Below, in pieces: positions 1 to 64,000 of a DNA stretch of 64,000 bases. The position numbers and the translations under genes were made by a program. The notes beneath the pieces are model-generated. The model saw only the letters and a program-made list of their open reading frames with translations. It was not told where the DNA came from and searched no databases. The stretch is from positions 3,002,792 to 3,066,791 of the forward strand of contig NZ_CP019434.1 in assembly GCF_001975725.1 (NCBI RefSeq). The letters run 5' to 3'. The stretch comes from Acidihalobacter ferrooxydans (GTDB lineage: Bacteria > Pseudomonadota > Gammaproteobacteria > DSM-5130 > Acidihalobacteraceae). Every line of letters starts with the position of its first letter. Position 1 is the first letter of the stretch.

Positions 1-1569
1 CGCTTTCAGGGTAGCGGCGGCGGCCGGGTTCTTGCTCGGATCGACGCCGGCGCCCATGCCGACGATATAGGTCTTTATCCCGGCAGTGTTCAGAGCGGTG
101 AGCTTATTGATCGCATCGTTCAACGCCGTATCGTTGGTGGAGGAGAGACCGAGAGTTTTGCCCGTCAACACATCGTTGGCAAAGCTGGAACTGGTGGTCG
201 AGACGGTGCCTCCGCCGACCAGGTCAAAGGTTGCATGCACGCCGTAACCAGCCGCAGCGGCGCTGCCGAGCGGTGGCCAGTTATCGCCGTTCGAATCCAT
301 AGTCGGCAGGCCGTCGGTCACCAGCACCACGTATTTTTTGGCCGTGCAGCCGTTGGGCGAAGAAGGCGCGGGATTACTCCCCAGACTACCCTGATAATAC
401 TTGAGTGCGCCGTTGAGGATGCCGGCGATCGGCGACTGCCCCGCCAGCGCCTTGATCTCGGAACTGTTTTTATTATTGGTTTCCGGGTTCAGGTACGGCG
501 TGAACTGGGCCAGATACGCGCTGGCCGTCATGCCACTGGCGCTGGCGTCCTTGATCGGCACGAGCAGGTTGCCTGTGTTGTCCGTCACGCTGGCGCCGTA
601 CCCGAACCCGCGACGGGCGTTCAGTACCTGCGGCGAATAAGGCACGTAGCCTGCGTTGGTTGGACCCGTACCGAAAGACCCTTGGTTTGGAACCGTTTGA
701 AGATAATAAAGAGTGATGTGACCGTTATTGTAGTTAGTCAAACTGAAATTGGGCGGATAGGGGTTGGACACGGGTTGGAGATATCTGACATATTTATAAG
801 GCCCATTGCGCATCAAAAAAATGCTCGATTGACCGCCCGAGTAAAGCACATCATTGATGTCCGGCTGATCGGAAGTAGCTGCGACCGACATGTATTGATC
901 GCTGGTGATGCTTCCGAGCCCGCTGACGTGCCTTGCAATGTAGGAGCAGTCACCGGATGCTCCCCCACCGCTCACGCCGTAACAGGGATTGAGCACCCAC
1001 GCGGTGGCGCCCGACGGCAAGCGGTCGGTGTTGTCATCGGTGAAGGTGAAGCCGCCGGGCGGGCTCATGTAATACACCCAGGTGTTGTAAAGCGTCGTGC
1101 CGGAAGTCTTGTAGTCCATCAGGCCCAGATCGAAACTGGTCGCATACTGCTGGATCACGGCGCTCAGCGCCTGCTTGGCCACGTTGAGCCGGCTAGGCCC
1201 GTTGTCGTATTGGGTGCCGCCGCTGGTGACCGTGTAGGGCGCCTCTCCTGCCGGGCAGCCGTTGCTGCCGGCCGCCGCTTTCGGCGGTGTGAACCCGGCC
1301 GGTACAGTGTAGCACTGGGGCGACGATGGCCCGGTAACGCCGGTGGCCCCGGAGCCGGTCATGATCGCGCCGGAAAGATCGCCGTCCATGGATTCGGAAT
1401 TGGTGACCGCTAGCAGCACCTGCGGCGGCGTCGGCTGCACCAGCGTCATCGGAATGTTGGAAATGGTCACATCGACCGGCGCCGCCTGCGCGATTCCAGA
1501 GCCGAACAGATTCAACGCAAACAGGAGCATGATACTCAGAGAAAGTTGCTGGCGTTTTCTATTGTTCAT
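1..1569 (-). CDS. pilY1: PilY1-like type IV pilus tip/adhesin protein (N-terminal part, runs off the window)
   Basis: The visible 523 codons begin with ATG at 1569 and continue past base 1, so the C-terminal part (normally a beta-propeller) is missing. The protein starts with a signal peptide ending near GIAQA. A von Willebrand A-like region follows, with strand VLLAV, the motif NSESMDG and a later VVLVTDGLPT. PilY1 proteins are large secreted proteins that prime and cap type IV pili and act in adhesion. The usual MIDAS start DxSGS reads T-N-S-E-S here, so the metal site looks degenerate. It is last of five minor-pilin genes (fimT-pilV-pilW-pilX-pilY1), the classical order, 38 bases after pilX. 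The family call is firm; function beyond pilus biogenesis is inference. Confidence 0.88.
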   Translation of the reverse strand, partial: MNNRKRQQLSLSIMLLFALNLFGSGIAQAAPVDVTISNIPMTLVQPTPPQVLLAVTNSESMDGDLSGAIMTGSGATGVTGPSSPQCYTVPAGFTPPKAAAGSNGCPAGEAPYTVTSGGTQYDNGPSRLNVAKQALSAVIQQYATSFDLGLMDYKTSGTTLYNTWVYYMSPPGGFTFTDDNTDRLPSGATAWVLNPCYGVSGGGASGDCSYIARHVSGLGSITSDQYMSVAATSDQPDINDVLYSGGQSSIFLMRNGPYKYVRYLQPVSNPYPPNFSLTNYNNGHITLYYLQTVPNQGSFGTGPTNAGYVPYSPQVLNARRGFGYGASVTDNTGNLLVPIKDASASGMTASAYLAQFTPYLNPETNNKNSSEIKALAGQSPIAGILNGALKYYQGSLGSNPAPSSPNGCTAKKYVVLVTDGLPTMDSNGDNWPPLGSAAAAGYGVHATFDLVGGGTVSTTSSSFANDVLTGKTLGLSSTNDTALNDAINKLTALNTAGIKTYIVGMGAGVDPSKNPAAAATLKA

Positions 1570-1607
1570 GGTGTCTACTCCGGCCCTGCCGAATGCATTC
1601 GAGCAAG

Positions 1608-2231
1608 TCATTGCAAGTGCATATAGGTGTAGAGCGATTGCAGCACGGACACCGCCGACGGGTTGCCGCCGGTGCCCATGGTGGTAATCAGATAATTGTC
1701 TATCACGGGCGCGCTGCCCGATTTGTAGTTGCTGACCTGAACGCTGTAGCCGGGCGGAACCACGCCCTGGCCCTGGTATTGCACGATGAATTCAGGCACA
1801 TGGTAGTAAACGTTACTACCACCGGTGGTGCTCAGCAGACTCACGGAGAAGGCATTGGCCGGCAAAGCGGTGACCGGCGTGCCCAGCGTCGCACCACCGC
1901 CCAGACCCCAGGTCGAATTTTGCACGGCGCTGGATGAGGTCAGCGTTCCCGTATCGCAGACGCGCCAGCCATTGCTTGCCGCAGACGCGCAACTCTGCGC
2001 CGTCAGCGGTTGACTCGTCAGCTGGCTCTGCACGGCGTCCAGGGCGAACGACGCCGCGCTCGTGGCGCGCGCTTTTTCGCGTGAGTTGCCCGACATTTTT
2101 TGTTGCAAGGTCACGCCGCTCAACAGACTGACGCCGAGCAGAGTGAGCACGATAAGCATCAGCAGCGACAGGATCAGCACGAAGCCGCGCTGCGCGCGGG
2201 GCATGGCCGTGTGTCCGGGGCGGGCGTTCAT
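1608..2231 (-). CDS. pilX: Minor pilin PilX
   Basis: A 207-residue protein starting at ATG 2231, which overlaps the pilW stop by four bases (ATGA). Near the N-terminus it has RGFVLILSLLMLIVLTLLGV, the hydrophobic segment of PilX proteins (RGxxL rather than GFTLIE). Two cysteines in the body (QSCAS, RVCDT) could form a disulfide. PilX, PilV, PilW and FimU/FimT are minor pilins thought to form the tip complex with PilY1 that starts pilus polymerisation in the inner membrane. Upstream codons in this frame are a shadow of pilW, so the later start is preferred. Confidence 0.88.
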   Translation of the reverse strand: MNARPGHTAMPRAQRGFVLILSLLMLIVLTLLGVSLLSGVTLQQKMSGNSREKARATSAASFALDAVQSQLTSQPLTAQSCASAASNGWRVCDTGTLTSSSAVQNSTWGLGGGATLGTPVTALPANAFSVSLLSTTGGSNVYYHVPEFIVQYQGQGVVPPGYSVQVSNYKSGSAPVIDNYLITTMGTGGNPSAVSVLQSLYTYMHLQ

Positions 2232-3037
2232 GGCGCGAGATTCTCCAGACTGATGACGCGGGTGATGCTCAGGTATCGCGGCTGGCCCTGATTGTCGGTG
2301 TTCTGGGTATTTGGCGTGTGAGCCTTGTCGAACAGAGGATTGAAGAAGGTGAGCTGCACGGTCAGGGTGCGGGCGTCGGGCCAGGTGGTCGTGGTCATGT
2401 TGGCCGGCAGGAAGTATTCGTTCACGGAAGCCCCGCCGCTGCTGGCCACGCCGACGCGCAGCACCTGCAGGTTCGCCAGCCCCGCGCCGTTGGGATTGAA
2501 CCCGGTGGTGCCGAGCGGCGAGACAATGGCTTGGGCCGCGGCGCCGTCGGCACTGCACGCGAGCGAGTAGGGACTGGCCGAGGTGTTGATCAGCGACAGA
2601 ACATCGGTTTCAACGGCCGTACCAGTGCCGGGATTACCCAGGCAGTCAAGCGCATCCGCAGTCGGAATCAGCCGCAGGCTGATGGTGTTGAAGGTGGTCG
2701 TGTTCCCGGACGGGAGCGTCTGCATGCCCGTGCCGACGGTGATGATCTGCCCTGCAGCCCAGGTCGTGTTTGCCGGAAACGCGGTGCTGCGGCTGGTATA
2801 GGTTGTGTTGTACGGGAAGTAGCCCGCCACATGCAGCGTGTTGGCCAGCACGGAGGCGGCGAGCACTTCATTGTCCTGCAAGCCGGCCAGGCCCTGCGCA
2901 TCGTTGTAGCTGCGTTTCATGCCGTAAAACAGGGTAAACAGCCCGGCCAGCAGAAACAGGCTGATCACCAGCGCGACCATCAGCTCGATCAGGCCGAGAC
3001 CGCGTTGGCGTCGACCAGGCGTGTGGGCGAGCATCAT
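2228..3037 (-). CDS. pilW: Minor pilin PilW
   Basis: A 269-residue protein. ATG at 3037 overlaps the pilV stop by four bases, and its own stop overlaps the pilX start in the same way. The N-terminus carries a class III signal/pilin segment, RGLGLIELMVALVISLFLLA, with the conserved Glu after cleavage. The C-terminal body is typical of PilW in length and lacks other recognisable domains. It probably joins the minor-pilin tip complex with PilV, PilX and PilY1. The tight overlaps imply translational coupling along the operon. Confidence 0.9.
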   Translation of the reverse strand: MMLAHTPGRRQRGLGLIELMVALVISLFLLAGLFTLFYGMKRSYNDAQGLAGLQDNEVLAASVLANTLHVAGYFPYNTTYTSRSTAFPANTTWAAGQIITVGTGMQTLPSGNTTTFNTISLRLIPTADALDCLGNPGTGTAVETDVLSLINTSASPYSLACSADGAAAQAIVSPLGTTGFNPNGAGLANLQVLRVGVASSGGASVNEYFLPANMTTTTWPDARTLTVQLTFFNPLFDKAHTPNTQNTDNQGQPRYLSITRVISLENLAP

Positions 3038-3558
3038 GGCTGCACCACCAGGCGGTAATACGTAGTGGCCGGCGCCACCGCGCCGGTGCCGTTGGCGGCC
3101 AGACTCTGCTGACGCCAGCCGACGGTAACAGTGCAACCCACAGCCGTTGTGAGCGGCGCCTGCACACAATTGACTCCACCCACGCCACCGGGCAACGCGC
3201 CAAGCTGTGTCGGCCCTGCCCACTGATACAGGTCATAGGCTGCAATCTGGGTGGGCGAACAGGCGTTGGCAACACAGTTTGTTGTAGCGGCCGCCAGGGT
3301 CGAATTAGTCAAGGTGACAGGCGGACCCAACTGCACGGTCACGTTGGTGGCCAATGACCAATACGGTGTGTTTGAACGGATATACGCCGCCATGTTCGAG
3401 GCTTCCAGCGCCGCCAGCGCACGCACGCGCGCGGTGGAGGTGGTGCTCAGGCTGAGCGCCTGCATGCCGGCGATGCCGAGCAGGCCCACGGCGATGATCA
3501 GCAGCGCGATCAGCGCCTCGATCAGACTGAAGCCGGATTGCAAACTTGTGCGCTTCAT
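3034..3558 (-). CDS. pilV: Minor pilin PilV
   Basis: A 174-residue protein with the prepilin motif SGFSLIEALIALLIIAVGLL close to the N-terminus, diagnostic for PilV (Glu at +5 of the mature form). The body has a cysteine-rich C-terminal half (TNCVANACS, VNCVQ, VGCTV). It starts with ATG 3558 overlapping the fimT stop by four bases. It would be processed by the prepilin peptidase and assembled with the other minor pilins. Confidence 0.9.
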   Translation of the reverse strand: MKRTSLQSGFSLIEALIALLIIAVGLLGIAGMQALSLSTTSTARVRALAALEASNMAAYIRSNTPYWSLATNVTVQLGPPVTLTNSTLAAATTNCVANACSPTQIAAYDLYQWAGPTQLGALPGGVGGVNCVQAPLTTAVGCTVTVGWRQQSLAANGTGAVAPATTYYRLVVQP

Positions 3559-4088
3559 GGGCAGCCCGCTCCGCTATCCAGCCGCACCCGGCCGACCGTG
3601 TTGATGATAGCGCAGCGGCGCAGCGCCACCGTGCCGTTCTTGTCATTCAGGGTCAGGGTCTGCGCCTGGGTGGTGAAGCCCTGGCGGTTGAAAGTAATTT
3701 CCCCACCGCCGTTCGAGAAAAGAGTATCGCCGCCCTGCAGCGCTACATGCACGCGCAGCACCTGAGTCGTTGCCGGCGCGCCGACGTAGACCACCCAGCC
3801 CTGGCTCCAGTTGGTCGTGCCCGCGCCCAAGCACTGGGGATTCGAGGCCGTGGGCGCATTCGCCGCCGGATCGGCGGCGCAGATGCTCGCGTTCGCGCCC
3901 TGCTTGATCGCTTCGCTGCGCGCCAGTTGCAACTCTCCGACAAACGCATTCATTTCCGCGGCCATACGGTTGTTTGTGATCACACTGAAATAGGTCGGAA
4001 TCCCGACGACGGCGAGAATGCCGACGAGCACGAGCACGACCAGCAACTCGATCAGCGTAAATCCATGACTGGCAGCCCGAATTCTCAT
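3555..4088 (-). CDS. fimT: Type IV pilin FimT/FimU (GspH-like minor pilin)
   Basis: A 177-residue pseudopilin starting MRIRAASHGFTLIELLVVL, with a canonical type III signal and transmembrane N-helix. The following ARSEAIKQG and SQGWVVYVG motifs and the C-terminal GRVRLDSGAGC resemble the GspH/FimT domain. It is the first gene of the five-gene minor-pilin operon, so the promoter should lie in the 134 bases between it and the DUF3579 gene. FimT and FimU are hard to separate by eye; the family is certain, the symbol less so. Confidence 0.87.
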   Translation of the reverse strand: MRIRAASHGFTLIELLVVLVLVGILAVVGIPTYFSVITNNRMAAEMNAFVGELQLARSEAIKQGANASICAADPAANAPTASNPQCLGAGTTNWSQGWVVYVGAPATTQVLRVHVALQGGDTLFSNGGGEITFNRQGFTTQAQTLTLNDKNGTVALRRCAIINTVGRVRLDSGAGCP

Positions 4089-4222
4089 AGCGTTCTTCTA
4101 TCGCGTACCCGCCATGAGGTAAAGCATCCGCGTCCATCAGACCGACGAACGCCGCGCGACAACGGACGAACGGCCGTATGCGGCGTCGCAGCCCGGCCAG
4201 GCACCAACCGAATGATCGGGGG

Positions 4223-4585
4223 TTAGCTTGCCAGAGCGTCCTGCGCGGCGGATGCCGGGCCGGGCGTGCTGGCGGCAGTGCCGTGTCGGCCGTCGACGCA
4301 GGCAATGGAGGTCAGACGGTTGCTGCGCATGAACCAGGCGACGTAGTCATGGATGCCGGGCGCGATCGCCTCAAGTGCGGGAAAGTCCACGAACAGGCAG
4401 CGGCCCAGCTCATTGTGGAAGACAGGGCGAAGAAAAGGGGAATATTCGAGTTTTTTGTCGCGCGGGAACGAGCCCAGAACTTCCGCCACGCGCTCGACCC
4501 AGTTCGAGGGTCTGAAACGCTCGCCATCTTCGGTGCGGGAGATAATCCAGACGGGGCTGTTAAACCCTGTTTCTGAACGGTCCAT
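4223..4585 (-). CDS. DUF3579 family protein
   Basis: A 120-residue protein starting at ATG 4585; a TTG four codons upstream is the alternative. The N-terminal part reads WIISRTEDGERFRPSNWVER, matching the (I)xTEDGxxFRPSDWxER signature of DUF3579. This family of short soluble proteins occurs mainly in beta- and some gammaproteobacteria, and its function is unknown. The last 20 residues are low-complexity (Ala, Gly, Pro). It lies 134 bases upstream of the minor-pilin operon on the same strand; no functional link is evident. Confidence 0.75.
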   Translation of the reverse strand: MDRSETGFNSPVWIISRTEDGERFRPSNWVERVAEVLGSFPRDKKLEYSPFLRPVFHNELGRCLFVDFPALEAIAPGIHDYVAWFMRSNRLTSIACVDGRHGTAASTPGPASAAQDALAS

Positions 4586-4912
4586 CGTTGGTCCCAACCT
4601 TCCCTGGTATAGAGATTGTGGTCAAAATAGCGCCGCTTGTGACGGCATCGCATCTCATGCCACGGTAATACCGCTGGGTCGGCATCGAAAATGCGTCATT
4701 GTTCAACCGCGGGAATGATAGCGTTCCACGGTTACGGGAGCAGGCTCGCCGGCGTGTTTCGGAATCCGGATTGGCGGTCTTTTTCAGCAAGTTGACCCCG
4801 CGCGCTCCATGCGTAGGCGGACGCCGCGTCAGTTGGCGCCGAACCTGCCGCATAGACCCAACGCGCCTCTCCATCAGAATAATTTATAGAAACAACGTTC
4901 ACATCTTGATTC
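4586..4912. other. Intergenic region, no gene recognised
   Basis: About 330 bases between the DUF3579 gene and tRNA-Thr. A minus-strand reading frame at 4560-4874 crosses it but shows no family motif and overlaps the DUF3579 start out of frame. The region presumably holds the promoter of the DUF3579 gene and the downstream end of the tRNA transcript. Confidence 0.5.
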
Positions 4913-4990
<78 letters not shown>

Positions 4991-5059
4991 ATACTGGAGA
5001 ATCCGACACGGGGTCACAACGTTATCGGGCGCACAGGATAAGGGAAAACCCGTCAGGGC

Positions 5060-5530
5060 TCAATCCATCGTGGGCAGACTCGCGCCCGATTCAGGGCTAT
5101 TCATGCGGTCGCTGACGCGAATAATAATGTCGACACCCTCCATCCGCAGATGCGCCGGCAGCATGGGGAAAGCGGTGAGCCCGACCTGGTCGGTCGCGAT
5201 ATCTTCGAGCACGCCCGTATCGGTGTGGAAAATATGGTGATGGGGATCGACGTTCGTGTCGTAGAACAGCCTCGATGGGTCAACGACGACCTCGCGCAGC
5301 AAACCCCGCTCGGCAAACAGGCCAAGGGTATTGTAGACGGTCGCTCTGGACACCTCGCGCCCTGCCGCGCCAAGGCCAGCCAGCACCTGATCGGCCGAAA
5401 AATGCTGCGGCCCACGAAACAACAGGCCACCGATCAGCACGCGCGGCTGCGTCGGTGTGATGCTGTGCTCGCGCAGCATGGCTATGATGCGATCTGCCGC
5501 AGCGAACTGTGTTTGCTCATCAGCCTGCAT
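5060..5530 (-). CDS. Fur-family transcriptional regulator (Irr/PerR-like)
   Basis: A 156-residue protein from ATG 5530; an earlier ATG at 5584 adds 18 residues with no Fur similarity. The winged-helix part contains TPTQPRVLIGGLLF and VSRATVYNTLGLFAERGLL, diagnostic for the Fur superfamily. The metal-binding hinge has DPHHHIFHTDTG. There are no cysteines, so the usual CxxC structural zinc sites are absent. The HHH cluster and lack of Cys resemble Irr, a haem-responsive iron regulator, more than classical Fur, but this is inference. It lies alone between two tRNA genes and is probably transcribed on its own. A classical Fur box in front of the FTR1 genes near 61.9 kb shows that Fur-type control operates in this genome, not that this protein provides it. 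Confidence 0.85.
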   Translation of the reverse strand: MQADEQTQFAAADRIIAMLREHSITPTQPRVLIGGLLFRGPQHFSADQVLAGLGAAGREVSRATVYNTLGLFAERGLLREVVVDPSRLFYDTNVDPHHHIFHTDTGVLEDIATDQVGLTAFPMLPAHLRMEGVDIIIRVSDRMNSPESGASLPTMD

Positions 5531-5735
5531 GCCTGAAATGCTAATGCAACATTTAGACGGAGTCCAGAACGCAGTCGGGTTCATGACAAATGTACATCTG
5601 CGGAAACAGACCAGCGCTTCCTTCCCCGATGAAACAGTCGGTGGTATTCAACGAAGCAGGCCGCGGGATCTTACGTGATCACCAATGAGTCCGCAGTCAG
5701 GAAAGGCAGCAAGCCGAGGACAGGCGAGAAAAAAC

Positions 5736-5809
5736 TGGAGCGGGTGATGGGAATCGAACCCACGTTAGAAGCTTGGGAAGCTCCTGTTCTACCATTGAAC
5801 TACACCCGC
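5736..5809 (-). tRNA. tRNA-Gly (anticodon CCC)
   Basis: A 74-base cloverleaf on the minus strand. The acceptor stem is GCGGGTG/CACCCGC, the D arm is AGTTCAATGGTAGAAC, and the anticodon loop is TTCCCAA between GGAGC and GCTTC (one G-T pair). The T arm is GGGTTCGATTCCC, and TCCA is encoded at the 3' end (5736-5739). The layout is that of E. coli glyU-type tRNA-Gly(CCC). Confidence 0.95.
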
Positions 5810-5894
5810 AATCGAGCGGATTCTACGGACGCCGCACAGCTTGAGCAAGCACTGCGCCAACTGTATGTCTGCAAGCAGGATTGTAGTGCCGTTC

Positions 5895-5924
5895 GGTGGA
5901 TGCGCTATCGCTTATCCACCCTAC
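5895..5924. repeat. Family C repeat, single arm
   Basis: A 30-base unit reading GGTGGATGCGCTATCG followed by CTTATCCACCCTAC, identical to arms seen near 27.5 and 32.7 kb. It is itself an imperfect palindrome. It lies 85 bases upstream of tRNA-Gly (minus strand) and 29 bases after the first repeat-free stretch following lipA. Here only one arm is present, whereas elsewhere the arms occur as inverted pairs. Confidence 0.85.
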
Positions 5925-6006
5925 AAAACCCCAACCATTCAGGCTCGATGTCGCGTTGGGGGACAAGCGCGGCGCATCCGCCATTCACTACCGGGTCGAA
6001 ATCCGT

Positions 6007-6963
6007 TCAGACCACGCCCGCCGCCTGCTGATCGGCGTGATAGGAGGAGCGCACGAGCGGGCCGCTGGCGACATGTGTGAACCCCATCGCTTCGCCGATT
6101 TCGCGCAGACGCTCGAATTCGTCGGGATGCACGAACCGGGTCACGGGTAGATGGTGGCGCGAGGGTTGCAGATACTGCCCAAGGGTCAGCATGTCGACAT
6201 CGTGTTGACGCAAATCCGTCATCACGGCTTCGACTTCGCCCAAGTCCTCACCCAGCCCGAGCATGAGCCCTGATTTGGTCGGCACCCCGGGGTGCGCGGC
6301 CTTGAATTGCTGCAGCAGTGTCAGCGACCACTGGTAATCGGCACCGGGGCGGGCCTGGCGATAAAGCCGCGGCACGGTTTCCAGATTGTGGTTGAACACG
6401 TCCGGCGGCGCTTCGGCCAGACGCTCCAGCGCGACCTCCAGGCGGCCGCGAAAATCCGGCACAAGTATCTCGATCTTGAGTCCGGGATTCAGCTCGCGCG
6501 CGGCGCGGATGCACTGTGCGAAATGGCCCGCTCCGCCGTCACGCAGGTCGTCACGATCCACTGAGGTGACCACCACGTAACGCAGACCCATGGCCTGGAC
6601 GGTGCGCGCCAGATGCAGCGGTTCGTCGGGATCGAGGGCATCCGGGCGACCGTGCGCAACATCGCAAAACGGGCAGCGGCGGGTACAGATATCGCCCATG
6701 ATCATGAATGTGGCGGTGCCGTGAGTGAAGCACTCGCCGAGGTTCGGGCAGGCTGCTTCCTCGCACACGGTGTGCAGGGCCTGATCGCGCAACACTTGCT
6801 TGAGCCGCTGAACCGCGGGGCCGGTCGGCGCGCGCACGCGGATCCACTCCGGCTTGCGCGCAACGCGCTCGGTCGGTTCGATTCTGACCGGAATGCGCGC
6901 CATTTTTTCCGCGCCGCGCTGCTTCACGCCGCGCTGCGTACGCTGGATCGTCGATTCACTCAT
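6007..6963 (-). CDS. lipA: Lipoyl synthase
   Basis: A 318-residue radical SAM enzyme that inserts two sulfurs into protein-bound octanoyl groups to make lipoyl cofactors for 2-oxoacid dehydrogenases and glycine cleavage. Both iron-sulfur motifs are visible: the auxiliary cluster [12 protein letters not shown] and the radical [13 protein letters not shown]. The C-terminal part has [16 protein letters not shown] with the conserved RSSY. ATG 6963 shares one base with the lipB stop (TAATG), which decides the start over an upstream in-frame Met in lipB. It is the last gene of the dacA-dat-ybeD-lipB-lipA run. Confidence 0.97.
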
Positions 6964-7610
6964 TATTCCGTGTCCGTTAGTGCAGGGGTGTAGCCCAGGG
7001 TTTCGGCCAATTTGCCGGCCAGCGCGGGAGCGGCTTCGTGCCACGCCAGAGGCACACCCAGATCGACCAGCCGGGTGACTTCCAAGCCCTCATAACCGCA
7101 GGGATTGATGCGCTGATAGGGCGCCAGGTCCATGTCGACGTTGAAGGCCAGCCCATGATAGCTGCATCCGCGGCGCACGCGCAGACCCAAGGCGGCGATT
7201 TTGCGCTTGCCAACGTATACGCCGGGCGCATCGCGCCGCGCGTGGGCGGCAATGTCATACTCTTCCAGCAGTGCGATCACGCCCTGTTCCAGGGCCTCGA
7301 CCAGAGCGCGCACGCCGAGCCTGCGGCGGCGCAGGTCGAGCAAGGTATAGATAACCACCTGCCCGGGGCCATGGTAGGTCACCTGACCGCCGCGGTCGAT
7401 CTGCACGACGGGTATTTCGCCCGGCGCCAGCAGGTGCTCGCGTCGGGCGGCCTGACCCAGGGTGAAGACCGGCGGGTGCTCAACCACCCAGAACTCGTCC
7501 GGGGTGTCTGGCGTGCGGACGTCGGTAAAATCCCGCATCGCCTGCCAGACTGGCAGGTACGGCCGTCGCCCCATGTAATGAATCAGCAGCTCCGGTGCCG
7601 GCGCGTTCAC
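6963..7610 (-). CDS. lipB: Octanoyl-[acyl-carrier-protein]:protein N-octanoyltransferase
   Basis: A 215-residue enzyme that moves octanoyl from ACP to lipoyl domains, the step before LipA. Seen are [20 protein letters not shown], the catalytic lysine region [20 protein letters not shown] and the acyl-thioester cysteine in NPCGYEGL. It starts with GTG 7610, overlapping the ybeD stop by four bases (GTGA). It is directly coupled to lipA downstream. Confidence 0.96.
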
Positions 7611-7912
7611 AGCGCCATGGTCACCAGTTCGCTGGCAGTCAGCATCCGGTAGATTTCATCGAGCTGAGCACGGCTGGTCGCCCGCACGTTCACGGTGACG
7701 CTGAAGTAACGCCCGCCACTGCTGGTCTTGCAGACCAGGGCCTCATCCGGGGTATCCGGCGCATGGCAGCGCACCATCTCCATGACCAGTTCCGGAAACT
7801 CCGAGATTGCCGGCCCGAACGCCTTGATCGGAAAATCGCAGGGAAACTCCAGCAACGTGTCTTCCCGCGCCTCGTCTTCCTGCACCGCATCGTTCAACGT
7901 GTCTTCCACCAT
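7607..7912 (-). CDS. ybeD: YbeD/DUF493 family protein
   Basis: A 101-residue small protein with [14 protein letters not shown] near the N-terminus and a C-terminal [19 protein letters not shown], the ACT-like fold of the DUF493 (YbeD) family. Its biochemical role is unsettled; it is typically found between dacA and lipB, as here. ATG 7912 is chosen because it lies 10 bases after the dat stop with a GGTGGA sequence just upstream. A GTG at 7921 preceded by AGGAG is an alternative, and ATG 7963 would overlap dat by 41 bases. Confidence 0.88.
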
Positions 7913-7922
7913 CGCTTCCACC

Positions 7923-8807
7923 CTACTCCTTATGGCCAACACAGCGGCCGGGGTTGCCTGCACGCAAGTGCGCTTTGCAGACCTGATACCACTGGTGCAT
8001 ATGATGCCACACTGGCCCAGGCGTACCCGTACCGACGTTCGCGCCGTCGAGAACAGTCACCGGCATGACTTCGCGCGTCGAACTGCTCAGCCAGATCTCG
8101 TCCGCGGCGCGCAGTTGTGCCTCGGTAATGTCGGCCTCGCGCCACGCCAGAGCATTGTCCGCAGCCAGTTCCAGCACCAGATCGCGGGTCACGCCCGGTA
8201 GTAGACGTGTCCCTTTCGGCGGCGTCGTGAGCACGCCGTCGTGCACCACGAACAGGCTGCTGGCCGTCCCTTCCAGGGCCAGCCCGTCGCGCAGCAAGAT
8301 CGCGTCGTCCGCGCCGGCTTCGCGTGCTCTCTGGCGCAGCATGACGTTGGCCAGCAGGGTGATCGCCTTGATATCGCAGCGTTCCCAGCGGATGTCGTTC
8401 AACGTGGAAACCGTCAGGCCACGCGCGAGTTGCTCGGCCGGCGGCCCGGCGAGCGGACTGCACATGGCGAATACGGTTGGCGCGAGTTGCGGTCGATAGA
8501 GATGATCCCGACGCACATCCGCGCCGCGAGTGATCTGCAGATACAGCGACTGATCGCCTGGACCGGCGCGGCGCAGCAGTTCGGCAAACAGCGCTTCCCA
8601 TCCCGCACGGTCAAGCGGCTCGGCGATACCAACCGCAGCCAGGCTCGCGGAGAGCCGGGCGAGATGCTCGGTGAGGCGAAACGGATAACCGCCATAGGCT
8701 GGCACGACCTCGTACACCCCGTCGCCAAACAGAAATCCGCGGTCCAGCACGGACACCTGAGCCTCGGCCAGCGGCAGAAAGCGTCCGTTCAGATAAACGT
8801 CGCTCAC
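7923..8807 (-). CDS. dat: D-amino acid aminotransferase (class IV PLP aminotransferase)
   Basis: A 294-residue fold-type IV PLP enzyme. Visible motifs are VLDRGFLFGDGVYEVVPAYG at residues 20-40, the PLP-lysine segment CDIKAITLL, EAGADDAILL, and SSSTREVMPVT near the C-terminus. The family includes D-alanine transaminase (D-Ala + 2-oxoglutarate to pyruvate + D-Glu), branched-chain transaminases and ADC lyase. Placement directly after a DD-carboxypeptidase gene supports D-amino-acid work, possibly handling released D-Ala. It starts with GTG 8807 behind AAGAGG, 11 bases after the dacA stop. Substrate is inferred. Confidence 0.85.
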   Translation of the reverse strand: MSDVYLNGRFLPLAEAQVSVLDRGFLFGDGVYEVVPAYGGYPFRLTEHLARLSASLAAVGIAEPLDRAGWEALFAELLRRAGPGDQSLYLQITRGADVRRDHLYRPQLAPTVFAMCSPLAGPPAEQLARGLTVSTLNDIRWERCDIKAITLLANVMLRQRAREAGADDAILLRDGLALEGTASSLFVVHDGVLTTPPKGTRLLPGVTRDLVLELAADNALAWREADITEAQLRAADEIWLSSSTREVMPVTVLDGANVGTGTPGPVWHHMHQWYQVCKAHLRAGNPGRCVGHKE

Positions 8808-8818
8808 GCGTCGGCCTC

Positions 8819-10015
8819 TTATTTTTTATTCAGCCATTGCATTACGGTGTCGCGCACACGCTGCCACAGATTGCCGCGCGGATCGTCTTGCAGTGCCACC
8901 AGCGGTTGCTTCGCGAGCACTTTATTGCCGAGCTTGACCACCACCTCGCCGACCGGCTGCCCTTTGGTGAGCGGCGCCTGCAACCTGGACGGCAGATTCA
9001 TTTCGGCCTTGAGCCGGGAATACTGGCCGGTCGGCACGGTCACGTACAGGGCCTGCGCCAGCCCCAGGCCAATGTGTTCCTTGGCGCCGTTCCAGACCCG
9101 GACATCTTTGAGCTTCTGCCCACCCGTGTAGAGCTTGTGGGTGGAATAGAAGCGGAAGCCATAGTTGAGCAGCGCATCATCGAGACGCGCAAGGTTCAGG
9201 TAATTGGCCTCGCTCGAGGCATTGGGCTGGTTCGCGCCCATGATGACAGCGATCATGCGCGTGTCGCCGCGCTTGGCGGAGCCGACCAGGCAATAGCCCG
9301 CCTCTTTGGTGTAACCGGTCTTGAGCCCGTCGGCCGTCGGATCGCGCCACAGCAATTTATTGTAGTTGTATTGACGGATGTTGTTCCAGGTGAACTCTTT
9401 CTCGCTGAAATAATGGTAATACTGCGGGAACTGCGTGATGATCGCGCGCGCCAGTTTGGCCAGATCCAGCGCCGAGACGTGCAAGCCCGGACTCGGCAGA
9501 CCGGTCGGATCGGTGTAATGCGTATTGTTCATGCCAAGGTGTTTGGCGTAGCTGTTCATGAGGCTGACGAAGGCCGCCGAGGTACCGGCGATGCCCTGCG
9601 CCAGCGTCATCGCCGCATCATTACCCGAAGGCACCAGCAATCCTTGCAGCAAGTCGTTGACGCTGACCTCGGAGCCGAGTTTGAGGAACATGCGCGAGCC
9701 GCCCTGGCGCCAGGCCTTCTCGCTCACGCGGAACTTGGTATCCAGCTTGATACGTCCTGCCTTGAGTTCCTGAAACACGATATAGGCGGTCATCAGTTTG
9801 GTGGTACTGGCTGGCGCCATGTGCTCGTTCGGGTTTTTTTCGACCAGAATCTGCCCGGTCTGATAATCCATCAGCACATAGGACTTCGCTGCCAGTGGCG
9901 GCATCTGCGGGACCGGCACCGGCAGCGCGGGCGCGGTGGCGGCGCGCGCTGCACCCAGCGGCAGGAACATCAGAATGGCGAGAGCCGTGGAGGCGAAACG
10001 CAGGAACTTGCGCAT
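8819..10015 (-). CDS. dacA: D-alanyl-D-alanine carboxypeptidase, PBP5/6 type (active copy 1)
   Basis: A 398-residue periplasmic penicillin-binding protein with a signal peptide ending near AARAA. The catalytic triad motifs are intact: SxxK (APASTTKLM, residues about 70-73), SGN (VPSGNDAAM) and KTG (DGLKTGYTK). The C-terminal PBP5 domain ends in an amphipathic helix, GNLWQRVRDTVMQWLNKK, that anchors to the inner membrane. It trims the terminal D-Ala from pentapeptide stems. ATG 10024 is an equally possible start. It lies after rlpA copy 2 (140 bases upstream) and before dat. Confidence 0.96.
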   Translation of the reverse strand: MRKFLRFASTALAILMFLPLGAARAATAPALPVPVPQMPPLAAKSYVLMDYQTGQILVEKNPNEHMAPASTTKLMTAYIVFQELKAGRIKLDTKFRVSEKAWRQGGSRMFLKLGSEVSVNDLLQGLLVPSGNDAAMTLAQGIAGTSAAFVSLMNSYAKHLGMNNTHYTDPTGLPSPGLHVSALDLAKLARAIITQFPQYYHYFSEKEFTWNNIRQYNYNKLLWRDPTADGLKTGYTKEAGYCLVGSAKRGDTRMIAVIMGANQPNASSEANYLNLARLDDALLNYGFRFYSTHKLYTGGQKLKDVRVWNGAKEHIGLGLAQALYVTVPTGQYSRLKAEMNLPSRLQAPLTKGQPVGEVVVKLGNKVLAKQPLVALQDDPRGNLWQRVRDTVMQWLNKK

Positions 10016-10164
10016 GGGGATCATGACCTTGGAAATGGCAGTTGAAAATTAAGCCGTCGATTCTACAGACTGCCCCCAGAGGTTTCGAGTAACGTTTCGT
10101 AAAGATACGGAACTTTGCCAGGCGCTATGCATACACACATAGCTGATGTGCCTGCACACCGGCC

Positions 10165-10914
10165 TTAATCAACCTGCACCCGGAAGCCCTTGATCCCGAT
10201 GGCGTTCATGCGCCGCGCCGCGGCGTCCAGCTTGTCGACACTGGCCAGCGGGCCAAGGCGCACCGCGAACAGCGTCTGGCGCTGACCTCGCAAGAGGGTA
10301 TCGACCCGCACCGGGCCGAAGCCCATATCGCGCAGCGCAGTCGCCAGGTGTTGCGCGTTGTCCCGGCCTGCGAAAGCGCCTACCTGCAGAAACAATCGTG
10401 GCGCAGGCGCGCCCTGTACCTGTGTGCGCGGTGGCGGCGGGTTGCTGCGCGGCCGCCCCGGATCCACGGCCTGCAACTCGACGATTGCCGTACCCGGCCC
10501 GATCATGTCGAGATCGCGCGCGGCGGCATAGGACAGGTCGATGATGCGATTAGCCACGAACGGGCCACGATCATTCACCTTCACCACCACCTGCCGGCCA
10601 TTGCGCAGGTTCGTCACCCGCACCCAACACGGCAGCGGCAGCACCTTGCTCGCCGCGGTGAGCGCATACATGTTGTAGGTTGATCCGGTGGAGGTCGGAT
10701 GCCCGTTGAAGCCGGGGCCGTACCACGAGGCGATGCCGCGCTGCTGATAGCCCGCGCAGGCCGGAAGGACGGAGTAGTGGCGGCCGCCAACCACATAGGG
10801 GCGGTTGTAGGCGGCCGTACCGGGCGCCATGGCCACATGCGGCGGCGCCGTGGCGCACGCCGCAAGCAGACTGACGGCAAACAGCGCCGCGAGCGCGTGT
10901 GCGCTGCGGCGCAC
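10165..10914 (-). CDS. rlpA: RlpA-like septal lipoprotein with SPOR domain (copy 2)
   Basis: A 249-residue lipoprotein starting at GTG 10914, four bases after the dacA-copy-2 stop, with AAGG nine bases upstream. This start gives a clean lipoprotein signal (VRRSAHALAALFAVSLLAAC). The ATG at 10956 would overlap dacA by 38 bases. Domains are a double-psi beta-barrel (GIASWYGPGFNGHPTSTGST to VNDRGPF, about 60-140) and a C-terminal SPOR domain (LFLQVGAFAGRDNAQHLA). RlpA of P. aeruginosa is a lytic transglycosylase acting on peptide-free glycan. Here the family TAAH motif reads TAAS and the ANGE motif reads STGS, so catalysis is doubtful. Paralogue of the gene at 12275-13024. Confidence 0.92.
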   Translation of the reverse strand: MRRSAHALAALFAVSLLAACATAPPHVAMAPGTAAYNRPYVVGGRHYSVLPACAGYQQRGIASWYGPGFNGHPTSTGSTYNMYALTAASKVLPLPCWVRVTNLRNGRQVVVKVNDRGPFVANRIIDLSYAAARDLDMIGPGTAIVELQAVDPGRPRSNPPPPRTQVQGAPAPRLFLQVGAFAGRDNAQHLATALRDMGFGPVRVDTLLRGQRQTLFAVRLGPLASVDKLDAAARRMNAIGIKGFRVQVD

Positions 10915-10918
10915 GCGC

Positions 10919-12124
10919 TCAGGCCTTCTGGCTATGCAGCCAGTCGAGCGCGGCATTTTTCAAACGTTGCCAAAGGTTGCCGCGTGGAACGCTCTGCAGG
11001 GCCACGACCGGCGCAGTGGCCAGCGTCTTCCCATGCAGGCGCACCACCATTTCACCGAGTTTCTGCCCCTTGGCGACGGGCGCCGCAGGGGTGCCGGAAA
11101 ATTCGGCCTTGGCGGCCAACGCCGAATATTCGCCGCGCGGCAGCGTGACGTACAGCGCGTGCGCGAGACCCACGGCAAGCTTGCGTTGCGCGCCACCGTT
11201 GACACGCAGCTCACCCACCTTGGCACCGGCCTTGTACAGTTCGCGCGTCGTATAGAAACTGAATCCGTAGTTCAGCAGCACCTCACTAACGCGCGCGAGC
11301 GCGTTCAGGTTCTGATCCAGCGAAGCGCCCTTCTGTGGCGCCATGCCCATCACTGCGGCGATCAACTGCGTGTGGCCATGGCGCGCCGCGGCAGCCATGC
11401 AGAAACCGGCCGCACGATCGGCGTAGCCGGGCTCCAGACCCTCGGAGTGCGCATCGCGCCACAACAGCTTGTCGAAGTTGTACTGCGTGATGCCGTCCCA
11501 GGTAAAACGCTTCTGCGTGAAGTAATGCGCATATTGCGGAAACTGCGTCAGCAAGGCGCGCGACAGCTTGGCCATGTCCATGGCCGAGGTGTAGAGCCCG
11601 GGGGCGGGCAATCCGGTGACATTGCTGTAATGTGTGTTGCCGAGGCCGAGATTGTGCGCGTCGGCGTTCATCAGGCTCACGAAGCTGCTGCGTGTACCGG
11701 CGATGCCCTGGGCCAGGGTCGCAGCAGCGTCGTTGCCCCCGTCGACCAGCAGACCCTGCAACAGATCGTTGACAGTGACCTCGGAGCCAGGGCTCAGGAA
11801 CATGCGGGCGCCCGGTTCATGCCAGGCCACGCGACTCACGCGCAGGCGGCTGTCGAGCGCGATGCGCCCCGCCTGCAACTCCTGGAACACGACGTACGCG
11901 ACCATCAGCTTGGCCGCGCCACCGGGGGCCTGCCGGGCAGATGCGTTCTGCTGCGCGATGACCTGCCCTGTTCGCGCATCCAACAAGACGTAGGAATGGA
12001 CGCCGAGCGCCGGCACTGCCGGAACGACGAACGGGGTCTGCGACGCAGCCGGTGCGGCGGCATGGGCCGGGCCGACAGACCACAGCAGTAACGATGCAAA
12101 CAACAGACGCAAAAGTTTGTTCAT
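10919..12124 (-). CDS. Catalytically inactive PBP5-type carboxypeptidase paralogue (pseudoenzyme)
   Basis: A 401-residue intact reading frame aligning along its full length with the dacA at 8819-10015. It has a signal peptide (ending GPAHA), the peptidase fold, the PBP5 C-terminal domain and an amphipathic C-terminal helix (GNLWQRLKNAALDWLHSQKA). All three catalytic motifs are lost. STTK is replaced by GAAK (Ser to Gly69, Lys72 kept), SGN by GGN (residues 129-131), and KTG by EPG (231-233). No stop or frameshift is present and the domain anatomy is preserved, so it looks like a retained pseudoenzyme rather than a decaying gene. It lies between two rlpA genes in the mrdA-rodA-mltB run. A structural or regulatory role is inference. 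Confidence 0.92.
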   Translation of the reverse strand: MNKLLRLLFASLLLWSVGPAHAAAPAASQTPFVVPAVPALGVHSYVLLDARTGQVIAQQNASARQAPGGAAKLMVAYVVFQELQAGRIALDSRLRVSRVAWHEPGARMFLSPGSEVTVNDLLQGLLVDGGNDAAATLAQGIAGTRSSFVSLMNADAHNLGLGNTHYSNVTGLPAPGLYTSAMDMAKLSRALLTQFPQYAHYFTQKRFTWDGITQYNFDKLLWRDAHSEGLEPGYADRAAGFCMAAAARHGHTQLIAAVMGMAPQKGASLDQNLNALARVSEVLLNYGFSFYTTRELYKAGAKVGELRVNGGAQRKLAVGLAHALYVTLPRGEYSALAAKAEFSGTPAAPVAKGQKLGEMVVRLHGKTLATAPVVALQSVPRGNLWQRLKNAALDWLHSQKA

Positions 12125-12177
12125 GAACCTTGACCTCGCCAGATGACAGGATGCCTACAGTGGCTGCGCGTCCTGCA

Positions 12178-12276
12178 AGGAGCCTGTCGGACTTGGAAAG
12201 AATCGGCTGCGGCGATGGGATAATGGCCCATTTCCCCGCTCGCCTCGCTTCGATCCTCCAAGTCCGACAGGCTCCT
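12178..12276. repeat. Family A palindromic repeat, copy A1 (short form, 99 bp)
   Basis: The first and last 20 bases (12178-12197 and 12257-12276) are perfect inverted repeats beginning AGGAGCCTGTCGGACTTGG. The whole 99 bp folds as an imperfect palindrome. It overlaps the rlpA copy 1 stop codon: the element's AG supplies the last two bases of TAG at 12275-12277. Confidence 0.9.
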
Positions 12277-13024
12277 AGTCCACAGCCACCTGGAAGCCTT
12301 TGATGCCAAATTCACGCAAGCGTTCCGCAGCGGCATCGAGTGCATCGACATTGGCCAGCGGACCGAGTCGCACCCGGTACAATTTCCGGCCATTCGCTCC
12401 CGTACCCGCATCCACGGTCAACGGCCTGAACCCACGCGCCGCGAGCTGGGCTTTATGGCGCGCGGCGTTGTCGGCGCTGGAAAACGCGCCGACCTGCAGA
12501 AACAGCCGGGGTGCCGGCGCGCCCTGCGCTTGCGTGCGCGGCGGCGGCGGATTGACCGCAGGCTGGCGCGGGTTGACCACCTGCACCTCGACCAGCGCCG
12601 TGCCCGGCCCGATCATGCCCAGCTTCTTCGCCGCGGCATACGACAGGTCGATGATGCGATCCTGCACAAAGGGGCCACGGTCGTTCACCTTGACCACGAC
12701 CTGCCGGCCATTTTGCAGATTTGTCACCCGCACCCAGCTCGGCAATGGTAGATCGCGACTCGCCGCGGTCATCGCGTACATGTTGTAACGCTCGCCGTTG
12801 GATGTCTTGCGACCGTGAAATTTCGGCCCGTACCAGGACGCGATGCCACGGCGGTGGTATCCCACGGCGGTCGGCAGCACATCGTAACTGCGACCGTGGA
12901 CGACGTAGGTCTGGTTATAGGGCGGCACACCGGAGCGCACGACGCGCGGCGGCGTGCTGGCGCATGCGGCGAGCAACAGGGCCATAGTCCCCGCCGCGAA
13001 CAGACGCGGTATACGGCGGCTCAT
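12275..13024 (-). CDS. rlpA: RlpA-like septal lipoprotein with SPOR domain (copy 1)
   Basis: A 249-residue lipoprotein (ATG 13024) with signal MSRRIPRLFAAGTMALLLAA and the lipobox Cys. The double-psi beta-barrel runs from GIASWYGPKFHGRKTSNGE to VKVNDRGPFVQDR; the SPOR domain starts at LFLQVGAFSSADN. SPOR domains bind denuded glycan at division sites. As in copy 2 the family TAAH motif is TAAS; the SNGE motif is kept, and the NDRGPF aspartate is present. It lies eight bases after the mltB stop and is the first half of a duplicated rlpA-dacA unit. Its stop codon is completed by repeat A1. Confidence 0.93.
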   Translation of the reverse strand: MSRRIPRLFAAGTMALLLAACASTPPRVVRSGVPPYNQTYVVHGRSYDVLPTAVGYHRRGIASWYGPKFHGRKTSNGERYNMYAMTAASRDLPLPSWVRVTNLQNGRQVVVKVNDRGPFVQDRIIDLSYAAAKKLGMIGPGTALVEVQVVNPRQPAVNPPPPRTQAQGAPAPRLFLQVGAFSSADNAARHKAQLAARGFRPLTVDAGTGANGRKLYRVRLGPLANVDALDAAAERLREFGIKGFQVAVD

Positions 13025-13031
13025 TGTGCGC

Positions 13032-14066
13032 TCATTGCGCATCGCCCGACGCGCCCTGATGATAGGCCCGCTTGATGTCCTGACTGAGCTGATAGACCGC
13101 CATCGCGTACAGCGGACTGTAGTTGTAACGCATGATGACGTAAAAATTCTTCGCCCCGACCCAGTATTCGGGGCCACCCGCGGCATCCAACCGAATCACG
13201 CTGTACGGCCCGCCGCCAGCCAGCCGGGCCTGCGGTCGGATGCCCTGCGCGCGCAACTGCGCCAGCGTGAGCGCCGGGCGGGCGGCAGGCCGGCGCGTGG
13301 CGTACGGGTCGCCCTTGACCGACGCCGGCACCGCCACCCCGGCACCAGCCTGCCAGCCATGTACGGCAAGGTAATTGGCGACACTGCCGATGGCGTCGAT
13401 GGGGTCGTTCCACAAATCGCGTTGGCCGTTGTCGTCGAAATCGACCGCATAGGCCCGATAACTACCGGGCATGAACTGCCCCATGCCCATGGCACCCGCA
13501 TACGAGCCTTTCACGGCGAAGGGGTCGATTTTTTCCTGGCGCGCCAGCAACAGAAACTGCGTGAGTTGACTCTGAAAAAACCGGGCGCGCGGCGGATAAT
13601 CGAAGCCGAGCGTGGCCAGACTGTCGAACACCGGCCAGCGCCCCATATGACGGCCGTAGTACGTCTCGACACCGATGATCGCGGTCACCATTTGCGGCGG
13701 CACGCCGTAGACTTTCTGCGCCCGCTCCAACGCACTGCGGTACTTGTGCCAGAACGCGACGCCGCCGCGCACGCGCGCCGGAGTGAGGAAAATGCGGCGG
13801 TATTTGTACCAGGGCAATGACTCGGCAGGACGCTTGATCGCCGCAATCACCGCCGGTTGCAATTTAACCCTGTCGAACTGGCGCTGTAGCTCGGCCTTGT
13901 CGAAACCATCTTTTCTGACCAGCTGATCGATGTATTCACGCACTTCGGGCCGCTGCGCGAAAGCGCTATTGCCGGTGGGCTTGAGTTCGGCCCTGGACGT
14001 TGCGCAACCGCCCAGTAACAGTGCAATGGCGAGCGGTACCGAAAGGGCGCGGAGGAAACGGTTCAT
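13032..14066 (-). CDS. mltB: Membrane-bound lytic murein transglycosylase B
   Basis: A 344-residue lipoprotein (signal MNRFLRALSVPLAIALLLGG, lipobox Cys) that cleaves murein glycan to 1,6-anhydro products. Seen are the catalytic glutamate in AIIGVETYYGRHMG, then GSYAGAMGMGQFMPGSY and DLWNDPIDAIGSVANYLAVH, all signatures of the MltB (GH103) family. ATG 14066 follows the rodA stop by five bases. An upstream reading-frame extension into rodA is a shadow. It belongs to the mrdA-rodA-mltB-rlpA elongasome gene order common in gammaproteobacteria. Confidence 0.95.
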   Translation of the reverse strand: MNRFLRALSVPLAIALLLGGCATSRAELKPTGNSAFAQRPEVREYIDQLVRKDGFDKAELQRQFDRVKLQPAVIAAIKRPAESLPWYKYRRIFLTPARVRGGVAFWHKYRSALERAQKVYGVPPQMVTAIIGVETYYGRHMGRWPVFDSLATLGFDYPPRARFFQSQLTQFLLLARQEKIDPFAVKGSYAGAMGMGQFMPGSYRAYAVDFDDNGQRDLWNDPIDAIGSVANYLAVHGWQAGAGVAVPASVKGDPYATRRPAARPALTLAQLRAQGIRPQARLAGGGPYSVIRLDAAGGPEYWVGAKNFYVIMRYNYSPLYAMAVYQLSQDIKRAYHQGASGDAQ

Positions 14067-14071
14067 AGGGT

Positions 14072-15181
14072 TCAATGGGCCACCAGTGTGCGGTGAGAAT
14101 GGATGCTCATCAGCATACCGAACGCGGCCAGCAGGGTCACCATCGATGTGCCGCCGTAGCTCACCAGCGGCAGCGGCACGCCGACCACCGGCAGCAGGCC
14201 GACCACCATGCCGACATTGACAAACACATACACCGCGAACGTCAGGCTGATGCTGCCCGCGAGCAGGCGCGAATAGGTGTCCTGCGCGTACACCGCGATC
14301 GACAGGCCACGCAGCACGATGAACACGTACAACGCCAGCAACAGGCCGGCACCGAGCAGACCGAACTCTTCGCCGAATACGGAAAAAATGAAGTCGGTCG
14401 AGCGCTCGGGCAGGAAATCGAGCTGCGCCTGACTGCCGTTGAGCCAACCCTTGCCGTACAGGCCGCCGGAGCCGACCGCGATCATCGACTGAATGATGTG
14501 GTAACCCGCCCCGAGCGGATCGCTCTCGGGTTTGAGGAACGTCAGCACCCGATCGCGCTGATAACCGTGCATGAAATGCCACAGCACCGGCAAAGCGGCA
14601 AGAGCGAGCCCGAACAGCGCGAACAGCACGCGATAACGCACGCCGGACAGGAAAATCACAAAAAAACCGGCCATGGCGACCAACAGCGCGGTGCCCAGAT
14701 CCGGCTGCCTGGCGATCATCGCCGCCGGCAGCGCGACAATCAGGCCAGCCATCAGCAGATCCCGGCCACGGGGCGGCAGCGGCCGCCGGGAAAAGAACCA
14801 GGCCACGGCCATCGGCACAGCGAGCTTCATGATTTCCGACGGCTGAAAGCGCACGATGCCCAGGTCGAGCCAGCGCTGCGCGCCCTTGCCGACCACGGCC
14901 ATGCCCAGCACCAGCGCCAGCAGCAGCAAGCCGCCCAGATACAGCCAGGGCGTAAGCCGGCGCAGTTTCTGCGGCGGCACCTGCGCCAGCGCGAGCATCC
15001 CGACGAATGCCAGCCCCAGGCGGATCGCCTGGCGGGACACCACCGTGAAGTGCTCGCCGCCGGCACTATAGAGAATGACCAGCCCGACGCCTCCCAGCAG
15101 CAGCAAGGCTGCCAGCAGCACACCGTCGAGATGCAGCCAGCGCAGCACACGCATGCCGCCCGCAAAATCATTGCGCGGCAT
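14072..15181 (-). CDS. rodA: Rod-shape peptidoglycan polymerase RodA (SEDS)
   Basis: A 369-residue integral membrane protein with about ten hydrophobic segments. Motifs include AQRWLDLGIVRFQPSEIMKL, MIARQPDLGTALLV, GSQAQLDFLPERSTDFIFSV (with the conserved acidic region) and the C-terminal LPLVSYGGTSMVTLL. RodA polymerises glycan strands together with PBP2 during cell elongation. ATG 15181 overlaps mrdA by 14 bases, indicating coupled translation. Confidence 0.96.
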   Translation of the reverse strand: MPRNDFAGGMRVLRWLHLDGVLLAALLLLGGVGLVILYSAGGEHFTVVSRQAIRLGLAFVGMLALAQVPPQKLRRLTPWLYLGGLLLLALVLGMAVVGKGAQRWLDLGIVRFQPSEIMKLAVPMAVAWFFSRRPLPPRGRDLLMAGLIVALPAAMIARQPDLGTALLVAMAGFFVIFLSGVRYRVLFALFGLALAALPVLWHFMHGYQRDRVLTFLKPESDPLGAGYHIIQSMIAVGSGGLYGKGWLNGSQAQLDFLPERSTDFIFSVFGEEFGLLGAGLLLALYVFIVLRGLSIAVYAQDTYSRLLAGSISLTFAVYVFVNVGMVVGLLPVVGVPLPLVSYGGTSMVTLLAAFGMLMSIHSHRTLVAH

Positions 15182-17183
15182 GTTTGACCACCCTGGATGG
15201 GTCACCCGCCGCGCCCGACGACTGGCTCGGTTGCAAGCGCAGATCCTGCGGCGCATTCGGCTTGAACGTCACCTGTCCATTCGCATCGAGCGCGTTGTGC
15301 TTCAGGTAATACCCGATCATTTCGCGCGCCACCGGCGCCGCGCTACGACTGCCGCCACCGTTGTGCTCAACCACCACGGCGACCGCGATCAACGGATGCT
15401 CGGCCGGGGCAAACGCAATAAACAACCCATTGTCACGCAGCTTGTAGGGGATCGATGCCTCATCCGTCCTGGTGTTATAAAGCTGCGAGGTCACCTGCGC
15501 GGTACCCGTCTTGCCGCCGACGGTGTACGGAAAATCCCGGAACACGGCCCATGCCGTGCCATTGCGCTGCTGCGTCACCTGCTTCATGCCGGTGATCACC
15601 GCTGCCCAGTAACGCGAACTGTGCAACGTGACCGGTGCCAGCGGCGTACTCGGCAACGCCGTTATCGCGCCACTGCGCGGATTATGCGTGGCGCGCAGCA
15701 GATGCGGGCGAAACCCTTTGCCGCGCATCGACAGCGTGGCGGTCGCGCTGGCCAGCTGCAGCGGCGTGGTGAGCATGAACCCCTGACCGATGCCGGCAAC
15801 CACGGTATTACCCGGATACCACATCTGACCGCGCGCGCGCCGCTTCCACTCGCGCGAGGGCAATAGCCCCGACAACGCGCCGACCGTATCGATTCCGGTC
15901 GGTTTACCCAGGCCGAACCGGCTCAGAAAACGGTGCATGTCATCGATACCGAGCTTGTAGGCCAGCGGATAAAAATAGGTGTCGACCGACTCGGCGATAG
16001 CCTTGGCTACCGCAGTCATGCCATGCCCACTCGCACGCCAGTCGAGATATTTGCGCGCCGCCGGGTCGCCCGGAATGCGCCAGTACGGGCCAGCCGGCAA
16101 CGGCTCGTCGGGCTTGACGATACCGTATTGCATACCCGCCAGCGCCATGAACGGCTTGATCGTCGAAGCCGGCGGATACTGCCCGGCCAGGGCGCGGTTG
16201 AACAGCGGCCGGAAGGCATTCTCGCGCAGCGCGTTGTAGCGCGCGCTGCTGATGCCGTCGACAAACCAGTTCGGGTCGTAACTCGGCGAACTCACCAGCG
16301 CCAGAACATCGCCGTTACGCGGATCGATCGCCACGGCCGCACCCGCCCGACCGGCCAGGGCGCGCAGCGCAACCTGTTGCAGACCGGCATCGAGACTCAA
16401 CACCAGGTCCTCACCCGGAACCGGCGGCTGGCGCTCGAGCACGCGGATCGGGCGCCCTCTGGCGTTGACCTCGATGCGCTCGTAGCCGACCTTGCCATGC
16501 AGGCGGGTTTCGTAAAAATTCTCGACACCGGTCTTGCCGTAATGACTCGTGCCCTCGTAGTTGCGCGCATCGACCGACTGCAATTCCCTGATATCGATCT
16601 GCCCGACGTAGCCCACCGCATCGACCATCGCGCTTCCGAACGGATAATGGCGGCGCAGCCGGGCGGCGATATCCACGCCCGGAAAACGATAGCGCTGCAC
16701 GGCAAAGCGCGACACCTCGGCCGGCGTAAGATTGAACCGCAGGGTAATCGACTTGAACGGCCACTTGGCGCGCATTTCGGCCTTGAACCGCCGGATGTCG
16801 TTCGGGCCGAGCGCGACCACGTCCGCCAGCGCCGCCAGCGTGGCCTCCATGTCAGGCACCTGCTCCGGCGTCACTTCAAGCGCGTAAGACGGCACGTTTT
16901 CAGCCAGCAGCGTGCCGTGGCGGTCGTAGATCAGACCGCGCGGTGGCGGCAGCGCGACGATGTGCACGCGGTTGTCCTGCGCCAGGCCGACATAACGCGC
17001 ATGCTCGAACACCTGCAAATCGACCAGCCGTCCCAACACGCCAAGGTACACCACCAGCACGACCAACCCCGCGGCAGCGGCACGCCAGGCAAACTGGCGT
17101 CGCTCCCGTATCGGATCTTTCAGCGACTCCCGACGCAAAACTTCTTCATCCTGACCGCTGACGGCGGACCAACAACGCGGCAT
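15168..17183 (-). CDS. mrdA: Penicillin-binding protein 2 (peptidoglycan transpeptidase)
   Basis: About 671 residues: one N-terminal membrane helix (LVVLVVYLGVLGRLVDLQVF), the PBP dimerisation domain, then the transpeptidase domain with ASTIKPF (SxxK), SVDTYFY (SxN position, SxD as usual in PBP2) and KTGTAQV. It cross-links murein in the elongasome with RodA. The start is uncertain: ATG 17183 lacks a clear ribosome site, and TTG 17138 (just before RRESLKDPIRERR) is an alternative matching the usual N-terminus better. It is the first gene of the long minus-strand murein gene run; mreBCD are not adjacent. Confidence 0.95.
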   Translation of the reverse strand: MPRCWSAVSGQDEEVLRRESLKDPIRERRQFAWRAAAAGLVVLVVYLGVLGRLVDLQVFEHARYVGLAQDNRVHIVALPPPRGLIYDRHGTLLAENVPSYALEVTPEQVPDMEATLAALADVVALGPNDIRRFKAEMRAKWPFKSITLRFNLTPAEVSRFAVQRYRFPGVDIAARLRRHYPFGSAMVDAVGYVGQIDIRELQSVDARNYEGTSHYGKTGVENFYETRLHGKVGYERIEVNARGRPIRVLERQPPVPGEDLVLSLDAGLQQVALRALAGRAGAAVAIDPRNGDVLALVSSPSYDPNWFVDGISSARYNALRENAFRPLFNRALAGQYPPASTIKPFMALAGMQYGIVKPDEPLPAGPYWRIPGDPAARKYLDWRASGHGMTAVAKAIAESVDTYFYPLAYKLGIDDMHRFLSRFGLGKPTGIDTVGALSGLLPSREWKRRARGQMWYPGNTVVAGIGQGFMLTTPLQLASATATLSMRGKGFRPHLLRATHNPRSGAITALPSTPLAPVTLHSSRYWAAVITGMKQVTQQRNGTAWAVFRDFPYTVGGKTGTAQVTSQLYNTRTDEASIPYKLRDNGLFIAFAPAEHPLIAVAVVVEHNGGGSRSAAPVAREMIGYYLKHNALDANGQVTFKPNAPQDLRLQPSQSSGAAGDPSRVVKHAAQ

Positions 17184-17325
17184 AAGCCGCAACACAAAAC
17201 CCGAATCATCCCTCAGGCGAAGCGCCCTTGCCTGATTCTTGAATCAAACACTGCGCAAACATCACCTCGCCGGACGGGCCACCCGGATAACAAGCACGCT
17301 AGCGACAGCCGCCGCCGCGCCGGAT

Positions 17326-17856
17326 TCAGCCGGCGGTATAGCGTTCGACGCAGGCGTTGATTTCCGCGCGCGCCGCATCCAGGTTATCGAACCCGTCCAC
17401 CTTCACCCACTTGCCGGGTTCGAGCGCCTTGTACTGCTCGAAGAAGTGCTTGATCTGACCCAGCAGAAATTCCGGCAGATCAGCCGTATCCCTGATCCCG
17501 GCATAACCGGAGTAGAGCTTGTCCACCGGCACCGCCAGCACCTTCGCATCCGGCCCCTTCTCGTCGGTCATGCGCAGCATGCCGAGCGGGCGGCAGCGCA
17601 CCACACAGCCGGGCACCAGCGGGATCGGCGTGACCACCAGCACATCGACCGGGTCGCCGTCCTCCGACAACGTCTGCGGCACGAAACCGTAATTGCACGG
17701 ATACACCATTGCCGTGCTCATGAAGCGGTCGACCATCAGCAGACCGCTGGCCTTGTCCACCTCATACTTCACCGGCGGCGCCAGGGCGGGGATTTCGATA
17801 ACGACATTGAAATCGTCGGGCAAGGCCTTGCCGGCCGGGACATTCGCGAGACTCAT
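17326..17856 (-). CDS. ppa: Inorganic pyrophosphatase
   Basis: A 176-residue soluble enzyme hydrolysing pyrophosphate to phosphate, which pulls biosynthetic reactions forward. The family I signature [12 protein letters not shown] is present, with the preceding [13 protein letters not shown] and the C-terminal [12 protein letters not shown] 17856 (MSLANVPAG) matches the E. coli-type N-terminus; the longer upstream frame is repeat A2 translated and is rejected. The gene lies 130 bases upstream of mrdA on the same strand. Confidence 0.96.
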
Positions 17857-17946
17857 TGACACCATCCTCTGAGTTGAAGCCGGACATTGTGGCCCGGATT
17901 GCAGCGTTTGCGGCAGACGCGCACAGCACACGTCGGTTCCGCCTCC

Positions 17947-18036
17947 AGGAGCCTGCCCCACCTGCAAGGGATCGGCGACGGCAATGGGTCCGTGGCCCAT
18001 TCGCCTCGCCGCGATCCTCCAGGTTCGACAGACTCC
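17947..18036. repeat. Family A palindromic repeat, copy A2 (short form, diverged)
   Basis: About 90 bp beginning AGGAGCCTGCC and ending GGTTCGACAGACTCC, with the internal GGATCGGCGACGGCAATGGG and CGCCTCGCCGCGATCC halves typical of family A. The terminal inverted repeats are imperfect, so this is an older copy. It lies 91 bases upstream of the ppa start. Confidence 0.8.
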
Positions 18037-18099
18037 CGGGGTCGCGTAGTATACCTGCGACGCCAGCGCATGTTCAGATACTGTGCGCCATGCGCGCGC

Positions 18100-18128
18100 T
18101 TGCGCCCTCGCGGGACAGTCGGTATATA
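18100..18128 (+). promoter_or_regulatory. Weak sigma-70-like promoter candidate for adk
   Basis: TTGCGC (18100-18105) and TATATA (18123-18128) are 17 bases apart, pointing to adk about 230 bases downstream. The -35 is poor (3/6 matches), so this is only a candidate. If used, repeat B1 would lie in the adk leader RNA as a hairpin. Confidence 0.25.
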
Positions 18129-18186
18129 GTGCGCGTTCGACTCGGACAATCCACATTCGGCAATGCTGATGATTGCATAGAGATTT

Positions 18187-18263
18187 GGATTCACAGGGGA
18201 TTTTCTTCGGCAAGCGGCATCGCATGCGCGATGCCCGAACGAAGAAAACGTCCAAGTGGATTC
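18187..18263. repeat. Family B palindromic repeat, copy B1
   Basis: 77 bp running from GGATTCACAGGGGATTTTC to AAAACGTCCAAGTGGATTC, with imperfect inverted ends and an inner palindrome GGGCATCGCGCATGCGATGCC-like core. Same family as copies at 35.8, 38.1 and 48.5 kb. Confidence 0.75.
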
Positions 18264-18359
18264 AAAGATCGCGCAAGGGTTCATCGCCCAAGGGATTATC
18301 CGGGTTCAAATTTCAGGCATAACATTACGTGAGGAGCACCCCGAGATGAGAGCCGTTTC

Positions 18360-19025
18360 ATGAGAATCGTTTTATTGGGCGCGCCCGGCTCGGGCAAGGG
18401 CACGCAGGGCAAGCGGCTGGTCACGCGCTATGCCATTCCCCAGATCGCAACCGGTGACCTGTTGCGCGCAGCCGTTGCCGACGGTTCCGAACTCGGCCGC
18501 GAAGCCAAAAACTACATGGACGCCGGCCAACTGGTACCGGACACCGTGGTTCTCGGCATGATCCGCGAACGTCTGGCCCGCCCCGACGCGCAAAACGGCT
18601 TCATTCTCGACGGCTTCCCGCGCAACCGCGCCCAGGCCGAAGCCCTCGACGACCTGCTCGCCGACCTCGGTCAGCCGCTCGACGTCGCGCTGCTCATCGA
18701 TGTCGACATCGACATACTCAAGCAACGCATACTCGGTCGGCTGACCTGCATTCAGTGCGGCGCGGTGTTCAACGCTTACACCAACCCGCCCAGGACCGAA
18801 GGCATTTGCGATGTCTGCGGCGGCGAACTCCAACATCGCGCCGACGACAATGCGGATACCATCGGCGCCCGGCTCGACGTGTACGAAGCGCAGACCAAAC
18901 CACTGATCGAGTACTACAGTGCGCGTGACGACCTGATCCGCGTTTCCGGCCTGGGCGAGATCGACGATATTTTCGCCACTATCGTCAGCGACATCGACCG
19001 TCGGCTGGGACACGGTGCGAGGTAG
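18360..19025 (+). CDS. adk: Adenylate kinase
   Basis: A 221-residue enzyme interconverting ATP + AMP and 2 ADP. It has the P-loop GAPGSGKGTQ (residues 7-16), the FILDGFPRN motif and a long LID domain with a zinc-type CIQCG...CDVCGG set of four cysteines, more often seen in Gram-positive adenylate kinases but also in some proteobacteria. ATG 18360 is the natural start. The last codons overlap the upstream extension of lptD, but the likely lptD start is 56 bases downstream. Confidence 0.97.
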   Translation: MRIVLLGAPGSGKGTQGKRLVTRYAIPQIATGDLLRAAVADGSELGREAKNYMDAGQLVPDTVVLGMIRERLARPDAQNGFILDGFPRNRAQAEALDDLLADLGQPLDVALLIDVDIDILKQRILGRLTCIQCGAVFNAYTNPPRTEGICDVCGGELQHRADDNADTIGARLDVYEAQTKPLIEYYSARDDLIRVSGLGEIDDIFATIVSDIDRRLGHGAR

Positions 19026-19080
19026 TTCACCGCGTCACGCCTGGAGGAACATTCAGCGCGGCGCTGCAACAGCCCTGAAC

Positions 19081-21324
19081 ATGACGCGGTGCGCTTCGAT
19101 TGCCGTTGCGGAGTCGCGCGCCCGAAATCGACGCATCGCGATACGCCCCGCCCATCTCGGCCTGCTGGGGCTGCTGTGCTGCGCCGGCGTCAGCCATGCC
19201 GCCAGCCTCACGACCCATGACTGGAGCCTCTGCCCCACCCAGGCACGACCCGTGCTGCCGCAATACGGCGACAATCTGATTCACGCGCTCGCCGACAAGG
19301 CGTTCCTGAGACGCAACGGCGCTTCCGAACTGCTCGGCGACGTGCAGATCACACGCGGTAATCAGACCCTGATCTCCAACGCGCTGGACTACAACAACAA
19401 AACCCAGGAAGCGATCTCCGCCAACAAGCTGATCCTGGAGATGCCGAGCCTGCGCATCCAGGCCGCTTCCGGGCGCTTCAACCTCGGCACGCGCAGCGGC
19501 GAGCTACTGGACAGCCGGTACGCATACTATCCGGCCCACGCGCAGGGCCACGCGACCCGCATCGACCAGAAAAACCCAACACTCACCACTCTCACCCACA
19601 CCACCTACAGCACCTGCCCGATCGGGCACGAAGCCTGGGTGCTGTCGGCCAGCAAGATGCGCCTCAACCAGAAATCCGAAACGGGCACCGCGCGCAACGT
19701 CGTGCTGCGCTTCAAGGGCGTCCCCATCCTCTACACGCCCTGGCTGAGCTTTCCGCTGAGCAACGCGCGCAAGTCCGGCCTGCTGCCGCCCACTTTCAGC
19801 CAGACCACCAATAGCGGCTTCGAATACAGCCAGCCGATCTACTGGAACATCGCGCCGCAGGCCGACGCCACCTTCACGCCCAAACTGCTAAGCCGCCGCG
19901 GTTTCGCCCTGGGTACCCAACTGCGCTACCTCGGTCCGCACAGCTACACTGTCTTCAATGACAATTACCTGCCCTACGATCAGCTCTATGGCGCTCCGCG
20001 CTGGTTCTACAGCCTCCAGCAGCAGGCCGAACCGCTCCCAGGCCTGAGCACCAACATCAACTACAACCGCGTCTCGGACAACACCTACTTCACCGATCTC
20101 GGCAATTCGCTCGGCACCGGCGACGTCACGCAACTCGAACGCAGCGTCAGCGCCCGATACGCCAGCACCTACTGGAACGCCGGCGCACAAATCCTCCAAT
20201 ACCAGATCCTCGACCCCGCCCTCACCGGCAGCGAACTGTCCTACGAAAAACTGCCGGAAATCTACTTCAACGCCTGGACGCCCTACGCCGCGCTCGGCGG
20301 TCTGCAAACCAGCCTGCACAGCAACTGGACCAATTTTCAGCGCAGCGGCAGCGTCACCGGCTCGCGCCTGACCGTCACCCCCGGCCTGAGCCTGCCGCTG
20401 ACCGGCTCAGCCTGGTTCATGACCCCAGCCGTCAAATACCGCTACACCCGCTATCAACTGTACGGTCAGACACCCGGCACGTCAGCGACCCCGACGCTCG
20501 GCGTACCGATCGTCAGTCTCGATACCGGGCTCTATTTCGAGCGCAACATCAGCTCGAAGATCCGGCAAACGCTCGAACCGCGCGCCTACTATCTCTACGT
20601 GCCGTATCGCAACCAGCAGACCCTGCCGGTTTTCGACACCACGCTCAACGATTTCAGCTTCAACCAACTGTTCAGCGACAACCGTTTCTCCGGCGGCGAC
20701 CGCATCGGCGATGCCGACCAGCTCAGCCTCGCGCTCACCACCCGCTTCATCAACACCCAGACCGGCACAGAACTGCTCAGCGCCGGCATTGGCCAGATCC
20801 TCTATTTTCGTCCGCGCCGTGTCACCCTGCCCGGCAATCCGGTGCAGACGCAGCCCCGCTCCGACTACGCCGGAATGCTCAACGCCGCCCTGGCCCGGCA
20901 CTGGACGGGCAACGCCTCACTCACGTACAACCCGTACGCGCGCGCCTTCGACACCGCCTATCTCGGTCTGCAATACCATCTCGGGCCGCAGCGACTGATC
21001 AACCTCGGCTACCAGTACAACCGCGCGCAGACGAACCAGGCCAATATCAGCTTTCTGTGGCCTATCACCACTCATTGGCAAAGCGCCGCGCGTTGGGATT
21101 TTTCCGTGCGCAACGGTCATATACTCGACGCGTTTCTCGGCGTGCAATACAACAGTTGCTGCTGGGCCGCCCGCATTCTCGCCCGCCGCTATGTCACCAC
21201 CACGCCGGGGACGTACAATAACGGCGTCTATTTTGAACTCGTCCTGAAGGGCCTGGGCAACCTCGGCAACTCTATCGGCACCTACATCCAACGGACCATC
21301 CCTGACTATGCACCGTCTTCTTAA
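19081..21324 (+). CDS. lptD: LPS-assembly protein LptD
   Basis: About 747 residues. A signal peptide (ending GVSHA) is followed by an OstA-like periplasmic domain (GDVQITRGNQTLISNAL, ANKLILEMPSLRIQA) and a large outer-membrane beta-barrel. The N-terminal Cys in LCPTQ and the C-terminal NSCCWAARILARRY pair match the LptD disulfide pattern. With LptE it inserts lipopolysaccharide into the outer leaflet. ATG 19081 is chosen because it puts the signal peptide near the N-terminus; ATG-less codons from 19015 overlap adk. surA follows with a 17-base overlap, the usual order for outer-membrane biogenesis genes. Confidence 0.95.
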   Translation: MTRCASIAVAESRARNRRIAIRPAHLGLLGLLCCAGVSHAASLTTHDWSLCPTQARPVLPQYGDNLIHALADKAFLRRNGASELLGDVQITRGNQTLISNALDYNNKTQEAISANKLILEMPSLRIQAASGRFNLGTRSGELLDSRYAYYPAHAQGHATRIDQKNPTLTTLTHTTYSTCPIGHEAWVLSASKMRLNQKSETGTARNVVLRFKGVPILYTPWLSFPLSNARKSGLLPPTFSQTTNSGFEYSQPIYWNIAPQADATFTPKLLSRRGFALGTQLRYLGPHSYTVFNDNYLPYDQLYGAPRWFYSLQQQAEPLPGLSTNINYNRVSDNTYFTDLGNSLGTGDVTQLERSVSARYASTYWNAGAQILQYQILDPALTGSELSYEKLPEIYFNAWTPYAALGGLQTSLHSNWTNFQRSGSVTGSRLTVTPGLSLPLTGSAWFMTPAVKYRYTRYQLYGQTPGTSATPTLGVPIVSLDTGLYFERNISSKIRQTLEPRAYYLYVPYRNQQTLPVFDTTLNDFSFNQLFSDNRFSGGDRIGDADQLSLALTTRFINTQTGTELLSAGIGQILYFRPRRVTLPGNPVQTQPRSDYAGMLNAALARHWTGNASLTYNPYARAFDTAYLGLQYHLGPQRLINLGYQYNRAQTNQANISFLWPITTHWQSAARWDFSVRNGHILDAFLGVQYNSCCWAARILARRYVTTTPGTYNNGVYFELVLKGLGNLGNSIGTYIQRTIPDYAPSS

Positions 21325-22651
21325 CCGTCTCGCCATTTTGCTGCTGCTCGCCGCCCTGGTGCCCGCAGCCCATGCCTCCGGCTCCCCGCAGGCACCGCCC
21401 GTGCTGCTCGACCGCATCGCCGCCATTGTCAACAACGGCGTCATCACCCAGCGCCAACTGGACGCACGCACCGCCCAGATTACGGCCGAACTCCAGGCCC
21501 GCGGTACCCCCGTGCCGCCGCCAGCCACGCTCCAACGGCAAGTGCTCAACAGCATGATCCTCAACCGGATTCAGCTCGGCATCGCCGGCTACAACGGCAT
21601 CACCGTCAGCCAGCAGACCCTGGACAACGCCCTCAACCAACTGGCGCAGAACAACAACCTCACCGTCGCGCAGATGCGCAGCCGGATCGTCTCGGAAGGC
21701 CATCGCTGGAACGCGTTCACCCAACAGCTGCGCGACCACCTCATCATCCAGAAACTGCAACAGCGCACGATCGACCAAAGCATTCACGTCACTAATCAGG
21801 AAGTACGCGATTTTCTCGCGCAGCATGCCGGTCAGATCGATCCCGGCCAGCAATACCACATCGCGCAAATTCTCGTGCCGATTGCGGGCGCCGCCTCGCC
21901 CAGGGACATCGAAACCGCGCTCAACGAGGCGGAGAAACTCCGCGGCGAACTCGAACACGGCGCGAATTTCGCCAAGCTCGCCGTCGCCCACTCCGCCGGC
22001 CAGCATGCGCTTCAGGGCGGCAACCTCGGCTGGCTCACCGCCGACCAGATGCCCACCTACTTCGTGCGCGCGGTCAACGTCATGAAACCCGGCCAAATCA
22101 GCAACCCCATCCGCAGCCCCGGCGGCTTCCACCTGGTCAAACTGCTCGGCGTACGGGGTGGCCAGAAGGTCAACATCACGCAGACCCACGTCCGCCAGAT
22201 ACTGATTAAAATCACCCCCACCACAAGCAGCGCCCAGGCCGAGGCCAAACTGCAACGCCTGCGCCGCGCCATCGAGCAGGGCGCCAGCTTCGCCACGCTG
22301 GCCCAGACCAACTCGGACGACACCGCAAGCGCCGGCAACGGCGGCGACCTGGGCTGGGTCGATCCGGGCCAGATGTCGCCCCAGTTCCAACACGTCATGG
22401 ACAACACGCCGGTCGGCACCGTCAGCAAACCCTTCCGCACCGCCGACGGCTGGCACATCATCGAAGTACTCGGTCGGCGCAAGCAGGACGCCACCGACAA
22501 AGCCATCCGGGCACGCGCCCGACAGATCATCTTCCAGCGCAAGCAGCAAGACGCCCTCGACGCCTGGCTGCGCCGCATCCGCAGCGCCGCCTACGTTCAC
22601 ATCCTGCTCGACTCGCACACCGCCACAAGCGCCTCGCACACGGCAGGCTGA
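21308..22651 (+). CDS. surA: Periplasmic chaperone / peptidyl-prolyl isomerase SurA
   Basis: A 447-residue secreted chaperone that delivers outer-membrane proteins, including LptD, to the BAM machine. Signal peptide [20 protein letters not shown]; SurA N-domain with [18 protein letters not shown]; two parvulin domains (about 175-275 with [10 protein letters not shown] and GGNLGWLT, about 290-390 with [10 protein letters not shown] and [12 protein letters not shown]). The start overlaps lptD by 17 bases. pdxA follows after four bases. Confidence 0.97.
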
Positions 22652-22655
22652 GCCC

Positions 22656-23651
22656 GTGAACCGCCTCGTCATTACACCTGGCGAGCCAGCCGGCATCGGC
22701 CCCGACCTGCTCGTCCAACTCGCGCAACAGCCGCCGGCGGGCGCCGCACCCTGGATCGTCGTCGCCGATCCCGACCTGCTCGCCGCGCGGGCGCGCCAAC
22801 TCGGCCTGCCGCTGCGCCTGCGCGAATACACGGCCGACGCAGCCGCGCCGACCGCGATCGGCGAGCTGTGCGTCCTGCCGGTCGCCGCCACCGCCCCGGT
22901 CACCGCCGGCCAGCTCGACCCGGCCAATGCGGACTACGTCCTGCGCACACTGACCCGCGCCGCCGACGGCTGCCTGCGCGGCGAATTCGCCGCGCTCGTC
23001 ACCGGCCCAGTACACAAGGGCGTGATCAACGACGCCGGCATCGCGTTCACCGGCCACACCGAATTCCTCGCCGCCCGTTGCGGCAACGCGCATCCGGTCA
23101 TGCTGCTCGCGGCCGACGCGCTGCGCGTCGCGCTTGCCACCACGCATCTGCCACTGGCCGAGGTCAGCCGCGCCATCACGCCCGCGCGGCTCGAACGCGT
23201 GCTGCGCATCCTCGACCACGACCTGCGCACCCGCTTCGGCCTCGCGCAACCGCGCATCCTCGTGTGCGGCCTCAACCCCCACGCCGGCGAAAGCGGCCAC
23301 CTCGGCCGCGAGGAAATCGACATCATCGAACCGACGCTGAAGCGCCTGCGCGCGGTAGGGCTGCACCTGACCGGCCCGCTACCGGCCGACACCCTGTTCA
23401 CCCCGCGCCACCTGGAACACGCCGACGCCGTGCTCGCCATGTACCACGACCAGGGCCTGCCGGTGCTCAAATACGCCGGCTTCGGTCACGCCGTCAACAT
23501 CACCCTCGGCCTGCCGATTATCCGCACCTCGGTCGACCACGGCACCGCGCTCGACCTCGCCGGCAGTGGCCGCGCCGAAACCGGCAGCCTGCGCGCCGCC
23601 CTCGACCTTGCCGCCGACCTGGCCCGACGCGCCCCAGTGGCGTGCGCATGA
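22656..23651 (+). CDS. pdxA: 4-hydroxythreonine-4-phosphate dehydrogenase
   Basis: A 331-residue NAD-dependent enzyme of pyridoxal-phosphate synthesis. Motifs: [18 protein letters not shown] at the N-terminus, [20 protein letters not shown], the metal-binding [16 protein letters not shown] and [12 protein letters not shown]. It starts with GTG 22656, four bases after surA, and overlaps rsmA by four bases (ATGA). surA-pdxA-rsmA is a conserved gammaproteobacterial order. Confidence 0.97.
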
Positions 23652-24445
23652 GCCAAACTCCGCGCAAGCGCTTCGGCCAGCACTTCCTGCACGACCGCGA
23701 CGTCATCAAGCGCATCGCCGCCGCCATCGCGCCGCGACCCGACGACACCCTGGTCGAGATCGGCCCCGGCGAAGGCGCGCTCACCGCCGCCCTGCTGCGC
23801 CGCCTTGCGCACCTGCACGCCGTCGAGCTCGACCGCGACCTCGTGCCGCGCCTGCGCGCCCGCTTCGGCGCCGCCCTGAGCGTGACCCAGGCCGACGCGC
23901 TGCACTTCGACTTTGCCGCGCTGGCGCCGCCGCAGGGAGATCTGCGCATCGCTGGCAACCTGCCCTACAACATCTCCACCCCGCTGATCTTCCACCTGCT
24001 CGACAGCACCGCGCAGATCCGCGACATGACCTTCCTGCTCCAACGCGAAGTCGTCGAACGGCTGGCCGCCGCCCCCGGCGGCAAGGACTACGGCCGCCTC
24101 TCCGTCATGGTGCAATACCGCTGCGCGGTGGACAGGCTGTTTCGCGTCGGTCCCGGTGCGTTCAGCCCCCCGCCCAAGGTCGATTCCGCCGTGGTTCGCC
24201 TGCGCCCGTACCGCGTACCGCCGCATCCGGCGCAGGACGAAGCCCACTTCGCCCGGCTCGTCGCCCACGCCTTCACTCAACGCCGCAAAACCCTCGGCCG
24301 CTCGCTCCGGACCCTGCTCACGCCCGCCCAGTTCGCCGTCGCCGGGATCGACCCGATGCGCCGCGCCGAAACGCTCAGCGTCGCCGAATTCGCCGCCTTG
24401 AGTGATGCCGCGGGAATTCCTGCAGATCGACGCGGTCTCACTTAA
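23648..24445 (+). CDS. rsmA: 16S rRNA (adenine1518/1519-N6) dimethyltransferase
   Basis: A 265-residue SAM-dependent enzyme (KsgA) that dimethylates two adenines near the 3' end of 16S rRNA. It has [10 protein letters not shown] at the start, the SAM motif [24 protein letters not shown] and the catalytic [14 protein letters not shown]. It starts at ATG 23648 inside the pdxA stop. The usual apaG-apaH genes do not follow; the next gene is transaldolase. Confidence 0.97.
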
Positions 24446-24498
24446 TATAAGGAACCCGCATCGGATTCCACGCCCATCGCAAGGAAGGAGACCGCATC

Positions 24499-25623
24499 AT
24501 GACGCACCCCGCCCCGCTCCAGCCCCTGACCGACCTCGGCCAAAGCATCTGGCTCGACTACATCCGCCGCGACATGTTCGCCGACGGCAGTCTGCGCCGC
24601 ATGATCGAAACCGACGGTCTGCGTGGCATGACCTCCAACCCGTCGATCTTCGACAAAGCCATCGCCGACACCGAACTCTACGACGAAGCCCTGCGCGCCG
24701 AACTCGCCCGCGACGCCCACCAGTCCAATCAGGAACTGTTCTTCCGCCTCGCCATCGACGATGTCCGCCAGGCCCTGGACCTGTTTGCGCCGGTGTACGA
24801 AGCCAGCGGCCACACCGACGGCTTCGTCAGCCTCGAAGTCTCGCCGGAACTCGCGCGCGACACCGACGCCACGGTCCGCGAAGCCAAGGCCCTGTGGCGG
24901 CAGGTCGAGCGCCCCAACCTGATGATCAAGGTGCCCGCCACCCGCGAAGGCATTCCCGCCATCCGCGAGCTGCTCGAAGAAGGGCTCAACATCAACGTCA
25001 CCCTGCTCTTCTCGATTGAGCGCTACCGCGCCGTGCTCGACGCCTACCTCGATGCGCTGGAAAGTCGCCTTGCCAAAGGCCAGCCGCTGGCCGCGATCAA
25101 CTCCGTGGCGAGCTTCTTCGTCAGTCGGGTCGACGTCAAGCTCGACGCCGCCCTCGAAGCCGACGGCTCCCCCGATGCGCTCGCCTTGCGCGGCCACTGC
25201 GCGGTCGCCAACGCCAAGCTCGCCTACGCGCACCTGCAACACGTCATGGCCGGCGAGCGCTGGCAGCGCCTGGCCGCCGCCGACGCCAACGCGCAACGCC
25301 TGTTATGGGCGAGCACCAGCACCAAAAACCCGGACTACCCGCCGCTGCTCTATGTCGACACCCTGGTCGGGCCGCACACCGTCAACACCCTGCCCCCGGC
25401 CACCTACGAACGCCTGCTGCACACTCCGCTGAGCGAAGTCACCATCGACCGCGACCTCGACGCCGCGCGCGGCGCCCTGCAAACGCTCGAACGCCTCGGC
25501 ATCGACCTCGACGCCGTCACCGACCAACTGGAGCAGGAAGGCGTCACCGCCTTCAGCGAAGCCTTCCGCCATCTGCTCGGCCGCATCGACGAACGCCGCG
25601 CGCAACTCAAGGCCGCCTCATGA
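24499..25623 (+). CDS. tal: Transaldolase
   Basis: A 374-residue enzyme of the non-oxidative pentose phosphate pathway, moving a dihydroxyacetone unit between sugar phosphates. Seen are GLRGMTSNPSIFDKAI, DGFVSLEVSP, the Schiff-base lysine in NLMIKVPAT, and GLNINVTLLFSIERY. Length fits the longer bacterial Tal class. AAGGAGA lies nine bases before ATG 24499. It overlaps pgl by four bases, making a sugar-phosphate operon with pgl and glk. Confidence 0.96.
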   Translation: MTHPAPLQPLTDLGQSIWLDYIRRDMFADGSLRRMIETDGLRGMTSNPSIFDKAIADTELYDEALRAELARDAHQSNQELFFRLAIDDVRQALDLFAPVYEASGHTDGFVSLEVSPELARDTDATVREAKALWRQVERPNLMIKVPATREGIPAIRELLEEGLNINVTLLFSIERYRAVLDAYLDALESRLAKGQPLAAINSVASFFVSRVDVKLDAALEADGSPDALALRGHCAVANAKLAYAHLQHVMAGERWQRLAAADANAQRLLWASTSTKNPDYPPLLYVDTLVGPHTVNTLPPATYERLLHTPLSEVTIDRDLDAARGALQTLERLGIDLDAVTDQLEQEGVTAFSEAFRHLLGRIDERRAQLKAAS

Positions 25624-26348
25624 ACCGGCACCGCTTCGCCGACTCCGCCGCCCTGCACGCCGCCGCCGCGCAACGCATCGCCGCCCTGGCCGCCGCATCC
25701 ATCGCCGCGCGCGGCGCCTTCCACATCGCCCTGTCCGGCGGCAACACCCCGCGCGGACTGCACGCGCAACTGGCCACGCTGGCGGATATCGACTGGCCCG
25801 CCTGGCACATCTGGTTCGGCGACGAACGCTGCGTGCCGCCGGACCACCCCGACAGCAACTACCACATGGCCCGCGAAACCCTGCTCGACCGCGTGCCGAT
25901 TCCCGCCGCCCATATACACCCGATGATCCCCAACGCGCAGATCACCCCACCCGAAGCGGCGCGCGCCTACGCGCGGCAGCTGCGCGAACAGGCGCCGCAA
26001 CACCACGCCCGCCCCGCGCTCGATCTCATCCTGCTCGGCCTCGGCCCCGACGGTCACACCGCCTCGCTGTTCCCCGGCACCTCCATCCTCGACGACCGCG
26101 AGCATGACGTGGCCGAAGTCTACGTCGCCAGACTGTCCGCCTGGCGCGTCTCGCTCACCTACCCCGTCATCGAAAACGCCCGCGATGTGCTGTTTCTCGT
26201 CGACGGCAGCGGCAAGGCCGACATCCTGCACCGCCTCGAACACGGCCCGGCCGAAGGCGCCACGCCCCTGCCCGTCGAGCGCCTCAAGCCTCGCGCCGGT
26301 TACGAGTGGTACATCGCAGAACCCGCGCCACCGCCACCCGCGCCCTGA
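25620..26348 (+). CDS. pgl: 6-phosphogluconolactonase
   Basis: A 242-residue enzyme hydrolysing 6-phosphogluconolactone, of the glucosamine-6-phosphate isomerase-like (DevB) type. Motifs: HIALSGGNTPRGLHAQL, WHIWFGDERCVPPDHPDSNY, LILLGLGPDGHTASLFPG. ATG 25620 overlaps the tal stop; glk starts 15 bases later behind CAGGAG. The cofactor enzyme zwf is not in the window. Confidence 0.95.
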   Translation: MNRHRFADSAALHAAAAQRIAALAAASIAARGAFHIALSGGNTPRGLHAQLATLADIDWPAWHIWFGDERCVPPDHPDSNYHMARETLLDRVPIPAAHIHPMIPNAQITPPEAARAYARQLREQAPQHHARPALDLILLGLGPDGHTASLFPGTSILDDREHDVAEVYVARLSAWRVSLTYPVIENARDVLFLVDGSGKADILHRLEHGPAEGATPLPVERLKPRAGYEWYIAEPAPPPPAP

Positions 26349-26363
26349 TCCAGGAGAACCCGC

Positions 26364-27398
26364 ATGCACCTGATAGCCGGAGACATCGGCGGCACCAAAA
26401 CCCTCCTCGCGCTTGCACGCACCCAAGGCAGCGCCACCGAAATCATCGCCCAACAGCGCTTCGACAGCGCCGCCCACCACGGCATCGAGCCCATGCTCCG
26501 CGAACTGCTGGACCGGGCGCAGGCCACCCATAGCGTCATCAACGCCGCCTGCTTCGCCATCGCGGGCCCCGTCGAAGGCGACATGCCGGATCAGCATGCA
26601 CGCCTCACCAACCTGCCCTGGCGGCTCGACAGCACCGCCATCGCCACCGCGCTGGACGGCGCGCGCGTGCGCCTGCTCAACGACCTCGCCGGCATCGCGC
26701 ACGCCATCGACGTACTGCCCGACGACCAGCGCGTCGTCCTCCAGGCCGGACACCTCAGCGCCCACGGCCAGCGCCTCGTCGCCGCCCCCGGCACCGGCTT
26801 CAACAGCGCCCTCATCTGCCCCGGCGCAGGCCCGCTGCGCATCCTGCCCGCCGAATCGGGCCACGCCGCCTTCTCGCCGGCCAACTCACGCCAGCTCGAA
26901 CTCATGCGCCACGTCAGCACGCGCGAAGGCCGCTGCACGCGCGAACACCTGCTCGCCGGCCCCGCACTGCCGCGCCTGCTCGACTTCGTCGCCACCGAAG
27001 CCGGCCATCCGCCCGCCGACGCCTTACAGACGGCCATGCACGCCGGCGACCCCTCCGCCGCCATCGGCCAGGCCGCGCTGGCCGGTACCGACCCGCTGGC
27101 CGTCGCCACCCTGCAACTCTACGCTGAACTGCTCGCCGGCCAGATCGCCGACCTCGCGCTCGCCGCGCTGCCCGCCGGCGGCGTCTACCTCGCCGGCGGC
27201 GTACCCGCCAAAGTTCTGCCCTTCCTGCAAGCCCCCGGCTTCACCACCGCCCTGCACGACCGCCCGCCGATGAGCCACCTGCTAGAAGCGCTGCACATCG
27301 AAGTCGTGCTCGACGAACAAGTCGGCCTGCGTGGCGCCCTCGAAGCCGCCCGCCAACTCGCAAGCGAACCCGAACCCCACGAGTCCAGCACCCCGTAA
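26364..27398 (+). CDS. glk: Glucokinase
   Basis: A 344-residue Glk-family hexokinase. The phosphate motif LIAGDIGGTKTLLALA is at the N-terminus; FAIAGPVEGD, LNDLAGIAHAI with the catalytic Asp, APGTGFNSALI and PAGGVYLAGGVPAK follow. It makes glucose-6-phosphate and closes the tal-pgl-glk operon. Paired family C repeats follow immediately. Confidence 0.95.
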   Translation: MHLIAGDIGGTKTLLALARTQGSATEIIAQQRFDSAAHHGIEPMLRELLDRAQATHSVINAACFAIAGPVEGDMPDQHARLTNLPWRLDSTAIATALDGARVRLLNDLAGIAHAIDVLPDDQRVVLQAGHLSAHGQRLVAAPGTGFNSALICPGAGPLRILPAESGHAAFSPANSRQLELMRHVSTREGRCTREHLLAGPALPRLLDFVATEAGHPPADALQTAMHAGDPSAAIGQAALAGTDPLAVATLQLYAELLAGQIADLALAALPAGGVYLAGGVPAKVLPFLQAPGFTTALHDRPPMSHLLEALHIEVVLDEQVGLRGALEAARQLASEPEPHESSTP

Positions 27399-27409
27399 AA
27401 CAGATAACG

Positions 27410-27498
27410 CAGGGCGGATAAGCGCAGCGCATCAACCAACCCACGCCCCATCGCCACGCCAACCGCCCCGGCGGATGCGCTATCGCTTATCCACCCGA
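27410..27498. repeat. Family C paired repeat, unit 2
   Basis: Two inverted arms (GCAGGGCGGATAAGCGCAGC and GGCGGATGCGCTATCGCTTA...CCACCC) separated by about 30 bases, forming a long hairpin 11 bases after the glk stop. This copy is diverged from the consensus GTAGGGTGGATAAGCG. Confidence 0.85.
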
Positions 27499-27529
27499 CA
27501 TAACTACTCACCCCAACGCCCAACACCGT

Positions 27530-27621
27530 GTAGGGTGGATAAGCGCAGCGCATCCACCAGACCAAGCCCCATCGCCGCGCCCACCGCCCCGGTGGATGCG
27601 CTATCGCTTATCCACCCTACA
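27530..27621. repeat. Family C paired repeat, unit 3
   Basis: A close copy of the preceding unit with consensus arms GTAGGGTGGATAAGCG and CGCTTATCCACCCTAC. Tandem with unit 2, it may act as a transcript-end hairpin for tal-pgl-glk. Confidence 0.88.
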
Positions 27622-27642
27622 CGGCATCGATTTTTGAGGGAT

Positions 27643-27678
27643 AAAAAAAAGCGGGCCCGGTTGCCCGGGCCCGCTTTG
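27643..27678 (-). terminator. Rho-independent terminator of the porin gene
   Basis: On the minus strand a GC-perfect stem, GCGGGCCCGG-GCAA-CCGGGCCCGC, is followed by a run of eight T. It starts about 22 bases after the porin stop. Confidence 0.93.
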
Positions 27679-27699
27679 TCACGCTACGACTTCGCTGGA

Positions 27700-28884
27700 T
27701 CAGAAGTAGTAGTTAGTACCGATCGCGACAGTTGTGTTGCCCTTAAAGTCACCGCTATTCTTATAACCGAAGCTATTCATGTACTGATTACCATGAGCGA
27801 CCTCGAAGGTCACCTGCAGCGGCTTGGCGATGCTGTAGAACACGCCCGCAGTCACCTGATCGGCAGTGCGCTTGTTGTTCTGGTTGTAGTACTGCATCCC
27901 ACTGTACTGCAGGTAGGCATACAGCGGACCCATGCTCATCGAGCCCTGCACTACAGCCGTCTTGATCGACTTATTCCTGTTGGTTCCATAGACATACGCA
28001 CTCGGGCTAATCGAACTGCGCGGCTTCTCTTGCTGGTAGTTGGCATTAAGGGCGAACATGCCGAAGTTGTAGCCACCGGCGATACCCCAAACATTCTTCC
28101 AGGAAGCCCCGCCTTTTGTATTGAATGTGACATTGTCTTTCGGCACGCCCATGTACGCGGCTGAAACCCACCAGACACCATTAGCGGAGTATTTACCTCC
28201 GATCTGATAAGCACCCTGCTGCTTGCCTGCATTACCCGTTTGGTTTGTGCATGCAGTGTTGCTATTAACTGTACTATTGACGGTAGAACCAGTAGCGCAC
28301 GTGCCGTTATAGGTACCGATGCCGTTATAGGTACCGATGTCCGCGTAAGCCACGCCGCCAGTGAAACCACTGAAGTTCGGTGACACGTAAGCCACTGCAT
28401 TCACGCGCGAGTTGTAACCACCGTTAAAGCCAATCGCATTCAAGGGGCCATTAACCACGTTAGCAACATCGGTCGGCTGATCGATCAGGCTGTAGAACAA
28501 GCCGTGCTGACGACCGGCGACCACGGTACCGAAATCGCCCTTGACGCCGAAGTAACCCAGGCGGGTTTTGACCTGACCATAGCTTTCACTGTACGGGCTG
28601 CTGCCCTTGGTACTGGCAGAATCCTGGTTAAGTGCGTTGACGCCCAGTTCCAGGTTGTAGAACCCGGTCAGGCCGTTACCGAGGTCGTTGCTGCCCTTCA
28701 GGCCGATCCGTGAGCCATTATCAAGAAACGATGTGCTGGATTTGCCACCATTCACCGCCGTGCTCGACTGCGTCATGGCCAGCTCAATCGCGCCATACAG
28801 GGTGCTGCTGGCAGCATACGACACCGCCGGAGCGGCGACCACGGCGGCCACGGCCACAGCGATCAGAGTTTTCTTTGCATTCAT
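27700..28884 (-). CDS. Outer-membrane porin (Gram-negative general porin family)
   Basis: A 394-residue trimeric-porin-type protein. Signal peptide MNAKKTLIAVAVAAVVAAPA ending SYA; first strand SSTLYGAIELAMT; DNGSRIGLKGSNDLGNGLTG, typical of betaproteobacteria-like porins; and a C-terminal Phe (GTNYYF) needed for BAM insertion. Substrate unknown. A 19-base tandem duplication (about 28303-28340) encodes two IGTYNG units in a loop next to a cysteine-containing insertion (TCATGS...TACTNQTG). AAGGAG lies eight bases before ATG 28884; promoter and terminator are both visible, so it is monocistronic. Base composition is less GC-rich than neighbours. Confidence 0.9.
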   Translation of the reverse strand: MNAKKTLIAVAVAAVVAAPAVSYAASSTLYGAIELAMTQSSTAVNGGKSSTSFLDNGSRIGLKGSNDLGNGLTGFYNLELGVNALNQDSASTKGSSPYSESYGQVKTRLGYFGVKGDFGTVVAGRQHGLFYSLIDQPTDVANVVNGPLNAIGFNGGYNSRVNAVAYVSPNFSGFTGGVAYADIGTYNGIGTYNGTCATGSTVNSTVNSNTACTNQTGNAGKQQGAYQIGGKYSANGVWWVSAAYMGVPKDNVTFNTKGGASWKNVWGIAGGYNFGMFALNANYQQEKPRSSISPSAYVYGTNRNKSIKTAVVQGSMSMGPLYAYLQYSGMQYYNQNNKRTADQVTAGVFYSIAKPLQVTFEVAHGNQYMNSFGYKNSGDFKGNTTVAIGTNYYF

Positions 28885-28950
28885 TGGTGATACTCCTTAA
28901 CAAGAAATACAGGTTTCAACGTTGAAGCCCTTTATTCAAGGACGGCGCAT

Positions 28951-28979
28951 TGTATAACGTTCAGGGAACGCTGATACAA
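28951..28979 (-). promoter_or_regulatory. Sigma-70-like promoter of the porin gene
   Basis: On the minus strand TTGTAT (28974-28979) and TATACA (28951-28956) are separated by exactly 17 bases, about 67 bases upstream of the porin ATG. Matches to consensus are 4/6 and 5/6. Spacing and position make it credible; not tested. Confidence 0.6.
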
Positions 28980-29138
28980 GGCGAAATCCTGACAAAACCC
29001 GAAAAAACTTTACATGTGTCGCTTTTTTGCAACACTTCGGTTGTCGGGCCGACGGCTGGGGCCAGCCGCCCAGCCTGAAAGCGACTTCCGAGACCGGGTT
29101 TCGCGGTACACGGCCCACGCTACGGGCTATCCCGGTCA

Positions 29139-30311
29139 TTATAGATGTTGGCGCAGACGATTCCACAGCGTGCCGAAAAAGCCGGCCGGCGCGGCAGCCA
29201 CGGCGGCGCGCAGCGGAGCCTCTGCCACCGGCTTGCCGGCCAGCGTGACCGTGGCCATGCCCAGCACCTGCCCCTTGTGGATGCCCCCGGCGAGGGCTGT
29301 GGCGCCGGGGTCAATCGACACATGCAACTGCGGCCGCTCGCCGCGCGGGGCGGTGACGGTGAGCGCGGTGCCGAGTTCGACGGGCACCTTGTCGGGTTGC
29401 AGGCCGACATTGCGATACACGCCGAGGGTCTGGCCCGGTTTCGCGACGGTGTGGTTGCGCGTGAAGCGGTAGCCGTAATCGAGCAGCGACAGGCTGTCGC
29501 TGACGCCGGTGGCCCAGTTCGGCGTGCCCATGACCACGGCGATCAGGCGGCGTCCGCCGCGCACCGCGGTCACATCCATGCAGTAGCCCGCGGCCCGGGT
29601 GTGCCCGGTCTTGAGCCCGTCGACGCTGGGGTGATGGAACAGGGCCGGGTTCCAGCTGCGCTGGGTGATGCCGGCATAGCGGTAGCTCTTGATCCGGGAA
29701 ATGTCGATCACCTGCGGATAGCGCTGGATCAGCGCCCGCGACAGCCGGGCGATGTCCAGCGCGGAGGTGTGCAGGTCCGGCCGCGGCAGCCCATCGACAT
29801 CCGAGTAATGCGTGCCGGTCAGTTTGAGCGCGGCCGCGGTCGTGTTCATTTGCGCGACGAAGGCCGCGCGGCTGCCGGCGATGGCCTGCGCCAGCGCCAC
29901 CGCGGCATCGTTGCCCGAATCGATGATCAAGCCGTGCATCAACTGATCGACGGTCACCGGCAGGGCCGGCTGGATGAACATGCTCGACCCGCCGGTGTGC
30001 CAGGCGACCTTGCTCACGGGCACGGTTTCGGACCAGCGCAGTTTGCCGTCCGCCAGCGCACCATAGGCGAGATACGCCGTCATCAGCTTGGTCAGACTGG
30101 CTGGCGGCAATTGCAGGTTCGGCGCCTTCTGCGCCAGCACCTGCCCGGTCTGGAAGTCCATCAGCACGTAGCTCCTGGCATCGTGCAGCACCGGCGGCGC
30201 AATGACGGGAGGCGGCAGGGCGGCGGGCGCGGCCACCGCCTGGGTTGCGCCCAGCAACAGGGCCATGCCCAACGCAGCGCGCAGGCGGCCAATCCTGAAA
30301 CAAAACGACAC
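29139..30311 (-). CDS. dacA: D-alanyl-D-alanine carboxypeptidase, PBP5/6 type (third paralogue)
   Basis: A 390-residue secreted DD-carboxypeptidase with intact motifs PPASLTKLM (SxxK), IDSGNDAAV (SGN) and DGLKTGHTR (KTG). It keeps the PBP5 C-terminal domain and a C-terminal amphipathic stretch (FFGTLWNRLRQHL). It starts with GTG 30311, with AAGGAGA ten bases upstream. It is unlinked to the rlpA-dacA cluster and more diverged from it than those two copies are from each other. Redundant or specialised (dacC/dacD-like) carboxypeptidase is likely. Confidence 0.95.
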   Translation of the reverse strand: MSFCFRIGRLRAALGMALLLGATQAVAAPAALPPPVIAPPVLHDARSYVLMDFQTGQVLAQKAPNLQLPPASLTKLMTAYLAYGALADGKLRWSETVPVSKVAWHTGGSSMFIQPALPVTVDQLMHGLIIDSGNDAAVALAQAIAGSRAAFVAQMNTTAAALKLTGTHYSDVDGLPRPDLHTSALDIARLSRALIQRYPQVIDISRIKSYRYAGITQRSWNPALFHHPSVDGLKTGHTRAAGYCMDVTAVRGGRRLIAVVMGTPNWATGVSDSLSLLDYGYRFTRNHTVAKPGQTLGVYRNVGLQPDKVPVELGTALTVTAPRGERPQLHVSIDPGATALAGGIHKGQVLGMATVTLAGKPVAEAPLRAAVAAAPAGFFGTLWNRLRQHL

Positions 30312-30517
30312 GGCTTGCAGTTCTCCTTACAGGTAGTGATCGATAGGGCGGACTGCCGTGCGCCGCTACGGCGCATCCGGCAGCCCGGCGAATTAGACAC
30401 GCTCTGCGCGAGAGGTTCCGCATCCGGTCCACTGCGCCTCGTGACGCACGCCCTGCGAACCTGCTATGTTGCGACCCTTTACAAACCCCGCAACCCCTTC
30501 TGGAAGATCGCCCGACC

Positions 30518-32542
30518 ATGTCCCGCCGCATCCTCGTCACCAACGCGCTCCCTTATGCCAACGGCCCGCTGCATCTGGGCCACCTGCTCGGCTACGTGCA
30601 GGCCGACACCTGGGTGCGCTTCCAGCGCATGCGCGGCCACGAGGTGTATTACGTGTGCGCCGACGACACCCACGGCACGCCGGTCATGCTCCGCGCGCAG
30701 CGCGAGGGCATCGCGCCGGAGGCGCTGATTGCCCGCATGGGCGCCGAGCACGCGCGCGACTTCGCCGACTTCGCCATCGGCTTCGACAATTATCACTCGA
30801 CACACTCGGAAGAAAACCGCCACTATGCCGAGCTGATCTACACCCGGCTGCGCGACGCCGGGCATATCACGCGGCGCGATGTCCAGCAGGCCTACGACCC
30901 CGAAGCCGGCATGTTCCTGCCCGACCGCTTCATCAAGGGCACCTGTCCGCGCTGCGGCGCCGCCGACCAATACGGCGACTCCTGCGAAGTCTGCGGCGCC
31001 ACCTACGCGCCCACCGACCTGATCGACGCCCGCTCGGCGGTGACCGGCGCGGTGCCCGTGCAGCGCAGCTCCGAGCACTATTTTTTCAGGCTTGGCGACT
31101 TCGAGCGCTTCCTGCGCGACTGGCTCCGGCAGGGCGACCATGTGCAGCCCGAGATCGCCAACAAGCTGCGCGAGTGGTTCGACGCCGGTCTGCGCGACTG
31201 GGACATCTCGCGCGACGCGCCCTACTTCGGCTTCGAAATCCCGGACGCGCCCGGCAAGTATTTCTATGTGTGGCTGGACGCGCCGATCGGCTACATGGCC
31301 AGCTTCCAGAACCTCTGCAATCGCACCGGCCTGGACTTCGCCGACTGGTGGGACAAGGAGTCCGACGCCGAGCTGTATCATTTCATCGGCAAGGACATCG
31401 CCTACTTCCATACGCTATTCTGGCCCGCCGAGCTGCATGGCGCGGGCTTGCGCACCCCCACCGCGATCTGGTGCAACGGCTTCATCACCGTCAACGGCCA
31501 GAAAATGTCCAAATCGCGCGGCACCTTCGTGCAGGCACGCACCTACCTCCAGCACCTCGCGCCCGAATACCTGCGCTATTACTTCGCCGCCAAGCTCGGC
31601 GCCGGCGTGGACGACCTCGACCTCAACCTTGAAGACTTCGCCAACCGCGTCAACGCGGATCTGGTCGGCAAGGTCGTGAACATCGCCAGCCGCACCGCCT
31701 CGTTCATCAACAAGCGCTTCGACGGCAAGCTCGCCGACGCGCTGCCCAAACCCGACCTGTACGCCGCCTTCGCCGCCTCGCGCGAGGAAATCGCCGCGCT
31801 TTATGAGCGCCGCGAATACGGCCAGGCCATGCGCCTGATCATGGGGCTGGCCGACCGCGCCAATCAGTACATCGATGAGAACAAGCCCTGGGTGCTGATC
31901 AAAACCCCCGAGCGCATGGCCGAAGTGCAGGGCGTGTGCACGCAGGGGCTCAACCTGTTCCGCGTCATCGTCAGCTATCTCAAGCCCGTGCTGCCCCTGC
32001 TCGCCGCCAAGGCCGAAGCCTTCTTCGCCGCCGGCGAACTGGCCTGGGACGACATTGCCGAACCGCTGCTCGCGCGGCGCATCGAAACCTTCCAACCGCT
32101 GATGACCCGCATCGACCCCGCCGCCATCGAGGCCATGATCGAAGCCTCCAGGGAAGACCTTCAGGCCGCCGCCGCGCCCGCGCCCACCGGCCCGCTGGCC
32201 GACGATCCGATCCGCGACGAAATCGCCTACGACGACTTCGCCAGGGTCGATCTGCGCGTCGTGCGCATCGCCCGCGCCGAACACGTCGAGGGTGCGGACA
32301 AACTGCTGCGCCTCACCCTCGATCTCGGCGGCGAGACACGCAACGTGTTCGCCGGCATCAAGTCCGCCTACGCGCCGGAAGACCTCGAAGGCAAACTCAC
32401 CGTCATGGTCGCCAACCTTGCGCCGCGCAAAATGCGCTTCGGCGTTTCCGAAGGCATGGTGCTGGCCGCCGGACCGGGCGGGAAAGACCTGTTCATCCTC
32501 AATCCCGACGACGGCGCCGCGCCGGGCATGCGCGTAAAATAA
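30518..32542 (+). CDS. metG: Methionyl-tRNA synthetase
   Basis: A 674-residue class I synthetase. HIGH motif as [14 protein letters not shown] near residue 15, zinc knuckle [24 protein letters not shown] motif [10 protein letters not shown], and a C-terminal tRNA-binding (Trbp111/OB) domain from about residue 570 ([20 protein letters not shown]). It charges initiator and elongator tRNA-Met. ATG 30518 lies 206 bases from the divergent dacA. Followed by two tandem family C repeats. Confidence 0.97.
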
Positions 32543-32628
32543 GCCGCCGGCGCCGACAACCACCCCGCGCCGCACGATGCGGCGTTATGGTTGGAACCGG
32601 TGATCAGGATGCATGACTGCGCGGTTTC

Positions 32629-32719
32629 GTAGGGTGGATAAGCGATAGCGCATCCACCACAGCGGTGGGCGCAGCGCTGTAGCCGAGGTCGGTGGATGCG
32701 CTGCGCTTATCCACCCTAC
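32629..32719. repeat. Family C paired repeat, unit 4
   Basis: Two consensus arms in inverted orientation, GTAGGGTGGATAAGCGATAG and GCGCTTATCCACCCTAC, flank a short spacer containing TGGGCGCAGCGCTGTAGCC. It lies 86 bases after the metG stop. Confidence 0.9.
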
Positions 32720-32764
32720 ACAGCACTGAGATCCGGTGGTTGAGATGCATGCCCTGCGGTTTCT

Positions 32765-32858
32765 TAGGGTGGATAAGCGATAGCGCATCCACCACAGCGG
32801 TGGGCGCAGCGCTGTAGCCAGAGATGGTGGATGCGCTGCGCTTATCCACCCACCCTAC
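32765..32858. repeat. Family C paired repeat, unit 5
   Basis: Near-identical to unit 4, including the spacer, and in the same orientation 45 bases further on. The linker between them also resembles the sequence before unit 4 (GATGCAT...CTGCGGTTTC), so a whole segment was duplicated in tandem. Together units 4 and 5 fill the metG/GTPase gap (32543-32900); no gene is seen there. Confidence 0.9.
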
Positions 32859-32900
32859 GCGGCTACGCGATGCATTCAATACCCGATGAATGATGCCGGC

Positions 32901-34298
32901 TCACGGCGCTTTGGCTGACGCCGGGCTGCGGCGCAAGCGTGCCAGCAGCTCCGCGCGGGCCTCCTTGAGCAATGAATCGCGATCCAGCGAGTCCAGAATT
33001 TCACGCACGCCGCGCTTCGCCCCGCCCTCGCCCCAGGACTTGCCCGCAGCCAGATAGCGCTCGGCCGCGCGGCCAACCACATAGGTCGCATACCAGGCCA
33101 CCGCGCCCTGCGCGGTGCCGGTGGCGAGGCTCGACAGCCCGCCGCTGCCGAGCTTGAGCAGCGCTGCGGCCAGATTGATTGTCCAGGCCGAGCCGAGCAG
33201 CGCCACCAGTTGCCCGGCGATCACCGCAACCAGGCGGCCGGCCTCGGCGCGCGACATGGGCAGGCCGTAGACCTTGCCCAGATGAATCACCATGCTCACG
33301 TCCAGCGCCACGGCAGCCACCAGATCGGCGCCGGGCAGCGGATTGAAGCCCACCGCCACGCCCTTGGCCAGACTGTACATGCGGATCACCCGCTCGCCGA
33401 GTTCGCGCTTGACCTCCAGCACCCGCGCCGCGACCCGCTCGCTCAACTGCCCGGCGAACAGGCTGGCGTTGAGCGCGGCCAGCGTTTTGCCTTCGGCTTC
33501 GAGCACCGCCCACAGACGGTCTTCGAGCGCGCCGATGTCCGCTGCCGGTCGCTCGACCGACTCGCTCTCGCGGCCCTGGGCATCGACCCGCACGCGCACG
33601 CGCTCGGCCGGACGCGCGCTGGTCAGCACCAGCCGCCCCTCGGGCAGCACCCCGGCCACCCGTCGGGCGAGCACCGCGCGCAGGCGCTCGCGCTCCTCGG
33701 CGGTGTAGCGGTCGGCCTTGTTCAGCACCAGCAGCACCGCCGCATGCGCGTCGGCCACCTGTTTGAGCGCCTCGAACTCGACCTCGGTCAAATCGCCGTC
33801 GACGACGAACAACACCACATCCGACTCGGCGACCACCTCGCGCGCCAGTTGCGCGCGTGCCGCGCCGTCGACCTCGTTGATCCCCGGCGTGTCGATCAGA
33901 TAGACGCCGCCGGCATCGAAGGCGTCCCACTGCGCGTGGGCGCTGCTGCGCGTCTCGCCATGCAGCGGGCTGACGGAAAACCGCTCAACACCGAGCAGCG
34001 CGTTGAGCAGCGCGGACTTGCCGACGCTGACGCGGCCGTACACGGCCACATGCACACTGCCCTCGTCGAGCTTGTCGAGCAGGCGGCGCACCCGCGCGTA
34101 GTCCTCCGCCAGCCCGGCCCGCACCGCTTCGGGCACGCGCGGGTCTTCAAGCAGCTCGCGCAGGCTCTCCCGCGCCAACGCCAGGTGGCGGGCACCGGCA
34201 TCGCCCGGCGTGGGCGCAGGCGGTTCAGGCGCCGCGTCGGCCGCGCGTTTCGACCAGCCACGCGGCCAGCGCGCGCGCACGCGTTTCCAGATTTTCAC
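32901..34298 (-). CDS. GTPase with C-terminal DUF697 (Era-like/YcjF-like)
   Basis: About 465 residues. G1 P-loop GRVSVGKSALLNALLG, G3 DTPGINE, G4 LNKADRY, then a helical C-terminal DUF697 region (GFNPLPGADLVAAVALDVSM, TWTIN-like segment, GGLSSLATG) with two or more membrane-compatible stretches. Such proteins are small-GTPase/membrane fusions of unknown role, sometimes linked to envelope stress. GTG 34298 sits six bases after a strong AAGGAGG that lies inside the upstream gene, giving a 74-base overlap. Starts at 34331 or 34280 are alternatives. It is the second of a tandem pair. Confidence 0.78.
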   Translation of the reverse strand: MKIWKRVRARWPRGWSKRAADAAPEPPAPTPGDAGARHLALARESLRELLEDPRVPEAVRAGLAEDYARVRRLLDKLDEGSVHVAVYGRVSVGKSALLNALLGVERFSVSPLHGETRSSAHAQWDAFDAGGVYLIDTPGINEVDGAARAQLAREVVAESDVVLFVVDGDLTEVEFEALKQVADAHAAVLLVLNKADRYTAEERERLRAVLARRVAGVLPEGRLVLTSARPAERVRVRVDAQGRESESVERPAADIGALEDRLWAVLEAEGKTLAALNASLFAGQLSERVAARVLEVKRELGERVIRMYSLAKGVAVGFNPLPGADLVAAVALDVSMVIHLGKVYGLPMSRAEAGRLVAVIAGQLVALLGSAWTINLAAALLKLGSGGLSSLATGTAQGAVAWYATYVVGRAAERYLAAGKSWGEGGAKRGVREILDSLDRDSLLKEARAELLARLRRSPASAKAP

Positions 34299-35709
34299 CC
34301 AGCACCTCCTTGAACGACTGCTCCACCGCACCCTGGGTCAGCGTGCCGCGCTGCTCCAGGGTGCGCGCCACGGCGCGCCCCAGCGCATCGAAAATCAGGC
34401 CGTAGGCCACGGCCTGCACCGCACCGCCGACCACCGTGCCCAATCCCGGAAACGCCTTGAGACCATTGCCGACCACGCTCAGCACCAGCGGCGTGACCCG
34501 CCCCAGCCGCGTCTGCAGGAGTTTGAGCAGTTGCTCCACGTCGATTTCCTGTACCGGCACACCGTACAACTCGCACAACCCGCGTACCAGGGCCGTGCCG
34601 AGATAGCCCTGCACGAGCACGTCCGCCCCCGGCGCGACGGTGGCCAGCGCGGCCAGCGCGGCCTTGCGCGAAGTCTGCCGAACCAGCGTCTCGGCCTGCT
34701 CGCGCCGCCAGCCCAATTCGGCCTGTTCGAGCTTGTGCGCGGCCAGCGCGAAGATCGCCCCGTCGCGCAGACGTTCGAGCAGCGCGGCATCGCCCTCCAC
34801 CGCACGCGTCAGTGCCTTGCGCAATCCATCGACCTGCGGCGCCAGCGCGCGCGTCTCGTGTATCTCGGTGCCGTCCGGCAATTCGCGGATCACCTCGCGC
34901 TGGCCACCCGCGCTCACCGTGACCACCGGCGCCGGCAAGGCCGCCGCGCGCAGGCGTTCGCGCACCCGCCCGACGACCGCCTCCAGTTCCTGCGCGCGGT
35001 AGCGGTCCTGCTTGTTCAGCGCCAGGATCAGCGGCTTGTGCAGCGCGGCCAGCGCGCTCAGCGCCTGATGCTCGCTGTGCGTGAGATCGCCCTCGGCCAC
35101 ATACACGACGAGCTGCGCGCGCTGCGCCTCTTCGCGCGCCAGCGCATCCAGCTCGCCGCCGACCTCGCCGGTGCCGGGCACGTCGGTCAGCACCAGCTCG
35201 TCGCCCTGCGGCGCGCGCCAGCGGTAATGGCGCACGGCGCGCGTCACCCCGGCCTCGACGCCGACCTCGGCTTCGGCCCCCGGCACCAGCGCGCGGATCA
35301 GGCTGCTCTTGCCGACGCTGACCTCGCCGAACAGCGCGACGTACAGCGTGCCTGCCGCGCGGCGTCGGCCCAGCTCGGCCAGTTCCGCACGCGCGGTCTC
35401 CACATCGACACCCCGCCCGGCGGCCTGTTCCAGCCGGGCGCCGAGTTCGGCTTCGGTGAGCGGCGGCGTTTCGGGTGCGGTGGGCGCGGGCGGCGCGCGC
35501 AGCAACCGCACGATCAGCCACACACCACCACCGCTCAGCGCCAGAAAGACCCCCAGCCAGGTGTAGAACACCCAGGGCGGCGTCTGCGCGAGGCGCTGCC
35601 ACACGCGCAGCAGCAGATCGGTGAGCGCCAGCGAGAGCACCAGCAGAAGCAGCAGCGCGAGCACGGCCACGCCCGCAAGCGCCCACCGCACGGCGGGTTT
35701 CAGAGCCAT
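34225..35709 (-). CDS. Membrane-anchored GTPase with DUF697
   Basis: 494 residues. Two N-terminal membrane helices (about 8-30 and 46-66) are followed by an Era-like G domain (GEVSVGKSSLIRAL, G3 DVPGTGE, G4 LNKQDRY) and a helical DUF697 C-terminus (VAPGADVLVQGYLGTALV, FPGLGTVVGGAVQAVAYGL). It is homologous to the downstream gene in both domains but has the extra membrane anchor. The two genes overlap and were probably made by duplication. Cellular role is not known; membrane remodelling or stress sensing are only guesses. Confidence 0.83.
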   Translation of the reverse strand: MALKPAVRWALAGVAVLALLLLLVLSLALTDLLLRVWQRLAQTPPWVFYTWLGVFLALSGGGVWLIVRLLRAPPAPTAPETPPLTEAELGARLEQAAGRGVDVETARAELAELGRRRAAGTLYVALFGEVSVGKSSLIRALVPGAEAEVGVEAGVTRAVRHYRWRAPQGDELVLTDVPGTGEVGGELDALAREEAQRAQLVVYVAEGDLTHSEHQALSALAALHKPLILALNKQDRYRAQELEAVVGRVRERLRAAALPAPVVTVSAGGQREVIRELPDGTEIHETRALAPQVDGLRKALTRAVEGDAALLERLRDGAIFALAAHKLEQAELGWRREQAETLVRQTSRKAALAALATVAPGADVLVQGYLGTALVRGLCELYGVPVQEIDVEQLLKLLQTRLGRVTPLVLSVVGNGLKAFPGLGTVVGGAVQAVAYGLIFDALGRAVARTLEQRGTLTQGAVEQSFKEVLGENLETRARALAAWLVETRGRRGA

Positions 35710-35821
35710 CGCTGCCTTGACGCCCGCCGGTTGAGAGGAACATCGGTCATGGCGTTGATTCTATCCCGGATGCTCCATGAATTTGTGCTGGTAGCGCGTC
35801 GGGTCATATTTTCACGGGGAG

Positions 35822-35898
35822 AGGTTCACAAGAGACTTCCCGAAGAAGCGGCGTCGCGGCGATGACGACCGACCGAGAAAATATCTCTTGTGGAATCA
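35822..35898. repeat. Family B palindromic repeat, copy B2
   Basis: About 77 bp from AGGTTCACAAGAGACTTCC to AAATATCTCTTGTGGAATC, with a core GGCGATGACGACCGACCGAG shared with B3. Ends are imperfect inverted repeats. Confidence 0.78.
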
Positions 35899-35940
35899 AG
35901 AAACCCGCGAGACCGGTGGAGCTGTTGAAACATCCGGGCC

Positions 35941-36105
35941 AGGAGCCTGCCGGACTTGGAGGATCGTCGCGAGGCGAGTGGGGAATGGAGGCCAGTTTCA
36001 CGGTCTTTTGAGGACAATAGTGGTTCTATTCGACGAAAAAGAGCGTGGAAATGGGCCCATTATCCCATCGCCGCAGCCGATTCTTTCCAAGTCCGACAGG
36101 CTCCT
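35941..36105. repeat. Family A palindromic repeat, copy A3 (long form, 165 bp)
   Basis: The ends AGGAGCCTGCCGGACTTGGA and TCCAAGTCCGACAGGCTCCT are inverted repeats with one mismatch. The centre holds about 65 extra bases relative to A1, including TTTTGAGGACAATAG and CGACGAAAAAG. A similar centre is present in A5, so a long form of the family exists. Confidence 0.88.
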
Positions 36106-36187
36106 GGACATGCCCGCCGGCAAGCGCTGCAATTCGGGCACAGGCGACTGCTACACTCCCATAGATACCCTCACTACGGACACCCTG

Positions 36188-36967
36188 ATGAACGACCGGC
36201 AACTGCTGCGCTACAGCCGCCAGCTCATGCTTCCCCAACTCGATTACAGCGGGCAGGAACGCCTGCTCAGGTCGCGCACCCTGATCGTCGGCCTGGGCGG
36301 GCTGGGGTCGCCGGTCGCGCTGTATCTGGCCGCCGCCGGCGTCGGTACGCTCGTGCTGGCTGACTTCGATAGCGTCGATCTGTCCAACCTGCAACGCCAG
36401 ATTGCCCACACCACGGCCACCATCGGGCAATCCAAGGCAATCTCGGCCGCCGCCGCCGCGCAGTCGATCAACCCGGAGGTCGAGGTCGAGTGCATCGACG
36501 ATCTGCTCTCACCCGCGCAGTTCATGCCGCACGTCGCCGCCGCCGACGTCGTCATCGACTGTACCGACAATTTCGTCACCCGCTTCACGCTCAACGCGCT
36601 GTGCATGGAAGCCGGCACGCCGCTGGTCTCCGGCGCCGCCATCCGCTTCGAGGGCCAGGTCACGGTCTTCGACCCGCGCCGCGACGACAGCCCGTGTTAC
36701 CGCTGCCTGTACCCGGACGAACTGGACGACGAGGAAAACTGTAGCCGCAACGGCATCCTCGCGCCGGTCGTCGGCATGATCGGCACCACGCAGGCCACCG
36801 AGGCGATCAAGGTGCTCGCTGGCATCGGCGAACCGCTGGTCGGCCGCCTGCTGCTGCTCGACGCGCTGCACATGGAATGGCGCTCGATCCGCCTCGCGCG
36901 CGACCCGCAGTGTCCGGTCTGCGCGCACCGCATGACGGCGGCGCACTGCACCACCCGCAGCGCCTGA
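36188..36967 (+). CDS. moeB: HesA/MoeB/ThiF family adenylyltransferase
   Basis: A 259-residue E1-like enzyme that adenylates the C-terminus of a ubiquitin-like sulfur carrier (MoaD or ThiS). Seen: YSRQLMLPQLDYSGQERL, the nucleotide-binding LIVGLGGLGSPVALYLAAAG, DFDSVDLSNLQRQIAH, and the zinc cysteine pairs CYRCLYP and CPVC. ATG 36188 (MNDRQLLRYSRQ) is the family start. MoeB (molybdopterin) and ThiF (thiamine) cannot be separated here because no moa or thi genes are adjacent. Confidence 0.9.
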   Translation: MNDRQLLRYSRQLMLPQLDYSGQERLLRSRTLIVGLGGLGSPVALYLAAAGVGTLVLADFDSVDLSNLQRQIAHTTATIGQSKAISAAAAAQSINPEVEVECIDDLLSPAQFMPHVAAADVVIDCTDNFVTRFTLNALCMEAGTPLVSGAAIRFEGQVTVFDPRRDDSPCYRCLYPDELDDEENCSRNGILAPVVGMIGTTQATEAIKVLAGIGEPLVGRLLLLDALHMEWRSIRLARDPQCPVCAHRMTAAHCTTRSA

Positions 36968-37027
36968 GTCGAACCTGGCCGCCGGAACGCGGTCGAAACC
37001 CATGCACACTCACGACGAGGAGTACTC

Positions 37028-37618
37028 ATGGCGGAGCCCGATCTTATTCTCGTGCGCCACGGCGCCACCGAGTGGAGCGAAACCGGGCAACACACCTCGC
37101 AGACCGACATCGGCCTGACCGAGGCCGGCCGCGCCGAAGCACGGCGCCTGCGCGGCTGGCTGCAAACTCAGCGCCCCGCGGCAGTCTGGACCAGCCCGCT
37201 GCGCCGCGCGCGTGAAACCGCCCAAGCCTGCGGTTACGCCGAGGCGGAAATCGTCGATGCATTGCGCGAATGGAACTACGGCGACTACGAAGGGCTGACC
37301 ACGCCGGAAATACAATACGCGTCGCCGGGCTGGACGGTGTTCGAGTACGGCGGAGCGGGCCCGGAAGGCGAAACGCCGGAGGCGGTCGCGCAGCGCGTGG
37401 ACGCCCTGCTCGCGCGCGTCCGGCAGGTTCCCGGCCGGCCGGTGCTGATGTTCGCGCACGGACACATACTGCGTGCCTTGACCGCGCGCTGGCTGGGGCA
37501 GCCGGTGCAATTCGGCGCGCGCCTGCATCTGGATTCAGGGTCGATCTGCCTGCTTGGCAAGGAACACGAACTCAAGGCCGTGCTGAGCTGGAACGTCCGG
37601 CAGCCGGTGACGGATTGA
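37028..37618 (+). CDS. Histidine phosphatase family protein (phosphoglycerate mutase-like)
   Basis: A 196-residue protein with the RHG signature ILVRHGATEW (phosphohistidine His), the second arginine/Glu region WTSPLRRARETAQA and FAHGHILRALTARWLG holding the second catalytic His. Substrates in this family range from phosphoglycerate to adenosylcobalamin-phosphate and sugar phosphates; not assignable. GAGGAG lies seven bases before ATG 37028, 60 bases after the MoeB-like gene, so co-transcription is likely. Confidence 0.85.
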   Translation: MAEPDLILVRHGATEWSETGQHTSQTDIGLTEAGRAEARRLRGWLQTQRPAAVWTSPLRRARETAQACGYAEAEIVDALREWNYGDYEGLTTPEIQYASPGWTVFEYGGAGPEGETPEAVAQRVDALLARVRQVPGRPVLMFAHGHILRALTARWLGQPVQFGARLHLDSGSICLLGKEHELKAVLSWNVRQPVTD

Positions 37619-37697
37619 ACCCGGATCATCCATCAGGCGCGGCCCGCCTCGCTGCAAGTTGCCAGGTCTGCCGGCCCGGCAGACACCGGGCGCGGGA

Positions 37698-38006
37698 TCA
37701 ATCCAGCTTCAGGCGCTCCACGACCCGGCCGTGCAGCAGATGCTCCTCGACGATCTCATCCACATCGGCGCGATCCCGGTAGGTGTACCAGACACCCTCG
37801 GGATAGACGACGACAATCGGACCTTCTTCGCAGCGCCCCAGACAGCCGGCTATATTAACCCGCACACGACCCGCGCCCGAAATCCTGAGCGCCTTGGTGC
37901 GCTCCTTGGCATAGGCGCGCAGGGCGGAGGCGTCGTGGTTCTGGCAACAGGCCTTGTCTTCGCGCTGATTCGTGCAGAAGAAGGCGTGGCGTTCGTAGTA
38001 AGCCAT
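37698..38006 (-). CDS. Thioredoxin-like [2Fe-2S] ferredoxin
   Basis: A 102-residue protein of the (2Fe-2S) thioredoxin-like ferredoxin family (NuoE C-domain-like). Four cluster cysteines are likely: CTNQREDKACC near the N-terminus and IAGCLGRCEEGP in the middle; VVVYPEGVWY follows. ATG 38006 (MAYYERHAFFC) is preferred over ATG 38036, whose extra ten residues have no family similarity. It may carry electrons to an unknown partner. Convergent with the histidine phosphatase. Confidence 0.88.
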   Translation of the reverse strand: MAYYERHAFFCTNQREDKACCQNHDASALRAYAKERTKALRISGAGRVRVNIAGCLGRCEEGPIVVVYPEGVWYTYRDRADVDEIVEEHLLHGRVVERLKLD

Positions 38007-38125
38007 TCGGGCATTCCCTGGGATGAGGACGAACACAGCATATGCGGACGGCGCGCGTCATTCTCAAGCGCGAGCGCGCTAAATCCGGATGATACAAAAA
38101 TTTCCGCCGATCTCACGAGCAGCCT

Positions 38126-38201
38126 GATTCCAAAAGGGAATTCCTGAAGAACTCGCGTATCGGCGATGACGATCGACTGAGAAAATATCCCTTGTGGAAT
38201 C
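38126..38201. repeat. Family B palindromic repeat, copy B3
   Basis: 76 bp with clear inverted ends GATTCCAAAAGGGAATT and AATATCCCTTGTGGAATC. After it come two direct copies of GCGATTTCAGCACCA and then TGATGAAACATCCG, a tail also found after B2. It lies between the divergent ferredoxin and glcF genes. Confidence 0.85.
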
Positions 38202-38273
38202 CATATCCGACGCGATTTCAGCACCACGCGATTTCAGCACCAAGTGATGAAACATCCGAGCTAAGATACGCCC

Positions 38274-39521
38274 ATGACAACGCCGCATGCCGAACCCGCA
38301 CCGAACCCGCAGGACTTTGCCGCAACAGACCAGTGCGTGCAGTGCGGCCTGTGCCTGCCACACTGCCCGACCTATGGCGAAACGCAGAACGAAGCCGACT
38401 CGCCGCGCGGACGCATTTCGCTGATTCAGGCACTCGCGCGCGGCGAATTGCCCGCGGACGCGCCACTGCGCACGCATCTGGACGGTTGCCTGGGTTGCCG
38501 CGCCTGCGAAGACATCTGCCCGTCCGGCGTGCCCTACGGGCAGTTGATCGACAACGCGCGCGCCGAACTGCGCCGACGCGGTGCCCGCCACGCCCTGCGC
38601 GATGCCTGGATGCACGGTTTTGCCACGCGCAGAGGACTGCGCCGCACATTGTATGCGGGCTCGCGCTGGCTGAACCGCGCGCCGGGGCTGTCGCGCACGC
38701 TGCGCGGCGGGCCGGCCCTGCGCCGCGCCCATGCCCTGACGGCACGGCTGCCGGCAGGTCGCCTGCGCTTCGACGCCCACGCACCGCGCACGCGCGGCGC
38801 GGTCTACCTGTTCACCGGCTGCGCGGCCGAGGTGTTCGACCGCGAGACCCTGCATGCAGCGCGCCGCGTGCTGGAAGCGTTCGGCTTCGAAGTACTCACC
38901 CCGCCCGCCCAAACCTGCTGCGGCGCACTCCACCAGCACGCAGGCGACCGCGCAACCGCGCAAAGACTGGCGCAGACCAACTGCGGCGCATTCGCGCACG
39001 ACCTGCCGCTCATCGTCACCTCCAGCGCCTGCGCCGTGAGCCTGCACGAATACGGCACGCTCATCGGCGCGCCGGGCGCGGCGCTCGGCGCTCGCACGCA
39101 CGAAATCAGCGCATTCCTCGCCGCCCGGCCCTGGCCGGACGCCCTGACCCTGCGTCCGCTGGCTGCCCGCATCGCCGTCCACACACCGTGTACCCAGCGC
39201 CGCGTGTTGCACACGCCCGATGCGGCGGAGGCCCTGTTGCGCCACATTCCGCAGGCGGACATCATCGCGCTGCCCGGCAACGACCGCTGCTGCGGAGCCG
39301 CCGGCAGCTACATGCTCGATCACCCCGACATGGCCGACGCCCTCGTGACCCCGAAAATTCGCGCCGCCGGCCAGCTCGCCCCCGCCCTGCTGGCCACCAC
39401 CAACATCGGCTGCGCCATGCATCTGGCCCGTGCGCTGGCCGCCGACGGACAAACGCCCGAAGTCATCCATCCGGTCAGCCTGCTGGCCCGCCAACTTGCC
39501 GCGCCTGAGCCCAGGGCATAG
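38274..39521 (+). CDS. glcF: Glycolate oxidase iron-sulfur subunit
   Basis: A 415-residue protein with two [4Fe-4S] motifs (CVQCGLCLPHCP and CLGCRACEDICP, residues about 20-85) and two CCG domains (FTGC...TCCGALH and HTPCTQRR...RCCGAAG). This is the GlcF architecture: the electron-transfer subunit of glycolate dehydrogenase GlcDEF. glcD and glcE are not adjacent, so it may pair with subunits elsewhere or serve another FAD dehydrogenase such as D-lactate dehydrogenase. coq7 follows 39 bases later. Confidence 0.9.
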   Translation: MTTPHAEPAPNPQDFAATDQCVQCGLCLPHCPTYGETQNEADSPRGRISLIQALARGELPADAPLRTHLDGCLGCRACEDICPSGVPYGQLIDNARAELRRRGARHALRDAWMHGFATRRGLRRTLYAGSRWLNRAPGLSRTLRGGPALRRAHALTARLPAGRLRFDAHAPRTRGAVYLFTGCAAEVFDRETLHAARRVLEAFGFEVLTPPAQTCCGALHQHAGDRATAQRLAQTNCGAFAHDLPLIVTSSACAVSLHEYGTLIGAPGAALGARTHEISAFLAARPWPDALTLRPLAARIAVHTPCTQRRVLHTPDAAEALLRHIPQADIIALPGNDRCCGAAGSYMLDHPDMADALVTPKIRAAGQLAPALLATTNIGCAMHLARALAADGQTPEVIHPVSLLARQLAAPEPRA

Positions 39522-39560
39522 CATGCCGGTCAACCCTCTTCGCCAACCGGAATCATCAAC

Positions 39561-40199
39561 ATGCGCACACTCTCGCCCATAGATCGCCTGATCGACGAAC
39601 TCGACCACTCACTGCGCACGCTGTACGGCACCCCGTACACCACCGCGCGCCCCGACCCGGCCGAGGGTTTTGAAGAAGCGCAGTTGAGCGATGCCGAACG
39701 CGCACTCGCCGGCGACCTGTTGCGCGTCGATCATGCGGGCGAAGTTTCCGCGCAAGGGCTTTATCGCGGGCAGGCGCTGACCGCGCGCGATGCACAAACG
39801 CGCGCACAGATGGCCCAGTCTGCACTCGAAGAAAACGATCATCTGCAATGGTGCGAAGCGCGGCTCGACGCGCTCGGCACGCACAAAAGCCTGCTCGGCC
39901 CGTTCTGGTACTGGGGCAGCTACGGCATCGGCGCCTGCGCCGGCCTGCTCGGCGACCGCTGGAGCCTGGGTTTCATCGACGAAACCGAGCAGCAGGTGGT
40001 CCGCCATCTCAGCGACCACCTCGACCGCCTGCCGGCGGAGGATCACAAGAGCCGCGCCGTGCTGGAGCAGATGCGCGAGGACGAAACCCACCACGCGCAC
40101 AAGGCGCGCGCCGCCGGTGGCGCCACGCTGCCCTGGCCGGCGCGCAAACTCATGCACGCCGTCTCGCGGGTGATGACGACGGCCGCCTCACGCATCTGA
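39561..40199 (+). CDS. coq7: Demethoxyubiquinone hydroxylase (Coq7/CAT5)
   Basis: A 212-residue di-iron monooxygenase for a late ring hydroxylation in ubiquinone synthesis. Carboxylate/His motifs are seen in duplicate: RVDHAGEVSAQGLYRGQ with ALEENDHLQW, and IDETEQQVVRHL with REDETHHAHKA. It replaces the flavin enzyme UbiF found in E. coli. Its 3' end overlaps the convergent tmcA by 12 bases. Confidence 0.94.
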   Translation: MRTLSPIDRLIDELDHSLRTLYGTPYTTARPDPAEGFEEAQLSDAERALAGDLLRVDHAGEVSAQGLYRGQALTARDAQTRAQMAQSALEENDHLQWCEARLDALGTHKSLLGPFWYWGSYGIGACAGLLGDRWSLGFIDETEQQVVRHLSDHLDRLPAEDHKSRAVLEQMREDETHHAHKARAAGGATLPWPARKLMHAVSRVMTTAASRI

Positions 40200-42392
40200 G
40201 GCCGACGCGCGCGCCGCCAGCAGCCGGCTCACCGCGCCTCGCAACACCTCGATCAACTGCGCCCGACCCGGCAGCGCCAACTGCCTGGCGACCTCAGCCC
40301 AGGACTGCTGCTGCACCAGCCGGGCGGCGAGCGCGGCCCACTCGTCATCGCGCAGCGTAGAGGCCTGTCGGGTCTGGAAAGAATCGGCGGCGGCGACGGG
40401 ATAAGCGGGCCATTGCCCACTCGCCCCGCTACGCTCCTCCGAGTCCGACAGGCGCCTGGCATCCCGCCAGGCGCGGCCCAGACGAGCCAGCGCCAGCTCG
40501 CGCAGCCAGGGCTGCGCATCCTCGAACGTACATGCGCCACGCGCAAAGCGCGCCGCCTCACTGATTGCCGCAGCGGAGACCGCACCCAACGCGTCCTCCT
40601 CAAGCAACGCACAGACCAGCGCGGGTTCCAGTCCGCGCAGCGCATCGCCCAACCAGCCCGGCAAACCCGCCGTGAACCGCTGCCGCGCGCTGCGCCGGAG
40701 CGCCTCGCCTGCCGCGCTCAGCCCCTGCAACATCAACGCGGCGTGCGCGCCGCTGGTGGCCTCGCGGGTAAAACCGATGCGCACCGGCGCCAGTCCTGCC
40801 GCGCGCCAGAATTGCAGCAAACCGGCGTCGGCGCCGAAACTCGCGCCCAGCCAATCCAGACCCTCCGCGCGCGCTTCGGCGGCGACCGCGCGCAGCAACT
40901 GCACCCCCAGTCCGCGCCGCCGCAAGGCCGGATGAACCGCAATGCGCACAATGCGCAGGCCCTGCAGAACCGCCGCATCGACCTGCCCCAGATGCGCGGC
41001 CAGAGTCTGCGCAACCAGATGTCCGCGCCAGCGCCGCTCGCCCCGCGCCACCGCCGCGGCCGCGTCCGGGGCCAGTCCGCCCTCGCGCACCCCGACCGCC
41101 ACCGCCACCAGACGCCCGGCGCGGCGCAGCCCCCACAACATGACCCCGTCGCCCTCCAGCCACTGCTGAAGATCGCGCGGGCGCGTGCGGTAATGGGCCA
41201 GAATCAGCAGCCCGAACCACTCGCGCAACAGCGCCTCGTCGCGGACGAGGCGATCGCGGTCGAAACGCTCGACCGCGAGCGCCCGAAGTGCATCGACCGC
41301 GCTCACGCTGGCCGGCTCCGCATCCAGCAGCAACAGCCGCGCCGCCAGCGCCTCCAGTGGATCGCCTGCCGCCCAGCGGATCGGCGCTGCCAGCTCAACC
41401 GCCCGCCATCCGGGCGTCGCCCGCTCCAGCACAGCGGCAAAGCGCACGCGAAACGCCTGCCCGCTGCCCTCGTAGCCATGCACGGTGGTCGCGAACGCGA
41501 TGCGCGCATACCGGGCCAACAAACGCGTCAGCAGCGCCACCGGCAGCGCGGCCGCCTCGTCGACCAGCACCACATCGGCTGCGACCGGCTCCCGAACCAG
41601 CGCATCCGGCGCAACGAACTGCATCGATGCCGCGCCGTAGCGCAACGCGCCGCGACGCGCCACAACCGCTGCGGGCAGACGGCTCCGGGCCGCATCAAAC
41701 GCCGCGCCGACTGCCGCCAGGCCGGGGCCGGTCAGCACCACGCGCGCGCCCCGTCCGGCCATCAGCCGCGCCGCCGCCAGGCCGAACGCCGCCGACTTGC
41801 CACGCCCCCGGTCGGCGGTCAGCACCACCGGACGCCGCCGGTGCCCGGTCGCCACCCGACACACGGCATCGACAGCCTTGCGCTGATCAGCGGTCAGACA
41901 ACCCTGCCCGTCCGGAGCCGGCGCAGACACGCTCGTGCACGGCCAGTCGATTGCCGGCCACGGCTGCCCCTGTTCGACCGACACACACTCCGGGGCGGCC
42001 CGCAGCAGCCGCTCCCAGCGCGCCATGAACCGGCCCGCGACACGGCTACCGGACGCTGGCGCGCTGAGCAACAACACGCCACCGGCGCGCAGCCCACCGA
42101 CCAGCGCGCCGAACAGGTCTGCATCGACGCTTTCCCGCACATCAAGCCCGACCAGATCGCGCTCGCGCCCCAGCAGTTCCGTCGCGCCACCGACCAGAGC
42201 ATTCCAGCCCGGCGGCGGTACGCCCAGCCAATCCGCTGCCTCGACCCCCAGCGCGAGCGGCACGCGCGCGGCAACAGTGGCGCACCAGTGCGGCGCGCCG
42301 CGCAGCAGCACGACACGGCGTTGCCGGCTGGCGCGGGCCGCGGTCTGTAGACGCTGGAAAAATCCATCGGTGTCTGAATATGAAATGTTCAT
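40188..42392 (-). CDS. tmcA: tRNA(Met) cytidine acetyltransferase TmcA, carrying an in-frame palindromic insert
   Basis: 734 residues. It acetylates C34 of elongator tRNA-Met using ATP and acetyl-CoA. Domains: N-terminal DUF1726-like (about 1-150), RNA helicase module with Walker A DRGRGKS (about 194-200) and DEAA box (LVDEAAALP), GNAT acetyltransferase (IVRIAVHPALRRRGLGVQL), and C-terminal tRNA-binding region. Residues 646-678 (RRLSDSEERSGASGQWPAYP onward) are encoded exactly by family A repeat A4, 99 bp and in frame, so the gene stays open. E. coli TmcA is 671 residues; the insert accounts for about half the difference. ATG 42392 matches the usual start region. Confidence 0.94.
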   Translation of the reverse strand: MNISYSDTDGFFQRLQTAARASRQRRVVLLRGAPHWCATVAARVPLALGVEAADWLGVPPPGWNALVGGATELLGRERDLVGLDVRESVDADLFGALVGGLRAGGVLLLSAPASGSRVAGRFMARWERLLRAAPECVSVEQGQPWPAIDWPCTSVSAPAPDGQGCLTADQRKAVDAVCRVATGHRRRPVVLTADRGRGKSAAFGLAAARLMAGRGARVVLTGPGLAAVGAAFDAARSRLPAAVVARRGALRYGAASMQFVAPDALVREPVAADVVLVDEAAALPVALLTRLLARYARIAFATTVHGYEGSGQAFRVRFAAVLERATPGWRAVELAAPIRWAAGDPLEALAARLLLLDAEPASVSAVDALRALAVERFDRDRLVRDEALLREWFGLLILAHYRTRPRDLQQWLEGDGVMLWGLRRAGRLVAVAVGVREGGLAPDAAAAVARGERRWRGHLVAQTLAAHLGQVDAAVLQGLRIVRIAVHPALRRRGLGVQLLRAVAAEARAEGLDWLGASFGADAGLLQFWRAAGLAPVRIGFTREATSGAHAALMLQGLSAAGEALRRSARQRFTAGLPGWLGDALRGLEPALVCALLEEDALGAVSAAAISEAARFARGACTFEDAQPWLRELALARLGRAWRDARRLSDSEERSGASGQWPAYPVAAADSFQTRQASTLRDDEWAALAARLVQQQSWAEVARQLALPGRAQLIEVLRGAVSRLLAARASASDA
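40359..40457. repeat. Family A palindromic repeat, copy A4, inside tmcA (99 bp)
   Basis: It has the same length as A1 (99 bp) and the same inner halves (GGAAAGAATCGGCGGCGGCG, CTCGCCCCGCTACGCTCC). Terminal arms AGAGGCCTGTCGGGTCTGG and CCGAGTCCGACAGGCGCCT are imperfect inverts. The element occupies exactly 33 codons of tmcA, from a codon first base at 40457. Confidence 0.92.
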
Positions 42393-42644
42393 CGTGCCCG
42401 GTGGCCTGATGCGAACGCCCGATTATCCGTGATGACCGGGCCTGCTGTCTGCGCGCGATGTCTGTCCACATTGACCGTGTGGAGAGATTGCACTTGCAAG
42501 GTCTGCGGTCTAGCACTATATTTTCACATGCGGTAGGGAACCTCGATGGTGTTCTGCCTTGATGCAGCGCACCGAGCAACTTTAGCTCTCCTTGCCGCCT
42601 TAGTATGTATACTGGCCCCCACTGCAATATCCATTGGGGGCCAT
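42393..42644. other. tmcA upstream region and left edge of the accessory patch
   Basis: No gene is seen. It contains the left copy of a 19-base direct repeat (42462-42480) that recurs before greB. GC content falls from here to about 44.7 kb. In-frame codons upstream of the DUF3800 start at 42546-42644 show no family similarity. Confidence 0.5.
42462..42480 (+). repeat. Direct repeat flanking the accessory patch, left copy
   Basis: CTGTCCACATTGACCGTGT; the right copy at 45106-45124 is CTGTCCACGTTGACCGCGT (17/19 identical, same orientation). Together they bracket the DUF3800/IS segment of about 2.6 kb. Confidence 0.6.
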
Positions 42645-43095
42645 TTGTATCTCCTATACGCAGACGAGTCTGGTAGCCCTACAGATGCTAACCAGCAGCA
42701 CTTCGTTCTCGCCGGAATCTCGGTTTTCGAGAGAAAGGCCCATTGGCTTTCGCTTGAGGTCGAGAAGATCGCTGAGCGTTTTTGCCCTTCCGATCCATTG
42801 TCTGTTGAACTTCACGGCAACCCGATGTTGGCTGGGAGGGGCTTCTGGCGAAAAATTCCGATGGTTGATCGCCTCAATGCCATCAAAGATGCGCTCCGGT
42901 TGATTGACGGTAAGCACTATCGGGTATTTGCTTCTGTTGTTGGGAAATCTGCAATTTCGCCAGATGATCCGATTCGGAGTACTTTTCAGCAGATGATCAG
43001 CCGCTTTGATCACTTTCTCGCTAGAGAGCACACCCACTTTAACAACACACAGCGTGGGCTGATCCTCTTTGATAAATCATCGAAAGACACTAGTG

Positions 43096-44410
43096 CCCGG
43101 AATATTATTCAAATAAATTCAACTGGTTATGGGGGTCGGAATGAGTCATATCGGGGTCATCCTCTGTAAGCAATTGATTCAGGGGCATTGTTTCGAAAAT
43201 GGTCAGGCTCAAAATCTGTAGGATCGAGTAGAGACTGGCCGGGATATCGAGTCGCTTCTTGATGATGGCGACCAGGACATAGACGGAGACGGCGATCCAG
43301 ACTTGCGTCTTGACCGCATTTTCTGACGTGCCGAAGAACGACTTGATGCGCAGGTGCTGCTTGATCCATTTGAATATCAGCTCAACCTGCCAGGGGTACC
43401 GGTAGAGATCCGTTACGGGGATCGCCGGGATCGTGAAGTTGTTGGTCAGAAAGACCAGCCGTTGGTCGGTCTCTGCGTCGTAGTACTGGATGCGACGAAG
43501 TGGGTCCGGGTAGTGCCGGGCGCTGCGGACACCAGTGAGCGCGATGGTTTGATCGCAACGCAGACCGGTCTGTTTGTCCACGGGGCGGGAGTACACCCGC
43601 CGGAACTGCAGGTTGGACTTGGCGCGAATGACGAAAAATGCCAACGCCTGGTGAAGCTGATGCAGACGCTCGAAGTCCGTATAGCCACGATCCACGATGT
43701 AGAAGGCGCCGGGCTCTGGCAGTAGAAGGTCGAGCACATTCACATCGTGAAGCTTGCCGTCGGAGATATGGATGAACGAAGGGATATTGCCGCGTAGATC
43801 GAGCAACGTGTGTAGCTTGACGGCGGCCTTGGTTTGCCGGAAATGCGCCCAGGGGAATACGGACAAGCAGAGATCGATGGTGGAGGCATCGAGCGCGTAG
43901 ACCGTGTTGTCGAGTTCGAGGCCAAGGTCCTCGTCGGCATACAGTCGCCGGGCGATCTGGATCAGTGACTGAGCAAAGTCGGCGTAGATGCGCCAGTCGC
44001 GCTTCTCGTTGGCCTCGGCCAGTGTGCTGCGCGCGATGCGAGAACGGATGCCCATGTGGTAGAGCTTGTTGCTCTGGGCGTTCAGGCAGGCCTCGATGTC
44101 GCGCAGGCTCTCCCGGTAGGTGAGCTGTGCAAAGGCCATGCATCGGTACTGCTCCTGACAGCTGAAGCGTTTGACGTGCCGGTTGCCGTTGTAGAGCTGA
44201 ATGCAGCGCCGCAGTGTGTGCAAAGGCAGGTGATCTATCGCCTGTGCGAACACGAGTTTTCCTGTGTACATGACTTGGTCGCTCCAACCCGGAATACCGC
44301 GTTGAAGCGTGCGCCTGGCCCGGAGGCCAGTTCAAGTCGGTGACAGGCGAAAAAGGCATGTTATTTTCGTAAAAACAGTTGATTATAGAGGGTCATGCCA
44401 GATTTTTCCG
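43096..44410 (-). mobile_element. IS4-family insertion sequence in the DUF3800 gene
   Basis: About 1315 bp bounded by a 10-bp target-site duplication GACACTAGTG at 43086-43095 and 44411-44420. The ends begin CCCGGAATA (left) and, on the other strand, CGGAAAAAT (right), giving a short imperfect inverted repeat. One base at each junction is ambiguous. It carries one transposase gene on the minus strand. Confidence 0.88.
43105..44271 (-). CDS. IS4-family transposase (DUF4372 + DDE)
   Basis: An intact 388-residue transposase. The N-terminal DUF4372 region contains FAQAIDHLPLHTLRRCI and RCMAFAQLTYRESLRDIEAC. The DDE domain has DAST (first Asp), YIVDRGYTDF (second Asp) and YRYPWQVELIFKWIKQHL with the YREK-type R/E/K triad of the IS4 family. 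No frameshift is seen, so it may still be active. It is the only gene of the element. Confidence 0.93.
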   Translation of the reverse strand: MYTGKLVFAQAIDHLPLHTLRRCIQLYNGNRHVKRFSCQEQYRCMAFAQLTYRESLRDIEACLNAQSNKLYHMGIRSRIARSTLAEANEKRDWRIYADFAQSLIQIARRLYADEDLGLELDNTVYALDASTIDLCLSVFPWAHFRQTKAAVKLHTLLDLRGNIPSFIHISDGKLHDVNVLDLLLPEPGAFYIVDRGYTDFERLHQLHQALAFFVIRAKSNLQFRRVYSRPVDKQTGLRCDQTIALTGVRSARHYPDPLRRIQYYDAETDQRLVFLTNNFTIPAIPVTDLYRYPWQVELIFKWIKQHLRIKSFFGTSENAVKTQVWIAVSVYVLVAIIKKRLDIPASLYSILQILSLTIFETMPLNQLLTEDDPDMTHSDPHNQLNLFE

Positions 44411-44682
44411 GACACTAGTGATCGAAAGAGGCTCCAATTCAGGCATTGGCGCGCGATTTCAAAACCATTGGCCACGAATGGGGAACCCTGCGGAACATGG
44501 CGGAAGTGCCTGCCTTCATTGATTCCGAAGCTACGAGGCTCATCCAACTCGCAGATCTAGTGGCGTATGCGCTCTTTCGGAAGTACGAACGCAAGGACAC
44601 CCAGTTCTCCCAAATCATTGACAACAAGTATGATTGTTTCGGGGGCACTCGGCACGGGCTTCATGAGCGCATTTAGAGAACA

Positions 44683-44759
44683 ACCCAACAAATCGATCAG
44701 CCCGACGCCGAAACCGCTGCGCGGTTTCGGTTCCCTACGCGCTTCGGCGCAAGTTAGCC
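44683..44759 (+). other. attC-like imperfect palindrome after the DUF3800 remnant
   Basis: Seven bases after the DUF3800 stop the sequence ACCCAAC AAATCGATCAGCCCGACG leads into a perfect 10-bp hairpin (CCGAAACCGC-TGC-GCGGTTTCGG, 44708-44730) and ends GGCGCAAGTTAGCC. The order resembles an integron attC site (RYYYAAC ... GTTRRRY), but the right core GTTAGCC breaks the consensus at one base and core complementarity is incomplete. No integrase gene or second site is recognised. Confidence 0.35.
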
Positions 44760-44830
44760 CAAGCATTATCGCCTTAGGCAAAGCCCAGCGCATCTTGTGC
44801 GAAAGGAGTTGGTTAGCCTCGCCGGTGGCA

Positions 44831-45093
44831 TTACCTGGACGCAGCCCCAAGTAGTGGTGTGACACAAGCCAGTGGGGCTCCTTTGCGAAAACGGACGGGC
44901 AGGCGTTTGACCTGTCGCAGGCTCAAACCAAGCTGGCAAGCTGCATCCCATTGCCTCAACCGTCCGTCAACGACCTGCTGTACAACCGCCAGCCGATCCA
45001 CTGCCTTCTGTGTCATCGCAATGCACTCTTCAGCCATCGCCTATCCTGAATCCAAAAAGAGGCATTTTAGAATTGGACAAAGGGGACATTGCT
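44831..45093 (-). pseudogene. Remnant of an ISNCY/IS1202-like insertion sequence (transposase N-terminus)
   Basis: On the minus strand ATG 45016 opens MTQKAVDRLAVVQQVVDGRL and then CQLGLSLRQVKRLPVRFRKG, the helix-turn-helix start of ISNCY transposases. The frame then shifts (the next family-like piece LVSHHYLGLRPGN is in another frame) and the rest of the roughly 400-residue protein is missing. Upstream of it, TGTCCCCTTTGTCCAATT at about 45075-45093 looks like the IS terminus. Confidence 0.65.
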
Positions 45094-45105
45094 GCTTTGA
45101 GCTAA

Positions 45106-45124
45106 CTGTCCACGTTGACCGCGT
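45106..45124 (+). repeat. Direct repeat flanking the accessory patch, right copy
   Basis: CTGTCCACGTTGACCGCGT, 12 bases outside the ISNCY-like terminus and about 50 bases before greB. Its partner is at 42462-42480. Confidence 0.6.
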
Positions 45125-45172
45125 ATCAGGTGCGAGTGTCATGCGTGTACACTTGATTTGGATGTTTGTGAA

Positions 45173-45727
45173 ATGTCCCGCTCAACCACACGGCCCGACA
45201 CGCTCATGCCCCGCTGGCGCCCGCCATCACCGCGTTCCTCGCCCTACATCACGCCCGCCGGCATGGCTGCCTTGCGCGCCGAACTCGATGTGCTCTGGCT
45301 GCGCCGACGCGAGGTGACCGCTCATCTGGCCGCGGCCGCGGCCGAAGGCGACCGCTCGGAGAACGCCGAGTACATCTACCGCAAGAAGGAATTGCGCGAA
45401 CTCGACCGACGCATCCGCTACCTGCAGAAACGTCTGCCGGATTTGCAGGTGGTGGCGCACGTGCCGGACGATCGCCTGCGCATTTTCTTCGGCGCCCGGG
45501 TCCGTCTGGAAGACGAGGACGGCAGGCCAACCGACCTGCGCATCGTCGGCGCCGACGAACTGGACACCGCACGGAACTGGATCAGCGTCGATTCGCCGAT
45601 GGCGCGCGCCCTGCTCAAACACACGCTGGACGACGAGGTCTGCGTTCGCACGCCGGGCGGCGCACGCCGCTACCGGGTCGTCGCGGTCGAATACGACGAC
45701 GCTGCACGCTTGCCCCCTGAAGCCTGA
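45173..45727 (+). CDS. greB: Transcription elongation factor GreB
   Basis: A 184-residue protein that stimulates transcript cleavage in backtracked RNA polymerase. N-terminal coiled coil ([40 protein letters not shown] with the acidic tip) and C-terminal FKBP-like domain ([33 protein letters not shown]). [19 protein letters not shown] is GreB-like rather than GreA. ATG 45173 is preferred; a TTG five codons upstream is possible. Its stop codon TGA lies within the edge of repeat A5. Confidence 0.95.
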
Positions 45728-45876
45728 CGGTTCTGGAGGATCGAGGCGAGGCGCAGGGGCAATGACGATCGCTGCCCGAGCTTTTGATAAACGGTTTCAG
45801 ACGCCGAAAAAAGTCGGCTTTGGACCCATTGCTCCACCGCCGCAGTTGATTCTTTCCCAGGTTCGGCAGACTCCCG
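45720..45876. repeat. Family A palindromic repeat, copy A5 (long form, about 157 bp)
   Basis: It begins AAGCCTGACGGTTCTGGAGGA, overlapping the last codons and stop of greB, and ends CCAGGTTCGGCAGACTCC. Its centre contains TTTTGATAAACGG and CGCCGAAAAAAG, matching the centre of A3. The ends are diverged. Confidence 0.82.
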
Positions 45877-45918
45877 ACGGACTCACGGCAGGCGCCTGAA
45901 CACCACCCGCATGCACGC

Positions 45919-46683
45919 TCACACGCCGGAGGCGCAAGGTTGCGTGCCGTGCAGTTCTGCCTGTGGGTCCGGTGGTGTTGCGCGGCGCTTCCGCGCCTGC
46001 TGAACCAGCACGTCGAACAATCGCTGTTGCTGCGGATCGTTGGCCGCGTTGAGTTCCGGATGCCATTGCACGCCAACCAGGAACGGATGCTCGGCGTGCT
46101 CGAAGGCTTCGAGTACGCCGTCCGCCGCGTACCCGACCCCGACCAGACCCCGCCCCAGCCTCGAAACCGCCTGATGGTGGCAGGAGCAGGCCGCAGGCAC
46201 AAACTCCGCATCGAGCCACCGCGCCAGCCGACTGCCCGGTTCAAGCCTGACCGCATGCGGGATCGTGCCCCACTCCGGCAGCACATGGGCCTGCGCCTCG
46301 CCGTAAACCTCCGGCAGATGCAGATGCAGCCGACCGCCCAGCACGACGTTAAGCACCTGCATGCCGCGGCAGATGCCCAGCGTCGGCAGGCCCGAGGCGA
46401 TCGCCGCCCGTGCCAGCGCGAGTTCGGCGCGATCGCGCTCCGGGCTGAGACGGAAAAATGGCCGCTGCGGAATATCGCCCATCAGCGTCGGGTCCATATC
46501 CTCGCCGCCGATCAGGATGAGGGCGTCCAACCGCTCGATCACCTCGGGCTGCGGCTGGCGCTGCGCCGGCAGCCCGACCGGAATGCCGCCGGCGCGGGCG
46601 ACCGCACTCACATAACCGTGCGGCAGTTCGTGGCGCTTCGAGGGCCGCGGACCGAATGTGGTAATGCCGACCAGTACGCTCAT
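45919..46683 (-). CDS. Peptidase C26 / gamma-glutamyl-GABA hydrolase-like protein
   Basis: A 254-residue class I glutamine-amidotransferase-like hydrolase: LILIGGEDMDPTLMGD, nucleophile Cys in LGICRGMQVLNVVLGGRLH, and the His/Glu pair in GVQWHPELN. Relatives include PuuD, which cleaves gamma-glutamyl-GABA. ATG 46683 overlaps the stop of the binding-protein gene by four bases, so the two are co-translated. This suggests it hydrolyses gamma-glutamyl or similar peptides brought in by the transporter; the substrate is inference. Confidence 0.87.
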   Translation of the reverse strand: MSVLVGITTFGPRPSKRHELPHGYVSAVARAGGIPVGLPAQRQPQPEVIERLDALILIGGEDMDPTLMGDIPQRPFFRLSPERDRAELALARAAIASGLPTLGICRGMQVLNVVLGGRLHLHLPEVYGEAQAHVLPEWGTIPHAVRLEPGSRLARWLDAEFVPAACSCHHQAVSRLGRGLVGVGYAADGVLEAFEHAEHPFLVGVQWHPELNAANDPQQQRLFDVLVQQARKRRATPPDPQAELHGTQPCASGV

Positions 46684-48299
46684 GAGGGGCTCTTGTAATA
46701 CAGATACTGCGGCGAATACAGGCCGGTCGGGTTGACGAAGCGGTCGACTCCGCCGAGCTTGGGATCGTATTTGACCAGCATCCCCGGCCACGGAATGAAC
46801 AGCACCGGCAGCAGGCGATGGGCGGCATCCTCGTAGCGATACAACGACTCAACGCCCGGATCGCGCGTACTGGCCTGAATCAGCCGGTCGAGTTCCGGGC
46901 TGGAAAAACTGCCGTTGTTATTGCCGCCAGTGGTGTTGAACAGGCCCTCGCCGGTGGGGTAGAAGTTCGGCCCGTAGATCCAGCCCATGATGATTGCCTG
47001 CCAGTGCGCCTTGTGATTGTAGAGCGTGCCGACCAGGGTGTTGAAGGTTTCGGTGCGCAGCGCGACCTTGATTCCCAGCGCTTCCCAGTTGCGCGCAATC
47101 ACCTGCGCCACCGCGCTGTTGGCCGGCGCAGCCTGCAGGGTAAAGTGCAGGGTCTTGCCGTCCTTCTCGCGCACGCCATTGACCAGTTTCCAGCCGGCTT
47201 CGTCGAGCAGCGCCGCGGCCCGCTTGGGATTGTAGAGCTCGGCGGCGGTCAGCTTGCGCGCGGTCGGCGAGAGGTAGGTCGGCGGCGCGGCGGGCACCGG
47301 GCCGTAGGCTTTGGCGGACAGGCCGTGGTACAGGGTATTGATGATATAAGGTTGATCGATGGCCGCTTCCAGCGCCTGGCGCACCTTGTCGTTGCGGAAG
47401 AACGCCACATCACCCTCGCGCATGTTCAGCATGATGCGCTGCATGCTGTAGCCGCCCGAAGTCGGAATACTCTTGAGATTGGATACCAGGTGTCGCGCGG
47501 CATACAGCTCGGGGCTGATCTGACCGATCTGCAGTTCGCCGGTCTTGAGCGCGCCGAACTCGGCCTGCGCCGTGGTGTAGAAGCGCATCTCGAAGTAGCG
47601 CACCGTCGGCTTGTGACCGGAATACAGCGGGTTGGCCTCAAAGCGGATATACCGCCCATTGACGAAGGACGCCAGCTTGTACGGCCCGTCCACCACCTTG
47701 ACCATCGCCGGATCGGCGACGTGCTTGACCATGTAGTCGATCGAGTAGCCCTGCCATTGCTGCTTCGGCAGCGCACGCAACTGCGACAGCACGTTGTACT
47801 CGAACCAGTGCACGTTGACCTGCCGCGCGGCGGTGATTTCCACGGTGCGCGGACCGAGCGCCTTGACGCTCTTGATAATCTGCGGCATGTCGCCGACGCC
47901 GTAGAAGGCGTAGCGCTTGCCAGCCTTGCGGATGAGATCGACATCGAAGACCACGTCCGCAGCCGTCACGGGCGCTGCGTCGGACCAGCGCCAGGGCTTG
48001 AGATGCAGCGTGAACGTACGCTGATTCCTGCTCACGTCGATCGACTCGACCAGACCGCGCTTGAGATTGATTTTCAGATCGCGGCCAATCCACAGCAGCG
48101 TCGGATAGAGAATATTGATTGCCTCGCTGTCCGGCTCGGTCGACGGATTGACCACCGGCACGAAGGCATTGACCGGCTCGGGCTTGGCAATACCGATCTG
48201 CGTGGTGGTGACCACCGTGTCCGGCACGCCTGCGAATGCCGTGGCGGAAATACCCAGGACCCCCAGTGCCAACCAGCGTGTGATTTTGTTTGTCTGCAT
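46680..48299 (-). CDS. ABC transporter family-5 substrate-binding protein (SBP-1)
   Basis: A 539-residue periplasmic SBP_bac_5 (peptide/nickel-type) protein with signal peptide MQTNKITRWLALGVLGISAT ending AFA. Family landmarks: TLHLKPWRWSDAAPVTAADV, VDGPYKLASFVNGRYIRFEA, KVRQALEAAIDQPYIINTLY, TLLDEAGW-type helix. It is divergent from the permease genes and coupled to the C26 hydrolase. It resembles SBP-3 and SBP-4 in the N-terminal region (NILYPTLLWIGRDLKIN). Substrate unknown, probably short peptides. Confidence 0.93.
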   Translation of the reverse strand: MQTNKITRWLALGVLGISATAFAGVPDTVVTTTQIGIAKPEPVNAFVPVVNPSTEPDSEAINILYPTLLWIGRDLKINLKRGLVESIDVSRNQRTFTLHLKPWRWSDAAPVTAADVVFDVDLIRKAGKRYAFYGVGDMPQIIKSVKALGPRTVEITAARQVNVHWFEYNVLSQLRALPKQQWQGYSIDYMVKHVADPAMVKVVDGPYKLASFVNGRYIRFEANPLYSGHKPTVRYFEMRFYTTAQAEFGALKTGELQIGQISPELYAARHLVSNLKSIPTSGGYSMQRIMLNMREGDVAFFRNDKVRQALEAAIDQPYIINTLYHGLSAKAYGPVPAAPPTYLSPTARKLTAAELYNPKRAAALLDEAGWKLVNGVREKDGKTLHFTLQAAPANSAVAQVIARNWEALGIKVALRTETFNTLVGTLYNHKAHWQAIIMGWIYGPNFYPTGEGLFNTTGGNNNGSFSSPELDRLIQASTRDPGVESLYRYEDAAHRLLPVLFIPWPGMLVKYDPKLGGVDRFVNPTGLYSPQYLYYKSPS

Positions 48300-48979
48300 G
48301 ATCTTCTCCAAACCGTGAAAGCCAGCCACCCTTGCGTGTCGAGAGCGCACCAAAAAGACGCAACAGGCAGAGCCGCGCACCAAAACCGATGGCTCTACGC
48401 GCATGATCAACCGCACTCCCAGTTGATTGACAACCGGATGGTACGGAGGTTCGGCGCATTCAACCCGGATATCCCATTAGCCGAAGGGATGATTCCGCAG
48501 AGAATTGGATTCACAGGGGATTTTCTGAGCGAGCGGCAACTTTATGCCATGCGCAAGCGAAGAAAGTTCCCTGTGGAATCAAAAATCAAACAAATGCGCC
48601 TCTTCTAATGGACTGTCTAGCTGCAATATCCAAGCCATGGTGACTGATCACGCACAGCGGAACTTTTTCCATCCGTCTCGTGTCCATACCTCGAATATAG
48701 TCGAACGAACGGGAACCGTGATGCGCCGGCATCCGGCCTATCACAGGGCATAATCAGGAAACCAAACTGACCAGACGCAGTCTTTCCGGGCACACGGACG
48801 ATCAGGCAGAAAACCCAGCCATCGAACGCTTGACGTGCTGGCCCGGATGTTGCGTAGCAGGCCAGTCTTACAGAACCCGCAACCCCTTATTCAGGAATTC
48901 CGAATACGATGTCCGGATTGACGCACCATCCAACCCTGGCCCCGCGCCGACACCCTATCGCCCCGTCGGAGCGCCCGGC
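48300..48979. other. Divergent intergenic region of the transporter locus
   Basis: About 680 bases between SBP-1 and dppB-like. It holds family B copy B4; otherwise no gene is recognised. Codons upstream of 48980 in the dppB frame look non-coding. Promoters for both directions should be here, but I cannot pick one confidently. Confidence 0.6.
48507..48580. repeat. Family B palindromic repeat, copy B4
   Basis: 74 bp from GGATTCACAGGGGATTTTC to AAAGTTCCCTGTGGAATC. It matches B1 most closely (both start GGATTCACAGGGGATTTTCT). Confidence 0.82.
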
Positions 48980-49927
48980 ATGCTGAGCATGATTCTGCGG
49001 CGTCTGGGCACGTCCACCGTCTCCATCGCGCTGCTCGTCACCATTGTCTTTTTCATGATTCACGCCACGCCGGGCGGCCCGGCCTACAGCATTCTCGGCG
49101 TGCGTGCCACGCCCGCAGCCGTCGCCGCCCTGAACCGGCAAATGGGCCTCGACCATCCAATCTGGCAGCAATACGGTACTTGGTGGATGCATCTCGCCCA
49201 GGGTAATCTCGGATATTCATACACCCAGCATGCGCCGGTCGCCTCGCTGATGGGTTCCTATCTGCAAAACACCTTGCTGCTCTACGTGCTGGCGACTGTG
49301 ATCGCCATCCTTTTTTCGATCTTCATCGGCATGGTGCAGGGCGCCTGGGCCGAACGGTTTGGCGGCAAGGTGATCGGCGCACTGCAGATCACCTTCTACG
49401 CCATGCCTGTGTTCTTCATCGGCAGCATCCTGATTCTGGTCTTCGCCATCGACCTCGGCTGGCTGCCTTCGGGCGGTATCAGTGGCAGCGGCAATGGCGG
49501 CACGCTCGACTACCTGCGTCACATGCTGCTGCCGGCCGTCACCCTGGCCTTGCCGATCACTGCCGGGCTGTCGCGCTACTTCGGCCACCAGGCGCGCAAC
49601 GATTACCGCCTGGATTATGTACGCACTGCCCGCGCCCGCGGCGTGCCACCACTGCGCCTGGCGCTGAACCATGTGCTGCGCAATGCCATCCGCCCGCTGG
49701 TGACCGTCATCGGCATGATGATTCCGTACATCTTCGTCGGCGGCATACTCACCGAAAGCGTGTTCAACTACCCCGGCCTGGGCTGGCTGCTGTGGCGCTC
49801 GGCACTCAACCAGGACTACCCCACACTCACTGCCATCGTGCTGCTGATCGGCATCCTCACCATCGTCGGCAACCTCGCCGCCGACCTGGTCAACAGCATC
49901 CTCGACGTACGGGTGCGCTATGAATAG
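48980..49927 (+). CDS. ABC transporter permease, DppB type
   Basis: A 315-residue inner-membrane permease with six predicted helices: MILRRLGTSTVSIALLVTIV, the periplasmic LGLDHPIWQQY-type segment, and the EAA-like DYVRTARARGVPPLRLALNH coupling motif, then TVIGMMIPYIFVGGILTE. ATG 48980 (MLSMILRRL) gives the normal N-terminus. The stop overlaps the next permease by eight bases. First gene of dppBCDF-SBP2-ddpX-SBP3-SBP4. Confidence 0.93.
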   Translation: MLSMILRRLGTSTVSIALLVTIVFFMIHATPGGPAYSILGVRATPAAVAALNRQMGLDHPIWQQYGTWWMHLAQGNLGYSYTQHAPVASLMGSYLQNTLLLYVLATVIAILFSIFIGMVQGAWAERFGGKVIGALQITFYAMPVFFIGSILILVFAIDLGWLPSGGISGSGNGGTLDYLRHMLLPAVTLALPITAGLSRYFGHQARNDYRLDYVRTARARGVPPLRLALNHVLRNAIRPLVTVIGMMIPYIFVGGILTESVFNYPGLGWLLWRSALNQDYPTLTAIVLLIGILTIVGNLAADLVNSILDVRVRYE

Positions 49928-50800
49928 TTCCGTCGATACTGTCCTCGCCCCGTCCGTGACCGCGCGGCTGTCCGGCGCGCTGCGCCGCTGGTATACGCAA
50001 TACCACCACCCGCTGAGCTGGACGGGCTTCGTCATCTTCGCCGCGCTGCTGGCCTTCTCCTGGCTCGGCCCGCTGGTGTACCACTCCAGCCCGTTCGCCA
50101 TCCATGCGCTGCACACGCTGAGCGCCCCCAGCGCGCGATTCCCGTTCGGCACCGACAATCTCGGCCGCGACATGCTCGCGCGCATGATGGCCGGCGGTCA
50201 GGCCACGCTACAGGTTGGCCTGCTCGGCTCGCTGCTTGCCATGACCGCCGGCATCGTTTACGGCATGCTTTCGGCCATGAGCCCGGGCTGGCTGGACAAG
50301 AGTCTGATGCGCCTGCTCGACGCTGTGCTCGCCATGCCCACACTGGTGTTGATGATCTTTTTTGCCGCGATCATCCCGCTCGACACACTGAGCCTGGTGC
50401 TGCTGCTCGGCCTGGTGTCCTGGCCGGGACTGGCGCGCATCGTGCGCAACGAAGCGCTGGCCTACCGCGAGCGCGATTATATCCTCGCCGCGCGACAATT
50501 CGGCGCAGGGCGTTTCTACATTGCTCGCGCGCACATGCTGCGCGCCATGCTGCCGATTCTCATCGTCAACGCCACCTTCATGGTCGCCGACGTTATCCTC
50601 GCGCTGGCCGGCCTGTCCTTCCTCGGCCTCGGCATCCAGCCGCCGCGCGCCTCCTGGGGCGGGTTGCTCAATGAAGGCGTGCAACAGGTGTTTCTCGGTG
50701 CCTGGTGGCTGATCGTATATCCCGGTCTGGCCATCTTCGCGGCCATCGTGGCGATGAACCTTATCGGTCAGGGCTTGCTGACCCGCCTGGAGGGCCGCTG

Positions 50801-50801
<1 letters not shown>
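49920..50801 (+). CDS. ABC transporter permease, DppC type
   Basis: A 293-residue permease: N-terminal helix (FVIFAALLAFSWLGPLVY), FPFGTDNLGRDMLARMMAGG (typical DppC/OppC), YILAARQFGAGRFYIARAHM as EAA loop, and LAGLSFLGLGIQPPRASWGG near the end. It forms the membrane channel with the DppB-type protein. Translationally coupled on both sides (8-base and 1-base overlaps). Confidence 0.94.
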
Positions 50802-51789
<988 letters not shown>

Positions 51790-51793
<4 letters not shown>

Positions 51794-52785
51794 ACGCGTG
51801 GCTGGACGTCAGGCAACTTTCCGTACGCTTCAACGCCAGCCAGGGTGGCCTGCTGCGCAAGACGCAGGGCACCGTACATGCGCTGTCGGAGGTCGATTTC
51901 ACCCTAGCCAAAGGCGAGACGCTCGGCCTGATCGGTGAATCCGGCTCCGGCAAAAGCACCCTGGGCCGCGCTGTACTGCATCTCAACCGACCGAGTGATG
52001 GCCACGTGCTTCTCGAAGGGACCGACCTCACCGCGCTGTCCGAGCGCGACATGCGCCCGTTCCGCCGCCGCATGCAGATGGTCTTCCAGGACCCCTTCGA
52101 CTCCATGAACCCGCGCATGACCGTCGGCGAAATCATTGCCGAACCGCTGCGCCTGCAACGCATTGGCAGCGCCACCGAACGCCGCGCGCGCAGCGCCGAG
52201 TTGCTCTCGCGCATGGGCCTGGACCCGGCCGGCATCCAGCGCTATCCGGGACAGTACTCCGGCGGTCAGCGCCAGCGCATCGCCATCGCCCGCGCGCTCG
52301 CCACCAATCCGGACCTGCTGGTACTCGACGAACCGACCTCCGGCCTCGACGTTTCCATGCAGGCGCGCATCCTCAACCTCCTGCGCGATCTGCAGGGTGA
52401 ATTCAGCCTGAGCTACCTGTTCATCAGCCACGACCTTGGCGCCGTCACCTACCTCGCTCAGCGCATCGCCGTACTCTACCTCGGCCGCATCGTCGAACTC
52501 GCCCCCACCCAGACCCTGATCCGCAACCCCGCGCACCCCTACACCGCCTCGCTGCTCGATGCACTGCCCGCACTCGCCCGCGCGGGCACCGAAACACACC
52601 TGCCGCCGCCGCAGGGCGAGCCGCCCTCGCCGATCAACCCGCCTTCGGGCTGCGCCTTCCATCCGCGCTGCCCCAAGGCGCAGGCCATCTGCCGCGAACG
52701 GCGCCCCGCGCTCAGCTCCAGCGGCGAAACCGGCCATACCATCGCCTGCCACTTCCCGCTGCACGCGACATCGCATGCGGCTTAA
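51790..52785 (+). CDS. ABC transporter ATPase, DppF/OppF type
   Basis: A 331-residue partner ATPase: Walker A LIGESGSGKSTLGRAVL, Q-loop FQDPFDSMNPRMTVG, signature QYSGGQRQRIAIARAL, Walker B LLVLDEPTSGLDVS, and C-terminal CAFHPRCPKAQAIC. The start overlaps the preceding stop by four bases. Completes one permease/ATPase set serving four binding proteins in the locus. Confidence 0.95.
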
Positions 52786-52813
52786 CCACCGACGTCATCG
52801 GAACATCAACACC

Positions 52814-54490
52814 ATGAACACAAGAGTCCGCAAATACGGTCTGGCCCTTGCGCTGGGTTTGGCGCTACCGCTCTTGGCCACGCACAAAGTTTTCGCCGCG
52901 GCACCTACCGACGTTGCCGCCCCGCCCGATGTCGGCGGCTTTGGCGCGCCAACGACGGTCACCTCGTTCCTGCCGATCTTCAACAGTCTGTCGAACCAGG
53001 ACATCGAGGCCTACAACATCCTGTTCACACCGCTGGTGTGGCCTTCGCCGACCATCGGTATGGACACCCAACTCAGCCTCGCCTCCAAGATCAGTTATTC
53101 CGACAACGACAAGATCGTGACCATCACGCTTAAACATCGTTTCTGGAGTGACGGCAGGCCGGTCACCTCCGACGATGTACTCTATACTTTGAAGCTGATT
53201 CGCAAACTCGGCACATCCTATGTGCTCTACGGCTTCGGCCAAATGCCCAGCATCATCAAAAAGGCCACCGCACCCGATGCCCATACGGTCAGACTCCTAC
53301 TGAAGCATTCGGTCAATCCGACATGGTTCACCCTCAACGCCCTCGCACAGATCAACCCCGTGCCCAAACAGGTTTGGGACAAGTACTCGACCACCTACAT
53401 CTCGGGCCACGAAACCTCACCCAAACTGACGAGCGTGATCGACGGCCCCTACAAACTCGCCAGCTTCGAGTCCGGTCGCCAAGCCGTATTCGTCGAGAAC
53501 GCTACGTACGGCGGCCCGGCAACCAGCGTTAAGAAATTCACCCTCACCTTCTTCCCGAGCTGGGAACAACAATTCGAAGCACTCAAGACCGGCCAGATTC
53601 AGATCGGTCAGGTACCCACCATTCTCTATCAGGCACGTGCGATGGTCTCGAAGCTACAGTCCTACAAGCAGCCGAACGGCCAGAAAAGCTTCTACCCCTT
53701 CGAGTTCAAGATGGTCTGGCTGAACTTCACCAACCCTGACGTCGCCTTCTTCAAGAACCGTGAAGTCCGCAGGGCGTTGCAGTTGGCCATTTCGCAGCAA
53801 TACATCATCGACTCCGTCTACCACGGCAACGGCGCCGCCAGCTTCTCCGCCGTCCCACCGCGCCCTGACACCTATCTCTCGCCCGAGATCAAGCGCCTGA
53901 ACGCACATCCCAATGAAGTCTACTCGCCAGCGACCGCTGAGAAGCTTCTCAGCGCGCAGGGCTGGAACCCTAGTGCCAGCGGCATTCGCGAAAAGAACGG
54001 CAAGCCATTGGCTTTCACCATGAGCTACATGAGCGGCGACGCCGCCCAGAAACAAATCGCACTCATACTTCAAGAAGAATGGCAGAAAGTCGGCGTAGAG
54101 GTGCATCTGCACCGCGAGCCGGAAAACCTGCTCCTCTCGCAACTGCACCCGAACGGCAAGTGGCAGGCGATCATGCTGTTGTGGTCCTACGCACCGATGT
54201 TCTATCCGTCGGGCGACGGCATCTTCAACACCGGCGGCGGTGCCAACTTCGGCGCGTTTAGCGACCCGGTGCTAGACAAAGCCATTGCGGCCTCGACGAC
54301 CAAGGCCGGCCTCAAGGGTCTGTGGGCCTATCAGGATCGCCTGTTCCACGACTTGCCCGTGCTGTTCCTGCCCGTGCCGGGCTATCTGGTCAAGTCCTCG
54401 ACCTGCCTGACCAACCTTGAAACCTACCTGAATCCGACCGCCTATCTGGCACCGCAGGCACTGGGCATCGCCCCATCGTGCGCGCAATAA
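52814..54490 (+). CDS. ABC transporter family-5 substrate-binding protein (SBP-2)
   Basis: A 558-residue SBP_bac_5 protein, signal peptide ending KVFAA. Landmarks: TVTSFLPIFNSLSNQDIEAY, FWSDGRPVTSDDVLYTLKLI, VIDGPYKLASFESGRQAVFV, EVRRALQLAISQQYIIDSVY, and FNTGGGANFGAFSDPVLDKA. The C-terminus is the most diverged of the four, with two cysteines (SSTCLT, PSCAQ). It lies 28 bases after the DppF-type ATPase. Confidence 0.93.
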   Translation: MNTRVRKYGLALALGLALPLLATHKVFAAAPTDVAAPPDVGGFGAPTTVTSFLPIFNSLSNQDIEAYNILFTPLVWPSPTIGMDTQLSLASKISYSDNDKIVTITLKHRFWSDGRPVTSDDVLYTLKLIRKLGTSYVLYGFGQMPSIIKKATAPDAHTVRLLLKHSVNPTWFTLNALAQINPVPKQVWDKYSTTYISGHETSPKLTSVIDGPYKLASFESGRQAVFVENATYGGPATSVKKFTLTFFPSWEQQFEALKTGQIQIGQVPTILYQARAMVSKLQSYKQPNGQKSFYPFEFKMVWLNFTNPDVAFFKNREVRRALQLAISQQYIIDSVYHGNGAASFSAVPPRPDTYLSPEIKRLNAHPNEVYSPATAEKLLSAQGWNPSASGIREKNGKPLAFTMSYMSGDAAQKQIALILQEEWQKVGVEVHLHREPENLLLSQLHPNGKWQAIMLLWSYAPMFYPSGDGIFNTGGGANFGAFSDPVLDKAIAASTTKAGLKGLWAYQDRLFHDLPVLFLPVPGYLVKSSTCLTNLETYLNPTAYLAPQALGIAPSCAQ

Positions 54491-54537
54491 CTGGCACAGG
54501 GATCGCAGCACGGGCCTGAACAAGCGTAGCAACGAAC

Positions 54538-55092
54538 ATGACCACCCTGCATGAAATCGCACACCCTGTGATCGACATCGACCTGCGTTACGCCTCGGCT
54601 GACAATATCTGCGGCCAACCGATCTATGCGCATGCCGTTGCGCTGTTGCACGCTGATGCGCACGCGGCGCTGCTGCGCGCCGCCGAGCGTGCGCAGGCCG
54701 ATGCCATGCGCCTCATTGTCTACGACGCCTTCCGCCCGCTCGCCGCCCAGCGCCAGCTCTGGGCCGCCTGCCCCGATCCCGCGTTCGTCGCCGATCCGGC
54801 GCAGGGCTCAACGCACAACCGCGGCATTGCCGTCGATCTCACGCTCGCCGATGCGCGCGGCCATGCCCTCGACATGGGTACCGGGTTCGATGACATGCAA
54901 CCGCGTTCGCATCACGGCAACACCGACATTTCCGCAGCGGCGCAGCGCAACCGTCGCGCCCTGCTGGAACTCATGGCACAGGCCGGTTGGGAACACCACC
55001 CCTTCGAGTGGTGGCACTACAACCTGCCGACGCCCGACCGCTATCCGCTGCTTGACGACGCGGACAGCAGCGCCTTGCTTATGACCGCCTGA
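54538..55092 (+). CDS. ddpX: D-alanyl-D-alanine dipeptidase (VanX/DdpX type)
   Basis: A 184-residue zinc dipeptidase of peptidase family M15D, no signal peptide, so cytoplasmic. Zinc/catalytic motifs: STHNRGIAVDLTL (SxHxxGxAxD), GTGFDDM and EWWHY (ExxxH-type region), plus YDAFRPLAAQRQLW. It splits D-Ala-D-Ala. E. coli ddpX sits in the ddpXABCDF dipeptide-transport operon, and here the gene lies between binding-protein genes of a similar transporter. So imported D-Ala-D-Ala (or related dipeptides) is a reasonable but untested cargo. Confidence 0.92.
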   Translation: MTTLHEIAHPVIDIDLRYASADNICGQPIYAHAVALLHADAHAALLRAAERAQADAMRLIVYDAFRPLAAQRQLWAACPDPAFVADPAQGSTHNRGIAVDLTLADARGHALDMGTGFDDMQPRSHHGNTDISAAAQRNRRALLELMAQAGWEHHPFEWWHYNLPTPDRYPLLDDADSSALLMTA

Positions 55093-55157
55093 ACGTCCCT
55101 CGGCCTGTTCACGGATAACGCAAGCAAGCGCCATCGCTCAAAAGAAGGAGATTTCGC

Positions 55158-56810
55158 ATGATGCTCAATAAACGCTTTGCCCTACCCCTGCTGCTCGGCG
55201 CAGCAGCCCTGCCCGCCGCCGCGTTCGCCGCGAGCGGGACAGACAGCGTCACCACGGTCACCGGCGTCGGCCTGGCCGCACCCATGAACGTCAATTCCCT
55301 GCTACCGGTGGTCAACAACAATTCGGTCGGCAATTTCCAGGCGGTGATCCAGATGTACCGTCCCTTGCTGTGGATCGGCCGCGATCTCAAAATCGACTGG
55401 ACTGATTCCATCGCCAAATCGATCAAGGTGTCAGCCAACCGCACCGTGTTCACCGTCACCATGAAAGACTGGAAATGGTCCGACGGTAAGCCGGTCACCG
55501 CCGCGGACGCGGCCTACGGCTTCCAGATGATCAAGGACTTCGGCAAGCGTTACCCGAATTACGGCATCGGCGGAATGCCCGGCATTGTCAAATCCTTCAA
55601 GGTGCTGGGTGAGCACACTTTCCGCGTGACGCTCACCCACTCCGTGAACGCCAACTGGTTCAAGCTCAACGGCCTGTCGCAGATCACGCCGGCGCCCCGG
55701 TTCGCCTGGAAGGCATACAGCATCGACTATCTGTTCAACCACCAGACCGATCCGGCGCTGGTACAAGTGGTGGACGGCCCGTACAAGCTCGCCCGCTTCG
55801 CCCAGGGCCGCGAGGTGGCTTTCGTGGCCAATCCGGCGTATTCCGGGCATCAGCCCTCGATCAAGCATTTCACCTTCAAGATGATCACCTCGTCCGATGC
55901 CGCGTTCGCCGCGCTCAAGACCGGCGACATCCAGATCGGCAACGTACCGGCCACGCTCTACAATGCGCGCCGTCTGGTCGCCAACCTTAAATCCATGCGC
56001 ACCTCGGGCGGCTTTTCGATCTCCTATCTGCCACTGAATTTCACCAATCCCAAGGTCGCTTTTTTCCACGACCTGAAGGTTCGAGAAGCGCTGCAATACG
56101 CCATCGACCAGCCACTGATCATCAAAACCGTACTGCACGGCCTCGGCACCCCGAGCTTCAACCCCGTTCCGAGCGCGCCCGACACCTACCTCTCGCCCGA
56201 GATGAAAAAGCTGGTCGCGCACCCGCTGGACATGTATCGGCCGAAAAAAGCCGCGCAGCTGCTCGACGAGGCCGGCTGGAAGCCTGGCCCGAACGGTGTG
56301 CGTGAAAAAGACGGCAAGCGCCTCGCCTTCAGCATGATCGTACCCTCGGGCAATGCCGCCCGGCTCGCCACCGCGCAGATTCTCAAGCAGGAATGGCAGG
56401 CCATCGGCGTGGACATGAGCATCCGCCAGATGACATTCAACCAGGAAATCGCCATGCTCGCGCCGCACAAGGACTGGGAGATGGCCATGATCGGCTGGGT
56501 CTACGCACCCGACTACTACCCTAGCGGCGGCGGCATGTTCAACACCGGCGGCGGCTCCAACTACGGCGCTTACAGCAACCCGAAAATGGACAAACTGATC
56601 GCCGCCACCACACATGGCAAAGGCCTCAAGACGCTCTACGCCTATGAGAACTATGCGGCCCGGCAGCTTCCCGTGCTGTTCCTGCCTGCGCCCGGCTATC
56701 TGGTCAAGTACGACCCGCGTCTGCACGGCATGAACAAGTTCTACACCCCGGTGAGCTACATGGCGCCGGAATATCTGAGCTACGCCAAATCCTCCGGAGG
56801 CGCCCAATGA
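55158..56810 (+). CDS. ABC transporter family-5 substrate-binding protein (SBP-3)
   Basis: A 550-residue SBP_bac_5 protein, signal peptide ending AAFAAS. AAGGAGA lies six bases before ATG 55158. Shared blocks: WIGRDLKIDWTDSIAKSIKV, WKWSDGKPVTAADAAYGFQM, VDGPYKLARFAQGREVAFVA, KVREALQYAIDQPLIIKTVL, MFNTGGGSNYGAYSNPKMDK. Very similar to SBP-4, whose start overlaps its stop by four bases, so the pair arose by tandem duplication. Confidence 0.94.
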   Translation: MMLNKRFALPLLLGAAALPAAAFAASGTDSVTTVTGVGLAAPMNVNSLLPVVNNNSVGNFQAVIQMYRPLLWIGRDLKIDWTDSIAKSIKVSANRTVFTVTMKDWKWSDGKPVTAADAAYGFQMIKDFGKRYPNYGIGGMPGIVKSFKVLGEHTFRVTLTHSVNANWFKLNGLSQITPAPRFAWKAYSIDYLFNHQTDPALVQVVDGPYKLARFAQGREVAFVANPAYSGHQPSIKHFTFKMITSSDAAFAALKTGDIQIGNVPATLYNARRLVANLKSMRTSGGFSISYLPLNFTNPKVAFFHDLKVREALQYAIDQPLIIKTVLHGLGTPSFNPVPSAPDTYLSPEMKKLVAHPLDMYRPKKAAQLLDEAGWKPGPNGVREKDGKRLAFSMIVPSGNAARLATAQILKQEWQAIGVDMSIRQMTFNQEIAMLAPHKDWEMAMIGWVYAPDYYPSGGGMFNTGGGSNYGAYSNPKMDKLIAATTHGKGLKTLYAYENYAARQLPVLFLPAPGYLVKYDPRLHGMNKFYTPVSYMAPEYLSYAKSSGGAQ

Positions 56811-58477
56811 AAGATGACTTCATCAAGCTGACTCCTCTTTTCATTGCCACGGCATTCGCGCTGGCCCATCTTCCGGCCGCGCACGCTACCGTCCGCGACA
56901 CGCTCAACACCGTGCCCGCCGTGGCCTTCCAGCAACCCTCGCCGGTCACCTCTTTCCTGCCGGTGTTCAACAACGATTCGATCAACGATTTCCAGGCCCA
57001 GATACAGCTCTATCAGCCAGTGCTGTGGATCGGCAATAATCTGAAAATCGACTGGTCGCGCTCCATCGCCAAGTCCGTCGAGGTTTCAAAAAACCGCACC
57101 GTCTACACGGTAACCCTGAAGCACTGGCAATGGTCCGACGGCAAGCCGGTGACCGCCGCTGATGCCGCCTATGACTTCAAGCTCATCCAGGCAGACGGGC
57201 AGAGCTACCAGAACTACGGCATCGGCGGCATGCCCACCGACATCGCCTCTTTCAAGGTGCTCGGGCCATACCGGTTCGCCATCACCCTCAAGCAGCCGGC
57301 GAATACCCACTGGTTCGAACTCAACGGCCTGTCGCAGATCACGCCGGTGCCCGAACACGCCTGGGGGCAGCATACGGCGGCCTGGTTCCGCAACCATGAA
57401 ACCGACCTCAATCTGGTCAAGGTGGTTGACGGCCCGTACAAAGTCGCCGCCTTCAACGCCAGCCGCTATCTGCGCTTCGTGGCCAACCCGGACTACAGCG
57501 GCGCACCCAGGCCGTCGATCAAGCACTTCAACTTCAACTTCTACACCAACAACAGCGCCGCCTTCTCCGCGCTCAAGACCGGCAGTCTCGGCATCGGCCA
57601 GATTCCGTTCAATCTCTACAATGCCCGCCATCTGGTCAGCAACCTGAAAAACTTCAGCACCGACGGCAAAAAAGGAGCCTATGGCTACGGCATCTGGTAC
57701 GTCGTGCTGAATTTTCACAATCCGAAGGTCGGTTTCATCAATGACCTCAAGGTACGCCAGGCCCTGCAATACGGCATCAATCAGCAAGCCATCATCAACG
57801 TGGTCTATCACGGACTGGCGAGCCCGAGCTTCAGCCCCGTGCCGCCGGTGCCCGATACCTATCTGTCGCCCCGACTCAAACGCCTCGACAGCCATCCACA
57901 ACAGATGTACGACCCGGCCAAGGCCCGCGCGCTGCTCGACGCTGCCGGCTGGAAGCCGGGGCCGGGCGGCATCCGCGAGAAGAACGGGCACCGACTCGCC
58001 TTTCAGCTCGTCGTCATGTCCGGCGAATCGGCAGCGGTCGAACAAGCCCAGCTTCTCAAGCAGTTCTGGCAGGCCATCGGCGTGGATGCCCACATCCACC
58101 GCATGACCTTCAATCAGGAAATCGACACGCTGGTCGGCCCCAAATCCAAATGGGAAACGGCCATCATTCCCTGGTATTACGCACCCGACTACTATCCCAG
58201 CGGCGACGGCCTGCTCAACACCGGCGGCGGCAGCAACAACGGCGGTTACAGCAGCAAGAAGATGGATGCGCTGATCCAGGCCAGCACCACCGCTGCCGGA
58301 CTGAAGGGGCTGTATGCCTACGAGGACTATGCGTCCACCCACATGCCCTGGCTGTGGCTGCCAACGCCGGCGTATCTGGTCAAGTACGACCCCGCGTTGC
58401 AGGGCATGTCCGCCTACTTCAGCCCCGTGTGCGAACTCTCGCCGCAAGCGCTGCGCTATGCCAGCCAGGCGCATTGA
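56807..58477 (+). CDS. ABC transporter family-5 substrate-binding protein (SBP-4)
   Basis: A 556-residue SBP_bac_5 protein, signal peptide ending AHATV. Blocks match SBP-3 closely (WIGNNLKIDWSRSIAKSVEV, WQWSDGKPVTAADAAYDFKL, GLLNTGGGSNNGGYSSKKMD). It contains one five-to-six-residue insertion (about residue 288, DGKKGAYG) absent from SBP-3. ATG 56807 overlaps the SBP-3 stop. Followed by a strong hairpin. Confidence 0.94.
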   Translation: MKDDFIKLTPLFIATAFALAHLPAAHATVRDTLNTVPAVAFQQPSPVTSFLPVFNNDSINDFQAQIQLYQPVLWIGNNLKIDWSRSIAKSVEVSKNRTVYTVTLKHWQWSDGKPVTAADAAYDFKLIQADGQSYQNYGIGGMPTDIASFKVLGPYRFAITLKQPANTHWFELNGLSQITPVPEHAWGQHTAAWFRNHETDLNLVKVVDGPYKVAAFNASRYLRFVANPDYSGAPRPSIKHFNFNFYTNNSAAFSALKTGSLGIGQIPFNLYNARHLVSNLKNFSTDGKKGAYGYGIWYVVLNFHNPKVGFINDLKVRQALQYGINQQAIINVVYHGLASPSFSPVPPVPDTYLSPRLKRLDSHPQQMYDPAKARALLDAAGWKPGPGGIREKNGHRLAFQLVVMSGESAAVEQAQLLKQFWQAIGVDAHIHRMTFNQEIDTLVGPKSKWETAIIPWYYAPDYYPSGDGLLNTGGGSNNGGYSSKKMDALIQASTTAAGLKGLYAYEDYASTHMPWLWLPTPAYLVKYDPALQGMSAYFSPVCELSPQALRYASQAH

Positions 58478-58487
58478 GCGCATCCTC

Positions 58488-58521
58488 GACAGGCGCCCGC
58501 CGGGCATGGCGGGCGCCTGTC
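58488..58521 (+). terminator. Strong hairpin after the transporter operon
   Basis: A perfect 14-bp stem (GACAGGCGCCCGCC / GGCGGGCGCCTGTC) with a six-base loop, 11 bases after the SBP-4 stop. There is no following T run, so intrinsic termination is uncertain; it may protect the transcript's 3' end. Confidence 0.6.
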
Positions 58522-58606
58522 CGCTTGGCGGCCAGGCCGTGATCGCCAGCGTGGCGGAACGTAGCCCTGCCAGCGGGCAAAGACCTGACCACCGGCGCGC
58601 TCATCC

Positions 58607-59557
58607 ATGAGCGCGCCGGTGGTGCCTGACGCCGACACCTATGCCATCGACATAGGCGGCCTCGGCAAGCGCTACGCATCGGGCCACGAGGCGCTGCGCG
58701 ATATCGACCTGCGTGTTCGCGGCGGCGAGATATTCGCCCTGCTCGGTCCGAATGGCGCCGGGAAAACCACCCTGATCAGCATCATTTGCGGCATCGTTAA
58801 ACCCGGTCAGGGCCGCGTTCGCATCCAGGGTTTCGACATCGTGAGTGATTTTCGGCGCACCCGCGCCCTGATCGGACTGGTGCCGCAGGAACTGAGCGTC
58901 GATGTCTTCCTCTCTCCCTGGGCCACCGCCAGCTTCAGCCGGGGCCTGTTCGGACTGCCGCCGAATCCTGCGCACATCGAGCGCGTGCTCCGTTCGCTCT
59001 CCCTGTGGGACAAACGAAATGCGCCCATCGTCACCCTGTCCGGCGGCATGAAACGGCGCGTGCTCATCGCCAAGGCGCTGGCCCACGAGCCGAGCATCCT
59101 GTTCCTCGACGAACCGACCGCCGGCGTGGACGTAGACCTGCGCCGCGACATGTGGCGCCTGATCCGCGAATTACGCGCCAGCGGCGTCACTATCGTGCTC
59201 ACCACCCATTACATCGAAGAGGCCGAAGAAATGGCCGACCGGGTCGGCATCATGCACAACGGACGCCTGATCCTGGTCGAAGACAAGATCGAGCTGATGC
59301 GCAAACTGGGCAACAAACGCCTCATCCTGCAACTGCAAACCCCGCTCGACGCGCTGCCGTCAGGCCTGGCGGCCTACCGCCTTGAACATCCGGCTCCCGA
59401 TCGCTTGATCTTCACCACGGATGCCGAAACCGAGCCGCAAACGCTCGGCACCCTGCTGAACACGCTGGCGCGGCAAGGCATCCACATCACCGATATCGAC
59501 ACGCGCCAAAGCACCCTGGAAGACATCTTCCTCGACCTGGTGAACACCCGCCCATGA
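58607..59557 (+). CDS. ABC-2 type transporter ATPase
   Basis: A 316-residue ATPase: Walker [17 protein letters not shown], signature [16 protein letters not shown], Walker [15 protein letters not shown] and H-loop [15 protein letters not shown]. The YadG/NodI-like class pairs with an ABC-2 permease, here the gene at 59604. Exported substrate unknown (lipid, polysaccharide or drug). Confidence 0.92.
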
Positions 59558-59607
59558 ATCAAAACCCCGCGCTGTATCGCGTTTCGGCAAGGACACTCCC
59601 GGCATGA
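59554..59607 (+). CDS. 17-codon mini-ORF bridging ATPase and permease (speculative)
   Basis: ATG 59554 overlaps the ATPase stop by four bases and TGA 59605 overlaps the permease ATG at 59604. It would encode [17 protein letters not shown]. Its only support is the double overlap; it could couple translation across the 46-base gap or be chance. Confidence 0.25.
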
Positions 59608-60368
59608 TGAACCTGCGTGGCGTCTGGACGCTGTACCAATTCGAAATGCGGCGCATGAAGCGCACCCTGATCCAGAGCGTCGTCTCGCCCGTCATTTCCA
59701 CCACGCTCTACTTCGTGGTATTCGGCGCCGCCATCGGTTCGCGCATCAGCCACATGGGCGGCGTCAGCTATGGCGCTTTCATCGTGCCCGGGCTGATCAT
59801 GCTGTCGCTGCTCACCAGCAGCGTGCTGAACGCCTCTTTCGCCATCTATTTCCCCAAGTTCACCGGCACCGTGTACGAACTGCTGTCCGCCCCGCTGTCC
59901 TCCTTCGAAGCAGTGCTCGGCTATGTCGGCGCCGCCGCCACCAAGTCCGTCCTGCTCGGACTGCTCATTCTGGGCACCGCCGCACTGTTCGTGCCGCTGC
60001 ATATCCTGTATCCCCTGTGGATGCTGCTGTTCCTGACCCTCACCGCGCTCACCTTCAGCCTGCTCGGGTTCATCATCGGCATCTGGGCCGACAATTTCGA
60101 GAAACTCTCGGTCGTCCCGGCGCTGATCCTCACCCCGCTGGCCTTCCTCGGCGGCAGTTTCTATTCGATCTCCATGCTGCCCGAGCCCTGGCGCACCGTG
60201 TCACTGTTCAACCCCGTGGTCTATCTGGTCAGCGGCTTCCGCTGGAGTTTCTATGGTATCGGCGACGTCGGAGTCGGCGTCAGCCTGGGCATGACACTGG
60301 TTTTCCTGGCCCTCTGCATGGCAATCGTGTACGGGATCTTCCGCAGCGGCTATCGCCTGAAAAGCTGA
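59604..60368 (+). CDS. ABC-2 type permease (YadH-like)
   Basis: A 254-residue inner-membrane protein with six hydrophobic segments. Family blocks: [80 protein letters not shown] and [16 protein letters not shown]. It forms an exporter with the ATPase upstream. Confidence 0.92.
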
Positions 60369-60395
60369 CCAAAGACTGCCTGATTGAGGCCGTCG

Positions 60396-60423
60396 CAGAA
60401 AAATCGCGGGCAACGATGCCCGC
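60396..60423 (-). terminator. Intrinsic terminator for the FTR1 operon
   Basis: On the minus strand GCGGGCA-TCGT-TGCCCGC is followed by GATTTTTCT. It lies 220 bases downstream of the FTR1 stop and 28 bases after the convergent permease stop, so it may serve both. T run short. Confidence 0.55.
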
Positions 60424-60642
60424 AATGCCGATGTTTCTGGGAAACATCCGTCGTTACTTGACGAGTACAATCGGATAGTAAAAGGGGAGCGTGAATGATC
60501 CGGCAGAAACAAACACCCGGTTCCCCACCCACCGCGGCAATCGATTTTTTTCCAAACCCCAAGCCGGATGATTTGCAAATCAGCTCAGTTCGGTCCAACC
60601 CGTGTGTGCGCCTCGACTATGGTGTCAATCATGCCCGGCACT

Positions 60643-61467
60643 TCATGTCGCAGCGGCCACTCTGCGCTGGCTGCGGCCTACGACCCGCATGGCCAGATAG
60701 ATGACGGACAACGTGACCAGATAGAACAGCACCTGAATGCCCATCGGGCGGTCGTTGTAGCCCACGAGGATATGCAGCAAGGTACCGGTCCAACTCGTTT
60801 GACTCAGCCAGGCCGAGGAATCCCATACCTGCGGCACGAGAGACGGCACCAGGCCGGCCTGATTCAGGAAGCCGGCAGCATTCGCCGCAAGACCGGCGGC
60901 GAGCAGCAGCACCAGCCAGCCGGTCACGCTGAAAAAGTGGCGCAGCGGGATGGCCAGCATGCCGCGGTAAACGACCATCCCCAAGGCAGCGCCACCCGCC
61001 AGACCCAGCACGCCGCCGAACAGCAAAGCCATACTGCCCGCACCGCTGGCTGAGAGGCTGTACAGAAACAGCGCCGTCTCCGAGCCCTCGCGCAGAACGG
61101 CGAGAAAAGCCACCAACGCCAGCGCCGACAGAGGTTTTACGCCCATGCCGACATCGTGCCCGACCTCGCGCATCTTGCCGGCCAGTTCCCGACCGTGCGA
61201 ACTCATCCAGATGTTGTGCCAGGCCAGCATCAGAACGGCCGTCAGCAACACGCCGGCGTTCAGCAGTTCCTGACCGCGTCCCTGTACAGCATCGGAAATG
61301 GCGCCGGCAGACGCCGCCACCAAAATGGCCCCGGCCACACCTGCGGCGACCCCGCCCAGCACCCAGCGGCCGCGTGCGGCCACTCCACGCGTGGCGCCCA
61401 TGACGATGGAAATGATCAGCGCCGCTTCGAGCACTTCACGAAATACGATGACCGCAGAACCCAGCAT
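60643..61467 (-). CDS. FTR1-family high-affinity iron permease
   Basis: A 274-residue seven-helix iron permease. The two RExxE iron motifs are present: FREVLEA near the N-terminus and LREGSETALFLYS about residue 125. ATG 61467 lies 10 bases after the cupredoxin gene stop. E. coli counterpart is EfeU of EfeUOB; here the partner is a cupredoxin only, with no DyP peroxidase nearby. Probably iron-repressed through the upstream Fur box. Confidence 0.93.
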   Translation of the reverse strand: MLGSAVIVFREVLEAALIISIVMGATRGVAARGRWVLGGVAAGVAGAILVAASAGAISDAVQGRGQELLNAGVLLTAVLMLAWHNIWMSSHGRELAGKMREVGHDVGMGVKPLSALALVAFLAVLREGSETALFLYSLSASGAGSMALLFGGVLGLAGGAALGMVVYRGMLAIPLRHFFSVTGWLVLLLAAGLAANAAGFLNQAGLVPSLVPQVWDSSAWLSQTSWTGTLLHILVGYNDRPMGIQVLFYLVTLSVIYLAMRVVGRSQRRVAAAT

Positions 61468-61477
61468 TACAATGCCC

Positions 61478-61810
61478 TCACTTCACGATCAACGCGCCAT
61501 GCGCGGTCTCTTTGTGGAACTCGCCGTAGAAGTGGTACGTGCCGGCTCCGAGCGGCCCCACCCACACCACACTCTTGCTGTGGCCTGGCACCAGCTTCTC
61601 GCGGTGCAGATCATGGCTCTCAAACTCCTCGACCGTGGCATCCCGGTTGTCGATCACCAGCTTCACCCGCTCGTTCGCCGGCACCGTCAACCGATTCGGA
61701 GAGAAGCGATGATTCTTGATCACCAGCGTGTACTGTGCGGCCATGGCGGCAGCGGGTATAAAAAACGACACCAGCAATAATGCGCTCGCGGCACTCATAG
61801 AACGATTCAT
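61478..61810 (-). CDS. Periplasmic cupredoxin-domain protein (FTR1 partner)
   Basis: A 110-residue secreted protein: signal peptide ending AAAMAAQ, then one cupredoxin domain (VIKNHRFSPNRLTVPANERV, NRDATVEEFESHDLHREKLV, YHFYGEFHKETAHGALIV). Classical type 1 copper Cys is not evident; Met/His/Glu-rich pieces could bind iron or copper. It resembles the cupredoxin domain of EfeO and should present or oxidise iron for the permease. First gene of the Fur-regulated pair. Confidence 0.88.
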   Translation of the reverse strand: MNRSMSAASALLLVSFFIPAAAMAAQYTLVIKNHRFSPNRLTVPANERVKLVIDNRDATVEEFESHDLHREKLVPGHSKSVVWVGPLGAGTYHFYGEFHKETAHGALIVK

Positions 61811-61906
61811 ACGTTCCCCTTGTCAGCATCCGTCTAAGCAGCGACAAACACGCTGCGCCGAATCGGAGCGCACCGAAGGCTAATGCGCTTGATCCAGATA
61901 AATGCT

Positions 61907-61925
61907 AATGAGAATGATTCTTATT
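61907..61925. promoter_or_regulatory. Fur box upstream of cupredoxin-FTR1
   Basis: AATGAGAATGATTCTTATT is a 19-bp near-palindrome (three mismatches between halves) resembling the GATAATGATAATCATTATC consensus. It lies 97 bases upstream of the cupredoxin ATG, matching iron repression of iron uptake. Confidence 0.75.
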
Positions 61926-62234
61926 GTCAAATAAACCGTAAATCCTGGACGGAGCCATGTACCCCGTTCCTGCGCGCCCACGCGTGCATCGACGCGTCGT
62001 GTTTTCGTCAAATCGCGCAGCCACAATAACACCTACGCAGACGAGCGCCGCGTCGAGCACGTCCGTACTATGCTGGTTCAAGCCGAATCATTCACCCGAT
62101 CGAACCAGGCTGTTGAGCACTGACGGGTGACCAGAAATTTTTTCGTTTATCTGAAAAACTGATCAGGCGTGGCGATGATTGCACGCCGAGCTGGCGTTGA
62201 GGTCAGATCGGCGCGCGCGCACGATGAAGGCATG
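61926..62234. other. Intergenic region, no gene recognised
   Basis: About 310 bases between the Fur box and the convergent end of the DUF2058 gene. A 57-codon plus-strand frame from 61957 has no family character. Nothing else is seen. Confidence 0.5.
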
Positions 62235-62786
62235 TCACCACATCAGATCATCAGGAATCGGATGATCCCGATAGGCGGGGTCTTCGTCCACCGTGGCGGA
62301 TGCCTGCGCCCGGATAATATTCGCCCGCGGGTCGAGTTCCAGCAGCTTTTGGACATCCTCATCGCCGATCAGATAATGCCGATCGTTACGCGCGACGATG
62401 AGCAGGGTTCCCGCACCGAGTGCCGTGTGCTGTTCGGCAGTCACCCAGAGCTTCTTGACCGCGCTGCCGTCGAGGAAGTTATACGGCAGGGGCGCATCGG
62501 CGACATTTCGACGCCTCTCGCGCAGGAACACGCGCACGGCCTCGCGTTGGGCCTTATCCAGATGCGGCGTCGGACTCGGTGTCTGCGCGACCTGAGCGGG
62601 CTTGCGCCGCCCCTTGTTCGCTCGCCCGTCAGCCAGTTGCTGCGGCTTCGCTTTGCGCGCTCTGGTCGGCGCCGGTTGGCGCGCCTTCGCGGATTCGCGT
62701 GGGGGCCGCGGTGTTTCGGCCTTTTTAACCTGCGCCTCTGTCACCAAACCGGCTTTCAACAGCTGGTCGCGGAGGTCGTTGCTCAT
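62235..62786 (-). CDS. DUF2058 (YaiL-type) family protein
   Basis: A 183-residue soluble protein: N-terminal MSNDLRDQLLKAGLVTEAQV, a basic Ala/Lys/Arg/Pro-rich linker (about 25-75), and the DUF2058 C-terminal part PYNFLDGSAVKKLWVTAEQH with RNDRHYLIG. Family members are described as nucleoprotein or polynucleotide-associated enzymes; role unknown. The basic linker is consistent with nucleic-acid binding. Confidence 0.88.
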   Translation of the reverse strand: MSNDLRDQLLKAGLVTEAQVKKAETPRPPRESAKARQPAPTRARKAKPQQLADGRANKGRRKPAQVAQTPSPTPHLDKAQREAVRVFLRERRRNVADAPLPYNFLDGSAVKKLWVTAEQHTALGAGTLLIVARNDRHYLIGDEDVQKLLELDPRANIIRAQASATVDEDPAYRDHPIPDDLMW

Positions 62787-62804
62787 GTCATGCCATCCCC
62801 AAAA

Positions 62805-62839
62805 TCATTCTCAGGCGTAAAAGTCATTCTCAGGCGTAA
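62805..62839. repeat. Short tandem repeat upstream of DUF2058 gene
   Basis: TCATTCTCAGGCGTAA occurs at 62805-62820 and again at 62824-62839 (19-base period), just upstream of the DUF2058 ATG at 62786. It may be an operator-like element or chance duplication. Confidence 0.6.
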
Positions 62840-62861
62840 TGCCGGACACCGCCAGGCACCG

Positions 62862-62999
62862 TCACATATTCGCATAGACGGCTTCAGGCGGACAGAGTTC
62901 CCGCTGGTTTCCGGATCCGGCACGCGTCTGACGGATATGAGCGCGCAACGTAGCAACGTCAGCGGGCATGGGAATCGGTTTATCCGTTGTTTTGAACAT
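62862..62999 (-). CDS. Possible 45-residue small protein
   Basis: ATG 62999, preceded by AAGAGAG at suitable spacing, opens MFKTTDKPIPMPADVATLRA and ends PPEAVYANM with TGA at 62862. It has a protein-like residue mix with charged and helical character (ADVATLRAHIRQTRAG). It lies in the gap between hemG and the DUF2058 gene, same strand as both. No family recognised. Confidence 0.35.
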   Translation of the reverse strand: MFKTTDKPIPMPADVATLRAHIRQTRAGSGNQRELCPPEAVYANM

Positions 63000-63075
63000 C
63001 GCGGCTCTCTTTAACGCAGATTCGTGCATTGCAGAGGCAGTGTCCTGTCGCCAAGGCCGCTTTCGCCTGCATCCG

Positions 63076-64000
63076 TCAGGTATTCAGCGCCTCACCGGCA
63101 AGCCGATCCGCCAGGGCCAAGGCGTTGTCGATGCAGTCACCGACTGCGATGCCGCCGCGCCAGTTTCCGGCAAGCGACAGACCCGGCAATTCGGCCAGCG
63201 CCGCATCGATGCGCGCCAATCGGTCCAGATGTCCGATGGTGTATTGCGGAATCGCACGCGGCCAACGCGTCACCCGGCTGAACGTCGGCGCGGCATCGAT
63301 ACCCAGTAGCGGCGTGATGTCGGCGATCACGCGTTCGATCAGCGTCGCATCGTCCCTGGCATGCGCCTCTGGATTGCGCGCGCCACCGATGAACGCGGTG
63401 AGCAGGACGTGTCCTGCCGGTGCGCGGCCGGGGAACAATGTCGAGGAGAACAGCACTCCGAGCGTCTCGCGGCCTTCGCGGCTCGGGATCAGCATGCCGA
63501 AACCGTCCAGCGGATGCTGCACCGCCGCACGCGGTAATCCGAGCGCGACATTGGCGACGCCCGGGTACCCGATGCCGCGCAATTCGCCGGCCAGTTCCCA
63601 TTTGAACGATTCCAGCAAATCTGCCGCGGCATAAGCCGGCAACGCGAGCACGAGCCTCGCGCCCTCGACCGCTCCTTGCGCGGTTTCCGCGACCCAATGG
63701 CCGCCCACGCGGCGCAGTCCGGCCACCGCGCTGTCGGTCTGCAAATCGTCACCCAGTCGCGCAGCCAGGGCATCCGTCAACTCCTGCATCCCGTCACGAA
63801 ACCCGATCAGACGACTGCGTGGCGCGGGTCCACTCCCGCGCCTCTTGGCCGCCTGGCGCGCTGCGCCAAGAAACAATGACCCGGCTTGCGCCTCCAGGGC
63901 ATGCACACGCGCTGTCGCCGCGCGCACCGAGAGCTTTTCAGGGTCGCCGGCATACACACCCGAGACAAAGGGATCGACTGCCCAATCCAGGAATTCGGCA
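63076..64000 (-). CDS. hemG: Protoporphyrinogen oxidase (C-terminal part, runs off the window)
   Basis: About 307 C-terminal residues are visible. The frame is open to base 64000 (AEFLDWAVDPFVSGVYAGDP), so the FAD-binding N-terminus is outside. Blocks DPFVSGVYAGDPEKLS, LIGFRDGMQELTDAL, GARLVLALPAYAAADLL and the C-terminal LAGNWRGGIAVGDCIDNALA identify the oxygen-dependent FAD protoporphyrinogen oxidase (HemY type; often annotated hemG). It oxidises protoporphyrinogen IX to protoporphyrin IX in haem synthesis. Confidence 0.93.
   Translation of the reverse strand, partial: AEFLDWAVDPFVSGVYAGDPEKLSVRAATARVHALEAQAGSLFLGAARQAAKRRGSGPAPRSRLIGFRDGMQELTDALAARLGDDLQTDSAVAGLRRVGGHWVAETAQGAVEGARLVLALPAYAAADLLESFKWELAGELRGIGYPGVANVALGLPRAAVQHPLDGFGMLIPSREGRETLGVLFSSTLFPGRAPAGHVLLTAFIGGARNPEAHARDDATLIERVIADITPLLGIDAAPTFSRVTRWPRAIPQYTIGHLDRLARIDAALAELPGLSLAGNWRGGIAVGDCIDNALALADRLAGEALNT

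Follow-up and report, generated by a model that had tools for sequence, protein, structure and literature searches.

Results

A second PBP5-type gene in the elongasome operon

The window analysed here, a stretch of 64,000 nucleotides from Acidihalobacter ferrooxydans, carries on its minus strand a series of genes transcribed in the order mrdA, rodA, mltB-like, rlpA1, a PBP5 paralogue, rlpA2, dacA and dat. The first two, mrdA (encoding PBP2; 15168..17195) and rodA (14072..15256), are those of the canonical elongasome operon. They are followed by a lytic transglycosylase gene named mltB-like by eye (13032..14582, start uncertain) and by rlpA1 (12275..13186, with a true start probably near 13024), which encodes a DPBB + SPOR lipoprotein. 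The same is true of rlpA2 (10165..10914), for which we take a GTG at 10914 as the start, the listed open reading frame reaching 10956. The dacA gene (8819..10024) encodes a PBP5 that is predicted to be active from its motifs STTK, SGN and KTG. Between the two rlpA genes lies the paralogue of interest (10919..12124), whose frame is intact over 401 codons from an ATG start, exactly as an earlier sequence-only reading had described it. The GTG of rlpA2 falls 4 nt past the TGA of this gene and has AGAAGG upstream of it, and rlpA2 may therefore be translationally coupled to the paralogue.

We sampled the order with five genomes from two genera: the window genome (G000) and G001 represent the window's genus, and G002-G004 a sister genus. 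The tandem rlpA pair (window 10165-10956 and 12275-13186) is also present in G001, where rlpA1-rlpA2-dacA occur without a PBP5 paralogue between the rlpA genes. The idea that an rlpA-dacA unit was duplicated as a whole finds no support on this ground, and the rlpA duplication is a separate event. The Glu of the GExY stretch of RlpA1 is replaced in RlpA2 of both G000 and G001 and in the single RlpA of G004. A 105-bp dispersed palindromic repeat (REP/MITE-like; window 12178-12282) lies between rlpA1 and the paralogue; the genome holds about 40 full or near-full copies, some of them split by about 56 bp.

The paralogue encodes a signal peptide, an S11 domain (residues 38-261; Pfam Peptidase_S11, 186.5 bits), a PBP5_C domain (291-381; 67.5 bits) and a C-terminal helix (384-400). 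Its product is 53% identical to the neighbouring DacA, which served as the reference for aligning the motifs. The SxxK site reads GAAK (residues 69-72; 11909..11920, minus strand), with the Ser and both middle residues gone and the Lys kept. SGN has become GGN (129-131; 11732..11740, minus), the Asn being kept, and KTG has become EPG (231-233; 11426..11434, minus), followed by a one-residue insertion. These are the substitutions that the sequence-only reading had listed. Its description of the motifs as destroyed holds for Ser69, the SGN Ser and the KTG Lys, but K72, N131 and G233 remain both here and in all orthologues. The protein thus has the S11 and PBP5_C fold of an active PBP5-type enzyme but lacks the SxxK Ser, SGN and KTG. 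We refer to it below as the pseudoenzyme.

An AlphaFold2 model built from 16 sequences has the complete PBP5 fold (pLDDT 90, pTM 0.84), including the C-terminal helix at 384-400, and so agrees with the earlier expectation that the fold would be retained. The top PDB match is PBP5 of Pseudomonas aeruginosa (4k91; TM 0.80/0.94). Among solved structures, P. aeruginosa PBP5 (39% identity) and E. coli PBP5 (35%) come nearest, at TM values to the target of 0.88-0.94, and a sequence search finds the same neighbours. The hydrophobic moment of the C-terminal helix, 0.53, is similar to that of the DacA helix (0.56), but 13% of shuffled sequences attain it as well.

The same catalytic residues are missing throughout the order

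Exactly one second PBP5-like gene of this kind is present in each of the five genomes. The three sites read GAAK/GGN/EPG in G000, GVVK/GGN/ETG in G001 and ASTK/GGN/TVG in G002-G004; in the last case an Ala is aligned with the nucleophile and a Ser adjoins the old nucleophile position (PAASTK). The SxxK Ser, the SGN Ser and the KTG Lys are absent from all five proteins, whereas K72, N131, D132 and G233 are invariant. No close relative with intact motifs was found in either genus, and recent decay in a single strain is ruled out because every relative has the same losses. The sequence-only reading had proposed to check whether GAAK/GGN/EPG is conserved; of these, GGN is shared by all five. In both proteins of the window's genus a single residue is inserted after the KTG position and GG precedes xxK; the losses are therefore older than the split of these two species, whose DacA proteins are 77% identical.

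From 39 intact S11 homologues we took the 47 positions with at least 95% conservation as a reference. Thirty of these are unchanged in all five pseudoenzymes and 11 are mixed; the other six (S69, S129, I192, D228, K231 and T235) are missing from every one. All of the common losses except I192 lie in or beside the catalytic motifs (hypergeometric P = 0.003, for a motif set that was chosen after the list had been seen). Chance cannot explain the same pattern of loss in five genomes.

In S11 enzymes no acyl-enzyme can form without the nucleophilic Ser, and the Lys of KTG holds the carboxylate of D-Ala-D-Ala or of a beta-lactam. Since Ser69 is gone, the pseudoenzyme should have neither DD-carboxypeptidase activity nor the ability to bind penicillin covalently. 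The same considerations weaken two functions proposed at the outset, those of a murein-peptide sensor and of a beta-lactam decoy: an acyl-serine is impossible, and the Lys needed to hold the carboxylate has been substituted, in the window by Glu. A broader version of the first idea is that the altered pocket can still hold stem peptides, or protect pentapeptides, but does not cleave them. The invariance of K72, N131, D132 and G233 is in keeping with such a role, and protection of the fifth D-Ala of pentapeptides has been suggested as a function of E. coli PBP6a (PMC5596342). Nevertheless, we consider it improbable. The KTG Lys and the neighbouring conserved Thr are lost in all five proteins, the Glu found in the window's genus should repel the D-Ala-D-Ala carboxylate, and the laboratory mutant PBP5(S44G) is reported, in work as cited in PMC5596342, to be unable to bind substrate in vitro.

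The retained K72 and N131 could alternatively serve some other chemistry on a re-used fold, and the Ser beside the old nucleophile in the sister genus might be thought to provide a substitute. That Ser is missing from the window's genus (GAAK, GVVK), so that no nucleophile is common to the five proteins, and apart from Q59 they have acquired no newly conserved polar residue. A new catalytic function is accordingly the explanation to which we attach the least weight, and we regard it as very unlikely.

The pseudoenzyme is under purifying selection

Codon models gave omega values of 0.07-0.11 for the pseudoenzymes and 0.03-0.05 for intact DacA. Pairwise NG86 estimates of dN/dS were 0.13 for the pair from the window's genus and 0.16-0.28 among the proteins of the sister genus, figures that are approximate because dS is near or at saturation. 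Both sets of values lie far below 1, as the sequence-only reading had anticipated for a maintained gene. Substitutions between pseudoenzymes fall mostly at third codon positions, and the GC3 of the window gene equals that of dacA (0.791). The proteins are 53-73% identical within a genus, yet the frame is intact in all five genomes; in a simulation without indels, fewer than 0.1% of such frames stayed open at 0.4 neutral substitutions per site. The pseudoenzyme protein is under purifying selection, although it is two to four times less constrained than DacA.

This last difference bears on the possibility that the gene is a relic in slow decay, whose inactivation is tolerated because other S11 enzymes are active and whose frame is held open by some weak constraint such as the coupling of rlpA2. 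Evolution two to four times faster than that of DacA would fit, as would a probable rlpA2 start only 4 nt beyond the stop codon. Against this, the gene has stayed intact in every genome through considerable sequence divergence and with 30 of the 47 key positions unchanged, and coupling to rlpA2 cannot account for conservation where the gene lies elsewhere. We therefore think slow decay distinctly improbable.

Phylogenetic grouping and range in the genomes searched

The five pseudoenzymes form one clade apart from the DacA proteins of the same genomes (support 91/92 and 95/91 in two trees) and are separated from DacA in 100% of bootstrap trees. The picture of the paralogue as a copy of the adjacent dacA did not survive this analysis, a sister relationship of the two being rejected by the AU test (p 0.001). 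The same test did not firmly reject a separate pseudoenzyme origin in the window's genus (p 0.108) and was borderline for one in the sister genus (p 0.042), whose pseudoenzymes sit on a long branch.

When a profile made from the five proteins was run against 365 further gammaproteobacterial genomes, sampled at about one or two per genus, it returned no orthologue; a neighbour outside this sample could nevertheless carry the gene. The profile scored members at 652-687 bits (701 for G004), DacA of the order at about 500 and the best outsider at 429; the 26 best outsiders all have intact motifs. A contig search matched only S11 proteins with an intact nucleophile. The sequence W-x-x-P-G was considered as a marker of the pseudoenzymes and discarded, since it is present in intact enzymes too. 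The window also encodes a third S11 protein (29139-30311, minus strand), with intact SLTK, SGN and KTG, which on the tree is nearest to Acidithiobacillus proteins and is absent from the other four genomes of the order. Horizontal transfer between acidophiles is possible in this case.

A second PBP2-RodA pair

In G002-G004 the pseudoenzyme gene is flanked by a second mrdA on one side and a second rodA on the other (mrdA2 and rodA2), separated from them by small gaps (about 65 and 30 bases in G004). The products are 51-52% (mrdA2) and 56-57% (rodA2) identical to those of canonical mrdA and rodA in the same genomes. MrdA2 retains SxIK, SVD and KTG at its SxxK, SxD and KTG sites and hence looks active. 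The pair is present in all five genomes of the order. In G000 (G000:C1:438113-441358; L102:8108-11368) and G001 it has no pseudoenzyme gene with it; there, MrdA2 has a C-terminal LysM domain fused at the corresponding place (44-45 bits, cut-off 20.9). This suggests that one wall-associated module was exchanged for another at the mrdA2 locus. With a strict cut-off, MrdA2 was not found in 271 genomes outside the order, and the second PBP2-RodA pair and the dead PBP5 therefore have the same range. It may be that mrdA2-rodA2 is an acid-adapted second elongasome.

The pseudoenzyme gene is linked to mrdA and rodA genes in four of the five genomes, namely in the window operon and in G002-G004. In G001 it lies alone on another contig, away from any elongasome gene, and the linkage is thus not universal. 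The original suggestion of a partner for the RodA-PBP2 machine is consequently strengthened by the mrdA2-pseudoenzyme-rodA2 order in the sister genus and qualified by the unlinked gene of G001.

The genomic context is also relevant to a different proposal, in which the pseudoenzyme is a dedicated regulator of DacA that tunes carboxypeptidase activity across the envelope by forming mixed dimers or occupying docking sites, with no special ties to the elongasome. PBP5 of E. coli forms dimers in vivo, and PBP5(S44G) has an altered dimer state, disturbs morphology and is dominant for shape (PMC5596342; PMC4916385). There is, moreover, a cross-linking model of DacA with a partner, YxkC (9a4z), and in the window dacA is the second gene downstream of the pseudoenzyme gene. 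The gene is not beside dacA in the sister genus or in G001, however, and its product is only about 40-54% identical to DacA from the same genomes, which leaves a common dimer surface unproven. General regulation of DacA seems to us rather unlikely; the position of the gene between mrdA2 and rodA2, together with the LysM domain fused at the equivalent place in the other genus, favours a role at the elongasome.

Discussion

There is good support for regarding the gene product as an old member of the PBP5 (S11) family that has been maintained as a pseudoenzyme: its relatives lack intact motifs and its dN/dS is far below 1. Our preferred reading of its function, which we would place a little short of an even chance, is that it stands in for a DD-carboxypeptidase at the PBP2-RodA elongasome, and especially at MrdA2-RodA2, in a structural capacity and without cutting. 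In such a scheme the protein would be exported, would adopt the PBP5 fold predicted by the model and would probably be anchored in the inner membrane through its C-terminal helix. Unable, to judge from its motifs, to form an acyl-enzyme, it would take the place of a DD-carboxypeptidase at the elongasome, and there it might dock, dimerise or compete with active DacA, limiting the trimming of pentapeptides near the synthase. The outcome would be either that pentapeptide donors are kept intact close to the synthase or that the synthase is scaffolded.

The protein differs in instructive ways from the systems it most resembles. With PBP5/DacA (a class C type-5 low-molecular-mass PBP of MEROPS family S11; 1nzo, 4k91) it shares the fold, the S11 and PBP5_C domains, the signal peptide and a predicted C-terminal helix, but it lacks the nucleophile as well as the Ser of SGN and the Lys of KTG, and this loss is conserved across the order. 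In the open-licence literature we found no S11 or PBP pseudoenzyme, the nearest cases being active-site mutants of PBP5. E. coli PBP5(S44G) has the same Ser-to-Gly change of the nucleophile; it is inactive, does not bind penicillin and, leaving midcell, becomes spread over the lateral wall (PMC2909392). That mutant carries one engineered change in an otherwise intact site, whereas here three motifs have been changed by evolution and the protein has been kept beside an active copy. Normal E. coli PBP5 has been argued to localise by substrate and not by binding PBP2 (PMC2909392), a point against our preferred reading. PBP6a (DacC) of E. coli, the proposed pentapeptide protector, is also a PBP5 paralogue with little DD-carboxypeptidase activity (PMC5596342), but it retains SxxK, SGN and KTG and binds beta-lactams. 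In Salmonella, DD-carboxypeptidases are found in a fraction of both PBP2- and PBP2SAL-elongasomes, the latter being likewise a second elongasome with an alternative PBP2 (PMC10492807). There only an alternative PBP2 is known; here an extra PBP2 comes with an extra RodA, and in one genus a dead PBP5 is encoded between them. Finally, RlpA of E. coli, encoded in the same operon, is likewise a protein of a wall-lytic family that has lost its catalytic activity and is now structural (PMC9712689), although its fold is that of a lytic transglycosylase and not of a PBP.

More speculatively, this acidophile order might have evolved a second elongasome with a dedicated non-catalytic PBP5-like subunit, complemented or replaced in one genus by the LysM domain fused to MrdA2. 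The SEDS-bPBP complex that builds the wall would then include a dead DD-carboxypeptidase as a structural component. We offer this as a tentative possibility that we would not call probable.

Annotation pipelines will label the pseudoenzyme as an active penicillin target, and such entries should be read with this warning in mind. DD-carboxypeptidases seem redundant, and whether they have non-catalytic roles is an open question raised by the work on E. coli PBP5(S44G) and PBP6a. The order studied here provides a natural counterpart of the S44G experiment, in that a PBP5-type protein without its catalytic residues has been kept through the divergence of the order, beside active copies. It is a direct genetic test case for a non-enzymatic role of the PBP5 family.
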